A DNA stretch of 49,121 nt, taken from assembly GCF_014647195.1 (NCBI RefSeq), contig NZ_BMOS01000026.1, positions 1 through 49,121 on the forward strand. The letters run 5' to 3'. Below, piece after piece: positions 1 through 49,121 of the stretch. The position numbers were made by a program, and so were the translations under genes. The notes beneath the pieces were generated by a model. The model was not told where the DNA came from, searched no databases, and worked only from the letters and a program-made list of their open reading frames with translations. Source of the DNA: Oceanobacillus indicireducens (lineage in GTDB: Bacteria > Bacillota > Bacilli > Bacillales > Amphibacillaceae). Each line of letters starts with the position of its first letter. Within the stretch, counting starts at the first letter, position 1.

Positions 1-14
1 GATGGATGGAGTGA

Positions 15-1137
15 ATGAATATGACGAAACAACATAAAGCCTTCCAATTTCGTATGCTACCCAATAAAGAACAGGAAGTATTATTAGCCAAAACATTTGG
101 TTGTGTTCGTTTTGTCTACAATCAGATGTTAGCAGAACGAAAAGAAATGTATGAAAAGTTCAAAGATGATAAAGAAGCACTTCAAGAGCAAAAGTTTCCG
201 ACTCCTGCAAAATATAAAGAAGAATTTCCATTTCTAAAAGAAGTGGATTCCCTAGCTTTGGCAAATGCACAATTGAACTTACAAAGCGCTTATAAGAACT
301 TTTTTGAAGGAAATGCTGCATTTCCAAAGTTCAAAAATCGGAAAGCGAAACAATCTTACACAACCAATCGAGTAAACGGAAATATTGAATTGCAAGAAGG
401 TCATATCAAATTACCCAAACTAAAATTAGTAAAAATCAAACAGCATCGAAAAATTCCTACTGATTATAAATTGAAGTCTTGTACGATTTCCAAAACAAAG
501 TCAGGCAAATACTATATTTCGATTTTGACAGAATACGAGAAAGACATTAAACCTGTGTCCATTCAGGAAGTCGTCGGGCTCGATTTTGCGATGGATGGTC
601 TATATGTTGAAAGCGAACAGGGTGAGAAAGCCAATTACCCTAAGTTCTACCGACAGTCCTTAGACAAAGTAGCAAAAGAACAACGCATCCTATCTCGCAG
701 AAAGAAAGGTTCTGCACGTCGGGAAAAACAGCGTTTGAAAGTGGCTGCACTACAAGAAAAAACAGCCAATCAACGGAAAAACTTTCTTCACCAGCAATCA
801 AAAGAATTAGCATCAACCTATGACGCTGTTGTTACCCGAAGACTTGGACATGAAAGGAATGTCTCAGGCCCTTCACTTTGGGAAAAGTGTTCACAACAAC
901 GGTTGGGGGATGTTCACGCTCTTTTTAGCGTACAAGCTAAAAGAACAAGGGAAACAACTTGTGAAAATTGATAAATGGTTTCCTTCCACTAAGAAGTGTT
1001 CTTCTTGTGGTGCAGAAAAACCGGTGAAACTATCTGAACGCACCTACCATTGTTCCTGCGGCTATGTGGCAGATCGTGACTATAGTTCCGCCATCAATAT
1101 CAAAAATGAAGGGATACGCCTATTAGCGTTATCATAA
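15..1137 (+). pseudogene. tnpB: IS200/IS605-family TnpB, frameshifted
   Basis: An RNA-guided nuclease gene of the IS605 TnpB type, broken by one frameshift. The first frame (15-971) carries the N-terminal helical part and the first RuvC aspartate in VVGLDFAMDG (about residue 190). At the CCC run 835-837 the reading jumps one base: frame 1 gives a nonsense tail, whereas dropping one C continues as TEDLDMKGMSQ and then the zinc ribbon (CSSCG, CSCG) and the last RuvC motif YVADRDYSSAINI, ending at 1137. The break falls exactly before the second RuvC glutamate, so the product as read lacks nuclease activity. Start may be 15 or the next ATG at 21. The element's left end lies outside the window and no tnpA is seen. 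Confidence 0.9.
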
Positions 1138-1265
1138 GCAACCAAAACTCTTGGAACGAGAGGGTTAGCTCGGTCAATTTTCGTTGGCTAGTAAAAGCAA
1201 CGATAAGTCGAGAAGCCCCCACTTCAAGCGACCCATAAGGGTGGTAAGTGGTGGGAGCAGTTCAC
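1138..1265 (+). mobile_element. IS605-type right end and likely omega-RNA 3' region
   Basis: The 128 bases after tnpB have the layout of an IS605-family right end. A hairpin pairs CCCCCACTT (1216-1224) with AAGTGGTGGG (1246-1255), with an inner ACCC/GGGT pair (1231-1234/1239-1242), and the region closes with GTTCAC at about 1260-1265. In TnpB systems the guide RNA scaffold runs through the end of tnpB and this right end, and the guide is the first bases outside it. Here that would be the end of the neighbouring ABC transporter gene. The exact boundary is inferred. Confidence 0.7.
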
Positions 1266-2023
1266 AGAGGGGTTACGTTTAATGCATCGATTAGTTCATC
1301 CCGTCTTATTTTCGCATCGATATGGTAGGTTTCTTTTAATCTTTTTTCTGTCAATACTTCATTCGAATGGCCAAATGTCCTTACTTCGCCATTTTGCAGC
1401 AAAAGTAGCTTCTCTGAAAAGCGGGAAGCAAGATTCAAGTCATGCAGCACTGTTACAACTGTCTTACCCTGGGACGTGAGTGCTTGCAGTAATTTTAATA
1501 TGTGCATTTGGTAATAGATATCAAGGGCGGAGACTGGTTCATCGAGTAAAATCAACGGTGCATCTTGTGCGAGAGCTTTTGCGATAAAGACGAGCTGTCG
1601 CTGACCACCGGACAAATTCAGGATGGAATCATCCCGAAAGCGCCACGTATTCGTTGCGAGCATCATTTCTTTTATGATCTCTTCGTCAGCTTTATTGGAT
1701 TGTAAGAATTCACGATGAGCATGCCTCCCCATGGAAACAACCTCTTTGACATTGAAATTGAAATCGATATGGGTATCCTGGGGAACATAGCTTAAGTGTC
1801 GTGCCATTTCTTTATGGGAGTATGCTTTCTGATCCTTACCGGCAATCTTTATTTTTCCTTCCTTAGCAGTGATCAGTTGGGCAATTGTTTTCAGTAAAGT
1901 TGTTTTCCCGCTGCCGTTCGGACCAATTAGACCGATAAATTCGCCTGGCGCGACATGAAAGTTTATGTTTTTTAAAATCTGTTTATCACCGAGCGTTACA
2001 TGTAAATTGCTAACATCGATCAT
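1262..2023 (-). CDS. ABC transporter ATPase, FecE/BtuD/FhuC type
   Basis: ATP-binding subunit of a metal-chelate importer (heme, siderophore or cobalamin class), acting on the cytoplasmic side. 253 residues with Walker A GPNGSGKTT (about 35-43), Q-loop in YVPQDTHIDF, signature LSGGQRQL, Walker B LILLDEP and the switch histidine in VLHDLNLAS. The substrate cannot be decided from the ATPase. It overlaps the upstream permease gene by 4 bp (ATGA), so the two are translationally coupled. The stop codon (complement of 1262-1264) lies inside the terminal GTTCAC of the IS right end, so the element appears to supply the stop and a few native C-terminal residues may have been lost or changed. Confidence 0.9.
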   Translation of the reverse strand: MIDVSNLHVTLGDKQILKNINFHVAPGEFIGLIGPNGSGKTTLLKTIAQLITAKEGKIKIAGKDQKAYSHKEMARHLSYVPQDTHIDFNFNVKEVVSMGRHAHREFLQSNKADEEIIKEMMLATNTWRFRDDSILNLSGGQRQLVFIAKALAQDAPLILLDEPVSALDIYYQMHILKLLQALTSQGKTVVTVLHDLNLASRFSEKLLLLQNGEVRTFGHSNEVLTEKRLKETYHIDAKIRRDELIDALNVTPL

Positions 2024-3081
2024 AAAGACACTCCTTTGTAAGCTCTGATAATAAGAAAGACAAATAATGGGGCACCGATCAGGGCACTCACAACACCAAC
2101 CTGCAATGTGATCGGCTGAATGACCATTCGCGAAATTAAGTCTGCTAAGATAAGGAATGCTGCCCCGCCAAGTGCACTTGCCGGTAAGAGTAGTCGGTGA
2201 TCTGGCCCGATAGCAAGCCTTAATATATGCGGAACAACGAGTCCGATAAAGCCGATGATTCCACTAACAGCAACTGCTGCACCGGTGATTAATGCGGCAA
2301 TGGTAAGCACAAAGTTGCGAGTAACCCGCGTGTTGATTCCCGAAGTTTTCGCATGATCTTCGCCGAGGAGCATCATATTCAACTGGCTGCCAAATAAGAA
2401 TAAGATGATAATACCAATGGTAATCGGAATCGAGATAATGAGGACATGCTCCCATGTTCTGGCTTCAAGGCCTCCCTGCAACCAGAAAACGATGCCTCGC
2501 AGTTCTTGTTCGTTTTTAGATGTAGCGACGAGCACGTTCATCATTGCCGAGAAAAAGGAATTGACACCGATGCCGAGTAAAAGTAATACCGCTATACTTC
2601 GCTGATTCGTCGCTTTCCAGACAATGATGATGACAAACATAGCGAATAGGGCACCAATAAATGCAGATATTGGCAGCAACCACTGATTTATTGCTGACCA
2701 ACCAAAAAATATCGCACAAACAGCACCGAGAGCAGCCCCGCTGGAAACACCGATATAACCGGGTTCAACGAGAGGGTTACGAAACAAGCCTTGCATTGCA
2801 ACACCGGCAACCGCTAAAGCAGCACCGACAAAGCTTGCGACAAGTACGCGGGGAAGGCGGACCTCTGTAATGACGACCCACTGTTGGTCTGTGAAACCAG
2901 CATAATTAATGAGCTGTAGTTTATGTAAAAATATCATAATCGTTTCTTTAAAAGGAATCGAAATCGGTCCTAGAGAAACCCCTACGATAAACGCGACAGC
3001 TAGAATGATTGTCATCAGCACTAATGTAATTGTTGTTTTAAAGACGCGATTACGCTTCCATCTCATTGTTAATTTATTCAT
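2020..3081 (-). CDS. FecCD-family iron-chelate/cobalamin ABC permease
   Basis: Integral membrane subunit of the same importer, 353 residues with about ten hydrophobic helices. Family-typical stretches are PRVLVASFVGAALAVAGVAMQGLFRNPLVEPG and, near the end, VSGIIGFIGLVVPHILRL and GGAAFLILADLISR (the conserved loop region that contacts the ATPase). ATG at 3081 follows AAGGTG at 4-base spacing. No substrate-binding lipoprotein is present next to it in the window, which is unusual since these importers are normally made as a three-gene set; the partner is probably encoded elsewhere. No cobalamin riboswitch is seen upstream, only an R1 repeat, so iron/heme substrates remain as likely as B12. Confidence 0.9.
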   Translation of the reverse strand: MNKLTMRWKRNRVFKTTITLVLMTIILAVAFIVGVSLGPISIPFKETIMIFLHKLQLINYAGFTDQQWVVITEVRLPRVLVASFVGAALAVAGVAMQGLFRNPLVEPGYIGVSSGAALGAVCAIFFGWSAINQWLLPISAFIGALFAMFVIIIVWKATNQRSIAVLLLLGIGVNSFFSAMMNVLVATSKNEQELRGIVFWLQGGLEARTWEHVLIISIPITIGIIILFLFGSQLNMMLLGEDHAKTSGINTRVTRNFVLTIAALITGAAVAVSGIIGFIGLVVPHILRLAIGPDHRLLLPASALGGAAFLILADLISRMVIQPITLQVGVVSALIGAPLFVFLIIRAYKGVSL

Positions 3082-3135
3082 AAAGCACCTTCAATTTGTA
3101 CTCCTCTCGGGTGGTAAGGGTAGTTGGATTTTCTT

Positions 3136-3297
3136 TTTATCACGTATTAACGGTCTGTAATATCCCCATCTTTAAATAGGAAGGAAACCCAATATGTGAA
3201 GGTCGGGGATAAACAGTCTGTAAATACCTGATTCTGTTCAACTAATATTCAGTGGAAGGAAGGTAAGGATTTCCCACTGAATGAAGTTTCACTTTAT
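3136..3297 (+). repeat. R1 dispersed repeat, copy 1 (full)
   Basis: One of four full copies (others at 22532, 30852 and 38258). It begins TTTATCACGTATTAACGG, contains CCCAATATGTGAAGG, then CTGATTCTGTTCAACTAA, a hairpin with arms ATTCAGTGG / CCACTGAAT, and ends GTTTCACTTTAT. ACGGTCTGT near the start can pair with ACAGTCTGT-like sequence further on. It lies upstream of the ABC permease, in the permease's promoter side. No ORF of note is inside. Confidence 0.9.
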
Positions 3298-3375
3298 TGA
3301 ATTACCATTATAGCAAAAAGAGGCAAGTTCTTCTTGCTTTTCGAGGAAATGTACTGAATCATTCATAATTTTATT

Positions 3376-3418
3376 AAAAAAGGCAGCGTTTCATCCAATT
3401 TTGTGGAAAAACACTGCC
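3376..3418 (-). terminator. Rho-independent terminator for the DUF421 gene
   Basis: On the minus strand GGCAGTGTTT (3418-3409) pairs with AAACGCTGCC (3391-3382) and is followed by a run of six T (3381-3376). It would end transcripts from the gene at 3566-4249. Between it and that gene (3419-3565) the minus strand holds a possible 16-codon ORF from ATG 3546 that, past an in-frame TAG at 3498-3496, continues as YVLDRWALPALGTPWKVRNK. It has no ribosome binding site and I do not call it as a gene. Confidence 0.75.
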
Positions 3419-3565
3419 CGCTTGATTTCTAATATCTTATTTCGTACTTTCCACGGTGTTCCTAACGCCGGCAATGCCCAGCGGTCAAGGACGTACTAAT
3501 CGGGGACTTTCCAGGCTAGAATGACGAGGATTGCAACCAGCAGCATGCTTGATCAAGAAGTGGGT

Positions 3566-4249
3566 TCAAGTATCATATAAATCGACATACAATTGTCCTT
3601 TGGAATCGATTTGTGCTAAAAATACATCACTAATATCATAGGCGCCTTGCTTTTTCACTTCTGTTTCTAGCCATTCAGCAGTGAACCCTAACACTTCCAT
3701 GCTTTTTGTCATCATTTTTCCATCCATAATTAAAATCATCGGACCATGTTCCAAGGGAATTGGCATGTTTAACATTTTTGCAGTAACCGGTTGCTGATCG
3801 GTTTTTAACATAATACTTAATTTACCGTTCGTCTCTAATATAGCCATTTCAACGTCAGACACTTTAAAAACGTCTTTTTCCCTTAATAAGAGCATTAATT
3901 CATTGAGATTCATCAGATTCTTTTTCATATTCTTCTCAAGAATCTTGCCGTTTTCTATAAGGGTTGTCGCTTTTCCATCTGTCAGATTAGAGAATGCATT
4001 GGATTTCATTCCGATATAGGAGAGCAAGATTGGAAAGAGCCCCCACACGAATAATGACATTAAGCCATTCAATGCCTTAACATTCTGGTCAACAGACATT
4101 GTTGCAGCAATCGAGCCAATCGTGATCCCAACACAATAATCAAAAAATGTAAGCTGGGAAATTTGTTTCTTTCCCATCATTCTCGCCATGAGAAATAATA
4201 ATAAAAAAGCTGCGATTGAGCGTAGTAAGATTAATATCAGTTCCGGCAT
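3566..4249 (-). CDS. DUF421 (YetF/YrbG-like) membrane protein
   Basis: 227-residue protein of the DUF421 family: three N-terminal membrane helices (about 5-25, 35-52, 60-80) in MPELILILLRSIAAF, DYCVGITIGSIAA and LFVWGLFPILLSYIG, followed by a cytosolic domain with the family's LIENGKI and LNELMLLLREKDVFKVSDVEMAILETNG segments. The family is common in spore formers and its biochemical role is not settled. A GGTGG ribosome site precedes ATG 4249. The DUF4363 gene starts 87 bp away on the other strand; in other Bacillaceae the two families often sit together. Confidence 0.85.
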   Translation of the reverse strand: MPELILILLRSIAAFLLLFLMARMMGKKQISQLTFFDYCVGITIGSIAATMSVDQNVKALNGLMSLFVWGLFPILLSYIGMKSNAFSNLTDGKATTLIENGKILEKNMKKNLMNLNELMLLLREKDVFKVSDVEMAILETNGKLSIMLKTDQQPVTAKMLNMPIPLEHGPMILIMDGKMMTKSMEVLGFTAEWLETEVKKQGAYDISDVFLAQIDSKGQLYVDLYDT

Positions 4250-4335
4250 CTTTTTTCCACCTTTTACATTTATTATTTAGCTTTAGTATGGGGCAAGATA
4301 TGCATATCAATTCATGGAAAAGGAGGAGCATTTCT

Positions 4336-4671
4336 TTGCGTAAAATGATCGGTTTTATCTGTTTATTTGTCTTACTTGTTGGTTGTGAAAATAATTTCGG
4401 CGGTCAAGCTTTCTATGACCAGATTAAGGAGATAGAAAGCAGGGTGGAAGCAGAAGATTGGGAAGACGTCGTGGTGAAAGCTGAAGAATTGAAGGAATTG
4501 TATAAGCAAGATAAGTGGAAATTGCAATTATTAGGGGATGAGGATGAATATGAGGGCTTATATGAAGCCATCAATAAATTAATCACTGCGGGAAAAGGGA
4601 AGGATGAGGCGAACGTTCGGATGGAATTGTCCGGTATTCATACGCGTATTGAAGATATTTATTCGTTGTGA
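4336..4671 (+). CDS. DUF4363-like small lipoprotein
   Basis: A 111-residue exported protein. I choose the TTG at 4336 because AGGAGG (4321-4326) sits 9 bases before it; longer in-frame ATG options upstream lack a ribosome site. The product begins with two basic residues, a hydrophobic stretch and the lipobox LLVGC, so it should be lipid-anchored on the outer face of the membrane. The mature part is charged and helical, with spaced acidic segments typical of DUF4363. It is divergent from the DUF421 gene, suggesting a shared promoter region. Function unknown. Confidence 0.75.
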   Translation: MRKMIGFICLFVLLVGCENNFGGQAFYDQIKEIESRVEAEDWEDVVVKAEELKELYKQDKWKLQLLGDEDEYEGLYEAINKLITAGKGKDEANVRMELSGIHTRIEDIYSL

Positions 4672-4681
4672 CGAACGAGGC

Positions 4682-4978
4682 TTAGGTTTCCCCTAAACCT
4701 CGTTTGATCTTTTTCTGTCTATAAGCGGTCCAAGCTGTTTTTAAAGCAGAATATGTTCCAACTGCGGCGGCTCCGTAAAAGGCTCCCATAAAAAAACCTG
4801 CCCATAAATCACCTCGGTGACTGATGAATATGGAAATAATAAATCCGATAATGCTTGCTATCGTTGGGAAGAAGGCCCTGGGAATTGGAAAAAGTTTAAA
4901 GCATTGGGTTAATAGAACGACAGCTGGAACTGCAATGACACCATCCTAGAAATTAGTATGAATCGTCGGGAAATCCAA
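4682..4978 (-). pseudogene. Small holin-like membrane protein with in-frame TAG
   Basis: Reading the minus strand from TTG 4978, preceded by AAGGAGG, gives ten residues (LDFPTIHTNF), a TAG at 4948-4946, then an uninterrupted frame to TAA at 4684-4682. The continuation has two or three membrane helices (DGVIAVPAVVLLTQCF, SIIGFIISIFI, LWAGFFMGAFYGAA) and a basic tail RQKKIKR. The TAG could be a single-base change from TGG or CAG. Size, topology and basic tail recall holins or small transporter-like proteins, but I do not recognise a family. No alternative start lies soon after the TAG. Confidence 0.55.
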
Positions 4979-5048
4979 AGTAACTCCTCCTTTTTTAGTA
5001 ATATGCCTTATTTTGAAAAAAATATTACACGCTCAGGTACCAGCCAAC

Positions 5049-5108
5049 TGGGACAACTGCTCTGACCCCGTGTCCCGATCGGGACATGGGGTCAGAGCAG
5101 TTGTCCCA
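5049..5108. repeat. R2 palindromic element (inverted pair)
   Basis: A 60-bp near-perfect palindrome made of two inverted 29-bp units, TGGGACA...TGTCCCA, meeting at GATC. Each unit contains the core GGGGTCAGAGCAGTTGT. This copy sits just upstream of the HssR-like box of hrtB. Nine further loci carry the same unit. Confidence 0.95.
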
Positions 5109-5112
5109 ATCT

Positions 5113-5132
5113 GTTCATTATCTATTCATATT
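5113..5132 (+). promoter_or_regulatory. HssR-like direct repeat upstream of hrtB
   Basis: GTTCATTAT-CT-ATTCATATT is a direct repeat of two 9-bp half-sites spaced by 2 bp. The known HssR site upstream of hrtAB in Staphylococcus aureus is a direct repeat of GTTCATATT with 2-bp spacing. The position, 50 bp before the hrtB start, fits an activator site. Confidence 0.75.
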
Positions 5133-5181
5133 TGGGTTGTATTCTAGGGTTAGTGATATGAATAAGGTTGGAGGAATGAGG

Positions 5182-6216
5182 ATGAATCTTGCTTGGAAAG
5201 AGATGAAGAAGAATAAGGTGAGATTTTTAATATTGGGTTCGATCGTTTTTCTTGTTAGTTTCCTAACGTTTATCATATCGGGGCTTGCGAATGGGTTGTC
5301 TCAGGATAATGCGGCTTTGATTAAAGATTTGTCGGATGGTCAGTTTTACATGAGTGAGGATGCGGAAGAGACGTATAACTTATCAAGGATTGATGTGGAT
5401 ACACAAGAAGAATTATTAGAAAAAGAGGAACAAGCTACAGCGTTGTCGATTCAGCTGGGATTTCTAAATGATGGAGACAACAAACAGCAAAGTGTCGCCT
5501 TTGTTACGTCAGCAGGTTCGGAAAATTTCCCTCAAGTAGGAAATGGGGAAGTCATCTTGGACCGCTCGCTGGAAGAGAAGGGCATTAAAGTTGGAGATAC
5601 ATTGACGAACAATCAATTTAGTGGTGAGTTTATTGTAAAAGGGTTTGTTGATCAAGAGAAATTCAGCCACGCGCCTGTTGCATTTATCCATACGGAAAAC
5701 TATCAAGAAATGTACCGGGTAGAGGAGATGCAACTTGTCTTCATACCGAACGGGGAAACTACCGAATCGGTTAGCGGGCTACAAGCTTTTACAAAAGATG
5801 AATTTTTACATACGATTCCAAGCTTCAACGCAGAACAGCTGTCATTAAATATGATTGTCTGGTTTCTAGTTGTTATTAGCGGTATGTTGTTTGGCATTTT
5901 CTTTTATATGATGAACGTGCAAAAGATTGGCCTGTACGGCATTTTAAAAGCAATAGGTTACAAGACTAGTAGTCTATTCAAAATGATGTGGACGCAAATG
6001 ATATTCATTACATTACTCGCCCTAGGAATATCCATTGCACTTAGTCAGGTTTTCAATCAGATTGCTCCGGACGGGATGCCCTTTAGCTTACCTGTCGGAA
6101 CAACATTGCAATTGTCCATTGTATTCCTCGTGATTGGATTCATCGGTTCGACCTTATCAGGCATCCAGATAAAAAAGGTCAATCCTTTACAGGCAATTCA
6201 GCAAGGAGAGATGTAA
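5182..6216 (+). CDS. hrtB: Heme-stress ABC exporter permease HrtB-like
   Basis: 344-residue FtsX-type permease, the membrane part of a heme-detoxifying exporter. One N-terminal helix (about 13-35, VRFLILGSIVFLVSFLTFI), then an extracytoplasmic domain of roughly 190 residues, then three C-terminal helices. The start, MNLAWKEMKKNKVRF...SGLANGLSQDNAA, resembles S. aureus HrtB. I use ATG 5182 because GGAGG (5170-5174) is 7 bases away; the in-frame ATG 5176 is too close. hrtA starts 1 bp after the stop, and hssRS follows, the same set of four functions as in staphylococci though arranged in one direction here. Confidence 0.82.
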   Translation: MNLAWKEMKKNKVRFLILGSIVFLVSFLTFIISGLANGLSQDNAALIKDLSDGQFYMSEDAEETYNLSRIDVDTQEELLEKEEQATALSIQLGFLNDGDNKQQSVAFVTSAGSENFPQVGNGEVILDRSLEEKGIKVGDTLTNNQFSGEFIVKGFVDQEKFSHAPVAFIHTENYQEMYRVEEMQLVFIPNGETTESVSGLQAFTKDEFLHTIPSFNAEQLSLNMIVWFLVVISGMLFGIFFYMMNVQKIGLYGILKAIGYKTSSLFKMMWTQMIFITLLALGISIALSQVFNQIAPDGMPFSLPVGTTLQLSIVFLVIGFIGSTLSGIQIKKVNPLQAIQQGEM

Positions 6217-6217
6217 C

Positions 6218-6889
6218 ATGTCCATACTAACAATGGAAGAAGTGGGAAAAACATTTACAAACGGAGAAATAGAAGAAGAGATATTGAAAGGAATCAATCT
6301 CTCGCTTCAGGAAGGGGAAGTTACGGCACTGGTCGGAGCATCCGGTTCTGGTAAAAGCACCCTACTCACGATAGCTGCAGGGCTACAAGACGTATCAGTC
6401 GGTCAAATAATTGTGAACGGAGAACGTTTAACCGGAATGAATCAGGAACAAATCCGTAAGATCCGTGCGAGTCAATTTGGTTTTGTTTTTCAATTTGCCC
6501 ATCTCGTTCCGTTTCTTACCGCAGAAGAACAACTCTTGCTCATGCTTGAGGTTTCCGAATCGAAATTAACGAAACAGGAACAGAAAATAGAAGTCGATCG
6601 GATGTTGACATTGGTTGGAATGAGCCACCGGAAAAATGCGTATCCAGCTTCCATGTCAGGCGGGGAGAAGCAGCGGGTTGCCATTGCTCGGGCCATGATT
6701 CATAAGCCTAAAATTCTATTCGCGGATGAACCGACCGCAAGCTTGGATTCCAAGCGGTCGCAGGATATTATGGAATTAATCCGCGAACTGACGAAAAGTG
6801 AGAAGATCACGACCCTGATGGTCACACATGATGAAGAGATGCTAAAGTTTGTTGACCGTGTGGTTAAAATGAGCGATGGGGTCATTTAA
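6218..6889 (+). CDS. hrtA: Heme-stress ABC exporter ATPase HrtA-like
   Basis: 223-residue ATPase of the LolD/MacB class that powers the HrtB permease. Walker A GASGSGKST (about 39-47), Q-loop FVFQFAHLVPF, signature SGGEKQRVAIARAM, Walker B ILFADEPTASLD and switch histidine in MVTHDEEML. It starts 1 bp after hrtB and is followed by a terminator, so hrtBA forms a two-gene unit under the HssR-like box. The family assignment rests mainly on the partner permease and the adjacent two-component genes. Confidence 0.85.
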   Translation: MSILTMEEVGKTFTNGEIEEEILKGINLSLQEGEVTALVGASGSGKSTLLTIAAGLQDVSVGQIIVNGERLTGMNQEQIRKIRASQFGFVFQFAHLVPFLTAEEQLLLMLEVSESKLTKQEQKIEVDRMLTLVGMSHRKNAYPASMSGGEKQRVAIARAMIHKPKILFADEPTASLDSKRSQDIMELIRELTKSEKITTLMVTHDEEMLKFVDRVVKMSDGVI

Positions 6890-6922
6890 TGATCTCAATT
6901 CACTCACATTTAGCGTCCAACC

Positions 6923-6954
6923 CAGCCCTTGATATTGCACAGGGCTGTTTTTTT
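6923..6954 (+). terminator. Terminator after hrtBA
   Basis: CAGCCCT (6923-6929) pairs with AGGGCTG (6941-6947) and is followed by seven T. It separates hrtBA from hssRS. Confidence 0.9.
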
Positions 6955-6999
6955 CTGTACAGTTTGGTTAAAGAAAATATTTTCATAGGAGTTAACAAA

Positions 7000-7680
7000 A
7001 TGACAACTATTTTAATTGTTGATGATGATAAAAATATCTTGAATCTCGTATCCATCCATCTGTCTGAACAAGGCTATCACGTATTGAAAGCGAAGGATGG
7101 AATTGAAGCATTAGAAATTCTTCATGAAGAAAATTGTCACTTAGCAGTAGTTGACGTGATGATGCCGTTTATGGATGGTTACGAACTGACGAAGGAAATT
7201 AGGAGACAGTACAATATTCCAGTTATCCTGCTCACAGCTAAAAGTCAAATCGATGATAAAGAGCAAGGATTTAAGGCAGGAACAGACGATTATCTTGTGA
7301 AGCCGTTTGAGCCAAAGGAATTGGAGTTCCGGATTAAAGCGTTGTTGCGCCTTTATTATAATGAACACGATGAATTTACGATTCGAATCGGTGAGACTAC
7401 GATTAATAAAAGGACGTATGAAGTGAAAGCCGGTGACCGGACCATTCTTTTACCATTAAAAGAGTTTGAACTATTATATTTTCTTATGTCACATCCGATG
7501 CAGGCATTTACCCGCGAGCATCTAATCGAACAAATTTGGGGCTTTGATTATGAGGGGGATGATCGCACTGTAGACGTGCATATTAAGCGGCTCAGGAAAC
7601 GTTTTTCAACATGGACCGATGATTTCCAAATAAAAACTGTTAGAGGAGTCGGCTATTTACTCGAGGCGAAGCGCACATGA
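7000..7680 (+). CDS. hssR: OmpR-family response regulator HssR-like
   Basis: 226-residue regulator. Receiver domain with acidic pocket VDDD (8-10), phospho-acceptor Asp52 in VVDVMMPFMDG, Thr in LLTAKS and Lys in VKPFEPKE; C-terminal winged-helix DNA-binding domain ending KTVRGVGYLLE. The stretch EQIWGFDYEGDDRTVDVHIKRLR is close to S. aureus HssR. ATG 7000 follows AGGAG at 8 bases; a longer in-frame start at 6889 would run through the terminator and is rejected. It overlaps hssS by 4 bp. Expected role: activation of hrtBA, and by the box at 9070 probably the 9147 gene, when heme is in excess. Confidence 0.85.
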   Translation: MTTILIVDDDKNILNLVSIHLSEQGYHVLKAKDGIEALEILHEENCHLAVVDVMMPFMDGYELTKEIRRQYNIPVILLTAKSQIDDKEQGFKAGTDDYLVKPFEPKELEFRIKALLRLYYNEHDEFTIRIGETTINKRTYEVKAGDRTILLPLKEFELLYFLMSHPMQAFTREHLIEQIWGFDYEGDDRTVDVHIKRLRKRFSTWTDDFQIKTVRGVGYLLEAKRT

Positions 7681-9059
7681 GGACACTTTATGTCAAGCTT
7701 GTTGTCATGACAATCGGGATCATGATACTCAGCAGTATTCTAGCTTTCCTTCTTTCCAATACGTACTACCAACAAAAATTAAAACCGGAAAACGATGAAA
7801 AAATTACAACAATCGCTGAATCGATAACGACTTATATTGATGAGAATCCGAACATTGATCTGATCGACTATTTGGAGAGCATTGCAGCTGTCGGTTATCA
7901 AATGTATTTGGTTGATGACACTCAGGAAGGGAATTTTTACGGAGCGGAATTCAGGGATAAGAGTCTTTCGAAACAGACGGTGGAACTTGTTTTAAACGGT
8001 GAAGTGTACCACGGCATCCTGGAGTTTCCCCAAGAAACATTTGTGACTGGCTTCTTTGCAAATGAATTGAAGAATACAATCGGTGTCCCGATAACACATG
8101 GCGGGAAAAATTATGCGCTCTTCCTGAGACCGGATATTAAATTACTCTTCAATGAAATGCATTTTCTATTTGCCTGGTTGCTTGTATTCACGATTCTGTT
8201 AAGTATTATTTTAGTAGCCATCAGCACGAAATATCTAGTTAAGCCGATATCCGAGTTAACGGCGGCAACGAAATTGCTTGCAGAAGCTAATTTTAATGTG
8301 GAAGTAGGGACAAACCGGAATGATGAGCTCGGAAAACTTTCACAAAGCTTTGTACAAATGGCGAAAAAGTTAGAACAAATGGATGATGTGCGGAAGGAAT
8401 TCATCTCAAATATTTCCCATGATATCCAGTCTCCTCTATCTAATATTAAAGGTTATACGAATTTGCTGGAAAAAGAAGCGATTAGTGAGGAAGAGAGAGC
8501 TGAGTATATTTCCATCATTAATGGGGAGATCAAACGGCTGTCCAGTATGACGGATCAGTTATTACTTCTCGCATCATTGGATCGCAGTGATGATTTGGTA
8601 AAGCGGAAAACGTTCAATCTCGCGGAGCAGCTGAAAGAGTTGGTGCGGAACTATCAGTGGCAGATTAATGAAAAAGGAATCATGCTGGCGTATACATTAC
8701 CAGATATTGAATTGAACGGGGACCCATCCTTATTGAATACGGTTTGGGATAATCTGTTATCAAATGCGATTAAATATAATAAGCCGGATGGAAGCATAAA
8801 CCTATCCATCGAAGGAAAAGATGAAGCGGTTGTCATTCGGTTTGAAGATACAGGTATTGGGCTTGAATATACCGAAACGGAAAGGGTTTTTGACCGTTTT
8901 TACCGAGCTGATACGTCAAGGACAAGAACAGTTGAGGGGACAGGGCTCGGCTTATCGATTGTCTGGACGATAATTAAATTACATGGTGGCTCGATTCACG
9001 TTGACAGCAGAGAAGGGGAGGGGACTGTTTTCACCGTTGAGTTACCTAATCGTATATAA
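7677..9059 (+). CDS. hssS: Sensor histidine kinase HssS-like
   Basis: 460-residue membrane kinase. Helix 1 at about 7-29, extracytoplasmic sensor domain of about 130 residues, helix 2 at about 161-183, HAMP linker, phospho-acceptor His248 in ISHDIQSPLSNIKGY, and ATPase domain with the N box (NTVWDNLLSNAIKYN), DTGIGL and GTGLGLSIV. The sensor region contains YHGI, FVTGFF and ALFLRPDI, features shared with S. aureus HssS. Translationally coupled to hssR. An unusual point is Gln after HDI where most kinases have Lys/Arg-Thr-Pro (here HDIQSP). Confidence 0.85.
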   Translation: MRTLYVKLVVMTIGIMILSSILAFLLSNTYYQQKLKPENDEKITTIAESITTYIDENPNIDLIDYLESIAAVGYQMYLVDDTQEGNFYGAEFRDKSLSKQTVELVLNGEVYHGILEFPQETFVTGFFANELKNTIGVPITHGGKNYALFLRPDIKLLFNEMHFLFAWLLVFTILLSIILVAISTKYLVKPISELTAATKLLAEANFNVEVGTNRNDELGKLSQSFVQMAKKLEQMDDVRKEFISNISHDIQSPLSNIKGYTNLLEKEAISEEERAEYISIINGEIKRLSSMTDQLLLLASLDRSDDLVKRKTFNLAEQLKELVRNYQWQINEKGIMLAYTLPDIELNGDPSLLNTVWDNLLSNAIKYNKPDGSINLSIEGKDEAVVIRFEDTGIGLEYTETERVFDRFYRADTSRTRTVEGTGLGLSIVWTIIKLHGGSIHVDSREGEGTVFTVELPNRI

Positions 9060-9069
9060 TCTCTTTCCA

Positions 9070-9089
9070 ATTCATCCTCTATTCATATT
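9070..9089 (+). promoter_or_regulatory. Second HssR-like direct repeat
   Basis: ATTCATCCT-CT-ATTCATATT has the same spacing and the same right half (CT-ATTCATATT) as the hrtB box at 5113-5132. It lies about 57 bp before the gene at 9147 and just after hssS. This suggests that the small membrane gene is also under HssR control. Confidence 0.65.
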
Positions 9090-9146
9090 GATTCTGTAGA
9101 TTATAGAGGAAGTTAAAAAACACTTATATGAATTGGAGAGGATGTA

Positions 9147-9539
9147 ATGAATACTAGATATAGTATATTATTGTTGCGATTCGCAGCTGCTTTTGGTGTA
9201 GTTGGAGCGATCCTCGGAGCGCATATGGCTGGAGCAGGTTCGTATGCATTTCGACCGGTTCATGCACATATTTTAGTCGTCGGTTGGCTAAGCCTTTTCG
9301 CTTGGGCGGTATATTATAAGGTATTCCAGCCGTCTATCTCAGGCTTGGCAAAAGTCCATGTCTTTAGTGCAATTATTGGATCAGTTGGCCTTTGGGTTGG
9401 GATGTGGTTATACATGGTCAAGCCGTTGGAATTACCGGAAGCCGTGCTGCTTATTATTTATATTGGTGGTGGCGTTACATTACTGATTAGTTATATTGTG
9501 TTTTTCTTTATGACTCTGTTCGATAAAGGGAAAGCTTAA
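9147..9539 (+). CDS. Small oxidase subunit I-like membrane protein
   Basis: 130-residue protein with four predicted helices (about 8-28, 38-57, 69-88, 97-122). The pattern PVHAHILVVGWLSLFAWAVYYK matches a family of short proteins that resemble a piece of heme-copper oxidase subunit I and are often annotated cytochrome-c oxidase. The two histidines of HAH could bind heme or metal, but this is inference. A GGAGAGG site precedes the ATG. A HssR-like box upstream links it to heme stress. It is far too short to be a working oxidase subunit by itself. Confidence 0.75.
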   Translation: MNTRYSILLLRFAAAFGVVGAILGAHMAGAGSYAFRPVHAHILVVGWLSLFAWAVYYKVFQPSISGLAKVHVFSAIIGSVGLWVGMWLYMVKPLELPEAVLLIIYIGGGVTLLISYIVFFFMTLFDKGKA

Positions 9540-9544
9540 ATATG

Positions 9545-9598
9545 AAAAACAGAAGCGCAGTTCTTTGAGGAATGAAGGATTCGCACTTCTGTTTTTTT
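9545..9598. terminator. Terminator between the 9147 gene and maf
   Basis: AACAGAAGCG pairs with CGCACTTCTGTT around a central loop, followed by a T run (9592-9598). It lies between two convergent genes and serves the plus-strand gene most clearly. Confidence 0.8.
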
Positions 9599-9628
9599 TA
9601 CTGTCTGTTCTTCAAATTTATACGATAT

Positions 9629-10201
9629 TTATTCCATCACGATCCCAAAATCCCGCAATTCCCTCACAACTCGAGATATTGGCAAGCCAACAACCGTATA
9701 ATAATCACCGATAATCTGTTTTACAAACATTGCACCTAAGCTCTGAATGCCGTATGCTCCCGCTTTGTCATAAGGATCTTCCGTCGATATATAAGCGTCG
9801 ATTTCTTCTTCGCTGAGTGGCCAAAATTCTACTCTCGTTCGTTCGACAAATACCTTTTTCTCTTGTAATGAACGGATCATGACACCGGTATAGACATCAT
9901 GTACTTGACCACTTAGAGTAGAAATCATTTGCTTTGCTTCATTTTTATTGCGGGGCTTTTCAAAAATCGTTTGCTCATAAGAAACGATGGTATCAGCTGA
10001 TAAGACGATTGTGTTTAGATGTTGAATCGGGATATCTTCACCTTTCCAAATCGCTAGTTGCTTTACTTTATCGATTGGATCTGTTGTTGTAATCTGTGAT
10101 TCATCTATATTTGCGCTTTGAACGGTAAAAGGGATATTCATTTGTTGTAATAATTCTTTTCTTCTTGGCGATGATGAGGCTAATATTAGTTTGTTTGCCA
10201 T
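9629..10201 (-). CDS. maf: Maf-family nucleoside triphosphate pyrophosphatase
   Basis: 190-residue house-cleaning enzyme of the Maf/HAM1-like fold that hydrolyses dTTP/UTP and modified nucleotides to monophosphates. Visible motifs are the N-terminal LASSSPRRKELL, the acidic VLSADTIVS, EKPRNKNEAKQMI and DPYDKAGAYGIQ. AGGAGG precedes the ATG. In B. subtilis maf lies beside cell-shape genes; here it is alone between a terminator and an MFS gene on the other strand. Confidence 0.93.
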   Translation of the reverse strand: MANKLILASSSPRRKELLQQMNIPFTVQSANIDESQITTTDPIDKVKQLAIWKGEDIPIQHLNTIVLSADTIVSYEQTIFEKPRNKNEAKQMISTLSGQVHDVYTGVMIRSLQEKKVFVERTRVEFWPLSEEEIDAYISTEDPYDKAGAYGIQSLGAMFVKQIIGDYYTVVGLPISRVVRELRDFGIVME

Positions 10202-10349
10202 TCTAATTCCTCCTGCACGTGTTGGGTATAGTTTAATTATAGGTGAATGGGCACGATTGTCACAATTTATTTGGAGCCTATCAACTGTTTAATTCATCTT
10301 ACTCAGGTATAATGATGGTTAGAAAAATGTGTGGAGAGGTTATGTAGTA

Positions 10350-11498
10350 ATGAGTAGAATCTTATTTGTTATTATTGTTGTTTCGTTCTTGGATACGTTT
10401 ATCCAATTGCCGATTATAACGCCATATGCGATGGAGTTAGGAGTATCCCATCTTTTGGCCGGGTCAATTGTTGCTATTTATTCGCTGACCAATATGATCG
10501 GTAATATTTTCGGTGGGCATTGGATTGATCGTTATGGAAGGAAAAGAATGCTTTTAACAGGGATGTTTTTCGCGGCAATCATCCTTATCTTTTATCCCCT
10601 TGCCCAGTCCGGTTGGCAGCTATTCTTTATTCGCTTCTTCCATGGACTTGCTGGTGGGGTGCTGATCCCGGCAGCTTTTGCATATGTTGGTGACATATCG
10701 AAGTCGAAAACACGTGGCAGATCGATGGCATTTACTGGTGCAGCTATCGGGATTGCGGCGATTGCAGGTCCAGCAATTGGCGGAGCGATGGCAGCAAGAT
10801 CGCAAATAGAATATGTATTTATTTTCGTAGCGATTTTATTTTTCATTAGTACGTTTTTAATTTATCAGTTTATTGAGGAGTCCTATGTGTCTACGGAGAA
10901 AGGGAAGTTTTCTTTAAGTGAATTTATGCCGCTCCTAAAGCATCCACGAGTTCTCCAAGCATCACTTGCTGCGTTTGCTTTGATGATCAGTAACGGGACA
11001 TTGGCATTTGCCTTGCCTTTAAAGGTGAGTGATATGGGACTTACATCTGAAACGACGGGAATGATGTTAAGTACATATGGCATTGTCGCACTTATTGTTT
11101 TTCTGACGCCAATCAACCGAATATTTGACCGGATTTCTTCATTATCCCTAGTTATTACTGGAATCATGATTATCGGTTCGGTGCATATTATGCTGAATAT
11201 CGTAACGATTTACTCGGTGAACATGCTGCTTATGGTCGTTTACGGAATTGGCTTTGCCTTTGTATTCCCGTCGATGAATAAGATTGTTGCAGAGGCTTCA
11301 TCTAAAGTGGATCGCGGGAAAGCGTACGGAATCTTTTACGCATTCTTTTCCCTTGGGGCCGTTGCAGGCTCGTTCGTTTCCGGGGCGACAGCGGAGACGT
11401 TGGGTCTGCCGTTTTTCTCAAGTGCGATTACGATGATGACGGTTGGAGTGATCTTGATATTTATTGCGAGGAAATATCCTGTTAAAGGGAAGGAATAG
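10350..11498 (+). CDS. Major facilitator superfamily exporter
   Basis: 382-residue MFS transporter with 12 predicted helices. The loop 2-3 motif reads GGHWIDRYGRKRMLL and motif C-like GAAIGIAAIAGPAIGG marks it as a drug:proton antiporter-type exporter (DHA1). ATG 10350 is preferred to an upstream in-frame ATG because GGAGAGG (10333-10339) is 10 bases away. A TATAAT at about 10306-10311 fits a promoter -10. Substrate unknown. A hairpin with T run follows the gene. Confidence 0.8.
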   Translation: MSRILFVIIVVSFLDTFIQLPIITPYAMELGVSHLLAGSIVAIYSLTNMIGNIFGGHWIDRYGRKRMLLTGMFFAAIILIFYPLAQSGWQLFFIRFFHGLAGGVLIPAAFAYVGDISKSKTRGRSMAFTGAAIGIAAIAGPAIGGAMAARSQIEYVFIFVAILFFISTFLIYQFIEESYVSTEKGKFSLSEFMPLLKHPRVLQASLAAFALMISNGTLAFALPLKVSDMGLTSETTGMMLSTYGIVALIVFLTPINRIFDRISSLSLVITGIMIIGSVHIMLNIVTIYSVNMLLMVVYGIGFAFVFPSMNKIVAEASSKVDRGKAYGIFYAFFSLGAVAGSFVSGATAETLGLPFFSSAITMMTVGVILIFIARKYPVKGKE

Positions 11499-11508
11499 TT
11501 AAAAGATA

Positions 11509-11540
11509 AGCAGGCTGCCTTGGTGTAGTCTGCTTTTTTT
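11509..11540 (+). terminator. Terminator after the first MFS gene
   Basis: AGCAGGCT (11509-11516) pairs with AGTCTGCT (11527-11534), followed by a run of T to 11540. Confidence 0.85.
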
Positions 11541-11658
11541 GCCGTCAAAAAAGAACATCACACCTGTCATATTCTCATTATTAGCGTATAATAAAAACGA
11601 TAGACGTAGTAGAAAAAAGATGTTTGTCTGTTTTTCAATGAATAAAGGTGGTATAAAC

Positions 11659-12816
11659 TTGAAACTAAAAAAAGTGCTGCCGATTCTTTTTATGATTATG
11701 TTCCTTGTGATGGTTGGCTTTGGGATCATCATTCCAGTGCTCCCGTTCTATGCGGAAGAGTTAGGTGCCTCGCCAACGGAACTTGGATTATTAATGGCAG
11801 TATATTCATTCATGCAATTTTTATTTGCGCCGATGTGGGGAAAAATATCAGACAGGTATGGTAGGAAACCAGTTATTCTTGTAGGGATATTTGGTTTATC
11901 GTTATCCTTTTTCCTCATGGCATTATCTACACAAGTATGGATGCTGTTTGCCGCCCGGGTTATCGGTGGAGCGTTATCAGCAGCTAACATGCCGACTGTG
12001 ATGGCGTATGTTGCGGACATCACAACGGAAGAAGACCGCAGTAAAGGAATGGGGATAATCGGTGCAGCGACAGGACTAGGATTTATTTTCGGTCCAGCGA
12101 TTGGCGGAGTATTCACGAATATCAATCTGCATGCACCATTTTATATAGCAGGAACATTATCATTCCTGACACTCCTTTTCGTGATGTTTTTCTTGAAAGA
12201 GTCCTTGCATTATTCCGAAGCTGGAAAAGCTGGTAGAGACAAGAAACCGCCCTTCCGTAAAGCAATTGCGGGACCGTTTGCGTTGCTCTACTTCTTGCAA
12301 TTTTTCATTACATTATCCCTTGCCGGACTGGAGGCAACATTCGCCTATTTCGCAGCGGCTAAAGCAGGGCTTGATGCGGTGAAACTTGGTTATATCTTTA
12401 TGATAATGGGACTTGCAAGTGCAGCTGTTCAAGGAAATATGGGGAAAATGACGAAAAAATTTGGCGAAGTGCGGATTATCCAATCAGGGATTATCATCTC
12501 GGCTATTGGGTTTGCACTGATTTTATTCACACAGAACTTTATCACTGCAGCTATTTTCCTTGCGATATTCGGAGTGGGAAATGGTGTGATTCGCCCAAGT
12601 ATTTCGTCTCTCTTAACGAAAAAATCACGTGCGGGTTATGGTAGGACGACAGGTTATCTATCTTCCTTCGATTCCCTTGGAAGAATTATTGGTCCGGTAC
12701 TCGGCGGAGTTCTATATTCAATTGCGATTGAACTGCCATATATTTCAGGAATTATTTTATCTATCGCAGCATTCTCCCTTGTTAAAGGATCAGCTCGCGG
12801 TCGAATGAGTACTTAA
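11659..12816 (+). CDS. MFS multidrug exporter, NorA/Bmr/TetA-like
   Basis: 385-residue proton-driven exporter with 12 helices. Signature sequences: GFGIIIPVLPFYAEELGAS in helix 1, GKISDRYGRKPVIL in loop 2-3, and motif C GAATGLGFIFGPAIGG in helix 5. The length and these motifs fit the NorA/Blt/YceJ group. I take the TTG at 11659, 7 bases after AAGGTGG, giving MKLKKVLPILF; the longer frame from 11539 overlaps the preceding terminator. It is a second tandem exporter after the 10350 gene but the two share little sequence, so it is not a recent duplication. Confidence 0.82.
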   Translation: MKLKKVLPILFMIMFLVMVGFGIIIPVLPFYAEELGASPTELGLLMAVYSFMQFLFAPMWGKISDRYGRKPVILVGIFGLSLSFFLMALSTQVWMLFAARVIGGALSAANMPTVMAYVADITTEEDRSKGMGIIGAATGLGFIFGPAIGGVFTNINLHAPFYIAGTLSFLTLLFVMFFLKESLHYSEAGKAGRDKKPPFRKAIAGPFALLYFLQFFITLSLAGLEATFAYFAAAKAGLDAVKLGYIFMIMGLASAAVQGNMGKMTKKFGEVRIIQSGIIISAIGFALILFTQNFITAAIFLAIFGVGNGVIRPSISSLLTKKSRAGYGRTTGYLSSFDSLGRIIGPVLGGVLYSIAIELPYISGIILSIAAFSLVKGSARGRMST

Positions 12817-12858
12817 TTTATTGGTGCAAACACTAAAAAAAGGAGTCGGAGTCGTACA

Positions 12859-13512
12859 ATGGCAAAGCAAAAATATTATGTCGTTTGGGAAGGCAGGAAG
12901 CCCGGAATTTATACAAGCTGGGCAGAGTGCCAGAAACAGATGAAGGGTTATAAACAAGCGAAATTCAAATCTTATATGATTCGTAAAGAAGCGGAAAAGG
13001 CGTTTGAAGAAGGCTGGAAGAAGAATTGGGGGAGTGGTGGAAATACGGCTGCTGTATCTAGTAAGAGGTCAATGAACAATGCTTCTACAAGTGCATCTAC
13101 AGAAAAAATAGATTATGACAGTATTTCGGTTGATGTTGGTACCCGCGGGAATCCAGGTCCGATTGAGTATCAAGCGGTAGACACGCGGACAGGAGAAGTC
13201 GTATTTTCCTATGGTCCGATTAAAAAAGGAACGAATAACCTAGGAGAATTCTTGGCAATTGTACACGCCCTAGCATATCTACAGAAGCAAGGTAGCAATA
13301 AGACGATTTATACGGATTCGGTTAATGCGATGAAATGGGTGCGGGAAAAGAAGGTTTCGACAACGCTGAAACGGGATGCATCGACGGAAGAGGTTTGGAA
13401 TTTGGTTGACCGGGCGCTTCACTGGCTTCATACCCATACGTATGAAAATAAAATTAAGAAATGGGATACGAAGAAGTGGGGCGAGATTAAGGCGGATTAT
13501 GGAAGGAAATAG
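12859..13512 (+). CDS. RNase H1 with viroplasmin-like N-terminal domain
   Basis: 217-residue ribonuclease HI. Residues 1-50 (KYYVVWEGRKPGIYTSWAEC...KSYMIRKEAEKAF) form the RNA:DNA-hybrid-binding caulimovirus viroplasmin-like domain, then a Ser/Thr-rich linker, then the catalytic domain from about residue 90 with the acidic residues in SVDVGTRGN, NNLGEFLAI and YTDSVNA and a last Asp near the C-terminus. It cleaves RNA in RNA:DNA hybrids. A ribosome site AAAGGAG lies upstream of ATG 12859. A second RNase H-like gene is at 42732. Confidence 0.88.
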   Translation: MAKQKYYVVWEGRKPGIYTSWAECQKQMKGYKQAKFKSYMIRKEAEKAFEEGWKKNWGSGGNTAAVSSKRSMNNASTSASTEKIDYDSISVDVGTRGNPGPIEYQAVDTRTGEVVFSYGPIKKGTNNLGEFLAIVHALAYLQKQGSNKTIYTDSVNAMKWVREKKVSTTLKRDASTEEVWNLVDRALHWLHTHTYENKIKKWDTKKWGEIKADYGRK

Positions 13513-13572
13513 AGCGAAATATAACCTTATTAAAAGGGCCAAATTAAATGGAATAGCAGGGCAGTTCAGTTG

Positions 13573-13610
13573 AAGAAGAATTGAGGAAATAATCTCGATT
13601 CTTCTTTTTT
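13573..13610. terminator. Terminator before cadCA
   Basis: AAGAATTGAG pairs with CTCGATTCTT, followed by TTTTTT. It ends the RNase H1 transcript. Confidence 0.85.
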
Positions 13611-13640
13611 GTCTTATACAATATCCTTAATCAAATAAAC

Positions 13641-13692
13641 TTGAATAAGAGAGAGGAAAATGATAAAGTTTATTCAAATATATATTTGAATA
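13641..13692 (+). promoter_or_regulatory. cad promoter and CadC operator
   Basis: A sigma-A-like promoter TTGAAT (13641-13646), 17 bp, TAAAGT (13664-13669) runs into a 22-bp perfect palindrome with arms TATTCAAATAT (13671-13692). ArsR-family CadC repressors bind AT-rich inverted repeats of the TCAAATA...TATTTGA kind at this place. Metal binding would release the repressor. Confidence 0.85.
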
Positions 13693-13708
13693 ATAATGAG
13701 GTGAGGAT

Positions 13709-14077
13709 ATGAGTAAGAAAGATACTTGTGAAATCTTTTGTTATGACGAAGAAAAGGTTAATCGAATACAGGAGGGTTTACAGACAGTAGACATTTCTGG
13801 TGTAGCCAAAATGTTTAAAGCAATTGCCGATGAAAATAGAGCGAAAATCACATATGTATTGTGCCAAGAAGAGGAATTATGTGTGTGTGATATATCAAAT
13901 ATTATTGGTTCAACAATAGCAAATGCTTCTCATCATTTACGAACACTCTATAAGCAAGGTGTAGTGAAGTATCGGAAAGAAGGAAAATTATCCTTTTATT
14001 CGTTGGATGATGAACATATCAAGCAGTTAATGATGATTGCGTTAGCCCACAGGCAAGAGGTGAAGGTCAATGCCTGA
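13709..14077 (+). CDS. cadC: CadC metal-responsive ArsR-family repressor
   Basis: 122-residue winged-helix repressor that leaves its operator when it binds Cd(II), Pb(II) or Zn(II). It is nearly identical in layout to plasmid pI258 Cad[18 protein letters not shown] at the N-terminus supplies two cysteines, ELCVCD the other two thiolates of the alpha3N site, and the C-terminal [16 protein letters not shown] the His/Glu of the zinc site. DNA-recognition helix in [26 protein letters not shown] site precedes the start. It overlaps cadA by 8 bp. Confidence 0.95.
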
Positions 14078-16202
14078 ACAGCTAGTTAAACGATCCGAAC
14101 AAGAAGTGAAAGCATATCGTGTTCAAGGATTTTCTTGTGCAAATTGTGCAGCTACATTTGAAAGTAATGTTAAAGAATTGCCAGGTGTACAGGATGCAAA
14201 AGTAAATTTTGGAGCATCTAAGGTTTATGTTAAAGGGGAGACAACAATTGAGGATTTAGAAAAGGCTGGATCCTTTGAGAATTTAAAGGTTCGGGATGAT
14301 AAAGAGAAAAGAGTGGAGCAGAAACCTTTCTGGAAGCAAAAAGAAAACATAAAGGTATATGTTTCAGCGGTTTTACTAGTTATTAGTTGGTTTTTAGTGC
14401 AGGAATACGGAGAAGGGCATATGATTCCAACAGTTGGTTACGCAACCTCGATTTTGATTGGTGGTTATTCCCTATTTATTGCAGGTTTTAAAAACTTAAG
14501 CAGATTAAACTTCGATATGAAGACATTAATGACGATTGCGGTTATAGGGGCGGCCATCATCGGTGAATGGGGCGAAGGAGCAACCGTTGTCATTCTTTTT
14601 GCCATCACGGAAGCATTAGAGCGTTATTCAATGGATACTGCTCGTAAATCGATTGAATCATTGATGGATATTGCACCTAATGAAGCGTTAATTCGTCGTA
14701 GAAAGGAAGAAGTGATGGTAAACGTGGAAGATATCCAAGTGAACGATATTATGATCGTAAAACCTGGTCAAAAATTGGCTATGGATGGAGTGGTTATCAA
14801 GGGAACTTCTACGATAAATCAGGCTGCGATTACTGGTGAAAGTGTCCCAGTTAGAAAAACAATGAATGATGAAGTATTTGCGGGAACGTTGAATGAAGAG
14901 GGGTTACTTGAAGTCAAAGTAACAAAACATGTGGAGGATACCACTTTATCTAAAATTATTCATCTTGTAGAAGAAGCCCAAGCAGAACGAGCACCCACTC
15001 AAGCATTTGTTGATAAATTTGCGAAATATTATACACCAGCTATTGTTATATTATCTCTACTAGTTGCTGTTGTTCCTCCATTGTTGTTTGGTGATGCCTG
15101 GGGAGAATGGATTTATCAAGGTTTAGCTGTATTAGTGGTTGGTTGCCCATGTGCCTTAGTTGTTTCAACCCCTATTGCCGTTGTTACTGCGATTGGAAAT
15201 GCTGCGAGGCATGGTGTGTTAATCAAAGGCGGCGTCCATTTAGAAGAATCTGGAGCACTTCAAGCTATTGCTTTTGATAAAACTGGAACATTAACAAAGG
15301 GGGTACCTTCTGTAACTGACATTGTGACATATGGTGAAAATGAAAGTGAATGGTTAACCATAACGGCTGCTATTGAAAAAAGTTCCCAACACCCACTGGC
15401 TTCAGCGATCGTAAGAAAGGCAGAGGAAAAAAGATTAAAATTTAATAATGTGACAGTTGAAGAATTTCAATCCATTACAGGTAAAGGTGTAAAAGCAAAA
15501 GTGAACAATGTATTGTACTATGTCGGAAGTCCCGATCTGTTTGCGGAACTGCATGGAAGTATCGAAAGCACGATCAAGGAAAAAATTACTCATATGCAAT
15601 TAGAAGGGAAAACGGTGATGGTGTTAGGAACAGAAAATGAAATCTTTTCGTTGATTGCTGTTGCCGACGAAATGAGGGAATCGTCCAAAGAAGTTATAGG
15701 GAAATTGAACAATTTGGGAATAGAAACAGTCATGCTGACAGGAGATAACCAAAGGACTGCAACAGCAATCGGAAAACAAGTTGGAGTTTCTGACATTAAA
15801 GCTGATTTACTTCCAGAAGATAAGTTAAATTTAATTAAAGAGCTTCGCGGAAAGCATCAAAATGTGGCAATGGTTGGAGATGGTGTGAACGATGCTCCAG
15901 CACTTGCAGCATCAACCGTTGGTGTAGCGATGGGGGGAGCTGGAACGGATACGGCATTAGAAACAGCCGATGTTGCTTTAATGTCCGATGATTTAAGCAA
16001 ATTGCCATATACGGTTAGATTGAGCCGGAGGGCTTTAGCGATTATCAAACAAAACATCATTTTCTCTTTAGCAATTAAGGCTGTGGCTTTATTGTTGGTT
16101 GTTCCTGGTTGGTTAACGCTATGGATAGCGATATTTGCGGATATGGGGGCAACATTGCTTGTGACGTTAAATAGTTTACGACTATTAAAGGTAAAAGAGT
16201 AA
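14070..16202 (+). CDS. cadA: CadA cadmium/zinc/lead P1B-type ATPase
   Basis: 710-residue efflux ATPase of the plasma membrane. One N-terminal metal-binding HMA domain with GFSCANCA (about 16-23), eight predicted helices, the transmembrane CPC motif in [10 protein letters not shown] (about 355-362), phosphorylation site DKTGTLT (Asp about 403), HP motif [10 protein letters not shown], and hinge [13 protein letters not shown]. Translation is coupled to cadC. The CPC and SGQ-like pattern mark a Zn/Cd/Pb exporter rather than copper. Start at 14070 fits the usual family length. The operon looks like a transferable resistance module. Confidence 0.95.
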
Positions 16203-16212
16203 ATGCACATCA

Positions 16213-16244
16213 CCAGGGAAAACTTATCTCCTTGGCGTTTTTTA
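16213..16244 (+). terminator. Terminator after cadA
   Basis: CCAGGGA (16213-16219) pairs with TCCTTGG (16229-16235), including one G-T pair, followed by CGTTTTTT. Confidence 0.75.
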
Positions 16245-16312
16245 AGAAAGGCAAGACTTAATTGATGTTATCACGTGTTGCGTAAGAGCACTGTATGAAA
16301 ACAATTTAAATG

Positions 16313-16351
16313 AATGGCTGGGAGTGTAGTTTTTTTCTGCTCTCAGCCATT
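16313..16351. repeat. AGTGGCTGGGAG-type hairpin, copy 1
   Basis: AATGGCTGGGAG and CTCTCAGCCATT form a hairpin with the loop ending in TTCTG. A related hairpin is at 19371-19409 in the same orientation, so the two flank the penicillin acylase-family gene. Confidence 0.7.
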
Positions 16352-16430
16352 AGGTTTATTCGTAGATATTATTTATTTTAAGTTTACTCAAAAATAAAGC
16401 TTGAATTGGAAATGAAAATAGGCATTAAAA

Positions 16431-16590
16431 AATTGTCTAGAGGATTTTCATGAGGAAGACCAATTAGTGGAAAACGATGGAAAGGTTGTCTCTCCTTAGG
16501 TACTACTGACAAATAAGATGGCTAAAAAGAAGGAAGAGGTACTTTCTATTTTAAAAGCCTATATAATCAGATGGCGCATTGAGTTAAAAA
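16431..16590 (+). pseudogene. Degenerate transposase C-terminal fragment
   Basis: Reading from about 16431 gives CLEDFHEEDQLVENDGKVVSP, a TAG at 16497-16499, then VLLTNKMAKKKEEVLSILKAY and IIRWRIELKI. The pattern ...LLTN...Y..RW.IE is typical of the end of IS4/IS701-type DDE transposases. The frame is interrupted and short, so this is a remnant. The rest of the 530-bp gap between cadA and 16736 holds the two hairpins already listed and nothing else I can support. Confidence 0.4.
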
Positions 16591-16735
16591 TAACTATCCA
16601 TTGTCCTCTCGGGACATTCATTGTATAATGTTGTAATAACAGACTTTTATTTATTATCAGATCATTAAGTGTTAGTATTTTTCAAATGTTGGTATAGTAT
16701 GATTTGCTGGTGGCCAATTTAAAGGGGAGAAGCAA

Positions 16736-19126
16736 ATGGAACAACAGACAACAACGAAGAGTCCAGTAAGGAAAAAAGGAAGATGGAAGAAGATATTACT
16801 TATTGGACTATTATTGTTACTAGTTATTGGGGTTGGAGTGTTCATATATATATATTCATACATAAATAAATCCTTGCCTCATATCGAAGGTACCATTGCG
16901 TTACCGCATTTACAAAATGAAGTTACTGTGATCACGGATGAAAATGGGGTACCCCATATAAGTGCGCAAAATGATCATGATTTATATATCGCTCAAGGCT
17001 ATGTACAAGCGCAATATCGTTTGTTTCAAATGGACTTGTCACGAAGGCAAGCATCTGGAACTTTGAGTGAAGTAGTTGGAGAGAGTGCGATTAATAATGA
17101 TAAATATTTTCGTGCGCTTGGATTAAGACGTGCAGCTGAAAAATCGTATGATACCTATACAGATGAAGGAATTGAAGTGTTAGAGTTATTTGCAGAAGGT
17201 GTAAATGCATATATTAACGAGGCAATAGAAGACGGTAAATTACCAATTGAGTATACGTTGCTTGGTGTAGAGCCAGAGGAATGGTCGACGATAGATTCCC
17301 TTACGATTGGGAAATATATGGCATTCGATTTAGGGGGAAATTGGGAACGACAAGCGTTTAACTATTATTTATTGAATCAGTTCTCAGATGAAAAAGCCTT
17401 GGAGTTATTTCCAGCATATCCTAAGAATAAGCCGACAATCATGGAAGATGGTGAAATTGATATAACGGGTATTTTAGAACATGCAGTTATTCCACATGAT
17501 TTTAATGGAAGTAATAACTGGGTAGTAAGTGGTGAAAAAACAGCTTCAGGTCATCCGTTATTAGCGGATGATCCCCATTTAGGTTTGGCAACACCATCGA
17601 TTTGGTTGCAGATGCATTTAGAATCAGCTGATGTAAATGTGGGTGGAGTTATTTTTGCAGGTGTACCTGGGATCATCCTTGGTCACAATGAAAATATTGC
17701 ATGGGGAGTAACGAATGCAAATCCCGACGTTCAGCAGCTTTATATGGAAAAGCGGAATCCAGATAACAAAGAAGAATTTGAGTTTGAAGGAAAATGGGAA
17801 AAGGCACTTGTTCATGAGGAGCCAATCAAAGTGAAAGACGGTAAAACGATTGATTTCCAAGTGCTTGAAACACGTCATGGACCAATTATTTCTGAGTTTG
17901 CAGAAGATAGTGCGAAAGATACCGTTTTCTCTCTACGCTGGACTGCACTTGATGCAACGACAGAGTTAGAGGCCATCCTAGATATCAATCGGGCAGAGGA
18001 TTGGGAAACATTTGAAAAAGGGTTAGAAAAATTCATTGTTCCAACGCAGAATTTTGTTTTTGCTGGGAAAGATGGAACCATTGCATACAAAGCAAATGGA
18101 AAAATACCAATCTATGAAACGAGTGAAGATGCACTTTTACCACTTCCGGGTTGGGAAGCGAAGTACGAGTGGAAAGACTTTATTCCATTTGATGAATTGC
18201 CTCGTATCGTAAATCCGGAGAAAGGCTTTATTGCAACTGCAAATAATAAAATTGCTGGTGAAAGCTATGCCTATCATATTTCCAACGTTTGGGCACAGCC
18301 ATATCGTTATGAGCGAATCACAGAAGTATTAGAGGCAAGGGACGATTTTACTGTAGAAGACATGCAAAGCTTGCAGATGGATGCGATGAATTTACGTGCG
18401 CGTGAGTTTGTGCCGCTATTTAATGATGTTCTAACAGGTGTAAACCTTGGTGAAGCGGAAAAAGAGGCATTGGAGTTGCTACGAAATTGGGATTATAAGG
18501 ATGGTGTCGAGCTACCCCAGCCATTGATATTCCATTCCTGGTTTGATGAAATCGATGCAATTTTATATGATGAAATTCCCGAATCGATGATGGAATTTTT
18601 TAGTGCGAACGGACAGACAACCGACGAGCTATTACGTAAGAGTATCAATGGTGAAAAATCCATTTGGGTAGAAGAAAATGGTGGTTTAGAAAAGGTATTG
18701 CAAACATCCTTAACTGCAGCAGTTATGAAATTAGCGGATAAATATAGCGAGGATATGGAAGCCTGGCGGTGGGGAGATTATCATAAAGTACAGTTTTATC
18801 ATCCGTTATCTAACGTACATCCTATACTAGCCTACTTTTTTAACAGAGAAAAGCCAATTCCAGTTGACGGAAGTGCTGTCACGCCAATGGCAGCAGCATA
18901 CAAGAAGGAAACTGGAGAAGTAGATCACGGCGCTTCCTGGCGCTTTGTCATCGACATGGATCAGCCTGTCGTCGGATATCACATTGTCGCACCAGGGCAA
19001 ATGGGACATTTTAGAAGTGAATGGTACCATGATCAAATGAATGATTGGGCAGAAGGGAACTTCCACAGGACAAAAATCAAAGATGCCCAAGGGAAAGAAA
19101 TGTTACTTAAACCAAGTATAGAGTAA
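16736..19126 (+). CDS. Penicillin acylase-family Ntn hydrolase, membrane-anchored
   Basis: 796-residue member of the penicillin G/acyl-homoserine lactone acylase family (amide hydrolysis outside the cell). A basic N-terminus precedes one membrane helix (about 20-42), so the enzyme is anchored with its catalytic part outside. Alpha-chain segment VITDENGVPHISAQN and YVQAQYRLFQMDLSRRQASG; then Gly258-Ser259 in HDFNGSNNWVVSG, where autocatalytic cleavage would expose the Ser nucleophile of the beta chain; HNENIAWGVTNANPDVQQLY follows. The spacer peptide seems short or absent. AAAGGGGAG precedes the ATG. Substrate cannot be read: penicillins, N-acyl homoserine lactones or other acyl amides. Confidence 0.9.
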   Translation: MEQQTTTKSPVRKKGRWKKILLIGLLLLLVIGVGVFIYIYSYINKSLPHIEGTIALPHLQNEVTVITDENGVPHISAQNDHDLYIAQGYVQAQYRLFQMDLSRRQASGTLSEVVGESAINNDKYFRALGLRRAAEKSYDTYTDEGIEVLELFAEGVNAYINEAIEDGKLPIEYTLLGVEPEEWSTIDSLTIGKYMAFDLGGNWERQAFNYYLLNQFSDEKALELFPAYPKNKPTIMEDGEIDITGILEHAVIPHDFNGSNNWVVSGEKTASGHPLLADDPHLGLATPSIWLQMHLESADVNVGGVIFAGVPGIILGHNENIAWGVTNANPDVQQLYMEKRNPDNKEEFEFEGKWEKALVHEEPIKVKDGKTIDFQVLETRHGPIISEFAEDSAKDTVFSLRWTALDATTELEAILDINRAEDWETFEKGLEKFIVPTQNFVFAGKDGTIAYKANGKIPIYETSEDALLPLPGWEAKYEWKDFIPFDELPRIVNPEKGFIATANNKIAGESYAYHISNVWAQPYRYERITEVLEARDDFTVEDMQSLQMDAMNLRAREFVPLFNDVLTGVNLGEAEKEALELLRNWDYKDGVELPQPLIFHSWFDEIDAILYDEIPESMMEFFSANGQTTDELLRKSINGEKSIWVEENGGLEKVLQTSLTAAVMKLADKYSEDMEAWRWGDYHKVQFYHPLSNVHPILAYFFNREKPIPVDGSAVTPMAAAYKKETGEVDHGASWRFVIDMDQPVVGYHIVAPGQMGHFRSEWYHDQMNDWAEGNFHRTKIKDAQGKEMLLKPSIE

Positions 19127-19189
19127 GCTTTTATAAGGAACTTCAGGGAAATCCTGAAGTTTCCCTATGATAAATGTTGTTGCCTAATT

Positions 19190-19224
19190 GCCGCTTTCCA
19201 TTGGAATGGAGAGCGGCTTTTTAT
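19190..19224 (+). terminator. Terminator after the acylase gene
   Basis: GCCGCTTTCCATT pairs with AATGGAGAGCGGC around a short loop, followed by TTTTTAT. A second hairpin (ACTTCAGG/CCTGAAGT) lies just after the stop codon at about 19139-19160. Confidence 0.9.
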
Positions 19225-19370
19225 CTCGGGAGAATTTGTAATTAAAGGTAACTTGTTTGTTGAAAGAGATGTAGCTTTATGATATTAAAATTAAAAGAAA
19301 GGAGAACCCACTTTTTGTAGATTCTCTAATTTTTATGTAAAGCCCTTTTTTGAGAAGCACCTTATTTTTA

Positions 19371-19409
19371 AGTGGCTGGGAGTACGTTTGGGTTCTGCTC
19401 CTAACCACT
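19371..19409. repeat. AGTGGCTGGGAG-type hairpin, copy 2
   Basis: AGTGGCTGGGAG (19371-19382) faces CTCCTAACCACT (19398-19409). It resembles the hairpin at 16313 in arms, the TTCTGCTC segment and the following TAGGTTT/GAGTTTG. On the minus strand it lies directly beyond the galM stop and may help end that transcript. Confidence 0.65.
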
Positions 19410-19426
19410 GAGTTTGTCCCTTAAAA

Positions 19427-20464
19427 TCACGCATCAACTGACAATTCATAAACAATCCGATATGTCTTTTTATCACCTGCATCAAGCACAATATTACCGA
19501 AATCCGGATGATGAACTGCACCAGGTAATGTTTGCGGCTCGAGCGCAACAGCCATATGGGGGGATAAGGCATGCCCATCATTTACGATTATTTTTGATTC
19601 CGTTGCATTTAAAGAATAGAAAACCAGTCCATTTCGATCAGAGTGAATGCGAATACGTCGGCCGTTATCCAAATGCCTTAATACGGCGACTTCTGAATCC
19701 GTTACCTTATAAGGGTCATCAAAGCCTGATGCCCCAGATTGTTTGACAGATTCCAATTTTTCTAAAAGGTTACTTTCCTCGTTAAAGTCATAAGCTGTGT
19801 CTGAGATATTTAGTAGTTTACCAGTCGGGATTTGGTTCTTATCAAGCTCCACCGTTTCACGCGCGGGGATGCTTAATAGATGATTCTTGAGCCCGGCTGT
19901 TTTATCATCGTTTAAATTAAAATAACTATGGGTAGTCGGGTTGAACAAGGTCGCCATTTCGGATTGGTTTTCACCGGTAAATTCAATTTGTAACTGATTT
20001 CCAGAAATCCAAGTGTATGAAATGGACACAGCGAGTTCAGCGGGGAAGCCGTCCGTCCCTGGATCAATTTTTTTCGTGAAAACTATGCCATTCTCAAGTT
20101 CGGAAACGTCCCACCATAAGCTATGGAATCCATTGTTTCCACCATGTAATGTGTTATTACCTTCATTTTGTGGCAATTGAATATGTTCATTATTATACTG
20201 GAAAGCCCCATTTTTAATTCTTCCGCCGACCCTACCGATCGCTTTACCAAAGAAGTACGTTTGATCTGTTATAAAATCCTCCGAGTCATGGAAGCTAAGT
20301 AAAATATTACTAGTATTGCCGTCTTTATCTGGCATTGTTAGTGACGTTAATGCAGCACCGACATTAAGGCAAGAAAAGGAATAACCATTTCCTTTGTCCA
20401 CCGTATATTTCATTAAGGGAATGTCTGTCTGAACGTTTAATTTTTCTTTTGTAATTGTCACCAT
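19427..20464 (-). CDS. galM: Aldose 1-epimerase (galactose mutarotase)
   Basis: 345-residue cytosolic enzyme interconverting alpha and beta anomers of aldoses. Family signatures: NTLHGGNNGFHSLWWDV with the first catalytic His, FNPTTHSYFNL with the second His, and MAVALEPQTLPGAVHHPDF with the catalytic Glu. I use ATG 20464 rather than the in-frame TTG 20476; the ribosome site is weak in either case. Transcribed away from araD from a shared region with AraR-like boxes, so it is likely induced by L-arabinose and supplies the right anomer to the pathway. Confidence 0.88.
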   Translation of the reverse strand: MVTITKEKLNVQTDIPLMKYTVDKGNGYSFSCLNVGAALTSLTMPDKDGNTSNILLSFHDSEDFITDQTYFFGKAIGRVGGRIKNGAFQYNNEHIQLPQNEGNNTLHGGNNGFHSLWWDVSELENGIVFTKKIDPGTDGFPAELAVSISYTWISGNQLQIEFTGENQSEMATLFNPTTHSYFNLNDDKTAGLKNHLLSIPARETVELDKNQIPTGKLLNISDTAYDFNEESNLLEKLESVKQSGASGFDDPYKVTDSEVAVLRHLDNGRRIRIHSDRNGLVFYSLNATESKIIVNDGHALSPHMAVALEPQTLPGAVHHPDFGNIVLDAGDKKTYRIVYELSVDA

Positions 20465-20488
20465 AATGAGCACCAACTTTCTAGATTG

Positions 20489-20571
20489 AGTAAACGGTTA
20501 CAATGCAATCGTATCACTTGTGCGTATGAAAGTCAATTACCTTTGACTTATACGGACAAGTGATATAAAAT
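20489..20571. promoter_or_regulatory. Divergent galM/araD promoters with AraR and cre sites
   Basis: Minus-strand promoter for galM: TTGACT (20536-20531), 17 bp, TACGAT (20513-20508). Plus-strand promoter for araD: TTGACT (20544-20549), 16 bp, TAAAAT (20566-20571). Box A ACTTGTGCGTATGAAA (20516-20531) fills the galM spacer; box B ACTTATACGGACAAGT (20546-20561) fills the araD spacer. Both resemble the AraR operator ATTTGTACGTACAAAT and their centres are 30 bp apart, allowing one looped or cooperative complex to close both promoters. A cre-like TGTAACCGTTTACT (minus strand, 20502-20489) suggests CcpA control of galM. Confidence 0.75.
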
Positions 20572-20608
20572 GAGGGTAGTTCATAATTCTGTAAGGGGAT
20601 GAGTCTCG

Positions 20609-21304
20609 ATGTTGGAAAAATTGAAACAAGAAGTCTATGAAGCGAATATGTTACTGCCAAAATATAATCTTGTAACGTTCACATGGGGAAATGTCAGCGG
20701 GATTGACCGGGAAAAAAATCTCGTCGTCATTAAGCCGAGCGGTGTGGCCTATGAGGAATTAACACCAGAGCAAATGGTCGTTCTTGATTTGGAAGGGAAT
20801 ATTGTGGAAGGTGATTTAAATCCATCGAGTGACACAGCAACTCATCTTGTATTATATAAACATTTTCCAGAAATCCAAGGAGTCGTTCATACCCACTCGC
20901 CGTGGGCAGTGACATTTGCGCAAGCCGGCCTTGATGTACCAGCTGCTGGCACGACCCATGCAGATACATTTTACGGACCGGTTCCAGTTACAAGAAAAAT
21001 GAAGGAATCGGAAGTAGTCCATGATTATGAGAAGCAGACGGGTGACGTAATTGTCGAGACTTTTGAAGAAAGAAAAATTAATCCGTCTGAAGTACCAGCA
21101 GTTCTCGTCAACGATCACGGTCCATTTACATGGGGTAAATCAGCAGAGGATGCGGTCCATCATGCAGTTGTTTTAGAAGAGGTATCCAAGATGACGTATC
21201 ATACATTACAATTGAACCCCCATCAGATCGACATGGATTCCTACCTATTAGATAAACATTATTTAAGAAAACATGGAAAAAATGCTTATTATGGTCAACA
21301 ATAA
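20609..21304 (+). CDS. araD: L-ribulose-5-phosphate 4-epimerase
   Basis: 231-residue class II aldolase-fold enzyme that converts L-ribulose 5-phosphate to D-xylulose 5-phosphate, the last step of L-arabinose entry into the pentose phosphate pathway. Zinc ligands His94 and His96 in VVHTHSPWA and His170 in VNDHGPFTWG; substrate motifs FTWGNVSG, IKPSGVAYEELTPEQMV and Asp75 in PSSDTATH. A GTAAGGGGATGAG ribosome site precedes ATG 20609. It is followed by a terminator and then araR. Confidence 0.96.
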   Translation: MLEKLKQEVYEANMLLPKYNLVTFTWGNVSGIDREKNLVVIKPSGVAYEELTPEQMVVLDLEGNIVEGDLNPSSDTATHLVLYKHFPEIQGVVHTHSPWAVTFAQAGLDVPAAGTTHADTFYGPVPVTRKMKESEVVHDYEKQTGDVIVETFEERKINPSEVPAVLVNDHGPFTWGKSAEDAVHHAVVLEEVSKMTYHTLQLNPHQIDMDSYLLDKHYLRKHGKNAYYGQQ

Positions 21305-21323
21305 ATGATAACTTGAATAAAAT

Positions 21324-21376
21324 GCTGCTGTTTTGAAGAGTGTATCCATTACTTCTTCAAGGCAGCGTTTTTTCTT
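21324..21376 (+). terminator. Terminator after araD
   Basis: GCTG...TTTTGAAGA pairs with TCTTCAA..CAGC and is followed by TTTTTT. It separates araD from araR. Confidence 0.8.
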
Positions 21377-21381
21377 TGTGA

Positions 21382-21406
21382 TATAATAAATTTGTCATGA
21401 CATAAA
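21382..21406 (+). promoter_or_regulatory. araR -10 region with possible AraR half-match
   Basis: TATAAT (21382-21387) is followed by the imperfect palindrome TTTGTCATGACATAAA (21391-21406), 10/16 against the AraR consensus. Autoregulation is possible but weakly supported. Confidence 0.35.
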
Positions 21407-21419
21407 AGGGGATCTAGCC

Positions 21420-22532
21420 ATGGTTAAAAAATATGAACGAATTAAAATAGATATAAGTGAAAAGATCTTATCGGGTACTTATCAGGTGAGTGATAAGTTA
21501 CCGACGGAATCAGAATTAATGGAAATGTATGAAGTAAGCCGCTTCACGGTGCGCCGGGCAATTGATGAGCTGGAGAAGGATAATTACGTTTACCGGATTC
21601 AAGGTGCCGGGATATTTGTAAATGACTGGAAAAGTAAACCGAAGCAGCAAATTCAAAATAAAACGATAGGGCTCATATCAACACATATAACGGATTATAT
21701 TTTCCCGAATATCATCAGCGGCATCGATAATTATATCTCCGCATACGGTTACTCGATACTTATTGCCGATACTCAGAACAATCCAGAGAAAGAACGGAAA
21801 AGTTTAACGAATCTGACAGCCAACCAATTGTCAGGATTTATTATCGAGCCGACAAAGAGTGCGAGAAATAATCTCAATAAAAATATGTACGATAATATAA
21901 AAGCGATGGGTATCCCGATGTTATCGATCAACGCGACGTACGATGATCTCAATATTCCGTATTTAGTGATGGATGATGTGAAAACAGGGGAGATGGCGAC
22001 CAATTACTTAATTTCTAAAGGTCATCAGCAGATTGTAGGAATATTCAAGGTTGATGATAAGCAAGGGGTTGACCGGATGAATGGCTTTATCAAAGCTTAT
22101 CAGGACCATCCGGAAATCTCGAATATGGGCGATATGATGATGTACCAGACAGAGGAAAAAATAGATAATATCTTCAAAAAGCTGCACACGATGCTGACGC
22201 GTTCTAAATATGCTCCAACGGCAATCGTTTGTTACCATGATCAGCTGGCAATTCAAATTATGAATTTCGCAAAAGAGATTGGCTTAAAAATCCCAGAAGA
22301 TATTTCGATTATTGGCGTGGATGATTACCCGTTTTCCAAATACACGAATCCAAGCTTGACGACGATTCGCCATCCTCAGGAAAAGATGGGATTTGATGCA
22401 GGGAAAATGATTATTGATATGATTAATAAACAGGAAGTCCGTTCCAAAGTTTATGAGCCGGAGTTGATTGAACGCGATTCCGTTCTAGAATTAGAGAAAG
22501 TTAACGATTCTCTTCAGGAAAAGAAGGGATAA
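21420..22532 (+). CDS. araR: AraR arabinose repressor (GntR-LacI chimera)
   Basis: 370-residue repressor of the arabinose regulon. Residues 1-70 form a GntR-type winged helix (KYERIKIDISEKILSGTYQVSDKLPTESELMEMYEVSRFTVRRAIDEL); the rest is a LacI/GalR-type sugar-binding domain (TIGLISTHITDYIFPNIISGI, FIIEPTKS, PTAIVCYHDQLAIQI, IIGVDDYPFSKYTNPSLTTI). L-arabinose would release it from the boxes at 20516, 20546, 26014, 26042, 26133 and 26162. GGGG ribosome site before ATG. Its stop codon overlaps the end of an R1 repeat. Confidence 0.95.
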   Translation: MVKKYERIKIDISEKILSGTYQVSDKLPTESELMEMYEVSRFTVRRAIDELEKDNYVYRIQGAGIFVNDWKSKPKQQIQNKTIGLISTHITDYIFPNIISGIDNYISAYGYSILIADTQNNPEKERKSLTNLTANQLSGFIIEPTKSARNNLNKNMYDNIKAMGIPMLSINATYDDLNIPYLVMDDVKTGEMATNYLISKGHQQIVGIFKVDDKQGVDRMNGFIKAYQDHPEISNMGDMMMYQTEEKIDNIFKKLHTMLTRSKYAPTAIVCYHDQLAIQIMNFAKEIGLKIPEDISIIGVDDYPFSKYTNPSLTTIRHPQEKMGFDAGKMIIDMINKQEVRSKVYEPELIERDSVLELEKVNDSLQEKKG

Positions 22533-22692
22533 TAAAGTGAAACTTCATTCAGTGGGGAATTCCTTACCCCCCACTGAATGTTAGTTGAACAGAATCAGGT
22601 ATTTACGGCCTGTATATCCCCCACCCTCACATATTGGGCTTCCCTCGTGTTTAGAAGTGGGGGGTATTACAGACCGTTAATGCGTGATAAAA
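22532..22692 (-). repeat. R1 dispersed repeat, copy 2 (full, reversed)
   Basis: Reversed relative to copy 1. It starts at the araR stop with ATAAAGTGAAACTTCATTC and holds a GC-rich hairpin CATTCAGTGGGG / CCCCACTGAATG, then GTTGAACAGAATCAGG, and ends TTAATGCGTGATAAA. Coming directly after the stop, the hairpin is placed to act as a terminator or 3' stabiliser for araR. Confidence 0.9.
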
Positions 22693-22760
22693 AGTCCGAA
22701 TGATTCAGCCTTACCTTATACTCTAAGGGAGGAGGGAAGATCATTCGGATTTTTCATGGA

Positions 22761-24356
22761 TTAAATATGTTCAATTGCCGCTAATTCAACTGGTAGTCCG
22801 GCCCTATATTTCGTAATGAATTGCTCGTAACCTTCCACCCCCGCAGGTTCTGGGCTTAATGTAGAACTTTGCGGGTCAGTAAATACGTATTGGTCAAGGA
22901 AATCCTCTAAACTGATTTCCTTATTTCCTTGCTTCACGTAAGCTGCAAGTACTGCCATACCCCAAGCACCGCCTTCACTAGCCGTTTTCATAACCGTAAT
23001 CGGTATATTTAGTGCATTGGAGAGGATTTGTTGGGCGATGACAGGTGTTTTAAATAGGCCGCCTTGTGCGATTAAAACATTTGTCTCGATTTTTTCTTCA
23101 TTAATTAAAATATCCATTCCAATTTTCAGTGGAGCAAATGCTGCATACAACTGCGTAAGGAAGAAGTTAGCGAGTGTGAAGGAACTATTGACATCTCTTA
23201 CGAATAGAGGGCGTCCTTCTGGCATTTTCGTGATATTTTCACCAGATAAATAACTATAATTGACTAATCCGCCAGCATCCGGTTCTGATCTTGTTGTTGA
23301 GTGGAATAGGATTTCAAATAAGCGGCCTTCATCAAGGTTAACGCCAAGACGTTCAGCGAATTCTTGAAAGATACCAGCCCAAGCATTAATATCGGAAGAG
23401 CAATTATTCGTATGGACCATCGCAACAGGCTCATTATTTGGTGTTGTCACGAGATCGATGTCTTTATAGACTTTCTGTAATGGTTTATCAAGGACAAGCA
23501 TGGAAAAGGCAGAAGTCCCGACGGAAATATTTCCAGTTCGTCTCCGAACACTATTCGTACTAACCATTCCAGTTCCCGCATCCCCTTCAGGAGGAGCCAT
23601 GATACTACCGGCTTGAAGGTTTCCGTTTATATCTAGTAATCTGGCACCAGCTTCTGATAATGTGCCTGCATGATCCCCTGCTTGTAATACTTTTGGGAGG
23701 ATATCAAGAAGGTTCCAGTCGTATTGAGAGACATTTTCCAGGTTTTCAAACAGCTTTATATGCTTATCGGAATAAGAACCCGATTCTTCAATTGGGAACA
23801 TGCCGGAAGCATCACCTACACCTAACACTTTTTCTCCAGATAACTTCCAGTGGACATAACCTGCAAGTGTTGTAATGAAATCAACCTCACGTACATGCTC
23901 TTCTTGATCAAGGATTGCTTGATATAGATGGGCAATACTCCAGCGCTCCGGAATATTGAATTGGAATAGTTCGGTCAAGTCATGTGCCGCCTGTCCTGTC
24001 GTATTATTCCGCCATGTACGGAACGGTGTTAGTAATTCATCATTTTTTGAGAAGGGTAAGTAGCCGTGCATCATGGCACTTACCCCAATGGAACGAATAT
24101 TTGAAAGTGTTGTGTGATATTTACTTTCTACGTCAGCAGCTAGTTGAAGATAACTGCTTTGAATCCCTTTCCAAACATCTTCAAGGGAATAGGTCCACAT
24201 GCCATTTTCGAATTTATTTTCCCAGGCATAGTTTCCAGCAGCAATCGTATTGAAATCGTTGTCAATTAGGACAGCTTTGATTCTCGTAGAACCTAATTCA
24301 ATCCCGAGATATACATCGCCTTGCTGAATCGCTGTGGACGTCTCTGTAAGATTCAT
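22761..24356 (-). CDS. araB: Ribulokinase (Lactobacillales-type AraB)
   Basis: 531-residue FGGY-family sugar kinase. ATP/sugar motifs: YLGIELGSTRIKAVLID at the N-terminus, SAMMHGYLPF, GDASGMFPI, APPEGDAGTGMV, GNISVGTSAFSMLVL and TASEGGAWGMAVLAAY. The sequence resembles the AraB of lactobacilli more than the 560-residue AraB of B. subtilis or E. coli, which is my recollection of the family and should be checked. ATG 24356 follows GGAGGT at 8 bases; the ATG at 24371 is rejected. It is 43 bp downstream of the sugar transporter gene and probably in one operon with it. Confidence 0.9.
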   Translation of the reverse strand: MNLTETSTAIQQGDVYLGIELGSTRIKAVLIDNDFNTIAAGNYAWENKFENGMWTYSLEDVWKGIQSSYLQLAADVESKYHTTLSNIRSIGVSAMMHGYLPFSKNDELLTPFRTWRNNTTGQAAHDLTELFQFNIPERWSIAHLYQAILDQEEHVREVDFITTLAGYVHWKLSGEKVLGVGDASGMFPIEESGSYSDKHIKLFENLENVSQYDWNLLDILPKVLQAGDHAGTLSEAGARLLDINGNLQAGSIMAPPEGDAGTGMVSTNSVRRRTGNISVGTSAFSMLVLDKPLQKVYKDIDLVTTPNNEPVAMVHTNNCSSDINAWAGIFQEFAERLGVNLDEGRLFEILFHSTTRSEPDAGGLVNYSYLSGENITKMPEGRPLFVRDVNSSFTLANFFLTQLYAAFAPLKIGMDILINEEKIETNVLIAQGGLFKTPVIAQQILSNALNIPITVMKTASEGGAWGMAVLAAYVKQGNKEISLEDFLDQYVFTDPQSSTLSPEPAGVEGYEQFITKYRAGLPVELAAIEHI

Positions 24357-24399
24357 AAAAATTACCTCCAAAATCTATTATTCTGGTTCTCTCTTCATT

Positions 24400-25788
24400 T
24401 TAGGCTGTTTTATTATTCTTTGCCAATCCTTTCATTTCACCGATTTTCTCAATTTCTTCTAATGTGCGGCCGCGAGTTTCTGGTACACGGATACGGATAA
24501 AGGCGACTCCGAGTAGACAAATGATACCAAAGATAGCGAATACAGCTTCCTGTGCCATCGAGGCAGTCATAATCGGAAAGAGCAATCCGACGAGGAAAGA
24601 TCCTATCCAGTTAAAGGATGAAGCCAAACCGGATGCACGTCCGCGGATGAGCAGCGGGAAGATTTCTCCGACAATTACCCACGTTAAAGGTGCCCATGTA
24701 AAGGAATAGAATGCGACATAAATACTTAGGAACACAACAATCATCATCGGGTTCGCATCTGGAACAATGGAATTGATGATCGCCGGGAAGATAAAGGAAA
24801 GCCCCATTACTGTACCCCCGAGGGTCAACAATGTCCGACGTTTAAATTTATCCGCAATGACAAGGAACACTAAGGAACCTATTACTAGAATGATACCTTG
24901 GATAATCGGCCACAGCAATGCAGAGCTTGCTGCTTGTCCAGTAGCTGATTCTACGATTAACGGGATATAGTAGAATATCGCGTTAGCTCCTTGGAACTGC
25001 TGGAAGGCTGCGACACCGACACCGGCAATAACTAAATAGCGATATTTACTATTTAATAAAGCACCCCAAGAAACTTTCTGATTTTCTTGCTTACTGCTCT
25101 CTTGAATTTCTTTGATTTCGGTTTCAATTGCTTCTTTATTTGGGCGAATATAGCTTAGTACCTGACGAGCTTCGCCAATCTTATTATTTTTAATAAGGAA
25201 ACGAGGCGATTCCGGTAACTTTAATACACCGAGAAACAGAATGATAGCAGGTACCGCTGCCATCGCAAGCATAGAGCGCCAAGCCATCGTCGTTGGTAAT
25301 CCGCTTAGTAAAAAGTCAACAACATAGGACAGTAACATCCCGGAAACAATCATTGTCTGGTTTATCCCAGATAAGCGTCCCCGTAACTTGGCTGGAGCCA
25401 TCTCTGACATATAGGCCGGAACAAGTGCAGATGCTGCACCAACGGCAAGACCAAGAAAGACCCGAACGATAATTAGGAAGATATCACCATTAGGCGGTGC
25501 AATTCCCGAAAGGATTGATCCAATAACGAAGATAATCGCAGAAGCTAGAATCATCTTCCGGCGCCCGAAACGGTCCGAAAGTTGTCCTGCAAGAGCACCA
25601 CCGAAGATTGCCCCTAACATAATAGAAGAAGTTATCAAGCCAATTGTTGCCGCATTTTGCAGTCCCCAATCTTGCTGCAGGAATGGAAGCGCTCCTGTCA
25701 TAACACCAATATCATAACCGAATAATATTCCTCCAAAAGCTCCAAAGAAATAGATAAACTTATGAGAAATCTTTTTTTCTTTTACCAA
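24400..25788 (-). CDS. Sugar:proton symporter (arabinose transporter)
   Basis: 462-residue sugar porter family MFS protein with 12 helices. Motifs: FGYDIGVMTGALPFL in helix 1, GQLSDRFGRRKMIL in loop 2-3, PAYMSEMAPAKLRGRLSG after helix 4, PESPRFLI after helix 6, GANAIFYYIPLI in helix 7 and RVPETRGRTLEEIE at the end. It should bring in L-arabinose (AraE/AraT role) since its promoter carries AraR-like boxes and araB follows. The start is TTG 25788 after AGGGAGGG; no ATG is better placed. A 210-bp leader separates it from its promoter. Confidence 0.9.
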   Translation of the reverse strand: MVKEKKISHKFIYFFGAFGGILFGYDIGVMTGALPFLQQDWGLQNAATIGLITSSIMLGAIFGGALAGQLSDRFGRRKMILASAIIFVIGSILSGIAPPNGDIFLIIVRVFLGLAVGAASALVPAYMSEMAPAKLRGRLSGINQTMIVSGMLLSYVVDFLLSGLPTTMAWRSMLAMAAVPAIILFLGVLKLPESPRFLIKNNKIGEARQVLSYIRPNKEAIETEIKEIQESSKQENQKVSWGALLNSKYRYLVIAGVGVAAFQQFQGANAIFYYIPLIVESATGQAASSALLWPIIQGIILVIGSLVFLVIADKFKRRTLLTLGGTVMGLSFIFPAIINSIVPDANPMMIVVFLSIYVAFYSFTWAPLTWVIVGEIFPLLIRGRASGLASSFNWIGSFLVGLLFPIMTASMAQEAVFAIFGIICLLGVAFIRIRVPETRGRTLEEIEKIGEMKGLAKNNKTA

Positions 25789-25841
25789 TTAAATTCCCTC
25801 CCTAGGTGTAGAACATTTCTCGAAAATAACTTCTTTAAAAT

Positions 25842-26057
25842 CGTAAAGGCTTACAAACAAGAACGTAATGAGAGTACTAGCAAGTGAATGGAGTTATTTA
25901 TCAGTACAACTATGTTAAAAAATATGAATTAATTGCGTATAACTAATGTACCTCCTCTTTTATATGGTTACTTTCAGCTGGAAGTAAAGGCTTTCACAAA
26001 TAAATAATATCATTATTGTACAGACAAATCAACTAAAATATTTTTGTTCGTATAAAT
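25842..26057 (-). promoter_or_regulatory. Sugar porter-araB promoter with AraR and cre-like sites
   Basis: Minus-strand promoter TTGATT (26032-26027), 17 bp, TATTAT (26009-26004). Box C, ATTTGTCTGTACAATA on the minus strand (26029-26014), lies in the spacer. Box D, TTTTGTTCGTATAAAT (26042-26057), lies upstream, centre-to-centre 28 bp. Two cre-like sites follow the -10 on the minus strand: TGAAAGCCTTTACT (25996-25983) and TGTAAGCCTTTACG (25855-25842), each 12/14 against TGWAANCGNTNWCA. They would act as downstream roadblocks for CcpA. Confidence 0.7.
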
Positions 26058-26132
26058 AGTGTAGTGTCATATGCTTTGGAACACGTGGATTTATTAAGGG
26101 TTCTATTGTTTTACAGAGATGATTCACCTATC

Positions 26133-26209
26133 TTTTATACGTATAAATAAACTTATTATTGACTTGTGCGTATCATTAATATACAATACAAGTTGTAAGC
26201 GGTTTACAA
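26133..26209 (+). promoter_or_regulatory. araA promoter with AraR and cre-like sites
   Basis: TTGACT (26159-26164), 17 bp, TACAAT (26182-26187). Box E TTTTATACGTATAAAT (26133-26148) lies upstream and box F ACTTGTGCGTATCATT (26162-26177) in the spacer; centres are 29 bp apart. An inverted repeat TTGTAAGCGGTTTACAA (26193-26209) just after the -10 resembles a cre with one extra central base. A leader of about 90 bases follows before araA; 26058-26132 shows nothing else. Confidence 0.75.
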
Positions 26210-26299
26210 AATATTAAACGTACAGTACTGTAAAGAGATTCAAACCATGTGAATGGAGCAGGGGAAACTTAAGATATTTAATTCAAGGAGGTCTTTATT

Positions 26300-27724
26300 A
26301 TGTTGGAAATAAATCAATATGAATTTTGGTTCATTGTAGGAAGTCAGCATTTATATGGGGAAGAAGCATTGAATGCCGTTAAGGAAAACGCGGTAGAAAT
26401 CATGAATGAATTAAATGAAAAGGGTAATTTCCCTTATCCGATTGTATTTAAAACAGTTGCGACGACTGCAGATAGCATCACAGAGGTTATGAAGGAAATT
26501 AACTATAATGATAGTGTTGCTGGTGTTATTACGTGGATGCATACATTCTCTCCAGCGAAGAACTGGATCAGAGGGACGAAACTACTTCAAAAGCCATTGC
26601 TTCATTTGAACACACAGTTAGCGAATAATATTCCGTGGAAAGACATTGATATGGACTATATGAACCTACACCAAAGCGCACACGGGGATAGAGAGTATGG
26701 TTACATTAATGCTCGTTTGAAGAAAAATAATAAAATTGTTGTCGGCCATTGGAAAGATGAAGAGGTTCAGAAGGAAATTAAGCAGTGGATGGATGTTGCT
26801 GTTGCTTATAATGAAAGCTTCAACATTAAAGTTGCTAGATTCGGTGACAATATGCGTAATGTGGCTGTTACGGACGGGGATAAGATTGAAGCACAAATTC
26901 AATTCGGTTGGACAGTCGATTACTTCGGTATTGGTGACTTAGTCGCTGAAATGAATGAAGTGACTGATGAAGCGATTGATGAGGTATATAAAGAGTGTAA
27001 AGAGAAATACGAATTTGTAGTAGGCGAAAATGATCCAGCATTTTTCGAAAACCAAGTGAAAGAACAAATTAGGATTGAAATCGCATTGAAGAGATTTTTA
27101 GAGCGTGGTGGTTATACTGCATTCACGACGAACTTCGAGGATCTATGGGGTATGAAGCAGCTCCCTGGTATGGCGGTACAGCGTCTGAATGAAGCCGGGT
27201 TTGGTTTTGCTGGTGAAGGTGACTGGAAAACAGCGGCACTTGACCGTTTAATTAAGATTATGACTCATAACAAGTTGACAGGCTTTATGGAAGATTATAC
27301 GTACAACCTAGTGAAAGGTGAGGAAGCGATTCTGGGCTCGCATATGCTTGAAGTTGATCCGACCTTAGCAAGCACGAAGCCACGTGTGGAAGTTCACCCG
27401 CTAGGTATTGGTGATAAGGAAGACCCTGCGCGCTTAGTGTTCGATGGGGTGGAAGGAGAAGGTGTGAACCTGACTGTTTCCGACTTTGGTGATCATTTCC
27501 GAATGGTAATGTACGAAGTAGAAGGAAGTATCCCAGCGGAACCTGCCCCGCATCTGCCCGTCGCTCGTCAAATGATGACTATAAATGCCGGATTCCAGCA
27601 TGGCGTGGAAAAATGGGTTGAATATGGTGGAGGTCACCATACGGTTCTATCATTTGCAGTTACTGCTAAACAAATAGAAGATTTAGCGAAAATGTTCGGA
27701 TTGGAATGTGTAACAATCCGATAA
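26300..27724 (+). CDS. araA: L-arabinose isomerase
   Basis: 474-residue enzyme converting L-arabinose to L-ribulose in the cytosol with Mn(II). Recognisable stretches: [16 protein letters not shown] at the N-terminus, [27 protein letters not shown] with an active-site Glu, [10 protein letters not shown] with the second Glu and a His, and [11 protein letters not shown] near the C-terminus. AAGGAGG ends 8 bases before ATG. Its stop codon TAA (27722-27724) overlaps the end of a partial R1 repeat. With araB, araD and the porter it completes arabinose use. Confidence 0.97.
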
Positions 27725-27790
27725 AGTAAAACTTCAATCAGCGGGGCGCTTTATCCCCGCTGATTGTTAGTTGAACGGACATAAGGTATT
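27721..27790 (-). repeat. R1 repeat, half copy with compensated hairpin
   Basis: Only the hairpin half is present: ATAAAGTAAAACTTC, then AATCAGCGGGG / CCCCGCTGATT, then TTAGTTGAACGG. Compared with CATTCAGTGGGG / CCCCACTGAATG in other copies, both arms have changed together (GTGGGG to GCGGGG and CCCCAC to CCCCGC), keeping the pairing. It abuts the araA stop codon and can serve as its terminator. Confidence 0.8.
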
Positions 27791-27799
27791 AATGCGGAC

Positions 27800-27869
27800 T
27801 GGGACATGGGGTTGGGACATGGGGTCAGAGCATTTGTCCCAGGGACAAACGCTCTGACCCCACGCTCCA
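27800..27869. repeat. R2 palindromic element with extra partial unit
   Basis: TGGGACATGGGGTT is followed by a complete unit and then a reversed unit (GGGACAAACGCTCTGACCCC), ending at about 27869. The left piece looks like a short duplicated start. Confidence 0.9.
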
Positions 27870-27870
27870 C

Positions 27871-27899
27871 TTGCAGATTATTCCTATAAATGATACACT
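27871..27899 (+). promoter_or_regulatory. Promoter of the ABC-F leader
   Basis: TTGCAG (27871-27876), 17 bp, TACACT (27894-27899). Transcription would begin about 27906, a few bases before the strong ribosome site of the leader ORF. Confidence 0.55.
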
Positions 27900-27932
27900 A
27901 CAAGTAATTATTTGAAATGGAGGTGGTTAAGG

Positions 27933-28049
27933 ATGTTGAATCAGGCTGTTTTAGGGCACGGTTATGTATTGGATTTTCTGTATTTTTGCCGTGCAAAATT
28001 TGCAGGTTTAGTTGTTAACGGGATAAGTATGCCCTTTTTTAACAACTAA
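27933..28049 (+). CDS. Putative 38-residue leader peptide of the ABC-F gene
   Basis: ATG 27933 follows GGAGGTGG (27919-27926) with 6-base spacing, an excellent ribosome site, and the frame runs to TAA 28047-28049. The peptide starts MLNQAVLGHGYVLDF and ends ISMPFFNN. Its codons overlap three sets of inverted repeats, and two terminators follow before the ABC-F gene. That is the layout of leader ORFs that control antibiotic-resistance ABC-F genes by ribosome stalling. It is not an obvious relative of any peptide I know. Confidence 0.55.
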   Translation: MLNQAVLGHGYVLDFLYFCRAKFAGLVVNGISMPFFNN

Positions 28050-28066
28050 ATAGCAAACTAAAACAG
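27946..28066 (+). ncRNA. Structured leader RNA (three-way-junction-like)
   Basis: Nested pairings: outer CTGTTTTAG (27946-27954) with CTAAAACAG (28058-28066); first arm GCACGG (27956-27961) with CCGTGC (27989-27994); second arm TTTGC..TTTAGTTGTTAA with TTAACAACTAAA..GCAAA. GTGCAAAA (27991-27998) can instead pair with TTTTCATGCAC in the 3' arm of the next terminator, an antiterminator candidate. Ribosome position on the leader ORF would choose between the folds. Confidence 0.5.
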
Positions 28067-28105
28067 TGAAACATTCTTAACCCGCAGGCGGTATAATACG
28101 TAGGC

Positions 28106-28134
28106 AAAGAGTGCATTTTCATGCACTCTTTTTT
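28106..28134 (+). terminator. Leader terminator 1
   Basis: AAAGAGTGCA pairs with TGCACTCTTT, followed by TTTT. It lies between the leader ORF and the ABC-F gene, so it must be read through for ABC-F expression. Confidence 0.85.
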
Positions 28135-28142
28135 CATATGGT

Positions 28143-28198
28143 GAAGTGGTCGCACTTCTATAAGTCATGGGGAGAGTTGTCTTCTCATGGCTTTTTTT
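28143..28198 (+). terminator. Leader hairpin and terminator 2
   Basis: A small perfect hairpin GAAGTG-GTCG-CACTTC (28143-28158) is followed by AGTCATGGGGAGAG pairing with CTTCTCATGGCT and a T run (28192-28198). It forms a second stop before the ABC-F gene. Confidence 0.75.
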
Positions 28199-28213
28199 AT
28201 GTTTAAGAAGGAT

Positions 28214-28285
28214 TGGGACATGGGGTCAGAGCATTTGTCCCAAACGAGCGGTCGCTCGGGACAAATGCTCTGACCCCGCGTCCCA
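28214..28285. repeat. R2 palindromic element before the ABC-F gene
   Basis: Two inverted units around the spacer AACGAGCGGTCGCTCG, itself a small palindrome. The element ends 18 bp before the ABC-F start. The copy at 30184, just after the gene, has almost the same spacer. Confidence 0.95.
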
Positions 28286-28303
28286 TTACGAGGAGGAAGG
28301 AAA

Positions 28304-30175
28304 ATGATTATTTGCAGTGTGAATCATATCGCAAAAATGTATGGTGGAAATATGGTTTTTGAAGATCTTACATTTGAAATAAAAGAAAAAGAACGGCTCG
28401 CTTTAGTAGGAAGAAATGGAAGTGGAAAGACGACTCTACTTCGGTTGTTAGCTGGTGAGGAGTTAGCTGATGGAGGAAAAATTCACTGGAAAAAAGGTGC
28501 TTCCAGAGGGATTTTGCAGCAGATTCCGGAAGGGGTGGAAGGTACTGGTAGAGATGTTTTAAAGCAAGCCTTTTTTGAACTGACTAAGATCGCACAGAAA
28601 ATGGAAAAGCTTGAACGTGATATGGCTAATGAGGTGGATGTAAAAGGGTTAGAAAAATTAGTATCCGAATATGGTACGTTACAAGAAATATTTACTGTAA
28701 AAGGCGGTTATGAAATGGAGGCGGAGATCGAGAAAATTATCCATGGTCTAAATATGGAATCTTTCATTCAGCAACCATTTCGTGAGCTTAGCGGAGGAGA
28801 GAAAACAAAGGTAGGGTTAGGTCAACTGCTGTTGAAACAACCGGACTTGTTACTGTTAGATGAACCGACGAATCATCTTGATCTCATGGCTGTTGAGTGG
28901 TTGGAGAGCTTTTTGCAAGATTACGAGGGGACAGTTCTTGTGATCTCCCATGATCGTTATTTTCTCGATGAAGTAGTAGATAAAGTGATGGATTTGGAGG
29001 ACGGGGAACTGACGATGTATCACACGAATTTTACCGGATATGTAAAGGAAAAAGAGAAGCGACTATTGCAAGCTTTTCAGGATTATGAGGAGCAACAGAA
29101 GAAAATAAAGAAAATGAAGGAGGCGATTAAACGGTTGCGGGAATGGGCGAACCGTGCGAATCCTCCAAATGCAGACCTTCACCGGAGAGCTCGTAATATG
29201 GAGAGAGCCTTGGAAAGAATGGATAAATTGAATAGGCCAGTATTAGAGCGGAAGAAGATGGGGCTTGAAATGGAAGCTGGAGAAAGGAGTGGAAAGGATG
29301 TTATCCAGCTACGCGATGTCAAGAAAAGTTTTTCAGGAAAACAATTATTTGCGGACATCTCGATGCATCTTGTCTACCAAGAGCGAGCTGCAATAATTGG
29401 GGAGAATGGGAGTGGAAAGTCAACACTTCTGAAGCTGATATTAGGTGAAATAGCTGCAGATGGAGGAGAAATACGAATAGGGAGTAACGTCAAAATTGGC
29501 TATCTGTCTCAGCATGTATTTCAAGAAGCTAAGAATGAAACGGTGATTGAAGCTTTTCGTAATAAGGTGAGGGTAACGGAAGGAGAAGCAAGAAACATTT
29601 TAGCGAAGTTCATGTTTTATGGTTATGCCGTCTTTCAAAAGGTTTCCGGTTTGAGTGGTGGGGAGCGGATGCGTCTAAGACTTGCGGAACTGATGTATCA
29701 GGATGTGAATCTCTTAATTTTGGATGAACCGACAAACCACTTGGATATTGATTCCCGGGAAGTGTTGGAGGAAGCGTTGGATGATTTTAACGGAACGATC
29801 TTGGCTGTATCCCATGACCGGTATTTTCTTAATCGCTTGTTTGAGAAAATATATTGGATGAAAGATGGAACTCTTCATGCGTTTAATGGGAGTTATTCCT
29901 GGGCGAAGGAGAAAATGGAGGAGACTAGAGCGCGACAAGCGGAAAAGAAGGAGCTTGATAGAAAACAAGAACACTCCCTTTTCGAGAAAAAGCTTCGTGA
30001 GAAAAAACATAACGAAAACAAGGTAGGGAAAGAGCTAAATCTTCTGGAGGGAAGAATTATCGAACTGGAAAGGAAACTATCAGAAACTCAAGACTTGGAC
30101 TTATTACAGCAACTATATGAGGAAAAAGAAGAACTAGAAGAGATATGGCAAGCACTTATTGAAAAATTAGACTAA
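28304..30175 (+). CDS. ABC-F family ATPase, possible ribosome protection factor
   Basis: 623-residue cytosolic protein with two ABC domains and no membrane part. Domain 1: GRNGSGKTT, LSGGEKTKVGLG, LLLLDEPTNHLD. A charged linker of about 85 residues (KEKEKRLLQAFQDYEEQQKKIKKMKEAIKRL...ERMDKLNRPV) matches the interdomain arm that enters the ribosomal exit site. Domain 2: GENGSGKST, LSGGERMRLRLAELM, LLILDEPTNHLD. C-terminal coiled coil from about 540. The protein may be a housekeeping translation factor or a resistance factor; the attenuator-like leader favours resistance. GAGGAGGAAGG lies before the ATG. Confidence 0.85.
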   Translation: MIICSVNHIAKMYGGNMVFEDLTFEIKEKERLALVGRNGSGKTTLLRLLAGEELADGGKIHWKKGASRGILQQIPEGVEGTGRDVLKQAFFELTKIAQKMEKLERDMANEVDVKGLEKLVSEYGTLQEIFTVKGGYEMEAEIEKIIHGLNMESFIQQPFRELSGGEKTKVGLGQLLLKQPDLLLLDEPTNHLDLMAVEWLESFLQDYEGTVLVISHDRYFLDEVVDKVMDLEDGELTMYHTNFTGYVKEKEKRLLQAFQDYEEQQKKIKKMKEAIKRLREWANRANPPNADLHRRARNMERALERMDKLNRPVLERKKMGLEMEAGERSGKDVIQLRDVKKSFSGKQLFADISMHLVYQERAAIIGENGSGKSTLLKLILGEIAADGGEIRIGSNVKIGYLSQHVFQEAKNETVIEAFRNKVRVTEGEARNILAKFMFYGYAVFQKVSGLSGGERMRLRLAELMYQDVNLLILDEPTNHLDIDSREVLEEALDDFNGTILAVSHDRYFLNRLFEKIYWMKDGTLHAFNGSYSWAKEKMEETRARQAEKKELDRKQEHSLFEKKLREKKHNENKVGKELNLLEGRIIELERKLSETQDLDLLQQLYEEKEELEEIWQALIEKLD

Positions 30176-30183
30176 TCGATAGT

Positions 30184-30256
30184 TGGGACATGGGGTCAGA
30201 GTAAATGTCCCAAACGAGCGGTCGTTCGGGACATTTACTCTGACCCCAGTGTCCCA
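30184..30256. repeat. R2 palindromic element after the ABC-F gene
   Basis: Two inverted units with core GGGGTCAGAGTAAATGT around the spacer AACGAGCGGTCGTTCG. It begins 8 bp after the ABC-F stop and ends shortly before the ribosome site of the next gene. Confidence 0.95.
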
Positions 30257-30278
30257 CTTTTAAGGGAGGAATATGAAA

Positions 30279-30749
30279 ATGGAAAATAAATCAGTGATTA
30301 AGATGTGGCAAAAGTATCAGGATAGGTTTGGAGATGTAGCTAACGAGTATGAGGCATGGGCTTTCGGGAATTCCAAGGAGATGGCAGATGAACTTGCTGA
30401 TCTTGTGTTGGCTGGAGTTAAAACGGCAACTAGTTCCCTTTATCTATTCTATGAATTGGAGAATGAAACTTTACCGTACGTTGGGCTGCATAATATTATT
30501 CTGAACGGTAAGGGAGAAGCGGTTGCGATCATCGAAACAACTTCAGTCCAGATTACTCCTTATGATGAAGTTACAGAAGAACATGCATATCTGGAAGGGG
30601 AGGGGGATCGTTCTTTAGCTTATTGGCAGAAAATACATGAAGATTTTTTCAAAAAAGAACTTCGAGAGATAAATAGAGATTTTACAGAAGATAAGCTCGT
30701 CGTTTGTGAGAAGTTTAAGTTGGTATATAAGAATGGAGAAATTTGTTAA
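30279..30749 (+). CDS. ASCH-domain protein
   Basis: 156-residue protein of the ASCH fold, a small beta-barrel related to PUA domains and thought to bind RNA or modified nucleosides. Family-type segments: WAFGNSKEMADELADLVLAGVKTATSS, the substrate pocket strand VGLHNIILNGKGEAVAIIETT and AYLEGEGDRSLAYWQKIHEDFF. ATG 30279 is 9 bases after GGGAGG; the ATG at 30273 is only 3 bases away. Its TAA is followed in the same frame by the methyltransferase remnant. Confidence 0.82.
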   Translation: MENKSVIKMWQKYQDRFGDVANEYEAWAFGNSKEMADELADLVLAGVKTATSSLYLFYELENETLPYVGLHNIILNGKGEAVAIIETTSVQITPYDEVTEEHAYLEGEGDRSLAYWQKIHEDFFKKELREINRDFTEDKLVVCEKFKLVYKNGEIC

Positions 30750-30866
30750 AGGGGAGAAATTCAAGGTCAAATTGATGCTGGCTTTGCTATTATTGGTTTT
30801 TACGAAGATGATTTCGGCGGGAAGCGGATGCTAGATAAGTATATTAAAACATTTATTACGTATTAA
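30750..30866 (+). pseudogene. C-terminal remnant of a SAM methyltransferase
   Basis: The frame after the ASCH stop reads RGEIQGQIDAGFAIIGFYED and then DFGGKRMLDKYIKTFI. This resembles the end of class I SAM-dependent methyltransferases, where ...AGF.i.gfyEd.......ldky.ptfiatra is typical. The usual last residues are replaced by the start of an R1 repeat (from about 30852), which supplies the TAA. The N-terminal two-thirds of the gene is gone. Confidence 0.55.
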
Positions 30867-31009
30867 CGGTCTGTAATCCCCCTCCTCTAAACATGAGGGA
30901 AGCCCAATATGTGAAGAGCGGGGATAAACAGTCCGTAAATCCCTGATTCTGTTCAACTAACATTCAGTGGAGGAGGTAAGGATCCCCCACTGAATGAGTT
31001 TCACTTTAT
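30852..31009 (+). repeat. R1 dispersed repeat, copy 3 (full)
   Basis: Same orientation as copy 1: TTTATTACGTATTAACGG, ACATGAGGGAAGCCCAATAT, GGGGATAAACAGTCCGTAAA, CTGATTCTGTTCAACTAA, the CATTCAGTGG / CCACTGAATG hairpin, and GTTTCACTTTAT at the end. ACGGTCTGT at the start pairs with ACAGTCCGT with one mismatch. Confidence 0.9.
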
Positions 31010-31050
31010 CGCTACACGTACGGTTAAAATTGATCAAATGGAAATTTTAC

Positions 31051-31506
31051 CTAAATAACTATTAAACGGGCCAAATTCAATTCAATTTGGTAGGGTACAA
31101 TCTGCCGAATTGTTCTTGCAATACGGATGAAAAAGGCTGTTAATCTAGTTTTTACGAGAAATCGTAAGGCGATAAAATATAAAATGATGTACATTATCCC
31201 GTATGTTAAAGAGAATTCCAATAACGCAAAGTCCTGTGATGTAAGTAAATGAACGCCTTCACCGTTTGCGAAGAATTGCGGCGTGCCAAATAAATAAGGA
31301 TGAATAAAAATGATGATTCCGACGAGCAAACTAACCGCTACTGTAAATACTCCAAGCATGAAAAGGTGCAGACTGATGAGCAAAACTTTCCCAAGAAACT
31401 TAAATAGGGAAGAAAGTATACTGGATTTCCTCACCAATGAAATAATAATTGCTAAAACAATAATAACGACAAAGAAAATCCCATAATTAATTAAAGCTTC
31501 AACCAA
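31051..31506 (-). CDS. Unrecognised four-helix membrane protein
   Basis: 151 residues with hydrophobic stretches at about 5-24, 36-66 and 96-117 and a basic, amphipathic end (RLTAFFIRIARTIRQIVPYQIELNLARL). I do not recognise the family. The start is TTG 31506 after AAGGGG, 38 bp beyond the stop of the upstream SDR gene, so it is probably co-transcribed with it. The connecting segment is an exact 18-bp duplication. No signal peptide is cleaved by obvious rule. Confidence 0.65.
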   Translation of the reverse strand: MVEALINYGIFFVVIIVLAIIISLVRKSSILSSLFKFLGKVLLISLHLFMLGVFTVAVSLLVGIIIFIHPYLFGTPQFFANGEGVHLLTSQDFALLEFSLTYGIMYIILYFIALRFLVKTRLTAFFIRIARTIRQIVPYQIELNLARLIVI

Positions 31507-31513
31507 ACCCCTT

Positions 31514-31549
31514 ACCCCTTGTCCCGCTATAACCCCTTGTCCCGCTATA
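31514..31549. repeat. Exact 18-bp tandem duplication
   Basis: ACCCCTTGTCCCGCTATA occurs twice in succession. On the minus strand the duplication carries the TAG stop of the SDR gene and places AAGGGG twice before the TTG start of the next gene. Confidence 0.9.
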
Positions 31550-32288
31550 GCATGATGCCACCGTCGACGTGGAGGGCGTGGCCGTTTATGTAGTCGGATT
31601 CGTTGGATGCTAGGAAGAGATAGGTATTAGCAATGTCTTCTGGTTTACCAAGCCGCTGTTGGGGAATTTGCGCTTTCATTTGTTCAATAACCTTCTCAGG
31701 TACTGATGTAACCTTACTTGTTTCTGTAAATCCAGGTACGACTGCATTTACATTAATTCCTTTTCTCGCCAGTTCTTTCGCCCAGCTTTTGGTCATGCCG
31801 ATGATGCCGGCTTTTGCAGCGGCATAATTTGTTTGTCCAACATTACCATACACACCAGAAACAGAGGATGTACTTATAATTTTTCCACTACCTTGTTTAA
31901 TCATGTATGGGATAACTGCTTTGGTACACTGGAATACTCCAGTTAAGTTCACATTGATGACTTGCTGGAATTCTTCGACACTCATTTTGGTAAGCATTGC
32001 ATCCCTTGTGATGCCTGCATTATTAACTAAAATATCAATCCGGCCATACTCTTGAATAGTCTCATCCGCAAGCTGCTTGCAACTATCCCAGTCAGCAACA
32101 TTAACTTGGATGAAGCGGCAATCCACTCCTTCTTCTAGCAATATTTTCTCTTGTTGTTTTCCTGTATTCTCATCAAAGTCTGCAATCACTACCTTTGCAT
32201 CTTCCTTCGCAAAAACGCGAACTGCTGCAAGCCCAATACCATTCGCAGCCCCTGTAATAATTGCAACCTTCCCATCTAATCTCCCCAT
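31545..32288 (-). CDS. Short-chain dehydrogenase, FabG/PhaB-like
   Basis: 247-residue NAD(P)H-dependent oxidoreductase of the classical SDR family. Cofactor motif TGAANGIG (about 13-20), NNAG (about 89-92), catalytic Ser in STSSVSGVYGN, Tyr-x-x-x-Lys in TNYAAAKAG, and C-terminal GHALHVDGGIML. It matches 3-oxoacyl-ACP reductases and acetoacetyl-CoA reductases; since no other fatty acid genes are near, it is probably not the main FabG. Followed closely by the 31051-31506 membrane gene. Confidence 0.88.
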   Translation of the reverse strand: MGRLDGKVAIITGAANGIGLAAVRVFAKEDAKVVIADFDENTGKQQEKILLEEGVDCRFIQVNVADWDSCKQLADETIQEYGRIDILVNNAGITRDAMLTKMSVEEFQQVINVNLTGVFQCTKAVIPYMIKQGSGKIISTSSVSGVYGNVGQTNYAAAKAGIIGMTKSWAKELARKGINVNAVVPGFTETSKVTSVPEKVIEQMKAQIPQQRLGKPEDIANTYLFLASNESDYINGHALHVDGGIML

Positions 32289-32351
32289 CTCAAAAACCCC
32301 CTTCCGAACTATTTAATATTTTCTATCATTTTAACATAGAAAAAGAAAATC

Positions 32352-32416
32352 GGGACACTGGGGTCAGAGCATTTGTCCCAATCAACTGGGACAAGTGCTC
32401 TGACCCCAATGTCCCA
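32352..32416. repeat. R2 palindromic element
   Basis: Two inverted units with core GGGGTCAGAGCATTTGT separated by ATCAACT. It lies in the gap between the AI-2E-family gene and the SDR gene. Confidence 0.95.
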
Positions 32417-32425
32417 ACCCCTCGG

Positions 32426-33520
32426 TTAGTTTTCTGTTCGTCCTGTTTTTGAGGTTAGTTCAAATAGTCCTGCTTCTTTGGCTGTAATGAATGCAATGTA
32501 AACAAATGGTCCGAAGATGAGTCCAAGCACACCGCCTAGTACATAACCAAAGTACATGGAAAGTACGGTTGGAAGGGCAGCAAGGCCTATAGAATCTCCC
32601 AATACTTTCGGTTCGATTGTTCTGCGTAACACAAGTAAGACGATTGTAAGGATAATCAATTGAATCCCCATAAATGTATTCCCGAGAATAAAGGCGAGTA
32701 GTGCCCAAGGGACGAGTACAAGTGCTGGTCCGACGTATAATGGAATGATATCGACAATCCAGATAATGAAAGACATGACCAAGGCGGGCCCTGGAGCAAT
32801 AAACTTAAGGCTAACGAAGCAAAAAATAAATACCCCGATACTTAAGATGAGTTGTGCTTTCCAATATCCGAGGAAGACTTCACCCATACGTTTGGAAATG
32901 AACTGCAGCTTAGCGGCAAGGTCAGAACGGAACCAGCTCCAGAAAATCTTCTTCACTCTTGGTAATTCCAGACTGAATAAAAATAGAGCAATCAAGAAGA
33001 ATAAGGAGACAAAAATTAAGTTTGGAATCGCCGCTACAATATTTTGTACAAACGATCCAATTCCAGTAATAATGGAGGTCGTAATACTTAACGCTGTCTG
33101 CATGAAATCAGAAGATAATGCTTCTAGTTCTTCAATAATCACATCCGCCATTGGAACTTCTTGGAGAAAATCATAGAACTTTTCAATATTGTTTTCTATA
33201 AAATGCTGCACTTCGATGGCATAGCGCGGGATTTGAAAAGCCCATCCATAAAGAATGTCAAAAATGACAACGACTGTAATATAAATGATTAGGCCGCTAA
33301 TGATCAGAAAGGATAGAAAGGTAATCAAAACAGGTAAGATTCTTTTCTTCCATTTGAATTTGCGCATCATTAGCCGAACGAATGGTTCAAAAACTAGTGC
33401 GAGCAATAGTGCAAGTAGGATGGGGAAAATTTGTGAGAAATAAAAATATGTAAGGAGGCCCCCAACAACAATAAGTACTCCGATGATAATTCGTTTGATA
33501 ATTACATTTGACGTGCTCAT
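32426..33520 (-). CDS. AI-2E/PerM-family permease, YtvI-like
   Basis: 364-residue membrane protein with about eight helices in the family pattern: two close N-terminal helices (IIIGVLIVVGGLLTYFYFSQIFPILLALLLALVF), a pair near 60-85, a long amphipathic segment (about 95-150), then helices around 155-180, 210-235, 240-265 and 300-345. The conserved C-terminal part reads LAALPTVLSMYFGYVLGGVLGLIFGPFVYI. B. subtilis YtvI is a sporulation-associated member of similar length; other members act as Na+/H+ antiporters or signal exporters. The exact role here is not decidable. Confidence 0.8.
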   Translation of the reverse strand: MSTSNVIIKRIIIGVLIVVGGLLTYFYFSQIFPILLALLLALVFEPFVRLMMRKFKWKKRILPVLITFLSFLIISGLIIYITVVVIFDILYGWAFQIPRYAIEVQHFIENNIEKFYDFLQEVPMADVIIEELEALSSDFMQTALSITTSIITGIGSFVQNIVAAIPNLIFVSLFFLIALFLFSLELPRVKKIFWSWFRSDLAAKLQFISKRMGEVFLGYWKAQLILSIGVFIFCFVSLKFIAPGPALVMSFIIWIVDIIPLYVGPALVLVPWALLAFILGNTFMGIQLIILTIVLLVLRRTIEPKVLGDSIGLAALPTVLSMYFGYVLGGVLGLIFGPFVYIAFITAKEAGLFELTSKTGRTEN

Positions 33521-33644
33521 TTATAAGCAGCTCACCTTTCAAGTATAAAGATAGAATAATAGATTAAGATAAAAGTTCGGTAAAAGATACAACTATTATA
33601 ACAGGTTAGAAGGGGAAACACCCATTCAATTGCTAGGAAATTTA

Positions 33645-33703
33645 GGGACATTGGGGTCAGAGCATTTGTCCCAGTGGGACAAATGCTCTGACCCCACGTC
33701 CCA
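33645..33703. repeat. R2 palindromic element
   Basis: Two inverted units meeting directly (CCCAGTGGG centre). It lies 9 bp beyond the stop of the DUF779 gene and may end that transcript. Confidence 0.95.
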
Positions 33704-33711
33704 TCCCGCGA

Positions 33712-34068
33712 TCACAATTCTAATTTTTCTCGTTCTTCTGTTGTGAAAATCCGTGATCTTGTCAAAAATCGCTTCCCTTCTGGACCTTCCACGGAAAACA
33801 TCCCACCTCTTCCATCTACCACATCAATGATAAGCTGGGTATGTTTCCAGTATTCATATTGATCTTTGGACATGTAAAAAGGCGTATCGCCAATTTCTCC
33901 TAGTAACATATCCGATTCACCGGTTCTGAATTCATCACGTGGATAGCACATTGGGGAACTTCCGTCACAGCAACCTCCGGATTGATGAAACATGAGCGGG
34001 CCATGGATTGTTTTCAATTTTTCTAGTAATTGAAGTGTACTTTCCGTCGCAACAACACGTTGTACCAT
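33712..34068 (-). CDS. DUF779 protein, aldehyde dehydrogenase partner
   Basis: 118-residue cytosolic protein of family DUF779. The conserved GPLMFHQSGGCCDGSSPMCYP, with three cysteines and a histidine, could bind metal. The family is usually encoded beside NAD-dependent aldehyde dehydrogenases of the AldB/ExaC type, as here. ATG 34068 is 9 bases after GGAGGG; the TTG 3 bases upstream is the alternative. A hairpin lies between it and the dehydrogenase gene, so part of transcription may stop before this gene. Confidence 0.85.
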   Translation of the reverse strand: MVQRVVATESTLQLLEKLKTIHGPLMFHQSGGCCDGSSPMCYPRDEFRTGESDMLLGEIGDTPFYMSKDQYEYWKHTQLIIDVVDGRGGMFSVEGPEGKRFLTRSRIFTTEEREKLEL

Positions 34069-34098
34069 CAAAAAATCCCTCCTTATTTTAATCTATGT

Positions 34099-34136
34099 AA
34101 AAAGGAAGCTAATCAATACAGGCGATTAGCTTCCTT
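34099..34136 (-). terminator. Intra-operon terminator after the aldehyde dehydrogenase
   Basis: On the minus strand AAGGAAGCTAATC (34136-34124) pairs perfectly with GATTAGCTTCCTT (34114-34102), followed by TTTTT. It may attenuate the DUF779 gene relative to the dehydrogenase gene. Confidence 0.8.
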
Positions 34137-34147
34137 GCAGATGAAAG

Positions 34148-35668
34148 TTAGAATAAACCGGTAGGGCCTTCACTATAACTGATTAATAAGTTTTTCGTTT
34201 GCTGGTAATGGGCGAGCATCGTCTGGTGATTCTCCCGGCCGATTCCGGACTTTTTATATCCGCCAAATGCAGCATGGGCAGGATATTGATGATACGTATT
34301 CGTCCAAACTCTTCCTGCTTGAATCTCCCGACCAAAGCGGTAAGCAGTATTAATATTCCGCGTCCAGACACCAGCACCTAGACCGTAGAGTGTATCATTC
34401 GCGATCTCCAGCGCTTCTTCCTTATCCTTGAAGGTTGTGACAGACAGGACCGGACCGAAAATTTCTTCCTGGAAAATCCGCATTTTGTTATGTCCTTTAA
34501 AGATAGTCGGTTCCACATAGTAACCGTTCGAAAGCTCTCCGTCCAGTTTATTTACATTACCGCCGATTAACACTTCCGCGCCTTCTTGTTTTCCGATATC
34601 AAGGTAGGAAATAATTTTCTCTAGTTGCTCGGTTGAGGCTTGTGCACCCATCATTGTGGTCGTATCGAGCGGATGCCCGATTTTAATTTCTTTAACTCGT
34701 GCGAGTGCCCGTGCCATAAATTCATCGTAAATGGATTCGTGAATCAAGGCACGAGAAGGACAAGTACACACTTCACCTTGATTTAAGGCGAACATTGTCA
34801 AGCCTTCCACCGCTTTATCGAGAAAACCATCATCTTTGTCCAAAACGTCTTCAAAAAAGATATTTGGTGACTTTCCTCCAAGCTCCAATGTTACCGGGAT
34901 AATATTTTCAGATGCATATTGCATAATCAAGCGGCCGGTTGTTGTTTCGCCGGTAAAAGCAACTTTATCAATCCCCGGATTTGTTGCAAGTGGCTTTCCA
35001 GCTTCGACCCCGAATCCATTCACGACATTCAATACACCAGGAGGAAGCAAGTCATGAATCAACTCCAAGAGCACATGAATCGATGCTGGTGTTTGTTCAG
35101 CAGGCTTTAAAACGACACAGTTACCGGTAGCAAGCGCTGGTGCAAGCTTCCACGTCGCCATTAACAGTGGGAAGTTCCACGGAATAATCTGTCCGACGAC
35201 ACCGAGCGGCTCATGGAAGTGATAAGCAACCGTGTCATGATCAATTTGGCTGATGCCACCTTCTTGTGCACGGATGACACCGGCAAAATAGCGGAAGTGA
35301 TCGATGGCTAAAGGCAAGTCAGCTGCGAGGGGCTCGCGAATTGCTTTTCCGTTATCCCAAGTTTCCGCAACGGCGAGCATTTCCATATTGTTCTCTATGC
35401 GATTTGCAATTTCATTTAAAATGTTTGCCCGCTCCGTAACCGAAGTTTTTCCCCAGGCTTCCTTCGCTTCATTGGCTGCATCGACTGCTAACTGGATATC
35501 TTCTTTTGTTGAACGGGCGATTTCACAGAATGCTTCACCAGTTACCGGACTGACATTTTCAAAATATAATCCCTTGACTGGTGGAAGATATTCTCCTCCA
35601 ATGAAGTTATCGTAACGGTCCTTAAATGTAATCACTGCACCTTCTGTATTTGGGTTTTTATACCTCAT
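34148..35668 (-). CDS. NAD-dependent aldehyde dehydrogenase
   Basis: 506-residue enzyme oxidising aldehydes to acids, close in type to acetaldehyde dehydrogenases AldB/ExaC. Catalytic residues: Asn165 in [10 protein letters not shown], Lys188 in [10 protein letters not shown], Glu262 in [10 protein letters not shown] and Cys301 in [15 protein letters not shown] motif [10 protein letters not shown] second cysteine (Cys303) follows the nucleophile, common in this subgroup. GGAGAGGG precedes ATG 35668. DUF779 lies downstream, consistent with that subgroup. Confidence 0.93.
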
Positions 35669-35763
35669 ATTAAAATCCCTCTCCTTTAATAATTTTTGCC
35701 ATGTTGACTATAGGTTTGTCCTAATAAAACATATGCAAGTAGGAGAGGGAAAATGACTGGGAC

Positions 35764-35820
35764 GGGACATGGGGTCAGAGCATCTGTCCCACTGGGACAA
35801 ATGCTCTGACCCCATGTCCC
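35764..35820. repeat. R2 palindromic element
   Basis: Two inverted units meeting at CCCACTGGG. It ends 4 bp from the stop codon of the DUF488 gene. Confidence 0.95.
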
Positions 35821-35824
35821 GCTT

Positions 35825-36178
35825 TTAACCATCTAATTTTTCTTTTAATATGACTGCTTGGTTTTCTTTTTCATTTTTTGCTGCGAAGAGGAGAGTGACT
35901 TGGTTGGCATCAGCTGCTATTTTCTTTAATTCATCAAGCGCTTCTTTTTGTTCGCCGGATTTTAATTCTTTTAAGTACTTTTCTTTAAATTGTTTAAAGC
36001 TCATTTCATCATGATGAAATGATTTCCGTAATTCATCTGTCGGACCAATTTCTTTAAGCCAGTGATCGAGTTTCGCTTTTTCCTTTGATACCCCTCTTGG
36101 CCAGAGACGGTCAACGAGAATGCGTACCCCGTCTGCTTTTGAGGATTCATCATAAATTCGTTTCAGTTTAATCTTCAA
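35825..36178 (-). CDS. DUF488 (YeaO-like) protein
   Basis: 117 residues of the DUF488 family. The signature RILVDRLWPRGVSKEKAKLDHWLKEIGPTDELRKSFHHD and a C-terminal VTLLFAAKNEKENQAVILKE are characteristic. The function is unknown. The start is TTG 36178, 6 bases after GGAAGG; there is no ATG near. It stands alone between R2 and the divergent patatin gene. 36179-36370 contains likely promoter sequence for the divergent gene, but I cannot fix it. Confidence 0.85.
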   Translation of the reverse strand: MKIKLKRIYDESSKADGVRILVDRLWPRGVSKEKAKLDHWLKEIGPTDELRKSFHHDEMSFKQFKEKYLKELKSGEQKEALDELKKIAADANQVTLLFAAKNEKENQAVILKEKLDG

Positions 36179-36370
36179 GAAAATCCTTCCCTTCCAATAT
36201 CTAATGTACCCGGGTATGCAAGAAAGAAATCTTCTTACCTGTTTTAAATTGAAAAAATTCCCAAGCTCTAGGCAGGTCTGTTAAAATGATATTATTTAAT
36301 TGTAGTATCCGGAGCATAATATAAATGGAAAAAGCCTACAAAATTCACAATAAAGTTGAGGGAAGAGACG

Positions 36371-37216
36371 ATGGTTAATGCAGGATTAATCCTTGAAGGT
36401 GGCGGTATGCGCGGATTATATACGGCAGGAGTGCTTGAATACTTTATGGAGCGGGATTTATACCCACCCTATGTCATCGGTGTTTCGGCGGGAGCTTGTA
36501 TGGCCGCATCTTATCTTTCAAGGCAAAAAGGTCGAAACAAAAAAGTGAATCTCGGTTTTATTGAGGATAAACGTTACCTTTCCTTTAGAAATTTTATCAA
36601 GAAACGGGAACTTTTTGGGATGGATTTTATTTTTGATGAAATTCCAAATAAATTAGTTCCATTTGATATGGATACGTTTAAGCAGAATACAGAGGAATTC
36701 GTCATTGTAACCACCGATTGTGACACAGGGGAGCCGGTCTATTTTAATAAAACGGACCAGGGGACAGATCTCGTGAAATTACTCCGTGCCTCAAGTTCTT
36801 TGCCATTTGTAGCGTCGAGTGTGGAATATAAAAGCCGGCATTTATTAGACGGCGGGATTAGTGATCCCATTCCGATAAAAAAATCAGAGCAAGATGGCTT
36901 TGAAAAGAATGTAATTATCCTTACAAAGCCAGAGGGTTATTTCAAACGGCCAAGAAAAATGTACTCTATTATTAAGTATAAGCAGCATCCGAAAATAAAT
37001 GATTTATTAAGGGAACGGTATAAGCATTATAATGAGACACTTGAATATGTCGCTAAACAGGAACAGCTAGGAAATGCGTTTGTGATGCGACCAAGTGTGG
37101 CATTGCCGGTAGGGAGGGCGGAACGGAAGAAGGAACGAGTGGAGGAGCTTTATGAGTTAGGTTGGAACGATGCTAAAGAGCAATTTGAGGCACTGCAGCG
37201 CTTTCTTAGCAATTGA
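36371..37216 (+). CDS. Patatin-like phospholipase
   Basis: 281-residue serine hydrolase of the bacterial patatin/RssA type. Oxyanion glycine motif LEGGGMRGLYTAG (about 8-20), nucleophile in GVSAGAC (GxSxG, about 37-43), and catalytic Asp in LLDGGISDPIP (DGG). It should cleave acyl esters of membrane lipids; no signal peptide, so it acts in the cytosol. ATG 36371 follows GAGGGAAGAG; the ATG at 36356 has no better site. The next small gene begins 59 bp later and may be co-transcribed. Confidence 0.88.
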   Translation: MVNAGLILEGGGMRGLYTAGVLEYFMERDLYPPYVIGVSAGACMAASYLSRQKGRNKKVNLGFIEDKRYLSFRNFIKKRELFGMDFIFDEIPNKLVPFDMDTFKQNTEEFVIVTTDCDTGEPVYFNKTDQGTDLVKLLRASSSLPFVASSVEYKSRHLLDGGISDPIPIKKSEQDGFEKNVIILTKPEGYFKRPRKMYSIIKYKQHPKINDLLRERYKHYNETLEYVAKQEQLGNAFVMRPSVALPVGRAERKKERVEELYELGWNDAKEQFEALQRFLSN

Positions 37217-37275
37217 AAACACTCTTTGTATGTTTTTCCGAAGAGAGGGAAAACGTAATAAAAAGGAGTGATACA

Positions 37276-37629
37276 ATGAAGCAACGGCGCTTAAGCATTG
37301 AAGAATTTAATGAATTATTACAGAAATGGAATGATCAACAGATAAAGATTGTGAAGCAGGAAATGGATGATATAGATGAAATACTTCTTGTTTTAAGAGG
37401 AGTTTCTTTCACGAAGGGACAGAATATTGATGATTATATATCCCATTACGCCTTGCAATTAAACGGAAGTGGTCTCATCGAAACAACGATGAACAATTAT
37501 GAATCCTTGCCAGCTGAAACATTTGAAATCCCTCTTGAAGAGGAAGCAACGTACGAATTTGATGGGGCTCGCTTTACGATCAGCACCTCCCGCGGAGTTT
37601 ATACGATAGAACAGAATCAATTCGTTTAG
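37276..37629 (+). CDS. Unrecognised 117-residue protein
   Basis: Start ATG 37276 after AAAAAGGAGTG. The N-terminal half is charged and helical (RRLSIEEFNELLQKWNDQQIKIVKQEMDDIDEILLVLRG), the C-terminal half is likely beta (FEIPLEEEATYEFDGARFTISTSRGVYTIEQNQ). No membrane helices or cysteines. Found widely in Bacillaceae as a small hypothetical in my memory, but I cannot name a family. Follows the patatin gene and ends in a strong terminator. Confidence 0.7.
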   Translation: MKQRRLSIEEFNELLQKWNDQQIKIVKQEMDDIDEILLVLRGVSFTKGQNIDDYISHYALQLNGSGLIETTMNNYESLPAETFEIPLEEEATYEFDGARFTISTSRGVYTIEQNQFV

Positions 37630-37634
37630 GAGAA

Positions 37635-37688
37635 AATAAGTAGTTTAGCATTTTTTATTGAAAAAGATGCTAAACTACTTTATTTTTT
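37635..37688. terminator. Strong terminator between convergent genes
   Basis: AAGTAGTTTAGCAT pairs with ATGCTAAACTACTT around a 15-base loop, followed by a T-rich tail ATTTTTT. Confidence 0.9.
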
Positions 37689-37699
37689 GGAATGAATTC

Positions 37700-37909
37700 T
37701 TATTCGAACGGAATCGCAAAGCTTCTTTTGTTAGGATGTTTAGCAACGAGCAGATGGCATTTTCTTGCATTATCTTTTGTATACCAATGATCTTTTAAAT
37801 ATCTTTCCAACTCGTCCACTGTTTTAACCTTTTCGTCTTTTAATTCACTTAGAAGCATTTTAATATGCTCTTCATTCAACAGAAAGCCATTAATTTCTAT
37901 CTTCATCAT
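37700..37909 (-). CDS. Unrecognised 69-residue protein
   Basis: ATG 37909 is 6 bases after AAGGAG; a second ATG follows at once. The protein reads MMKIEINGFLLNEEHIKMLL and ends KRSFAIPFE, mixed alpha and beta with no membrane part. The ATG at 37927 in the longer frame lacks a ribosome site. Function unknown. It converges on the 37276 gene. Confidence 0.6.
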   Translation of the reverse strand: MMKIEINGFLLNEEHIKMLLSELKDEKVKTVDELERYLKDHWYTKDNARKCHLLVAKHPNKRSFAIPFE

Positions 37910-38045
37910 GGATAACTCCTTTTTCATTCAAATCTCTATGTCCGCATTATACCAAAAGAGAACGGAATACGATAATTTCCATCTGAAATAACTAGTAAAA
38001 AGAAGGACACACTAAGATTGAATTAGTGTAAAGGAGGTTTATACC

Positions 38046-38201
38046 ATGTCAGAGGAAAATAAGAATAGAAATAAGGATAAAGGAAAACAGAGGAACGTGA
38101 GAAAATATGATACGAAGCCGAAGCGCGATGTGGAGATAGCTGAGGATACAGAGTTCCTAAATCTTGATCAGAAGAGAAATAAAAGAAAACGGGATGATTA
38201 A
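38046..38201 (+). CDS. 51-residue Lys/Arg-rich small protein
   Basis: ATG 38046 lies after AAAGGAGG (7-base spacing) and the frame runs to TAA 38199-38201. The product starts MSEENKNRNKDKGK and ends QKRNKRKRDD, almost without hydrophobic residues, like small acid-soluble or RNA-binding proteins of spore formers. It is too short for usual gene finding but the ribosome site is excellent. A hairpin follows at 38219. Confidence 0.6.
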   Translation: MSEENKNRNKDKGKQRNVRKYDTKPKRDVEIAEDTEFLNLDQKRNKRKRDD

Positions 38202-38218
38202 TTTTAGTGCTTGGGAAT

Positions 38219-38253
38219 GGGTGCCGGTGACTGCTTTTGCCAAAAAGGCACCC
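38219..38253 (+). terminator. Hairpin after the 51-residue gene
   Basis: GGGTGCC (38219-38225) pairs with GGCACCC (38247-38253), followed by TTAATTT. The T run is weak. It is immediately followed by R1 copy 4. Confidence 0.6.
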
Positions 38254-38257
38254 TTAA

Positions 38258-38411
38258 TTTATCACGTATTAACGGTCTGTAATCCCCCCTCTTCTAAACA
38301 TGAGGGGAGCCCAATATGTGAAGGGGGGAACAGTCGGTAAATCCCTGATTCTGTTCAACTAACTTTCAGTGGGGAAGGTAAGGATACCCCACTGAATGAG
38401 TTTCACTTTAT
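38258..38411 (+). repeat. R1 dispersed repeat, copy 4 (full)
   Basis: TTTATCACGTATTAACGG at the left end, ACATGAGGGGAGCCCAATAT, CTGATTCTGTTCAACTAA, TTCAGTGGGG / CCCCACTGAA hairpin and GTTTCACTTTAT at the right end. The middle is a few bases shorter than in copy 3. The stretch 38412-38864 beyond it holds an R2 pair at 38505 and otherwise only AT-rich DNA with short, unsupported ORFs and presumably the promoter of the 38865 gene. Confidence 0.9.
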
Positions 38412-38504
38412 TTTATAGGGAAGGGATATAAGATTTATCTTCCACGTATGTTTTATCCAAATTGTTGTTTGCAAAGAATATATTATAAAGATGATTTTCT
38501 ATTG

Positions 38505-38571
38505 TGGGACAGTTGCTCTGACCCCCGTGTCCCAGCAAAAATATGGGACAAATGCACTGACCCCATGTCCC
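38505..38571. repeat. R2 units in direct orientation
   Basis: Two units in the same direction, GGGACAGTTGCTCTGACCCC and GGGACAAATGCACTGACCCC, separated by about 11 bp. This is the only direct arrangement in the window; all other doubles are inverted. Confidence 0.85.
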
Positions 38572-38864
38572 GCACTTTTTCTTGCATTTTGATGGGGAAT
38601 ACGTTATATTTAAATTGTGATAGTTAGTGAAAATGTTCACAAGTTAAAGTGTGAGAGGGATTTCAATTAAGTGATGGTTAAGGGAATTTACTCTTACCCT
38701 TTATTGTTCGAATGGGAGTGGGGTCTTCGGTAATTGCTATGTTTACGATAGGTAAGCGTAGGGTAATTATCTTAAGAAATAAAGTATCCTGCTATTATTA
38801 ATTTTCTAAAAAATATCTTATTCGAACTGTTGTAGTGTATAAAATATGAGAAGGGAGCAATAAC

Positions 38865-39470
38865 ATGATGAATCTAATCGGAATAGTTGGAACGAACTCA
38901 GACCAATCCACGAATCGTCAATTACTAGAATTTATGCAAAAACATTTTGCTGAAAAAGCGAACATTGAACTTTATGAAATTAAAAATTTGCCTGCATTTA
39001 ATAAACCTAGAGACACCACAGCACCACCTGAAGTGCAGGATCTTTCGGATAAAATTAAGGAAGCGGATGGGGTTATCATCAGCACACCAGAGTATAATCA
39101 CTCTGTCCCAGCTATTTTAAAAAGCACATTGGAATGGTTATCTTATACGACTCAACCACTTATTGATAAACCGGTCATGATTACTGGAGCATCATACGGT
39201 CGCCTAGGTTCTTCCCGTGCCCAGTCACACTTGAGACAAATTCTTGATGCACCGGAATTGAAAGCACGTATTATGCCAAGTTCTGAGTTTCTGGTTGGCC
39301 TATCTTTACAAGCTTTTGATGAGGATGGCAAGCTTGCCGATCCAAACAAAGTGCAGGAACTAGAAGAAATCTTTAATGAATTTATCCAATTTGTAGATAT
39401 TACAAAGCAATTAGTTAAAACGAATCCTAATAAAAACAAATCCAAAAGTTTTTCTTGGGAGAAGAATTAA
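38865..39470 (+). CDS. NADPH-dependent FMN reductase
   Basis: 201-residue flavodoxin-fold reductase (FMN_red family) reducing flavin, quinone or azo substrates with NADPH. FMN-binding segment GTNSDQSTNRQLLEFM (about 8-23), STPEYNHSVPAILKSTLEWLS (about 76-96) and TGASYGRLGSSRAQSHLRQIL. It is about 50% similar by eye to the first 185 residues of the next gene, so the two are paralogues in tandem. ATG 38865 follows AAGGGAG; a second ATG comes next. The C-terminus is basic (KNKSKSFSWEKN) and lacks the PAS and tail of its neighbour. Confidence 0.9.
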   Translation: MMNLIGIVGTNSDQSTNRQLLEFMQKHFAEKANIELYEIKNLPAFNKPRDTTAPPEVQDLSDKIKEADGVIISTPEYNHSVPAILKSTLEWLSYTTQPLIDKPVMITGASYGRLGSSRAQSHLRQILDAPELKARIMPSSEFLVGLSLQAFDEDGKLADPNKVQELEEIFNEFIQFVDITKQLVKTNPNKNKSKSFSWEKN

Positions 39471-39487
39471 TCCAGGGAGGTATATAG

Positions 39488-40675
39488 ATGAAAATCGTTG
39501 GAATCGTCGGATCAAATGCTGAATTTTCATATAACCGTTTATTATTAAATTTTATCGCTAAAAATTTAAAAAACTTAGTTGATGTTGAAGTGCTCGATAT
39601 TGATGAAGTTCCGATGTTTAATCAATCGGATGATCAAACGAACAGTGAACCGATTCAATATTTAAATAAAAAGATAGTTGAGGCAGACGGAGTTATTATT
39701 GCGACACCAGAGTATAATCATTCGATACCTTCTGCATTACAAAGTGTTCTTGAATGGTTATCCTTTAAAATACATCCCCTTGATGGAAAACCAGTCATGA
39801 TTGTAGGAGCTTCCTATGACGTCCAAGGGTCTTCCCGCTCTCAGCTTCATTTGCGCCAAATCCTTGACGCCCCGGGTGTGAATGCTGTCGTCATGCCAGG
39901 TAACGAATTCCTGCTTGGCGAGGTGCATCAAGCTTTTGATGAAGATGAGAATTTGAAAGATGCTAGCACCGTTCAATTCCTTGAGAGTTGTATTAAGAAA
40001 TTTATTCGTTTCATTAATGTAGTAACGATTATCGACTCACCCGAGGGAATGAAAGATGTATCGAGTACAGAGGATTTATATGCTACAGGGAAAATCGATA
40101 CAACAATTGAAGGCGTCGATATGGAAGCCGAAGATTGGGTCGAGCAGGCTGCTGAAGCGGTGGGAGCAGTTGAAGGTGATACGTACGTGAAATTGGACCG
40201 AGGAATTTTAACCGTTAATCAGTTGAATTACTTTCTAAAATCTATGCCGGCTGAATTAACGTACGCAGATAGCAATAACCAATTCCTGTATTATAACCGC
40301 ATGTATGAAGCGGAAGACATGTTAGCATCCCGTACACCGGCACAGGTTGGTAATCCACTAGCTAAGTGTCACCCGGAAAGAACCTATAGCGGAGTTGCGT
40401 GGGTCATTCAGCAACTACGTAAAGGAAAAGAAGATGTCGTCCGAGCGCATGTGCCAACCCATGGACCAGATAAGTTCGTTGTGCACAGCTATCAGGCCAT
40501 TCGGGATGAGGAGGGAAATTATCTTGGAATTAACGAATACGTCCAAGATATCAAACCGATTATTGACTGGTACTTGAAGCAAACCGGACAACAATTAACC
40601 GGTGGCGATGTTGATGCAGTCTCCGGAGCTACAGAAAAAGTAGATACGGTATCGGGAGCAACCGCTCAAGATTAA
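39488..40675 (+). CDS. FMN reductase-PAS fusion with double flavinylation tail
   Basis: 395-residue three-part protein. Residues 1-185: NADPH:FMN reductase ([56 protein letters not shown]). Residues about 237-362: PAS domain like the C-terminal PAS of DUF438 proteins ([55 protein letters not shown]). Residues 373-392: [17 protein letters not shown], two copies of the D-x-x-S/T-G-A-T motif to which ApbE attaches FMN through the final Thr (Thr382, Thr392). No FMN_bind domain and no signal peptide. ApbE is encoded downstream, supporting covalent flavin in this protein. Confidence 0.85.
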
Positions 40676-40696
40676 TAATGAAAAGAAACATAGGGG

Positions 40697-40722
40697 AAAG
40701 AGGTCTCTATGGCCTCTTTTTT
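40697..40722 (+). terminator. Terminator after the reductase pair
   Basis: AGAGG (40699-40703) and CCTCT (40713-40717) form a short hairpin followed by T6. It lies between the flavinylated reductase and apbE, so apbE may have its own promoter or depend on readthrough. Confidence 0.75.
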
Positions 40723-40770
40723 CGAAAGCTAACAAAGATAAAATAAATATGCTGTGAACTTAGGTATCTA

Positions 40771-41132
40771 GGGCGAGCCACGTCCGGCTCCAGCGCCCAG
40801 CAACGAGCAGATCTTTTGGTGGGACGAGCAGTGCGCAGTCCCAAACTTCACACTCTTCCAATCGATAAGTCAACATCAACTCAAAACTAAAGGAGGACCG
40901 CTTAAATACGGGCTAAAGCCCAACAACGGCATACCCCTTAAAGGGGCATGTTACCTTTATCTCATTGCGTAAAAGGGAAGTTCGATTAAGTTCGCCCCGT
41001 CCTGGGGCAACATCGAACTACCTTCCGTCCTAGGAGGCACAGTTTGTACGTTGCTACGACGCACAGGATGTGCTAGTACAGGCGTTGCGACAGGACGTCG
41101 CGTACTTAAGCCTGTAAGGGCACTTGCGCCTT
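40771..41132. other. GC-rich array of hairpins before apbE
   Basis: At least seven hairpins in 360 bp: GGGCGAGCC../GGCTCCAGCGCCC (40771-40798), GGGAC/GTCCC (40821-40842), GGGCTAAAGCCC (40910-40921), CCCCTTAAAGGGG (40934-40946), a long stem GGGAAGTTCGAT..GCCCC / GGGGC..ATCGAA.TACCTTCC (40975-41026), GCACAGGATGTGC (41061-41073), GCGACAGGACGTCGC (41087-41101), and AAGGGCACTTGCGCCTT (41116-41132). It is more GC-rich than its surroundings and has no credible ORF. It resembles long structured intergenic repeats of Bacillus-group genomes containing CTCCAGCGCCCAG. Confidence 0.7.
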
Positions 41133-41168
41133 TGATCAATTTTCACGTGGAAGGATGAGGTTTGCCGA

Positions 41169-42095
41169 ATGAAAACTCGTGAAATACATATGATGGGTAC
41201 GATTATTCAATTATCGGTTCAGCATAAATACGCGGATTTTGTCTTAGATGAATTGATTATTCGCCTTGAGGAATTTAATAAACGCTTCAGTGCCCATGAC
41301 CCGGACTCAGAATTGATGCAGATTAATAAAAACGCTGGAATCATGCCAGTGAATGTCCACCCTCAGTTATACGAACTGATTAAAATTGGAAAATTACATA
41401 GCACGCCTGCAGACAGTTCTTTAAATATTGCAATTGGTCCGCTTGTTGAAGCATGGCGCATTGGTTTTGGCGGTACAGAAGTTCCAGCAGATAAAGAGAT
41501 TCAAGCTTTACTTCCTAAAACGGATCCGATGAATATTATTCTTAATGATGCGGAACATACCGTGTTTTTAAAAGAACCCGGAATGTTCATTGATTTGGGG
41601 GCGCTAGCAAAAGGCTTTATAGCGGATCTATTGATAAATGATATTGAAACGCTGGAAGTGAAAGCGGCCATCATTAATCTGGGCGGGAATGTCCTCACCT
41701 ATGGAAAATCACCAAATCAGCCAGATGGATTCTTTCGCATTGGAATTCAGTATCCATTCGAGGCGCGTGGAAATCATATCGCGATTGTTAAAGCATTCAA
41801 TCAATCCGTCGTTACTTCTGGCATCTACGAAAGAAAATTAACCTTAAATAATAAGACTTACCACCATATTTTAGATCGGCACATAGGTTATCCGATTGAA
41901 ACTGAAATTGCTGGCTTGACTGTTGTATCCAAACGTTCAGTCGATGGTGAAATTTGGACAAGCCGTTTATTCGGGAAGTCGGCTGAGGCAACAATTGCTG
42001 CTTTAGAAGCAGTAGAAGATGTCACGGGAATAGTCATTACAAAAAACGGAGAGCTTCATTATTCCGAATCGCTCCAGCCATATTTGGTTATTTAG
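41169..42095 (+). CDS. apbE: FAD:protein FMN transferase ApbE, cytosolic type
   Basis: 308-residue flavin transferase that moves FMN from FAD to a Thr of the D-x-x-S/T-G-A-T motif. Family segments: HMMGTIIQLSVQ at the start, FNKRFSAHDPDSELMQIN, NIAIGPLVEAWRIGFGG, IDLGALAKGFIADLL, AIINLGGNVLTYG, SVVTSGIYER and HHILDRHIGYPIET. It has no signal peptide or lipobox, unlike the exported lipoprotein type, so it acts inside the cell. The only visible target in the window is the double-tagged reductase upstream, also signal-less. GGATGAGG lies before ATG 41169. Confidence 0.92.
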   Translation: MKTREIHMMGTIIQLSVQHKYADFVLDELIIRLEEFNKRFSAHDPDSELMQINKNAGIMPVNVHPQLYELIKIGKLHSTPADSSLNIAIGPLVEAWRIGFGGTEVPADKEIQALLPKTDPMNIILNDAEHTVFLKEPGMFIDLGALAKGFIADLLINDIETLEVKAAIINLGGNVLTYGKSPNQPDGFFRIGIQYPFEARGNHIAIVKAFNQSVVTSGIYERKLTLNNKTYHHILDRHIGYPIETEIAGLTVVSKRSVDGEIWTSRLFGKSAEATIAALEAVEDVTGIVITKNGELHYSESLQPYLVI

Positions 42096-42160
42096 ATGTT
42101 CCAAGAATAAATGTATCCCTTCCGTCAAAAGCTATCCCTATAAGGAAGGAGGACACAATC

Positions 42161-42313
42161 ATGACATCAAGACCAAAAGGACCGAAACAAAATAAAAATC
42201 CAGATCTGCCGCAAAGTCCAGTTCAGCCTTATGGGGAACCTTTATCCGGCTCGAAAAAGACAAAAAAAGCGAATCATTCCAGACAAAATTATAATCCGCA
42301 TCATGGATTATAA
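42161..42313 (+). CDS. sspP: SspP-like small acid-soluble spore protein P
   Basis: 50-residue protein, start ATG 42161 after AAGGAAGGAGG. It begins MTSRPKGPKQNKNPDLPQ and contains QPYGEPLSGSKKTKKANHSRQ, which matches the B. subtilis SspP (CotL) core QPEPLSGSKKVKNRNHTRQ. SspP is a minor protein made in the developing spore core. Its presence marks the host as a spore former. Made from a short gene, it is easily missed by automatic annotation. Confidence 0.85.
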   Translation: MTSRPKGPKQNKNPDLPQSPVQPYGEPLSGSKKTKKANHSRQNYNPHHGL

Positions 42314-42330
42314 TAGATGACGATCAGTTC

Positions 42331-42663
42331 GAGAGAGAATGTATTTAATCACTTGAGTGGAATTATTTAGTGTGCTTTGGTTGATTAGAGTGCTTCTTAC
42401 TTCTGAATAGAGATTATTTAGTTTATTTCAAATTGATTAGAGTACTTCTAATCACTCGAGCAGAAATTATTCACCTTGCTTCGTTAGAATAGAGCGCTTC
42501 TCATCGCTTGAGCAGAAAATTATTTCCTTGCTCCGTTTGAATAGAGCACTTCTAATCGTTCGGGCGTAAATTTTTTGCTTTATTTTAGTTGAATAGGGTA
42601 CTTCTAATCGCTTGAGCGTAAATAATTTACCTTACTTCGGTTGATTAAAGTGCTTCTAACCAG
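42331..42663. repeat. 52-bp degenerate tandem array, ~6.4 units
   Basis: Units begin at 42331 (diverged), 42383, 42435, 42487, 42539, 42591 and 42643 (partial), exactly 52 bp apart with no length change. A typical unit starts GAATAGAGYACTTCTAATCG, continues CTTGAGCAGAAATTATTTAC and closes CTTGCTTCGGTT. Units differ at roughly a quarter to a third of positions. 52 is not a multiple of three, so this is not a coding repeat. It fills the gap between sspP and the RNase H-like gene. Confidence 0.92.
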
Positions 42664-42731
42664 AAAGATCTTACTCAATTCAGCCGTTTAAATGCTTTTA
42701 TCATCAAAGAAATAGACAAGGGGAGGGGTTT

Positions 42732-43388
42732 ATGTTGCAAGTTAGAATAGAAATAACTTACCGGACGAAAAATGGGGCTGAAGCGGAGTTTAGTTCTGAT
42801 TACATGGAGGCAGAACCCGCCCTTGTCATCGCTCGCGATCTCGAGAAAACGGAGAGAATGAAACAATTAACAATTATTGATACGTACGATGTAAGTTGGA
42901 CGTTAAAACAGTTAACGAAATTTATGGAAAAGGTTAAAACAGAACCCCATGATATCGTCGTTTATTTTGATGGCGGATTTGACCAGAATACACAGAAAGC
43001 CGGATTAGGTTGCGCAATTTACTATAAACAGGATGAAAAATCATATCGAATTAGAAGAAATGCTTTAGTAGAAGGTTTAATCAGCAATAATGAAGCCGAA
43101 TATGCAGCACTTCATCTCGGACTGAAGGAATTAGAACTGTTAGGCGTCCATCATTTACCAATTACGTTCGTGGGAGACTCCCTTGTCGTTATTAATCAAC
43201 TTAATGATGAGTGGCCGTGTTATGAAGCCGAATTATCAAAGTGGATGGACCGGATTGAAGCAAAAACGGAGCAACTCGGAATTGCGCCAACCTATGAAAG
43301 TGTTTCACGTAAAAAGAACCGCGAGGCAGATCAATTGGCGACACAAGCTTTACAAGGAGTTGAAATTACGAGTCACTCGGAGCAGTAA
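42732..43388 (+). CDS. RNase H-like (reverse transcriptase-like) protein
   Basis: 218-residue protein. Residues about 72-210 form a ribonuclease H fold: VVYFDGGFDQNTQKAGLGCAIYY with the first Asp, NNEAEYAALHLGL with the Glu, TFVGDSLVVINQL with the second Asp and KKNREADQLATQAL with the last Asp. The N-terminal 70 residues (MLQVRIEITYRTKNGAEAEF...) are a small separate domain as in the Bacillus YpeP-like group. GGGGAGGGG precedes ATG. It is unrelated in its N-terminal domain to the RNase H1 at 12859. Confidence 0.85.
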   Translation: MLQVRIEITYRTKNGAEAEFSSDYMEAEPALVIARDLEKTERMKQLTIIDTYDVSWTLKQLTKFMEKVKTEPHDIVVYFDGGFDQNTQKAGLGCAIYYKQDEKSYRIRRNALVEGLISNNEAEYAALHLGLKELELLGVHHLPITFVGDSLVVINQLNDEWPCYEAELSKWMDRIEAKTEQLGIAPTYESVSRKKNREADQLATQALQGVEITSHSEQ

Positions 43389-43390
43389 AT

Positions 43391-43418
43391 AAAAAAAGGG
43401 ATCATGCATCCCTTTTTC
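43391..43418. terminator. Bidirectional terminator
   Basis: AAAAAGGGAT-CATGC-ATCCCTTTTT is a perfect hairpin with A run before and T run after. It lies between convergent genes and serves both. Confidence 0.9.
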
Positions 43419-43440
43419 TTTACGTCCATCTATTTGCCTT

Positions 43441-45123
43441 TTAAAAAGCGCCCGAACCTCCGCCGCCACCGCCAACTCCAGTACCTGAACTTGATGAAGA
43501 ATTTACTGACTGGGCTACAGTCCTTGTCGCCGAACTAAAACTTGTATTCGCGGTAGATGAAAGTGTCAGTAACGCTAATAAGTTGGCAGTTGAATCAGGT
43601 TGTCCGACGGCATTACTTTCAATAAAGTATTTATTTTTCTCCTGAAGTTTCTTATCCTTCAGTCCAGCGGAGAAAATGAGCGCGCGTTCTTTATCATCTT
43701 TAGGTAACGTGTACCAGCTACTTGATTGTAGATCATTAAAGTCTTCTTTAAATTGTTGCCATTGCAAGCTAATAAGTTGCCCCTTGACAGTCCGCGTTTG
43801 GAACACAAGGACAAACAAGAGAAGGCCGCCTAGAACAATGAGATTAAAAACAAGCCACATATATAATTCATGGACACCGAATAATATGATGAGTGAAAGT
43901 AATAAAAGACTGATTAGCCCCGTAATCCAGCGGGGTTTTATATGCTTATTGAGCAGTCGATGTGACTTTATTTCTTCCTTTAATAATTGCTTATACTCTA
44001 CTAGAGCCTTATAAAACGTCTCCTGATTTGTCGTCTTCTTCGTATATTTTTCCAGCTGGTCAAAGGAAAATATGCGATTTTCCCCAATCTTTTTAAACAA
44101 GAGATCCATAATCAATGTTTCGTGCTCAAGATCCGTATTCTCATGAACAAGATAAAAAGTATCATTTTCCCTCTGCTCAATATTCCCTTTCCTTACTAAA
44201 TCCATCATTGCCGCCGTCAGCATATCCCCATGCTCTGCTACCTGATTACGGAAATAAAGAATCGTTGCGGGCATACTCATCATTTCCTTTGGAACTAAGG
44301 AAACTTTATGATATTGGTGCTCGGCTTCACGCTTCGCCATTTCTTCCTTTCTTCCGCCATAAACTAAGAGGAGGAGTAAATATAAGCCAAATACTGTTGT
44401 TACATAAGGTGCAAGATCTCTAAGTGTTTCTTGACGAGCGAGAAAAGCTGCTTCCTTATCGGCTAGTTTTTGTTCTTCACGAATCATTTCATCCCGAATG
44501 GTTCCATCGTGCATCGGTGCGGCAGAAAATAAAGCGTTATCGTATGCTACACGTATATCCCCATTCTTCCCGCTATCCACAAGGCCCATCTTGAAGACAA
44601 CTGTCCCATCACTATCGATGTTTTCCGTTTTATAAGCTTCATCCAATCCATATGCTATAACATCTGTCGTCATCTTAGGTGGATGAATCGTAACGGTGAA
44701 ATTCTCATAATCGCTCTCATTGCTTGTATCAAAAAATGGCCAGTAAAATTGTGCCATATCTTCATAAACTTCGACACCGTCCTGGATCAAATAAGAAAGT
44801 TCAATCGTAACCGTCTCATTTTTCCCGCTTCTAAATACCTTGTACGTGTCATCGTCTCGTTCAACTTCTAAGCTAGTCCCATTTTCACTAGCTGCAAAAT
44901 CTGTAATGGAAGTACCTTTTTTCGGAATAAGGCTACGGGTGATTCCATTGAACTTCCCATCAAATTCATACGTATGGAATTCTGTCACTTTGACATTTCC
45001 ATCCTCCAACAGGTAAGCATCAATATCTGTTTCATTAATTATAAAGTCGACCGCTAGTGCATGGAGCGGGAACAGTGAAACCCCAACTAATATTGCCAGA
45101 AAAAGAGTGACTAACCTTTTCAT
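43441..45123 (-). CDS. DUF2207-domain membrane protein
   Basis: 560-residue exported membrane protein. Signal peptide or first helix MKRLVTLFLAILVGVSLFPLHALA, an extracytoplasmic DUF2207 domain (VTEFHTYEFDGKFNGITRSLIPKKG...FYWPFFDTSNESDYENFTVTIHPP) to about residue 230, a helix at about 240-260, a cytosolic part with winged-helix-like DMLTAAMMDLVRKGNIEQ, a helix pair at about 400-440, and a Ser/Gly-rich end GVGGGGGGSGAF. The Gly-rich end is typical of the family. GAGGGG lies before ATG 45123. The function is unknown. No neighbouring gene explains it. Confidence 0.85.
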   Translation of the reverse strand: MKRLVTLFLAILVGVSLFPLHALAVDFIINETDIDAYLLEDGNVKVTEFHTYEFDGKFNGITRSLIPKKGTSITDFAASENGTSLEVERDDDTYKVFRSGKNETVTIELSYLIQDGVEVYEDMAQFYWPFFDTSNESDYENFTVTIHPPKMTTDVIAYGLDEAYKTENIDSDGTVVFKMGLVDSGKNGDIRVAYDNALFSAAPMHDGTIRDEMIREEQKLADKEAAFLARQETLRDLAPYVTTVFGLYLLLLLVYGGRKEEMAKREAEHQYHKVSLVPKEMMSMPATILYFRNQVAEHGDMLTAAMMDLVRKGNIEQRENDTFYLVHENTDLEHETLIMDLLFKKIGENRIFSFDQLEKYTKKTTNQETFYKALVEYKQLLKEEIKSHRLLNKHIKPRWITGLISLLLLSLIILFGVHELYMWLVFNLIVLGGLLLFVLVFQTRTVKGQLISLQWQQFKEDFNDLQSSSWYTLPKDDKERALIFSAGLKDKKLQEKNKYFIESNAVGQPDSTANLLALLTLSSTANTSFSSATRTVAQSVNSSSSSGTGVGGGGGGSGAF

Positions 45124-45178
45124 GTAAACCCCTCACTTTCTTAAAAGTAATACGAAAGAACAACCGAAAAAGATTCAC

Positions 45179-45207
45179 TGGGACGTGGGGTCAGTGCATC
45201 TGTCCCA
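45179..45207. repeat. R2 single unit
   Basis: One 29-bp unit, TGGGACGTGGGG...TGTCCCA, without an inverted partner. It lies between two divergent genes. Confidence 0.85.
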
Positions 45208-45340
45208 GTTTTTTGCCTTCATAATACGAATAGAGTACATTTATTAATAAAAGCTTAATATCTCCGGCATATTGGACGATATGAAATAAGGAGGACTATT
45301 TATTTCTGCTACAATCCAAAATGAAGATAGGAGTGCTTGA

Positions 45341-47044
45341 ATGAAAAAGATTTCAGGGTTACTTAACTTTAAAAAACTTAAAACAAAGGTGTTATTTGGT
45401 TTTTCTATTATTATGTTATTAGTTGTCCTTTTAAGTGGATTCACTATTTACTCGATTAATTCCGTAAATAACGATTTGGATATCGTATTGGATAGGGAAA
45501 TAGAATTAATGATTGCTGATGAAGGGTTGGCAAAAAACATGCTGGACCGAACAAGGTTGATTCAGGGTTATATTTTGTTCGGTAATGAAGCATATAAAGA
45601 AGCTTTCGAAGCGGGACTAGAAGAGAGTATTGCATTAGAAAATCGGGCAGCAGAGCTAAGTAGTTCAGCGGAATTAGAATCATTACTTGAAAGAAAAATA
45701 GAGTGGGGTTACCTAACAGATGAGATAATTGAGGCTTATGAAAAAGGAAATGTAGATGAGGCAGGAGTTATTTTAGAAACATCACTTGAACCGCTTGGGG
45801 GAGAATTAATCGATGGGTTTGGAAATCTGGCAGAGGCTACAGAACAAAGAATTCAAGTGATTGGTGAAGAGATCCAACAAAATGTAAATACACTTATGAC
45901 TTTTGGTATTGTTATTTCTTTGGCGGTGATTGTTCTAGGGATTACAATCGCAATGTTTACTGCGCAGATAATTACAAATCCAATTCAAACCGTAATGAAA
46001 CGAATGAAATTAATAGCTTCTGGTCATTTGAATAATGAGCGGTTGACCGTAGATATGCGAGACGAAATTGGACAATTGGTGTCGGCAGCAAATGATATGA
46101 ATGATAATATGCGGGATATTATGGTGAAAATCACGGACGTCTCCCATACGGTTTCAGCACATAGTGAAGAACTCACGCAATCTGCTTATGAGGTGCGTTC
46201 AGGTACGGAGCAAATCACTAGTACAATGGAAGAATTGGCGTCAGGAGCGGAAACACAAGCCTATCAATCCGGTGATTTGTCCAATATGATGTCTAATTTT
46301 ACAGAGCAGATTGAAGAAGTAAATCGTAACGCAGCACATGTGCAAAAAGAATCGAATCAAGTGTTAGAAATGACGAATGAAGGATCCGTGCTAATGGATT
46401 CATCAACGAATCAGATGGAAAGTATTGATGCAATGGTACAAGCGACAGTGAAAAAAGTGGAAGGATTAGATGAACAAACGCAAGAAATTTCTAAGTTGGT
46501 CACAGTTATACAAGATATTGCCGCTCAGACGAATTTATTAGCGTTAAATGCTGCAATTGAGGCGGCAAGAGCTGGTGAAAATGGACGTGGATTTGCAGTA
46601 GTCGCTGATGAAGTCGGCAAACTTGCTGCACAGGTAGGTAGTTCGGTAACAGATATATCAGGGATTGTCTATAATATACAAACTGAATTCAGTGAAGTGA
46701 CAACTGAATTAAATCAAGGTTATGAAGAAGTGAAGGAAGGAACCATTCAAATTCAAAATACGGGAGAGAAATTTACAAGTATTCGTGAATCTGTAACGGA
46801 TATGGTTGGCAATATGCAGAAGATCTCAGATAACGTTTCGGAATTTGCAGCGAGCAGCCAAAAAATGAATTCCTCTATACAAGAAATTGCAGCTGTCTCT
46901 GAAGAATCTGCCGCAGGAATTGAGCAAACATCTGCATCATCGGAACAAACAAGCAGCTCCATGGAAGAAGTAGCCAAGAGTGCAACAGAACTAGCCCGAT
47001 TAGCAGAGAACCTAAATGAATTAGTAAATCAATTCCAAGTTTAA
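45341..47044 (+). CDS. Methyl-accepting chemotaxis protein
   Basis: 567-residue chemoreceptor. Helix 1 at about 23-44, an extracytoplasmic four-helix-bundle sensor (about 45-188; [42 protein letters not shown]), helix 2 at about 189-211, HAMP ([17 protein letters not shown]), then a long signalling hairpin with the tip [38 protein letters not shown] that binds CheA/CheW, and C-terminal helices with methylation-type Glu/Gln sites. The ligand cannot be read. ATG 45341 is preceded by AGGAG. No che genes are near. Confidence 0.93.
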
Positions 47045-47050
47045 CGCGAT

Positions 47051-47079
47051 TGGGACACGGGGTCAGAGCAAATGTCCCA
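47051..47079. repeat. R2 single unit
   Basis: One unit, TGGGACACGGGG...TGTCCCA, 6 bp after the chemoreceptor stop codon. Confidence 0.85.
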
Positions 47080-47137
47080 CTTTTGTTCTGCGTAACGAAT
47101 ATTATAATCTACACTACATTTTAAGCAAGATAACACT

Positions 47138-47174
47138 AAAAATAGGTTGTCCCTTTAGTAGACAACCCATTTTT
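47138..47174. terminator. Bidirectional terminator
   Basis: AAAAATAGGTTGTC pairs with GACAACCCATTTTT around a short loop. It separates the convergent genes at 47044 and 47178. Confidence 0.88.
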
Positions 47175-47177
47175 ATG

Positions 47178-47657
47178 TTATTTATCCAATTCAATCGTTT
47201 CGTTCACATGTGTCGATTCAGCATTTTTCCCTGTCATGCGTTTATAGAGAAAAGCGATTCTTTTCGTGAAGTTCCCGGTTTCCCAATATTCAGCTGCTTC
47301 AGCTTTTACCTTTATCAAGACAATGTCAGGGTTATCATAAGAGGTTTGCAAAACTTTCTCGTATGCTTTACTCCACAATTCCTTTTTCTTGTCTAAATCC
47401 TCAACAATCTCAGCTTTCCCTCGCACCGAGACATAAGATTTACCTGCATATGCAACATTCACTTCTTGATCATGTAAAATTTCCTTATATTTATCCGTTT
47501 CTTTTTTAGTGAAGAACCATAAGTCCCCATCAAACTCTACTTCTTGCGTTTTCATAGGGCGTGAAATAAGTCCTTCTTCGGTTAATGTCGTCAACATCGC
47601 AGTATCTACACCCTTGATTAGTTCTCTTAATGTCTCCATTTCTTCTTGTTTCATCAT
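47178..47657 (-). CDS. Pyridoxamine 5'-phosphate oxidase-family stress protein
   Basis: 159-residue split-barrel flavin-fold protein like general stress protein 26. Segments: VDTAMLTTLTEEGLISRPMKTQEVEFDGDLWFFTKKETDKYKEI, NVAYAGKSYVSVRGKAEIVED and VLIKVKAEAAEYWE. Such proteins may bind FMN or heme; a true oxidase role is not shown. I use ATG 47657 (MMKQEEMETLR). A GAGGTGAG site lies 13 bases upstream, a long gap, so the start could be nearer that site at a non-ATG codon; the longer frame from 47741 lacks support. Confidence 0.8.
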   Translation of the reverse strand: MMKQEEMETLRELIKGVDTAMLTTLTEEGLISRPMKTQEVEFDGDLWFFTKKETDKYKEILHDQEVNVAYAGKSYVSVRGKAEIVEDLDKKKELWSKAYEKVLQTSYDNPDIVLIKVKAEAAEYWETGNFTKRIAFLYKRMTGKNAESTHVNETIELDK

Positions 47658-47744
47658 TTTAGAAATTGCTCTCACCTCATTTCTTTTTCTATCGTTATAT
47701 ATTTCCCTTAGACCATTGAGATATGCAATGGCTAACATCAATAT

Positions 47745-47777
47745 AAAAAGACTGTCCGCATTACCGCAAACAATCTT
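47745..47777 (-). terminator. Terminator of the 47795-48385 gene
   Basis: On the minus strand AAGATTGTTTGC pairs with GCGGACAGTCTT, with three G-T pairs, followed by TTTT. Confidence 0.8.
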
Positions 47778-47794
47778 TGTCCTTCATTTCTCCT

Positions 47795-48385
47795 CTAGTT
47801 TATGTACAAGTTCATTACATCTGTATTGTCTAATTGATCCCATTTAATTTGGTTCAGTAATAGTTGGTAGCCGTGCCCCAAATAGTGTTCTACTTCAAAT
47901 TCCAATACAGCTTTCTCCGTTAAACTATACTGTTGCAAAACGCCATTTACTGTATAGTCATCTATAATTTGTGCGTAATAGATTTCAGCATAAGGGCGCA
48001 AATTTGGTGCTTTTTCCAAAATCACTTCTTGGTCCAACAAAGCATGGGAAACATGTCTGATAATATTCTTTTCATGTATGAGTAAAGCTCCGATTGGATG
48101 TGGGAACTGATTAACGATTGTTTCTGGTAAAGATTGTAAGGCATTTACAGCTGCTGGGTCACCTTGTTTGTAGTTTTCCAGGAAAGTATGTAAGGAAAGA
48201 TGCACCGCAGCTAGATTAAAATTAACCGCTAAGTCATGTTGTTTTTTTAAATAAAAGGCTTGTGCTATTGATTGCAATAAATTAACAGATATTCCTTTTT
48301 CATTAATAATCTGTTGATAATAATCAATCGCCAAGTCAAATTTTCTTTCACGTTGTGCCTGTACTGCTAATTCAAAAGTACTCAT
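47795..48385 (-). CDS. Unrecognised helical (TPR-like) protein
   Basis: 196-residue cytosolic protein. I use ATG 48385 after GGAGCTGAT; the longer frame (from 48484) has no ribosome site. Its first 65 residues read like tetratricopeptide helices (ELAVQAQRERKFDLAIDYYQQIIN; LLQSIAQAFYLKKQHDLAVNFN), followed by a region rich in His and Tyr (HYLGHGYQLLLNQIKWDQLD). I do not recognise the family. No cysteine and no membrane helix. A terminator follows. The upstream 48386-48748 interval holds two hairpins and no gene. Confidence 0.65.
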   Translation of the reverse strand: MSTFELAVQAQRERKFDLAIDYYQQIINEKGISVNLLQSIAQAFYLKKQHDLAVNFNLAAVHLSLHTFLENYKQGDPAAVNALQSLPETIVNQFPHPIGALLIHEKNIIRHVSHALLDQEVILEKAPNLRPYAEIYYAQIIDDYTVNGVLQQYSLTEKAVLEFEVEHYLGHGYQLLLNQIKWDQLDNTDVMNLYIN

Positions 48386-48616
48386 TATATCAGCTCCATA
48401 AAAAAATAAATTAAAATGCATCTTTTCCATTTTAATTAGTAATGTTCTATATGTCCATCTAAAGTTCTTCAGGGATCGAGTCAAGTACTTGTAGGAGTTT
48501 TTTAAGTCCTTTATTTTATAGTATTATCGTTCAGCTCTATGTTGGCGTTATCAAGCCTAGATCCCTTTAATAAAAATTATGTTTATAGGGGTATATTTCC
48601 CATTACACTCTTTCTT

Positions 48617-48701
48617 AATCAATCGGATATGTCGAGGCTCGATTGATTGAAGAAGTCAATAGAAAACTAGAAGACTGTCTGTATTTCGCAGACAGTCTTC
48701 T
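48617..48701. other. Two hairpins upstream of the acidic lipoprotein gene end
   Basis: AATCAATCG (48617-48625) pairs with CGATTGATT (48640-48648), and AGAAGACTGTCTG (48669-48681) pairs with CAGACAGTCTTCT (48689-48701). The second is a strong 13-bp stem placed downstream of the minus-strand lipoprotein gene and is its likely terminator, although the T run is weak. Confidence 0.6.
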
Positions 48702-48748
48702 ATCATACAATGCAGGGGAATATTTTTCTTCAAAAAACCGAATCATTA

Positions 48749-49057
48749 TTATTCCACTGAATCGGATTCCTCATCAGCACCAAATCCAGGATCCTCGGTT
48801 TCCGAATCCTCATCTGGCTCAGTGTTTGAATCCTCAGCATCGTCTAGGTCTGATCCAGGTTCTGAACCGGAAGCAGGTTCCTCTTCATCCGTTTCCGTAT
48901 CCAGTCCCGGGTCTGTTTCTCCTGTATCTGGGGTCGTCTCCGTTTCAGGTGGATTCTCCATGATTTCATCTTGATCTTCCGTTTCTCCTGAACAAGCAGC
49001 TAATGTCGCCGCGATTCCAATTGAAAGTACACCTGCAAGAACTTTTTTGATTTTCAT
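48749..49057 (-). CDS. Acidic low-complexity lipoprotein
   Basis: 102-residue exported protein. MKIKKVLAGVLSIGIAATLAAC is a lipoprotein signal with lipobox LAAC; after the cysteine the protein is almost entirely Glu, Asp, Thr, Ser, Pro and Gly, with repeats of the type ETDPGLDTETDEEEP and ends in DEESDSVE. It should be a surface-anchored, disordered, strongly negative chain. GAGGAGG precedes ATG 49057. Its function is unknown; possible roles are cation binding in saline conditions or a spacer, both inference. Confidence 0.8.
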   Translation of the reverse strand: MKIKKVLAGVLSIGIAATLAACSGETEDQDEIMENPPETETTPDTGETDPGLDTETDEEEPASGSEPGSDLDDAEDSNTEPDEDSETEDPGFGADEESDSVE

Positions 49058-49121
49058 AATTGGACCTCCTCATAATTTTTCGTATTGTCAAAAGTTCTTT
49101 AGTAAAAACCTGTGTTTTTGT

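Follow-up and report, generated by a model that had tools for sequence, protein, structure and literature searches.

The window, the whole 49,121-nucleotide stretch of Oceanobacillus indicireducens DNA analysed here, contains a three-gene cassette encoding a plain FMN_red paralogue (FR1), an FMN_red protein fused to a PAS_10 domain and a flavinylation-tag tail (FRPAS), and an ApbE flavin transferase. FRPAS is very probably flavinylated, as its tail predicts, and we propose, as a reading whose chances we judge to be even, that the three proteins form a redox cassette in the cytosol with the tail FMNs as tethered electron carriers. A signal-less ApbE would transfer FMN from FAD to the final Thr (or Ser) in the FRPAS tail motifs, FRPAS and FR1 would oxidise NAD(P)H at their ChrR/YhdA-like FMN_red sites, and the tail FMNs would swing between these sites (on the same chain and/or on FR1) and PAS_10, or an acceptor docking there. 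At the level of sequence, the analysis establishes the domains, motifs, conservation, cassette, missing export signals, predicted disorder and, in a subset of relatives, palindromes.

Features of the cassette and its flanks, with positions in the window
Feature	Position	Strand	Details
Crp/Fnr- or Rex-like palindrome TAGTGAAAATGTTCACAA, 5′ of cassette	38625..38642	.	pattern mismatches counted
FR1, stand-alone FMN_red paralogue	38865..39470	+	201 aa; C-terminal FSWE peptide; flavinylation motif absent; Pfam FMN_red E 1e-37
FRPAS (FMN_red + linker + PAS_10 + flavinylation-tag tail)	39488..40675	+	395 aa; AlphaFold2 mean pLDDT 82.9
FRPAS FMN_red domain	39488..39928	+	residues 1-147; Pfam E 1.4e-37; Ala11 at ChrR's Arg position
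FRPAS PAS_10 domain	40223..40555	+	residues 246-356; Pfam E 9.7e-28
FRPAS C-terminal tail, predicted disordered	40586..40672	+	residues 367-395; pLDDT <50 over 373-395
Flavinylation motif 1, DAVSGAT	40613..40633	+	residues 376-382; predicted FMN on Thr382 (codon 40631-40633)
Flavinylation motif 2, DTVSGAT	40643..40663	+	residues 386-392; predicted FMN on Thr392 (codon 40661-40663)
Terminator-like hairpin 3′ of FRPAS	40689..40711	+	pattern only
Genome-wide repeat mosaic occupying gap 5′ of apbE	40755..41165	.	73 matching genome places, this one counted
ApbE, FAD:protein FMN transferase	41169..42095	+	308 aa; PF02424 E 1.5e-63; signal peptide/lipobox: none seen

The initial annotation described a fusion of FMN_red and PAS domains ending in DAVSGAT and DTVSGAT, and both the Pfam domains and residues 376-392 agree with it. 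The FMN_red domain (PF03358) scores 129 bits against a curated cut-off of 24. Its GSNAEFSYN aligns with GSLRKGSFN of ChrR, replacing GS-x-R by GS-N-A; we take the Arg of this ChrR motif to be the FMN phosphate binder. The position is Ala in 77/79 FRPAS proteins and Ser, Gly or Ala in 76/80 FR1 proteins (4 unscored), and by alignment reading the Arg is present in three of the seven other FMN_red proteins of this genome. No Pfam match to FMN_bind (PF04205) was obtained in FRPAS up to E 0.1, and AlphaFold2 gives the tail a pLDDT of about 28-40, which upholds the earlier description of bare tags on a flexible tail. In the single-chain, ligand-free model (pTM 0.49) the tail was put in no pocket.

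To follow the tail through evolution we used 80 loci retrieved with a query that lacked it. These hold 79 FRPAS-type proteins with a reductase domain, and motif scoring covered 78 of them; the protein of locus L121 was omitted because of an anchor pattern mismatch, and its printed C-terminus also bears motifs. We found 182 motifs of the form D-x-x-[ST]-[GS]-A-[ST] in the 78 tails, with 1-4 per tail. Over 1000 shuffles the tails yielded 0.6 on average and never more than 4, and the 78 protein bodies contain none, which rules out a chance origin. Two tags are the commonest number (48/78 tails, and 20 of the 29 Streptococcaceae-like proteins, where the range is 1-3), and three or four are found in 25/78. 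In the window's family, at least one D-x-x-[ST]-G-A-[ST] was present in 24/24 fetched of 26 places, the window included. Conservation of the tail had been named as a point on which the interpretation could fail, and the motifs are conserved; their spacing and number vary, as expected for tags on a flexible arm and not for one fixed anchor. The strict G-A form is missing, with S-A alone present, in 15/78 tails. The consensus quoted in the portion of PMC10722498 used here, D-[GAIQ]-[IALVF]-[ST]-G-A-[ST], makes G-A obligatory; DAVSGAT matches it, and DTVSGAT falls outside it by the Thr at its second position.

Linkage to apbE, the other proposed point of failure, also holds, as ApbE adjoins FRPAS in 70/80 loci; three of the ten loci that lack an adjacent apbE (L070, L100 and L141) are at contig ends. 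In the window's family ApbE is found in all 24 FRPAS genomes versus 17/135 genomes without FRPAS, and it lies within about 3 kb of 25/26 FRPAS places. In the window apbE is downstream of FRPAS, as first reported, at a distance of 493 bp rather than 494. This gap holds the repeat mosaic, with Rfam Bacillaceae-1 matches at 40970-41037 (+) and 41060-41128 (-), which is outside the mechanism. The FRPAS hairpin is by itself no evidence, since the region has 2 terminator-like hairpins and shuffles give 3.5. FR1 is present in 80/80 loci, so that it is more likely a partner of FRPAS than an enzyme merely sharing substrates, the role first suggested for this paralogue.

The ApbE of the window scores 215 bits for PF02424 against a cut-off of 25.6, and MGT, DLG..AKG...D, LGGN and TSG are retained in 98% or more of the cassette ApbEs in an alignment of 70, the window's included. 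The usual ApbE is an exported lipoprotein, and cytosolic forms are known. Reading of the N-termini revealed no signal peptide in either the window's ApbE (MKTREIHMMGT) or FRPAS, and a lipobox within the first 40 residues was seen in 0/69 relatives' cassette ApbEs, in line with the cytosolic substrate originally proposed. Cassette ApbE N-termini lack hydrophobic character, their highest 15-residue mean being 1.47; the genome's other ApbE, which is lipoprotein-like, has a 15-residue mean of 2.29. Exported or membrane electron transfer for FRPAS was ruled out, as no export signal was seen.

The cassette was seen in many enterococci, Bacillaceae-type genera and Streptococcaceae-like genomes; plasmids of E. 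faecium and L. lactis also carry all three genes, as do Streptococcaceae genomes. It is nonetheless patchy, with the PAS region found at E 1e-30 in 31/398 genomes across the class. Distances among the proteins are correlated (FRPAS-ApbE r 0.84, FRPAS-FR1 r 0.83, FR1-ApbE 0.68), which shared ancestry alone could explain. In S. agalactiae SA53, the part of PMC6224512 consulted lists three consecutively tagged genes, apbE and two for 'NADPH-dependent FMN reductase', that changed together (-2.09, -2.11, -2.12); all three products are called cytoplasmic there, and the proteome data include the last of them, with a value of +3.55 against a transcript value of -2.12, signs as printed. From names and order we infer that these genes are this cassette.

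The palindrome 5′ of the window's cassette matches TTGTGAA-N4-TTCACAA and TGTGA-N6-TCACA with a single mismatch in each case. Perfect TGTGA-N6-TCACA sites precede the cassette in 16/80 relatives, with 16 in 31,577 bases versus 2 in the other 771,941. As sequence patterns, the palindromes suggest control of the cassette by oxygen or NADH; they fit Crp/Fnr at least as well as Rex, so that Rex is one candidate regulator. The main text of a paper on S. agalactiae Rex (PMC8376106) mentions none of FMN, oxidoreductase, thiamine biosynthesis or apbE.

We also observed that the modules of FRPAS are exchanged. Two proteins of 245 and 244 aa consist of PAS_10 and a tail with three motif sites each and have no FMN_red domain, and in their genomes the sole ApbE is separated by ~2 kb from a pair of bare FMN_red genes (Pfam was run on one example in both cases). 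Conversely, a 270-aa tailed FMN_red protein without PAS adjoins its own ApbE, showing that PAS is unnecessary for tagging. One FMN_bind-FMN_bind-PAS_10 protein is encoded divergently from apbE, which is flanked on its other side by an OYE-FMN_bind gene. FMN_bind-PAS_10 was ruled out as a common architecture, as it was found in 1/159 family genomes and in 0/398 phylum genomes, the latter by a search without a positive control. In 6/6 checked proteins PAS_10 is paired with hemerythrin, without tags or a reductase domain. PAS_10 thus occurs with two kinds of covalent-flavin site and with hemerythrin, another redox domain, and we consider it a plausible partner of the tethered flavin, at slightly below an even chance. 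The C-H-P of PAS_10 is invariant among 66 aligned proteins; as a ligand site it was set aside, a crude pattern for it having matched just 3/29 Streptococcaceae-like proteins.

Whether the tail FMNs would carry electrons or merely be retained as cofactors is, in our estimate, close to balanced, with a carrier role about as probable as its opposite. The tail could instead anchor the cofactor: its FMN would dock in an FMN_red pocket, either on the same chain or on FR1, and turn a dissociable flavoenzyme into a covalent one; the two tags could then serve FRPAS and FR1. We regard an anchor as possible but rather doubtful. It is the reading given for the lactococcal FMN_red proteins in the part of PMC11334425 used here, and it draws support from the predominance of two tags and from the PAS-less 270-aa protein. 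Replacement of the ChrR Arg in FRPAS and FR1 could also fit a phosphate that the tail already binds as an ester, but this argument is weak, since the untailed FR1 lacks the Arg too and just three of the seven other FMN_red proteins of the genome have it. Against an anchor, the tails with three or four tags exceed one pocket per chain, and the tail lies C-terminal to PAS_10, at the chain end opposite FMN_red, and is also attached to PAS_10 proteins without FMN_red.

PAS domains are common sensors, and FRPAS might be a redox sensor rather than an enzyme, its PAS_10 and tethered flavin signalling the state of NAD(P)H or oxygen to a partner, for example a co-encoded HTH-TPR-like regulator. A homologous HTH gene is indeed directly upstream in 36/80 loci (gaps of -58 to 269 bp; in the one example run through Pfam, the TPR match was under the cut-off). 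However, no such gene was found next to the remaining 44/80, among them every FR1-FRPAS-ApbE locus other than L120 and L132, and the presence of two FMN_red proteins in each cassette points to catalytic flux, making a sensor improbable. It is less probable still, to the point of being very unlikely, that the tags stay unmodified in vivo and the tail is a mere disordered extension, given the excess of motifs over shuffled tails, the linkage to a signal-less ApbE and the published flavinylation of two lactococcal FMN_red tails (PMC11334425, in the part consulted). Returning to tethered carriers, the natural variants, with the tail on FMN_red or on PAS and with one to four tags, make the choice between carrier and anchor directly testable.

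The core idea is not new, contrary to the initial annotation, which had not seen the arrangement described. Huang et al. 2024 (PMC11334425, of which the following draws on parts) report FMN_red proteins, encoded next to apbE, whose C-terminal extensions hold one or two motifs; two lactococcal ones were flavinylated, and covalent FMN needs the predicted Ser/Thr. Reductases with a bare tag are therefore already known, and FRPAS shows two traits of these substrates, a motif-bearing C-terminal extension and co-localisation with apbE. The untailed paralogue is unmentioned in sections 6 and 7 of that paper, and PAS as a whole word is absent from its main text. One genome encodes both a FRPAS 99% identical to a lactococcal plasmid protein and a PAS-less 270-aa tailed FMN_red, and the published L. 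lactis protein, WP_021723379.1, could be of either kind; it was not in the gene tables, themselves incomplete, of plasmids pA12-4, pA12-3 and pA12-2. In the open-licence PMC literature we found no description of the PAS_10 partner, variable tag array and constant paralogue, nor of the module swaps (PAS_10 and tail alone; FMN_bind-FMN_bind-PAS_10), and no paper on PAS_10 function by title among the matches listed. ApbE flavinylation is explained in PMC11334425, as far as consulted, chiefly as a guard against flavin loss outside the cytosol, and a conserved multi-tag cytosolic substrate calls for another reason.

Among known systems, the Lactococcus FMN_red proteins are similar to FRPAS in their FMN_red domain, extension of one to two motifs, apbE neighbour and origin in Firmicutes; on our reading of the relevant parts of PMC11334425, their extension may be unstructured and have no added domain. 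The FRPAS tail is preceded by PAS_10. The N-terminal fold resembles NAD(P)H:FMN reductases of the ChrR/YhdA type (3svl, 1nni; target-normalised TM-score 0.84-0.87), from which FRPAS differs by GS-N-A in place of GS-x-R and by the fused PAS_10 and tail. With the DUF438 family (PF04282) it shares PAS_10; up to E 0.1 Pfam matched neither a DUF438 region nor hemerythrin in FRPAS, and its N-terminus is FMN_red. The DUF438/hemerythrin/PAS_10 proteins, with solved relatives 2qkp (SMU_1151c C-terminal domain) and 3cax (PF0695), have hemerythrin in place of FMN_red and, in the six checked, no tags. The Klebsiella fumarate reductase (PMC12052999, in part) likewise combines a cytosolic, signal-less ApbE with a soluble reductase, but FRPAS has no Pfam FMN_bind or fumarate-reductase-type domain and its tags are bare. 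The Flavin-tag method, in the passages of PMC12052999 and PMC10722498 used here, shows that ApbE needs no more than a seven-residue motif placed at a protein terminus, the tag there being an engineered tool and the FRPAS tail a natural one. Tentatively, and with clear reservation, FRPAS may represent a cytosolic 'swinging flavin arm', with a disordered tail bearing one to four FMN tags, PAS_10 as the docking or reaction site and NAD(P)H:FMN reductases donating electrons both in cis and in trans, a logic resembling that of lipoyl swinging arms.

The window carries a stand-alone FMN_red gene (FR1), a gene encoding an FMN_red and PAS_10 protein with a tail of ApbE flavinylation motifs (FRPAS), and apbE. 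The FRPAS tail carries DAVSGAT and DTVSGAT. As the initial annotation had noted, neither FRPAS nor ApbE has a signal peptide, the N-termini of both being without an export signal; one further ApbE was found in the genome, a lipoprotein-like protein encoded on another contig (C20). The position assigned to apbE downstream of FRPAS also holds, but the gap is 493 bp and not 494 bp. This spacing is local, because the gap is filled by a genome-wide mosaic repeat, which holds two inverted copies of the Rfam Bacillaceae-1 RNA. Downstream of apbE there is a degenerate tandem repeat with 52-bp spacing (window 42381-42692).

Coordinates of the cassette, its internal repeat and related PAS_10 genes (L numbers are fetched loci of relatives)
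Feature	Location	Strand	Remark
FR1, FMN_red	38865-39470	+	first of three consecutive genes
FRPAS, FMN_red + PAS_10 + tail	39488-40675	+	second of three consecutive genes
apbE	41169-42095	+	third of three consecutive genes
Mosaic repeat between FRPAS and apbE	40755-41165		73 matching places in window genome
PAS_10 + tail ORF without FMN_red domain	L217:5016-5750
PAS_10 + tail ORF without FMN_red domain	L218:5006-5740
FMN_bind-FMN_bind-PAS_10 protein, no evident signal peptide	L251:5098-6183		one genome only

Using a 191-aa linker, PAS and tail query against 159 genomes of the window's family, we found 26 places in 24 genomes (window included) at ≥69% identity. The remaining matches listed, at 31-36% identity, are another kind of protein: all six checked by Pfam (L027-L032) have a hemerythrin-PAS_10 architecture, with DUF438 over its cut-off in two, and FMN_red and tags are both absent from all six. 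Sequences were fetched for 24 of the 26 FRPAS places, and every one of these proteins keeps at least one D-x-x-[ST]-G-A-[ST]. ApbE is present in 41 of the 159 genomes, comprising 24/24 with FRPAS and 17/135 without, and lies within ~3 kb of 25 of the 26 places; the exception is genome G154, where it is elsewhere. Conservation of the tail motifs and linkage to apbE, whose absence the initial annotation named among its refuting conditions, are both borne out in the family.

A wider scan of named genomes with linker and PAS only, tail excluded, gave 95 relative-encoding loci, of which the best 80 were kept; their genera include Oceanobacillus, Virgibacillus, Gracilibacillus, Lederbergia, Enterococcus, Vagococcus, Trichococcus, Tetragenococcus, Atopostipes, and Lapidilactobacillus. 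Among these 80, gene order is ApbE-FR1-FRPAS in 44 and FR1-FRPAS-ApbE in 25; 10 have FR1-FRPAS with no ApbE nearby (three being contig ends), and one has an extra PAS and tail ORF ahead of ApbE-FR1-FRPAS. This PAS_10 and tail ORF without an FMN_red domain (L129:547-1239) precedes a complete cassette and may be what is left of a gene. The L110 copy, which is split in two, was left unscored. Tails were scored in 78 of the 79 FRPAS proteins that have a reductase domain. These tails span 28-76 residues and hold 182 D-x-x-[ST]-[GS]-A-[ST] motifs, with one in 5 tails, two in 48, three in 19, and four in 6; Ala/Pro-rich linkers join the tags in some enterococci and Lapidilactobacillus. The strict G-A form is absent from 15/78 tails, which have S-A instead. 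Since the flavinylation consensus requires G-A, as quoted in the available part of PMC10722498, the source of the motif, not every site need be used. FR1 ends in a conserved F-x-W-E/D-type peptide (window 38865-39470 and the FR1 genes of L062-L141), with [FYI]-[STND]-W close to the C-terminus in 79 of the best 80 loci, which looks like a putative docking peptide; this type of end is absent from the lactococcal FR1 proteins L177 and L223.

In a class sample, the PAS region at E 1e-30 was found in 31/398 genomes and 9/145 genera; apart from a few groups, the cassette is thus patchily distributed. Family f41, in which one genome encodes an FRPAS sharing 99% identity with an L. lactis plasmid protein, is taken to be Streptococcaceae, and its genus g94 to be Streptococcus. 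With a lactococcal FRPAS query at E 1e-15, 242/295 f41 genomes match (FMN_red-only matches included), and among the matches listed all of at least 150 places (counted by eye) start at query residue 1 and reach residue 384 or beyond of the 403, an internal stop being present in two. Roughly 200 of at most 248 g94 genomes have a best match below 1e-100 (eye count, among matches listed). ApbE adjoins FR1-FRPAS in 10/11 f41 regions fetched (exception L225). An ORF could be used for 29 of 30 f41 loci inspected, and each of the 29 has one to three tail motifs. Full-length relatives also occur on Enterococcus faecium plasmids, such as NZ_CP011282.1 (L146), where IS1216 copies flank the cassette and an HTH gene lies upstream. 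Others are carried by L. lactis plasmids (e.g. L177, NZ_CP110850.1), with a gene for a Crp/Fnr-type regulator nearby; the FRPAS gene of pA12-4 lacks annotation, and its match falls into two parts.

Across the best 80 of 95 loci, perfect TGTGA-N6-TCACA occurs 16 times in the 31,577 bases that precede the cassette's first gene, 13 of these in FR1-first loci, and twice in 771,941 bases elsewhere in the same loci. Rex-like sites (≤3 mismatches) were found in 27 of these 80 loci compared with 5% in Markov-resampled controls, and the window has one palindromic site with a single mismatch to each of the Rex-like and TGTGA-N6-TCACA patterns. Judged by sequence, the palindromes would fit Crp/Fnr or Rex, which are indistinguishable here. 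In 36 of the 80, among them ApbE-first loci such as L086 (positions 1981-2847), the cassette is directly preceded by a homologous HTH gene; it encodes an HTH_3 regulator that may also have TPR repeats.

Tags and PAS_10 also recombine. In genomes G434 and G364 the tags accompany PAS_10, in proteins of 245 and 244 aa with three motif sites per tail and no FMN_red; the single ApbE of each genome (308 aa, no signal peptide seen) is at a separate site, with a pair of bare FMN_red genes ~2 kb away. In G590 they accompany FMN_red, this genome also encoding an FMN_red protein of 270 aa that has a single tail motif but no PAS, with ApbE directly next downstream. In G154 PAS_10 is partnered by a different covalent-flavin domain: an FMN_bind-FMN_bind-PAS_10 gene (1/159 family genomes; 0/398 phylum genomes, a set with no positive control) is divergent from apbE, which has an OYE-FMN_bind gene on its other side. 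In the untagged relatives the partner is hemerythrin. These rearrangements, in few lineages, are a sign that PAS_10 may be a functional partner for redox domains, including tethered flavin. The tail flavins could swing electrons between FMN_red and PAS_10 or an outside acceptor, or the tail could merely retain the reductase cofactor. Two controls, the hemerythrin-PAS_10 relatives and an Arg in other FMN_red proteins, pull opposite ways and leave the odds between carrier and anchor unchanged; the cassette makes this a testable question.

Literature searches found no functional study of a PAS-containing FRPAS protein. The initial annotation had not seen the arrangement described, but the available text of PMC11334425 already describes tagged FMN_red, which is direct prior art, and that of PMC12052999 puts cytosolic ApbE and terminal flavin tags on record. 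The FR1-FRPAS-ApbE cassette is real and conserved, and a variant of the known tagged FMN_red. In the accessible portions of two further papers, apbE changes in S. agalactiae together with two FMN reductase genes at consecutive locus tags (PMC6224512), and SP1470-71, given as apbE and azr_1 (PMC11559097), would be members of the FRPAS cassette.
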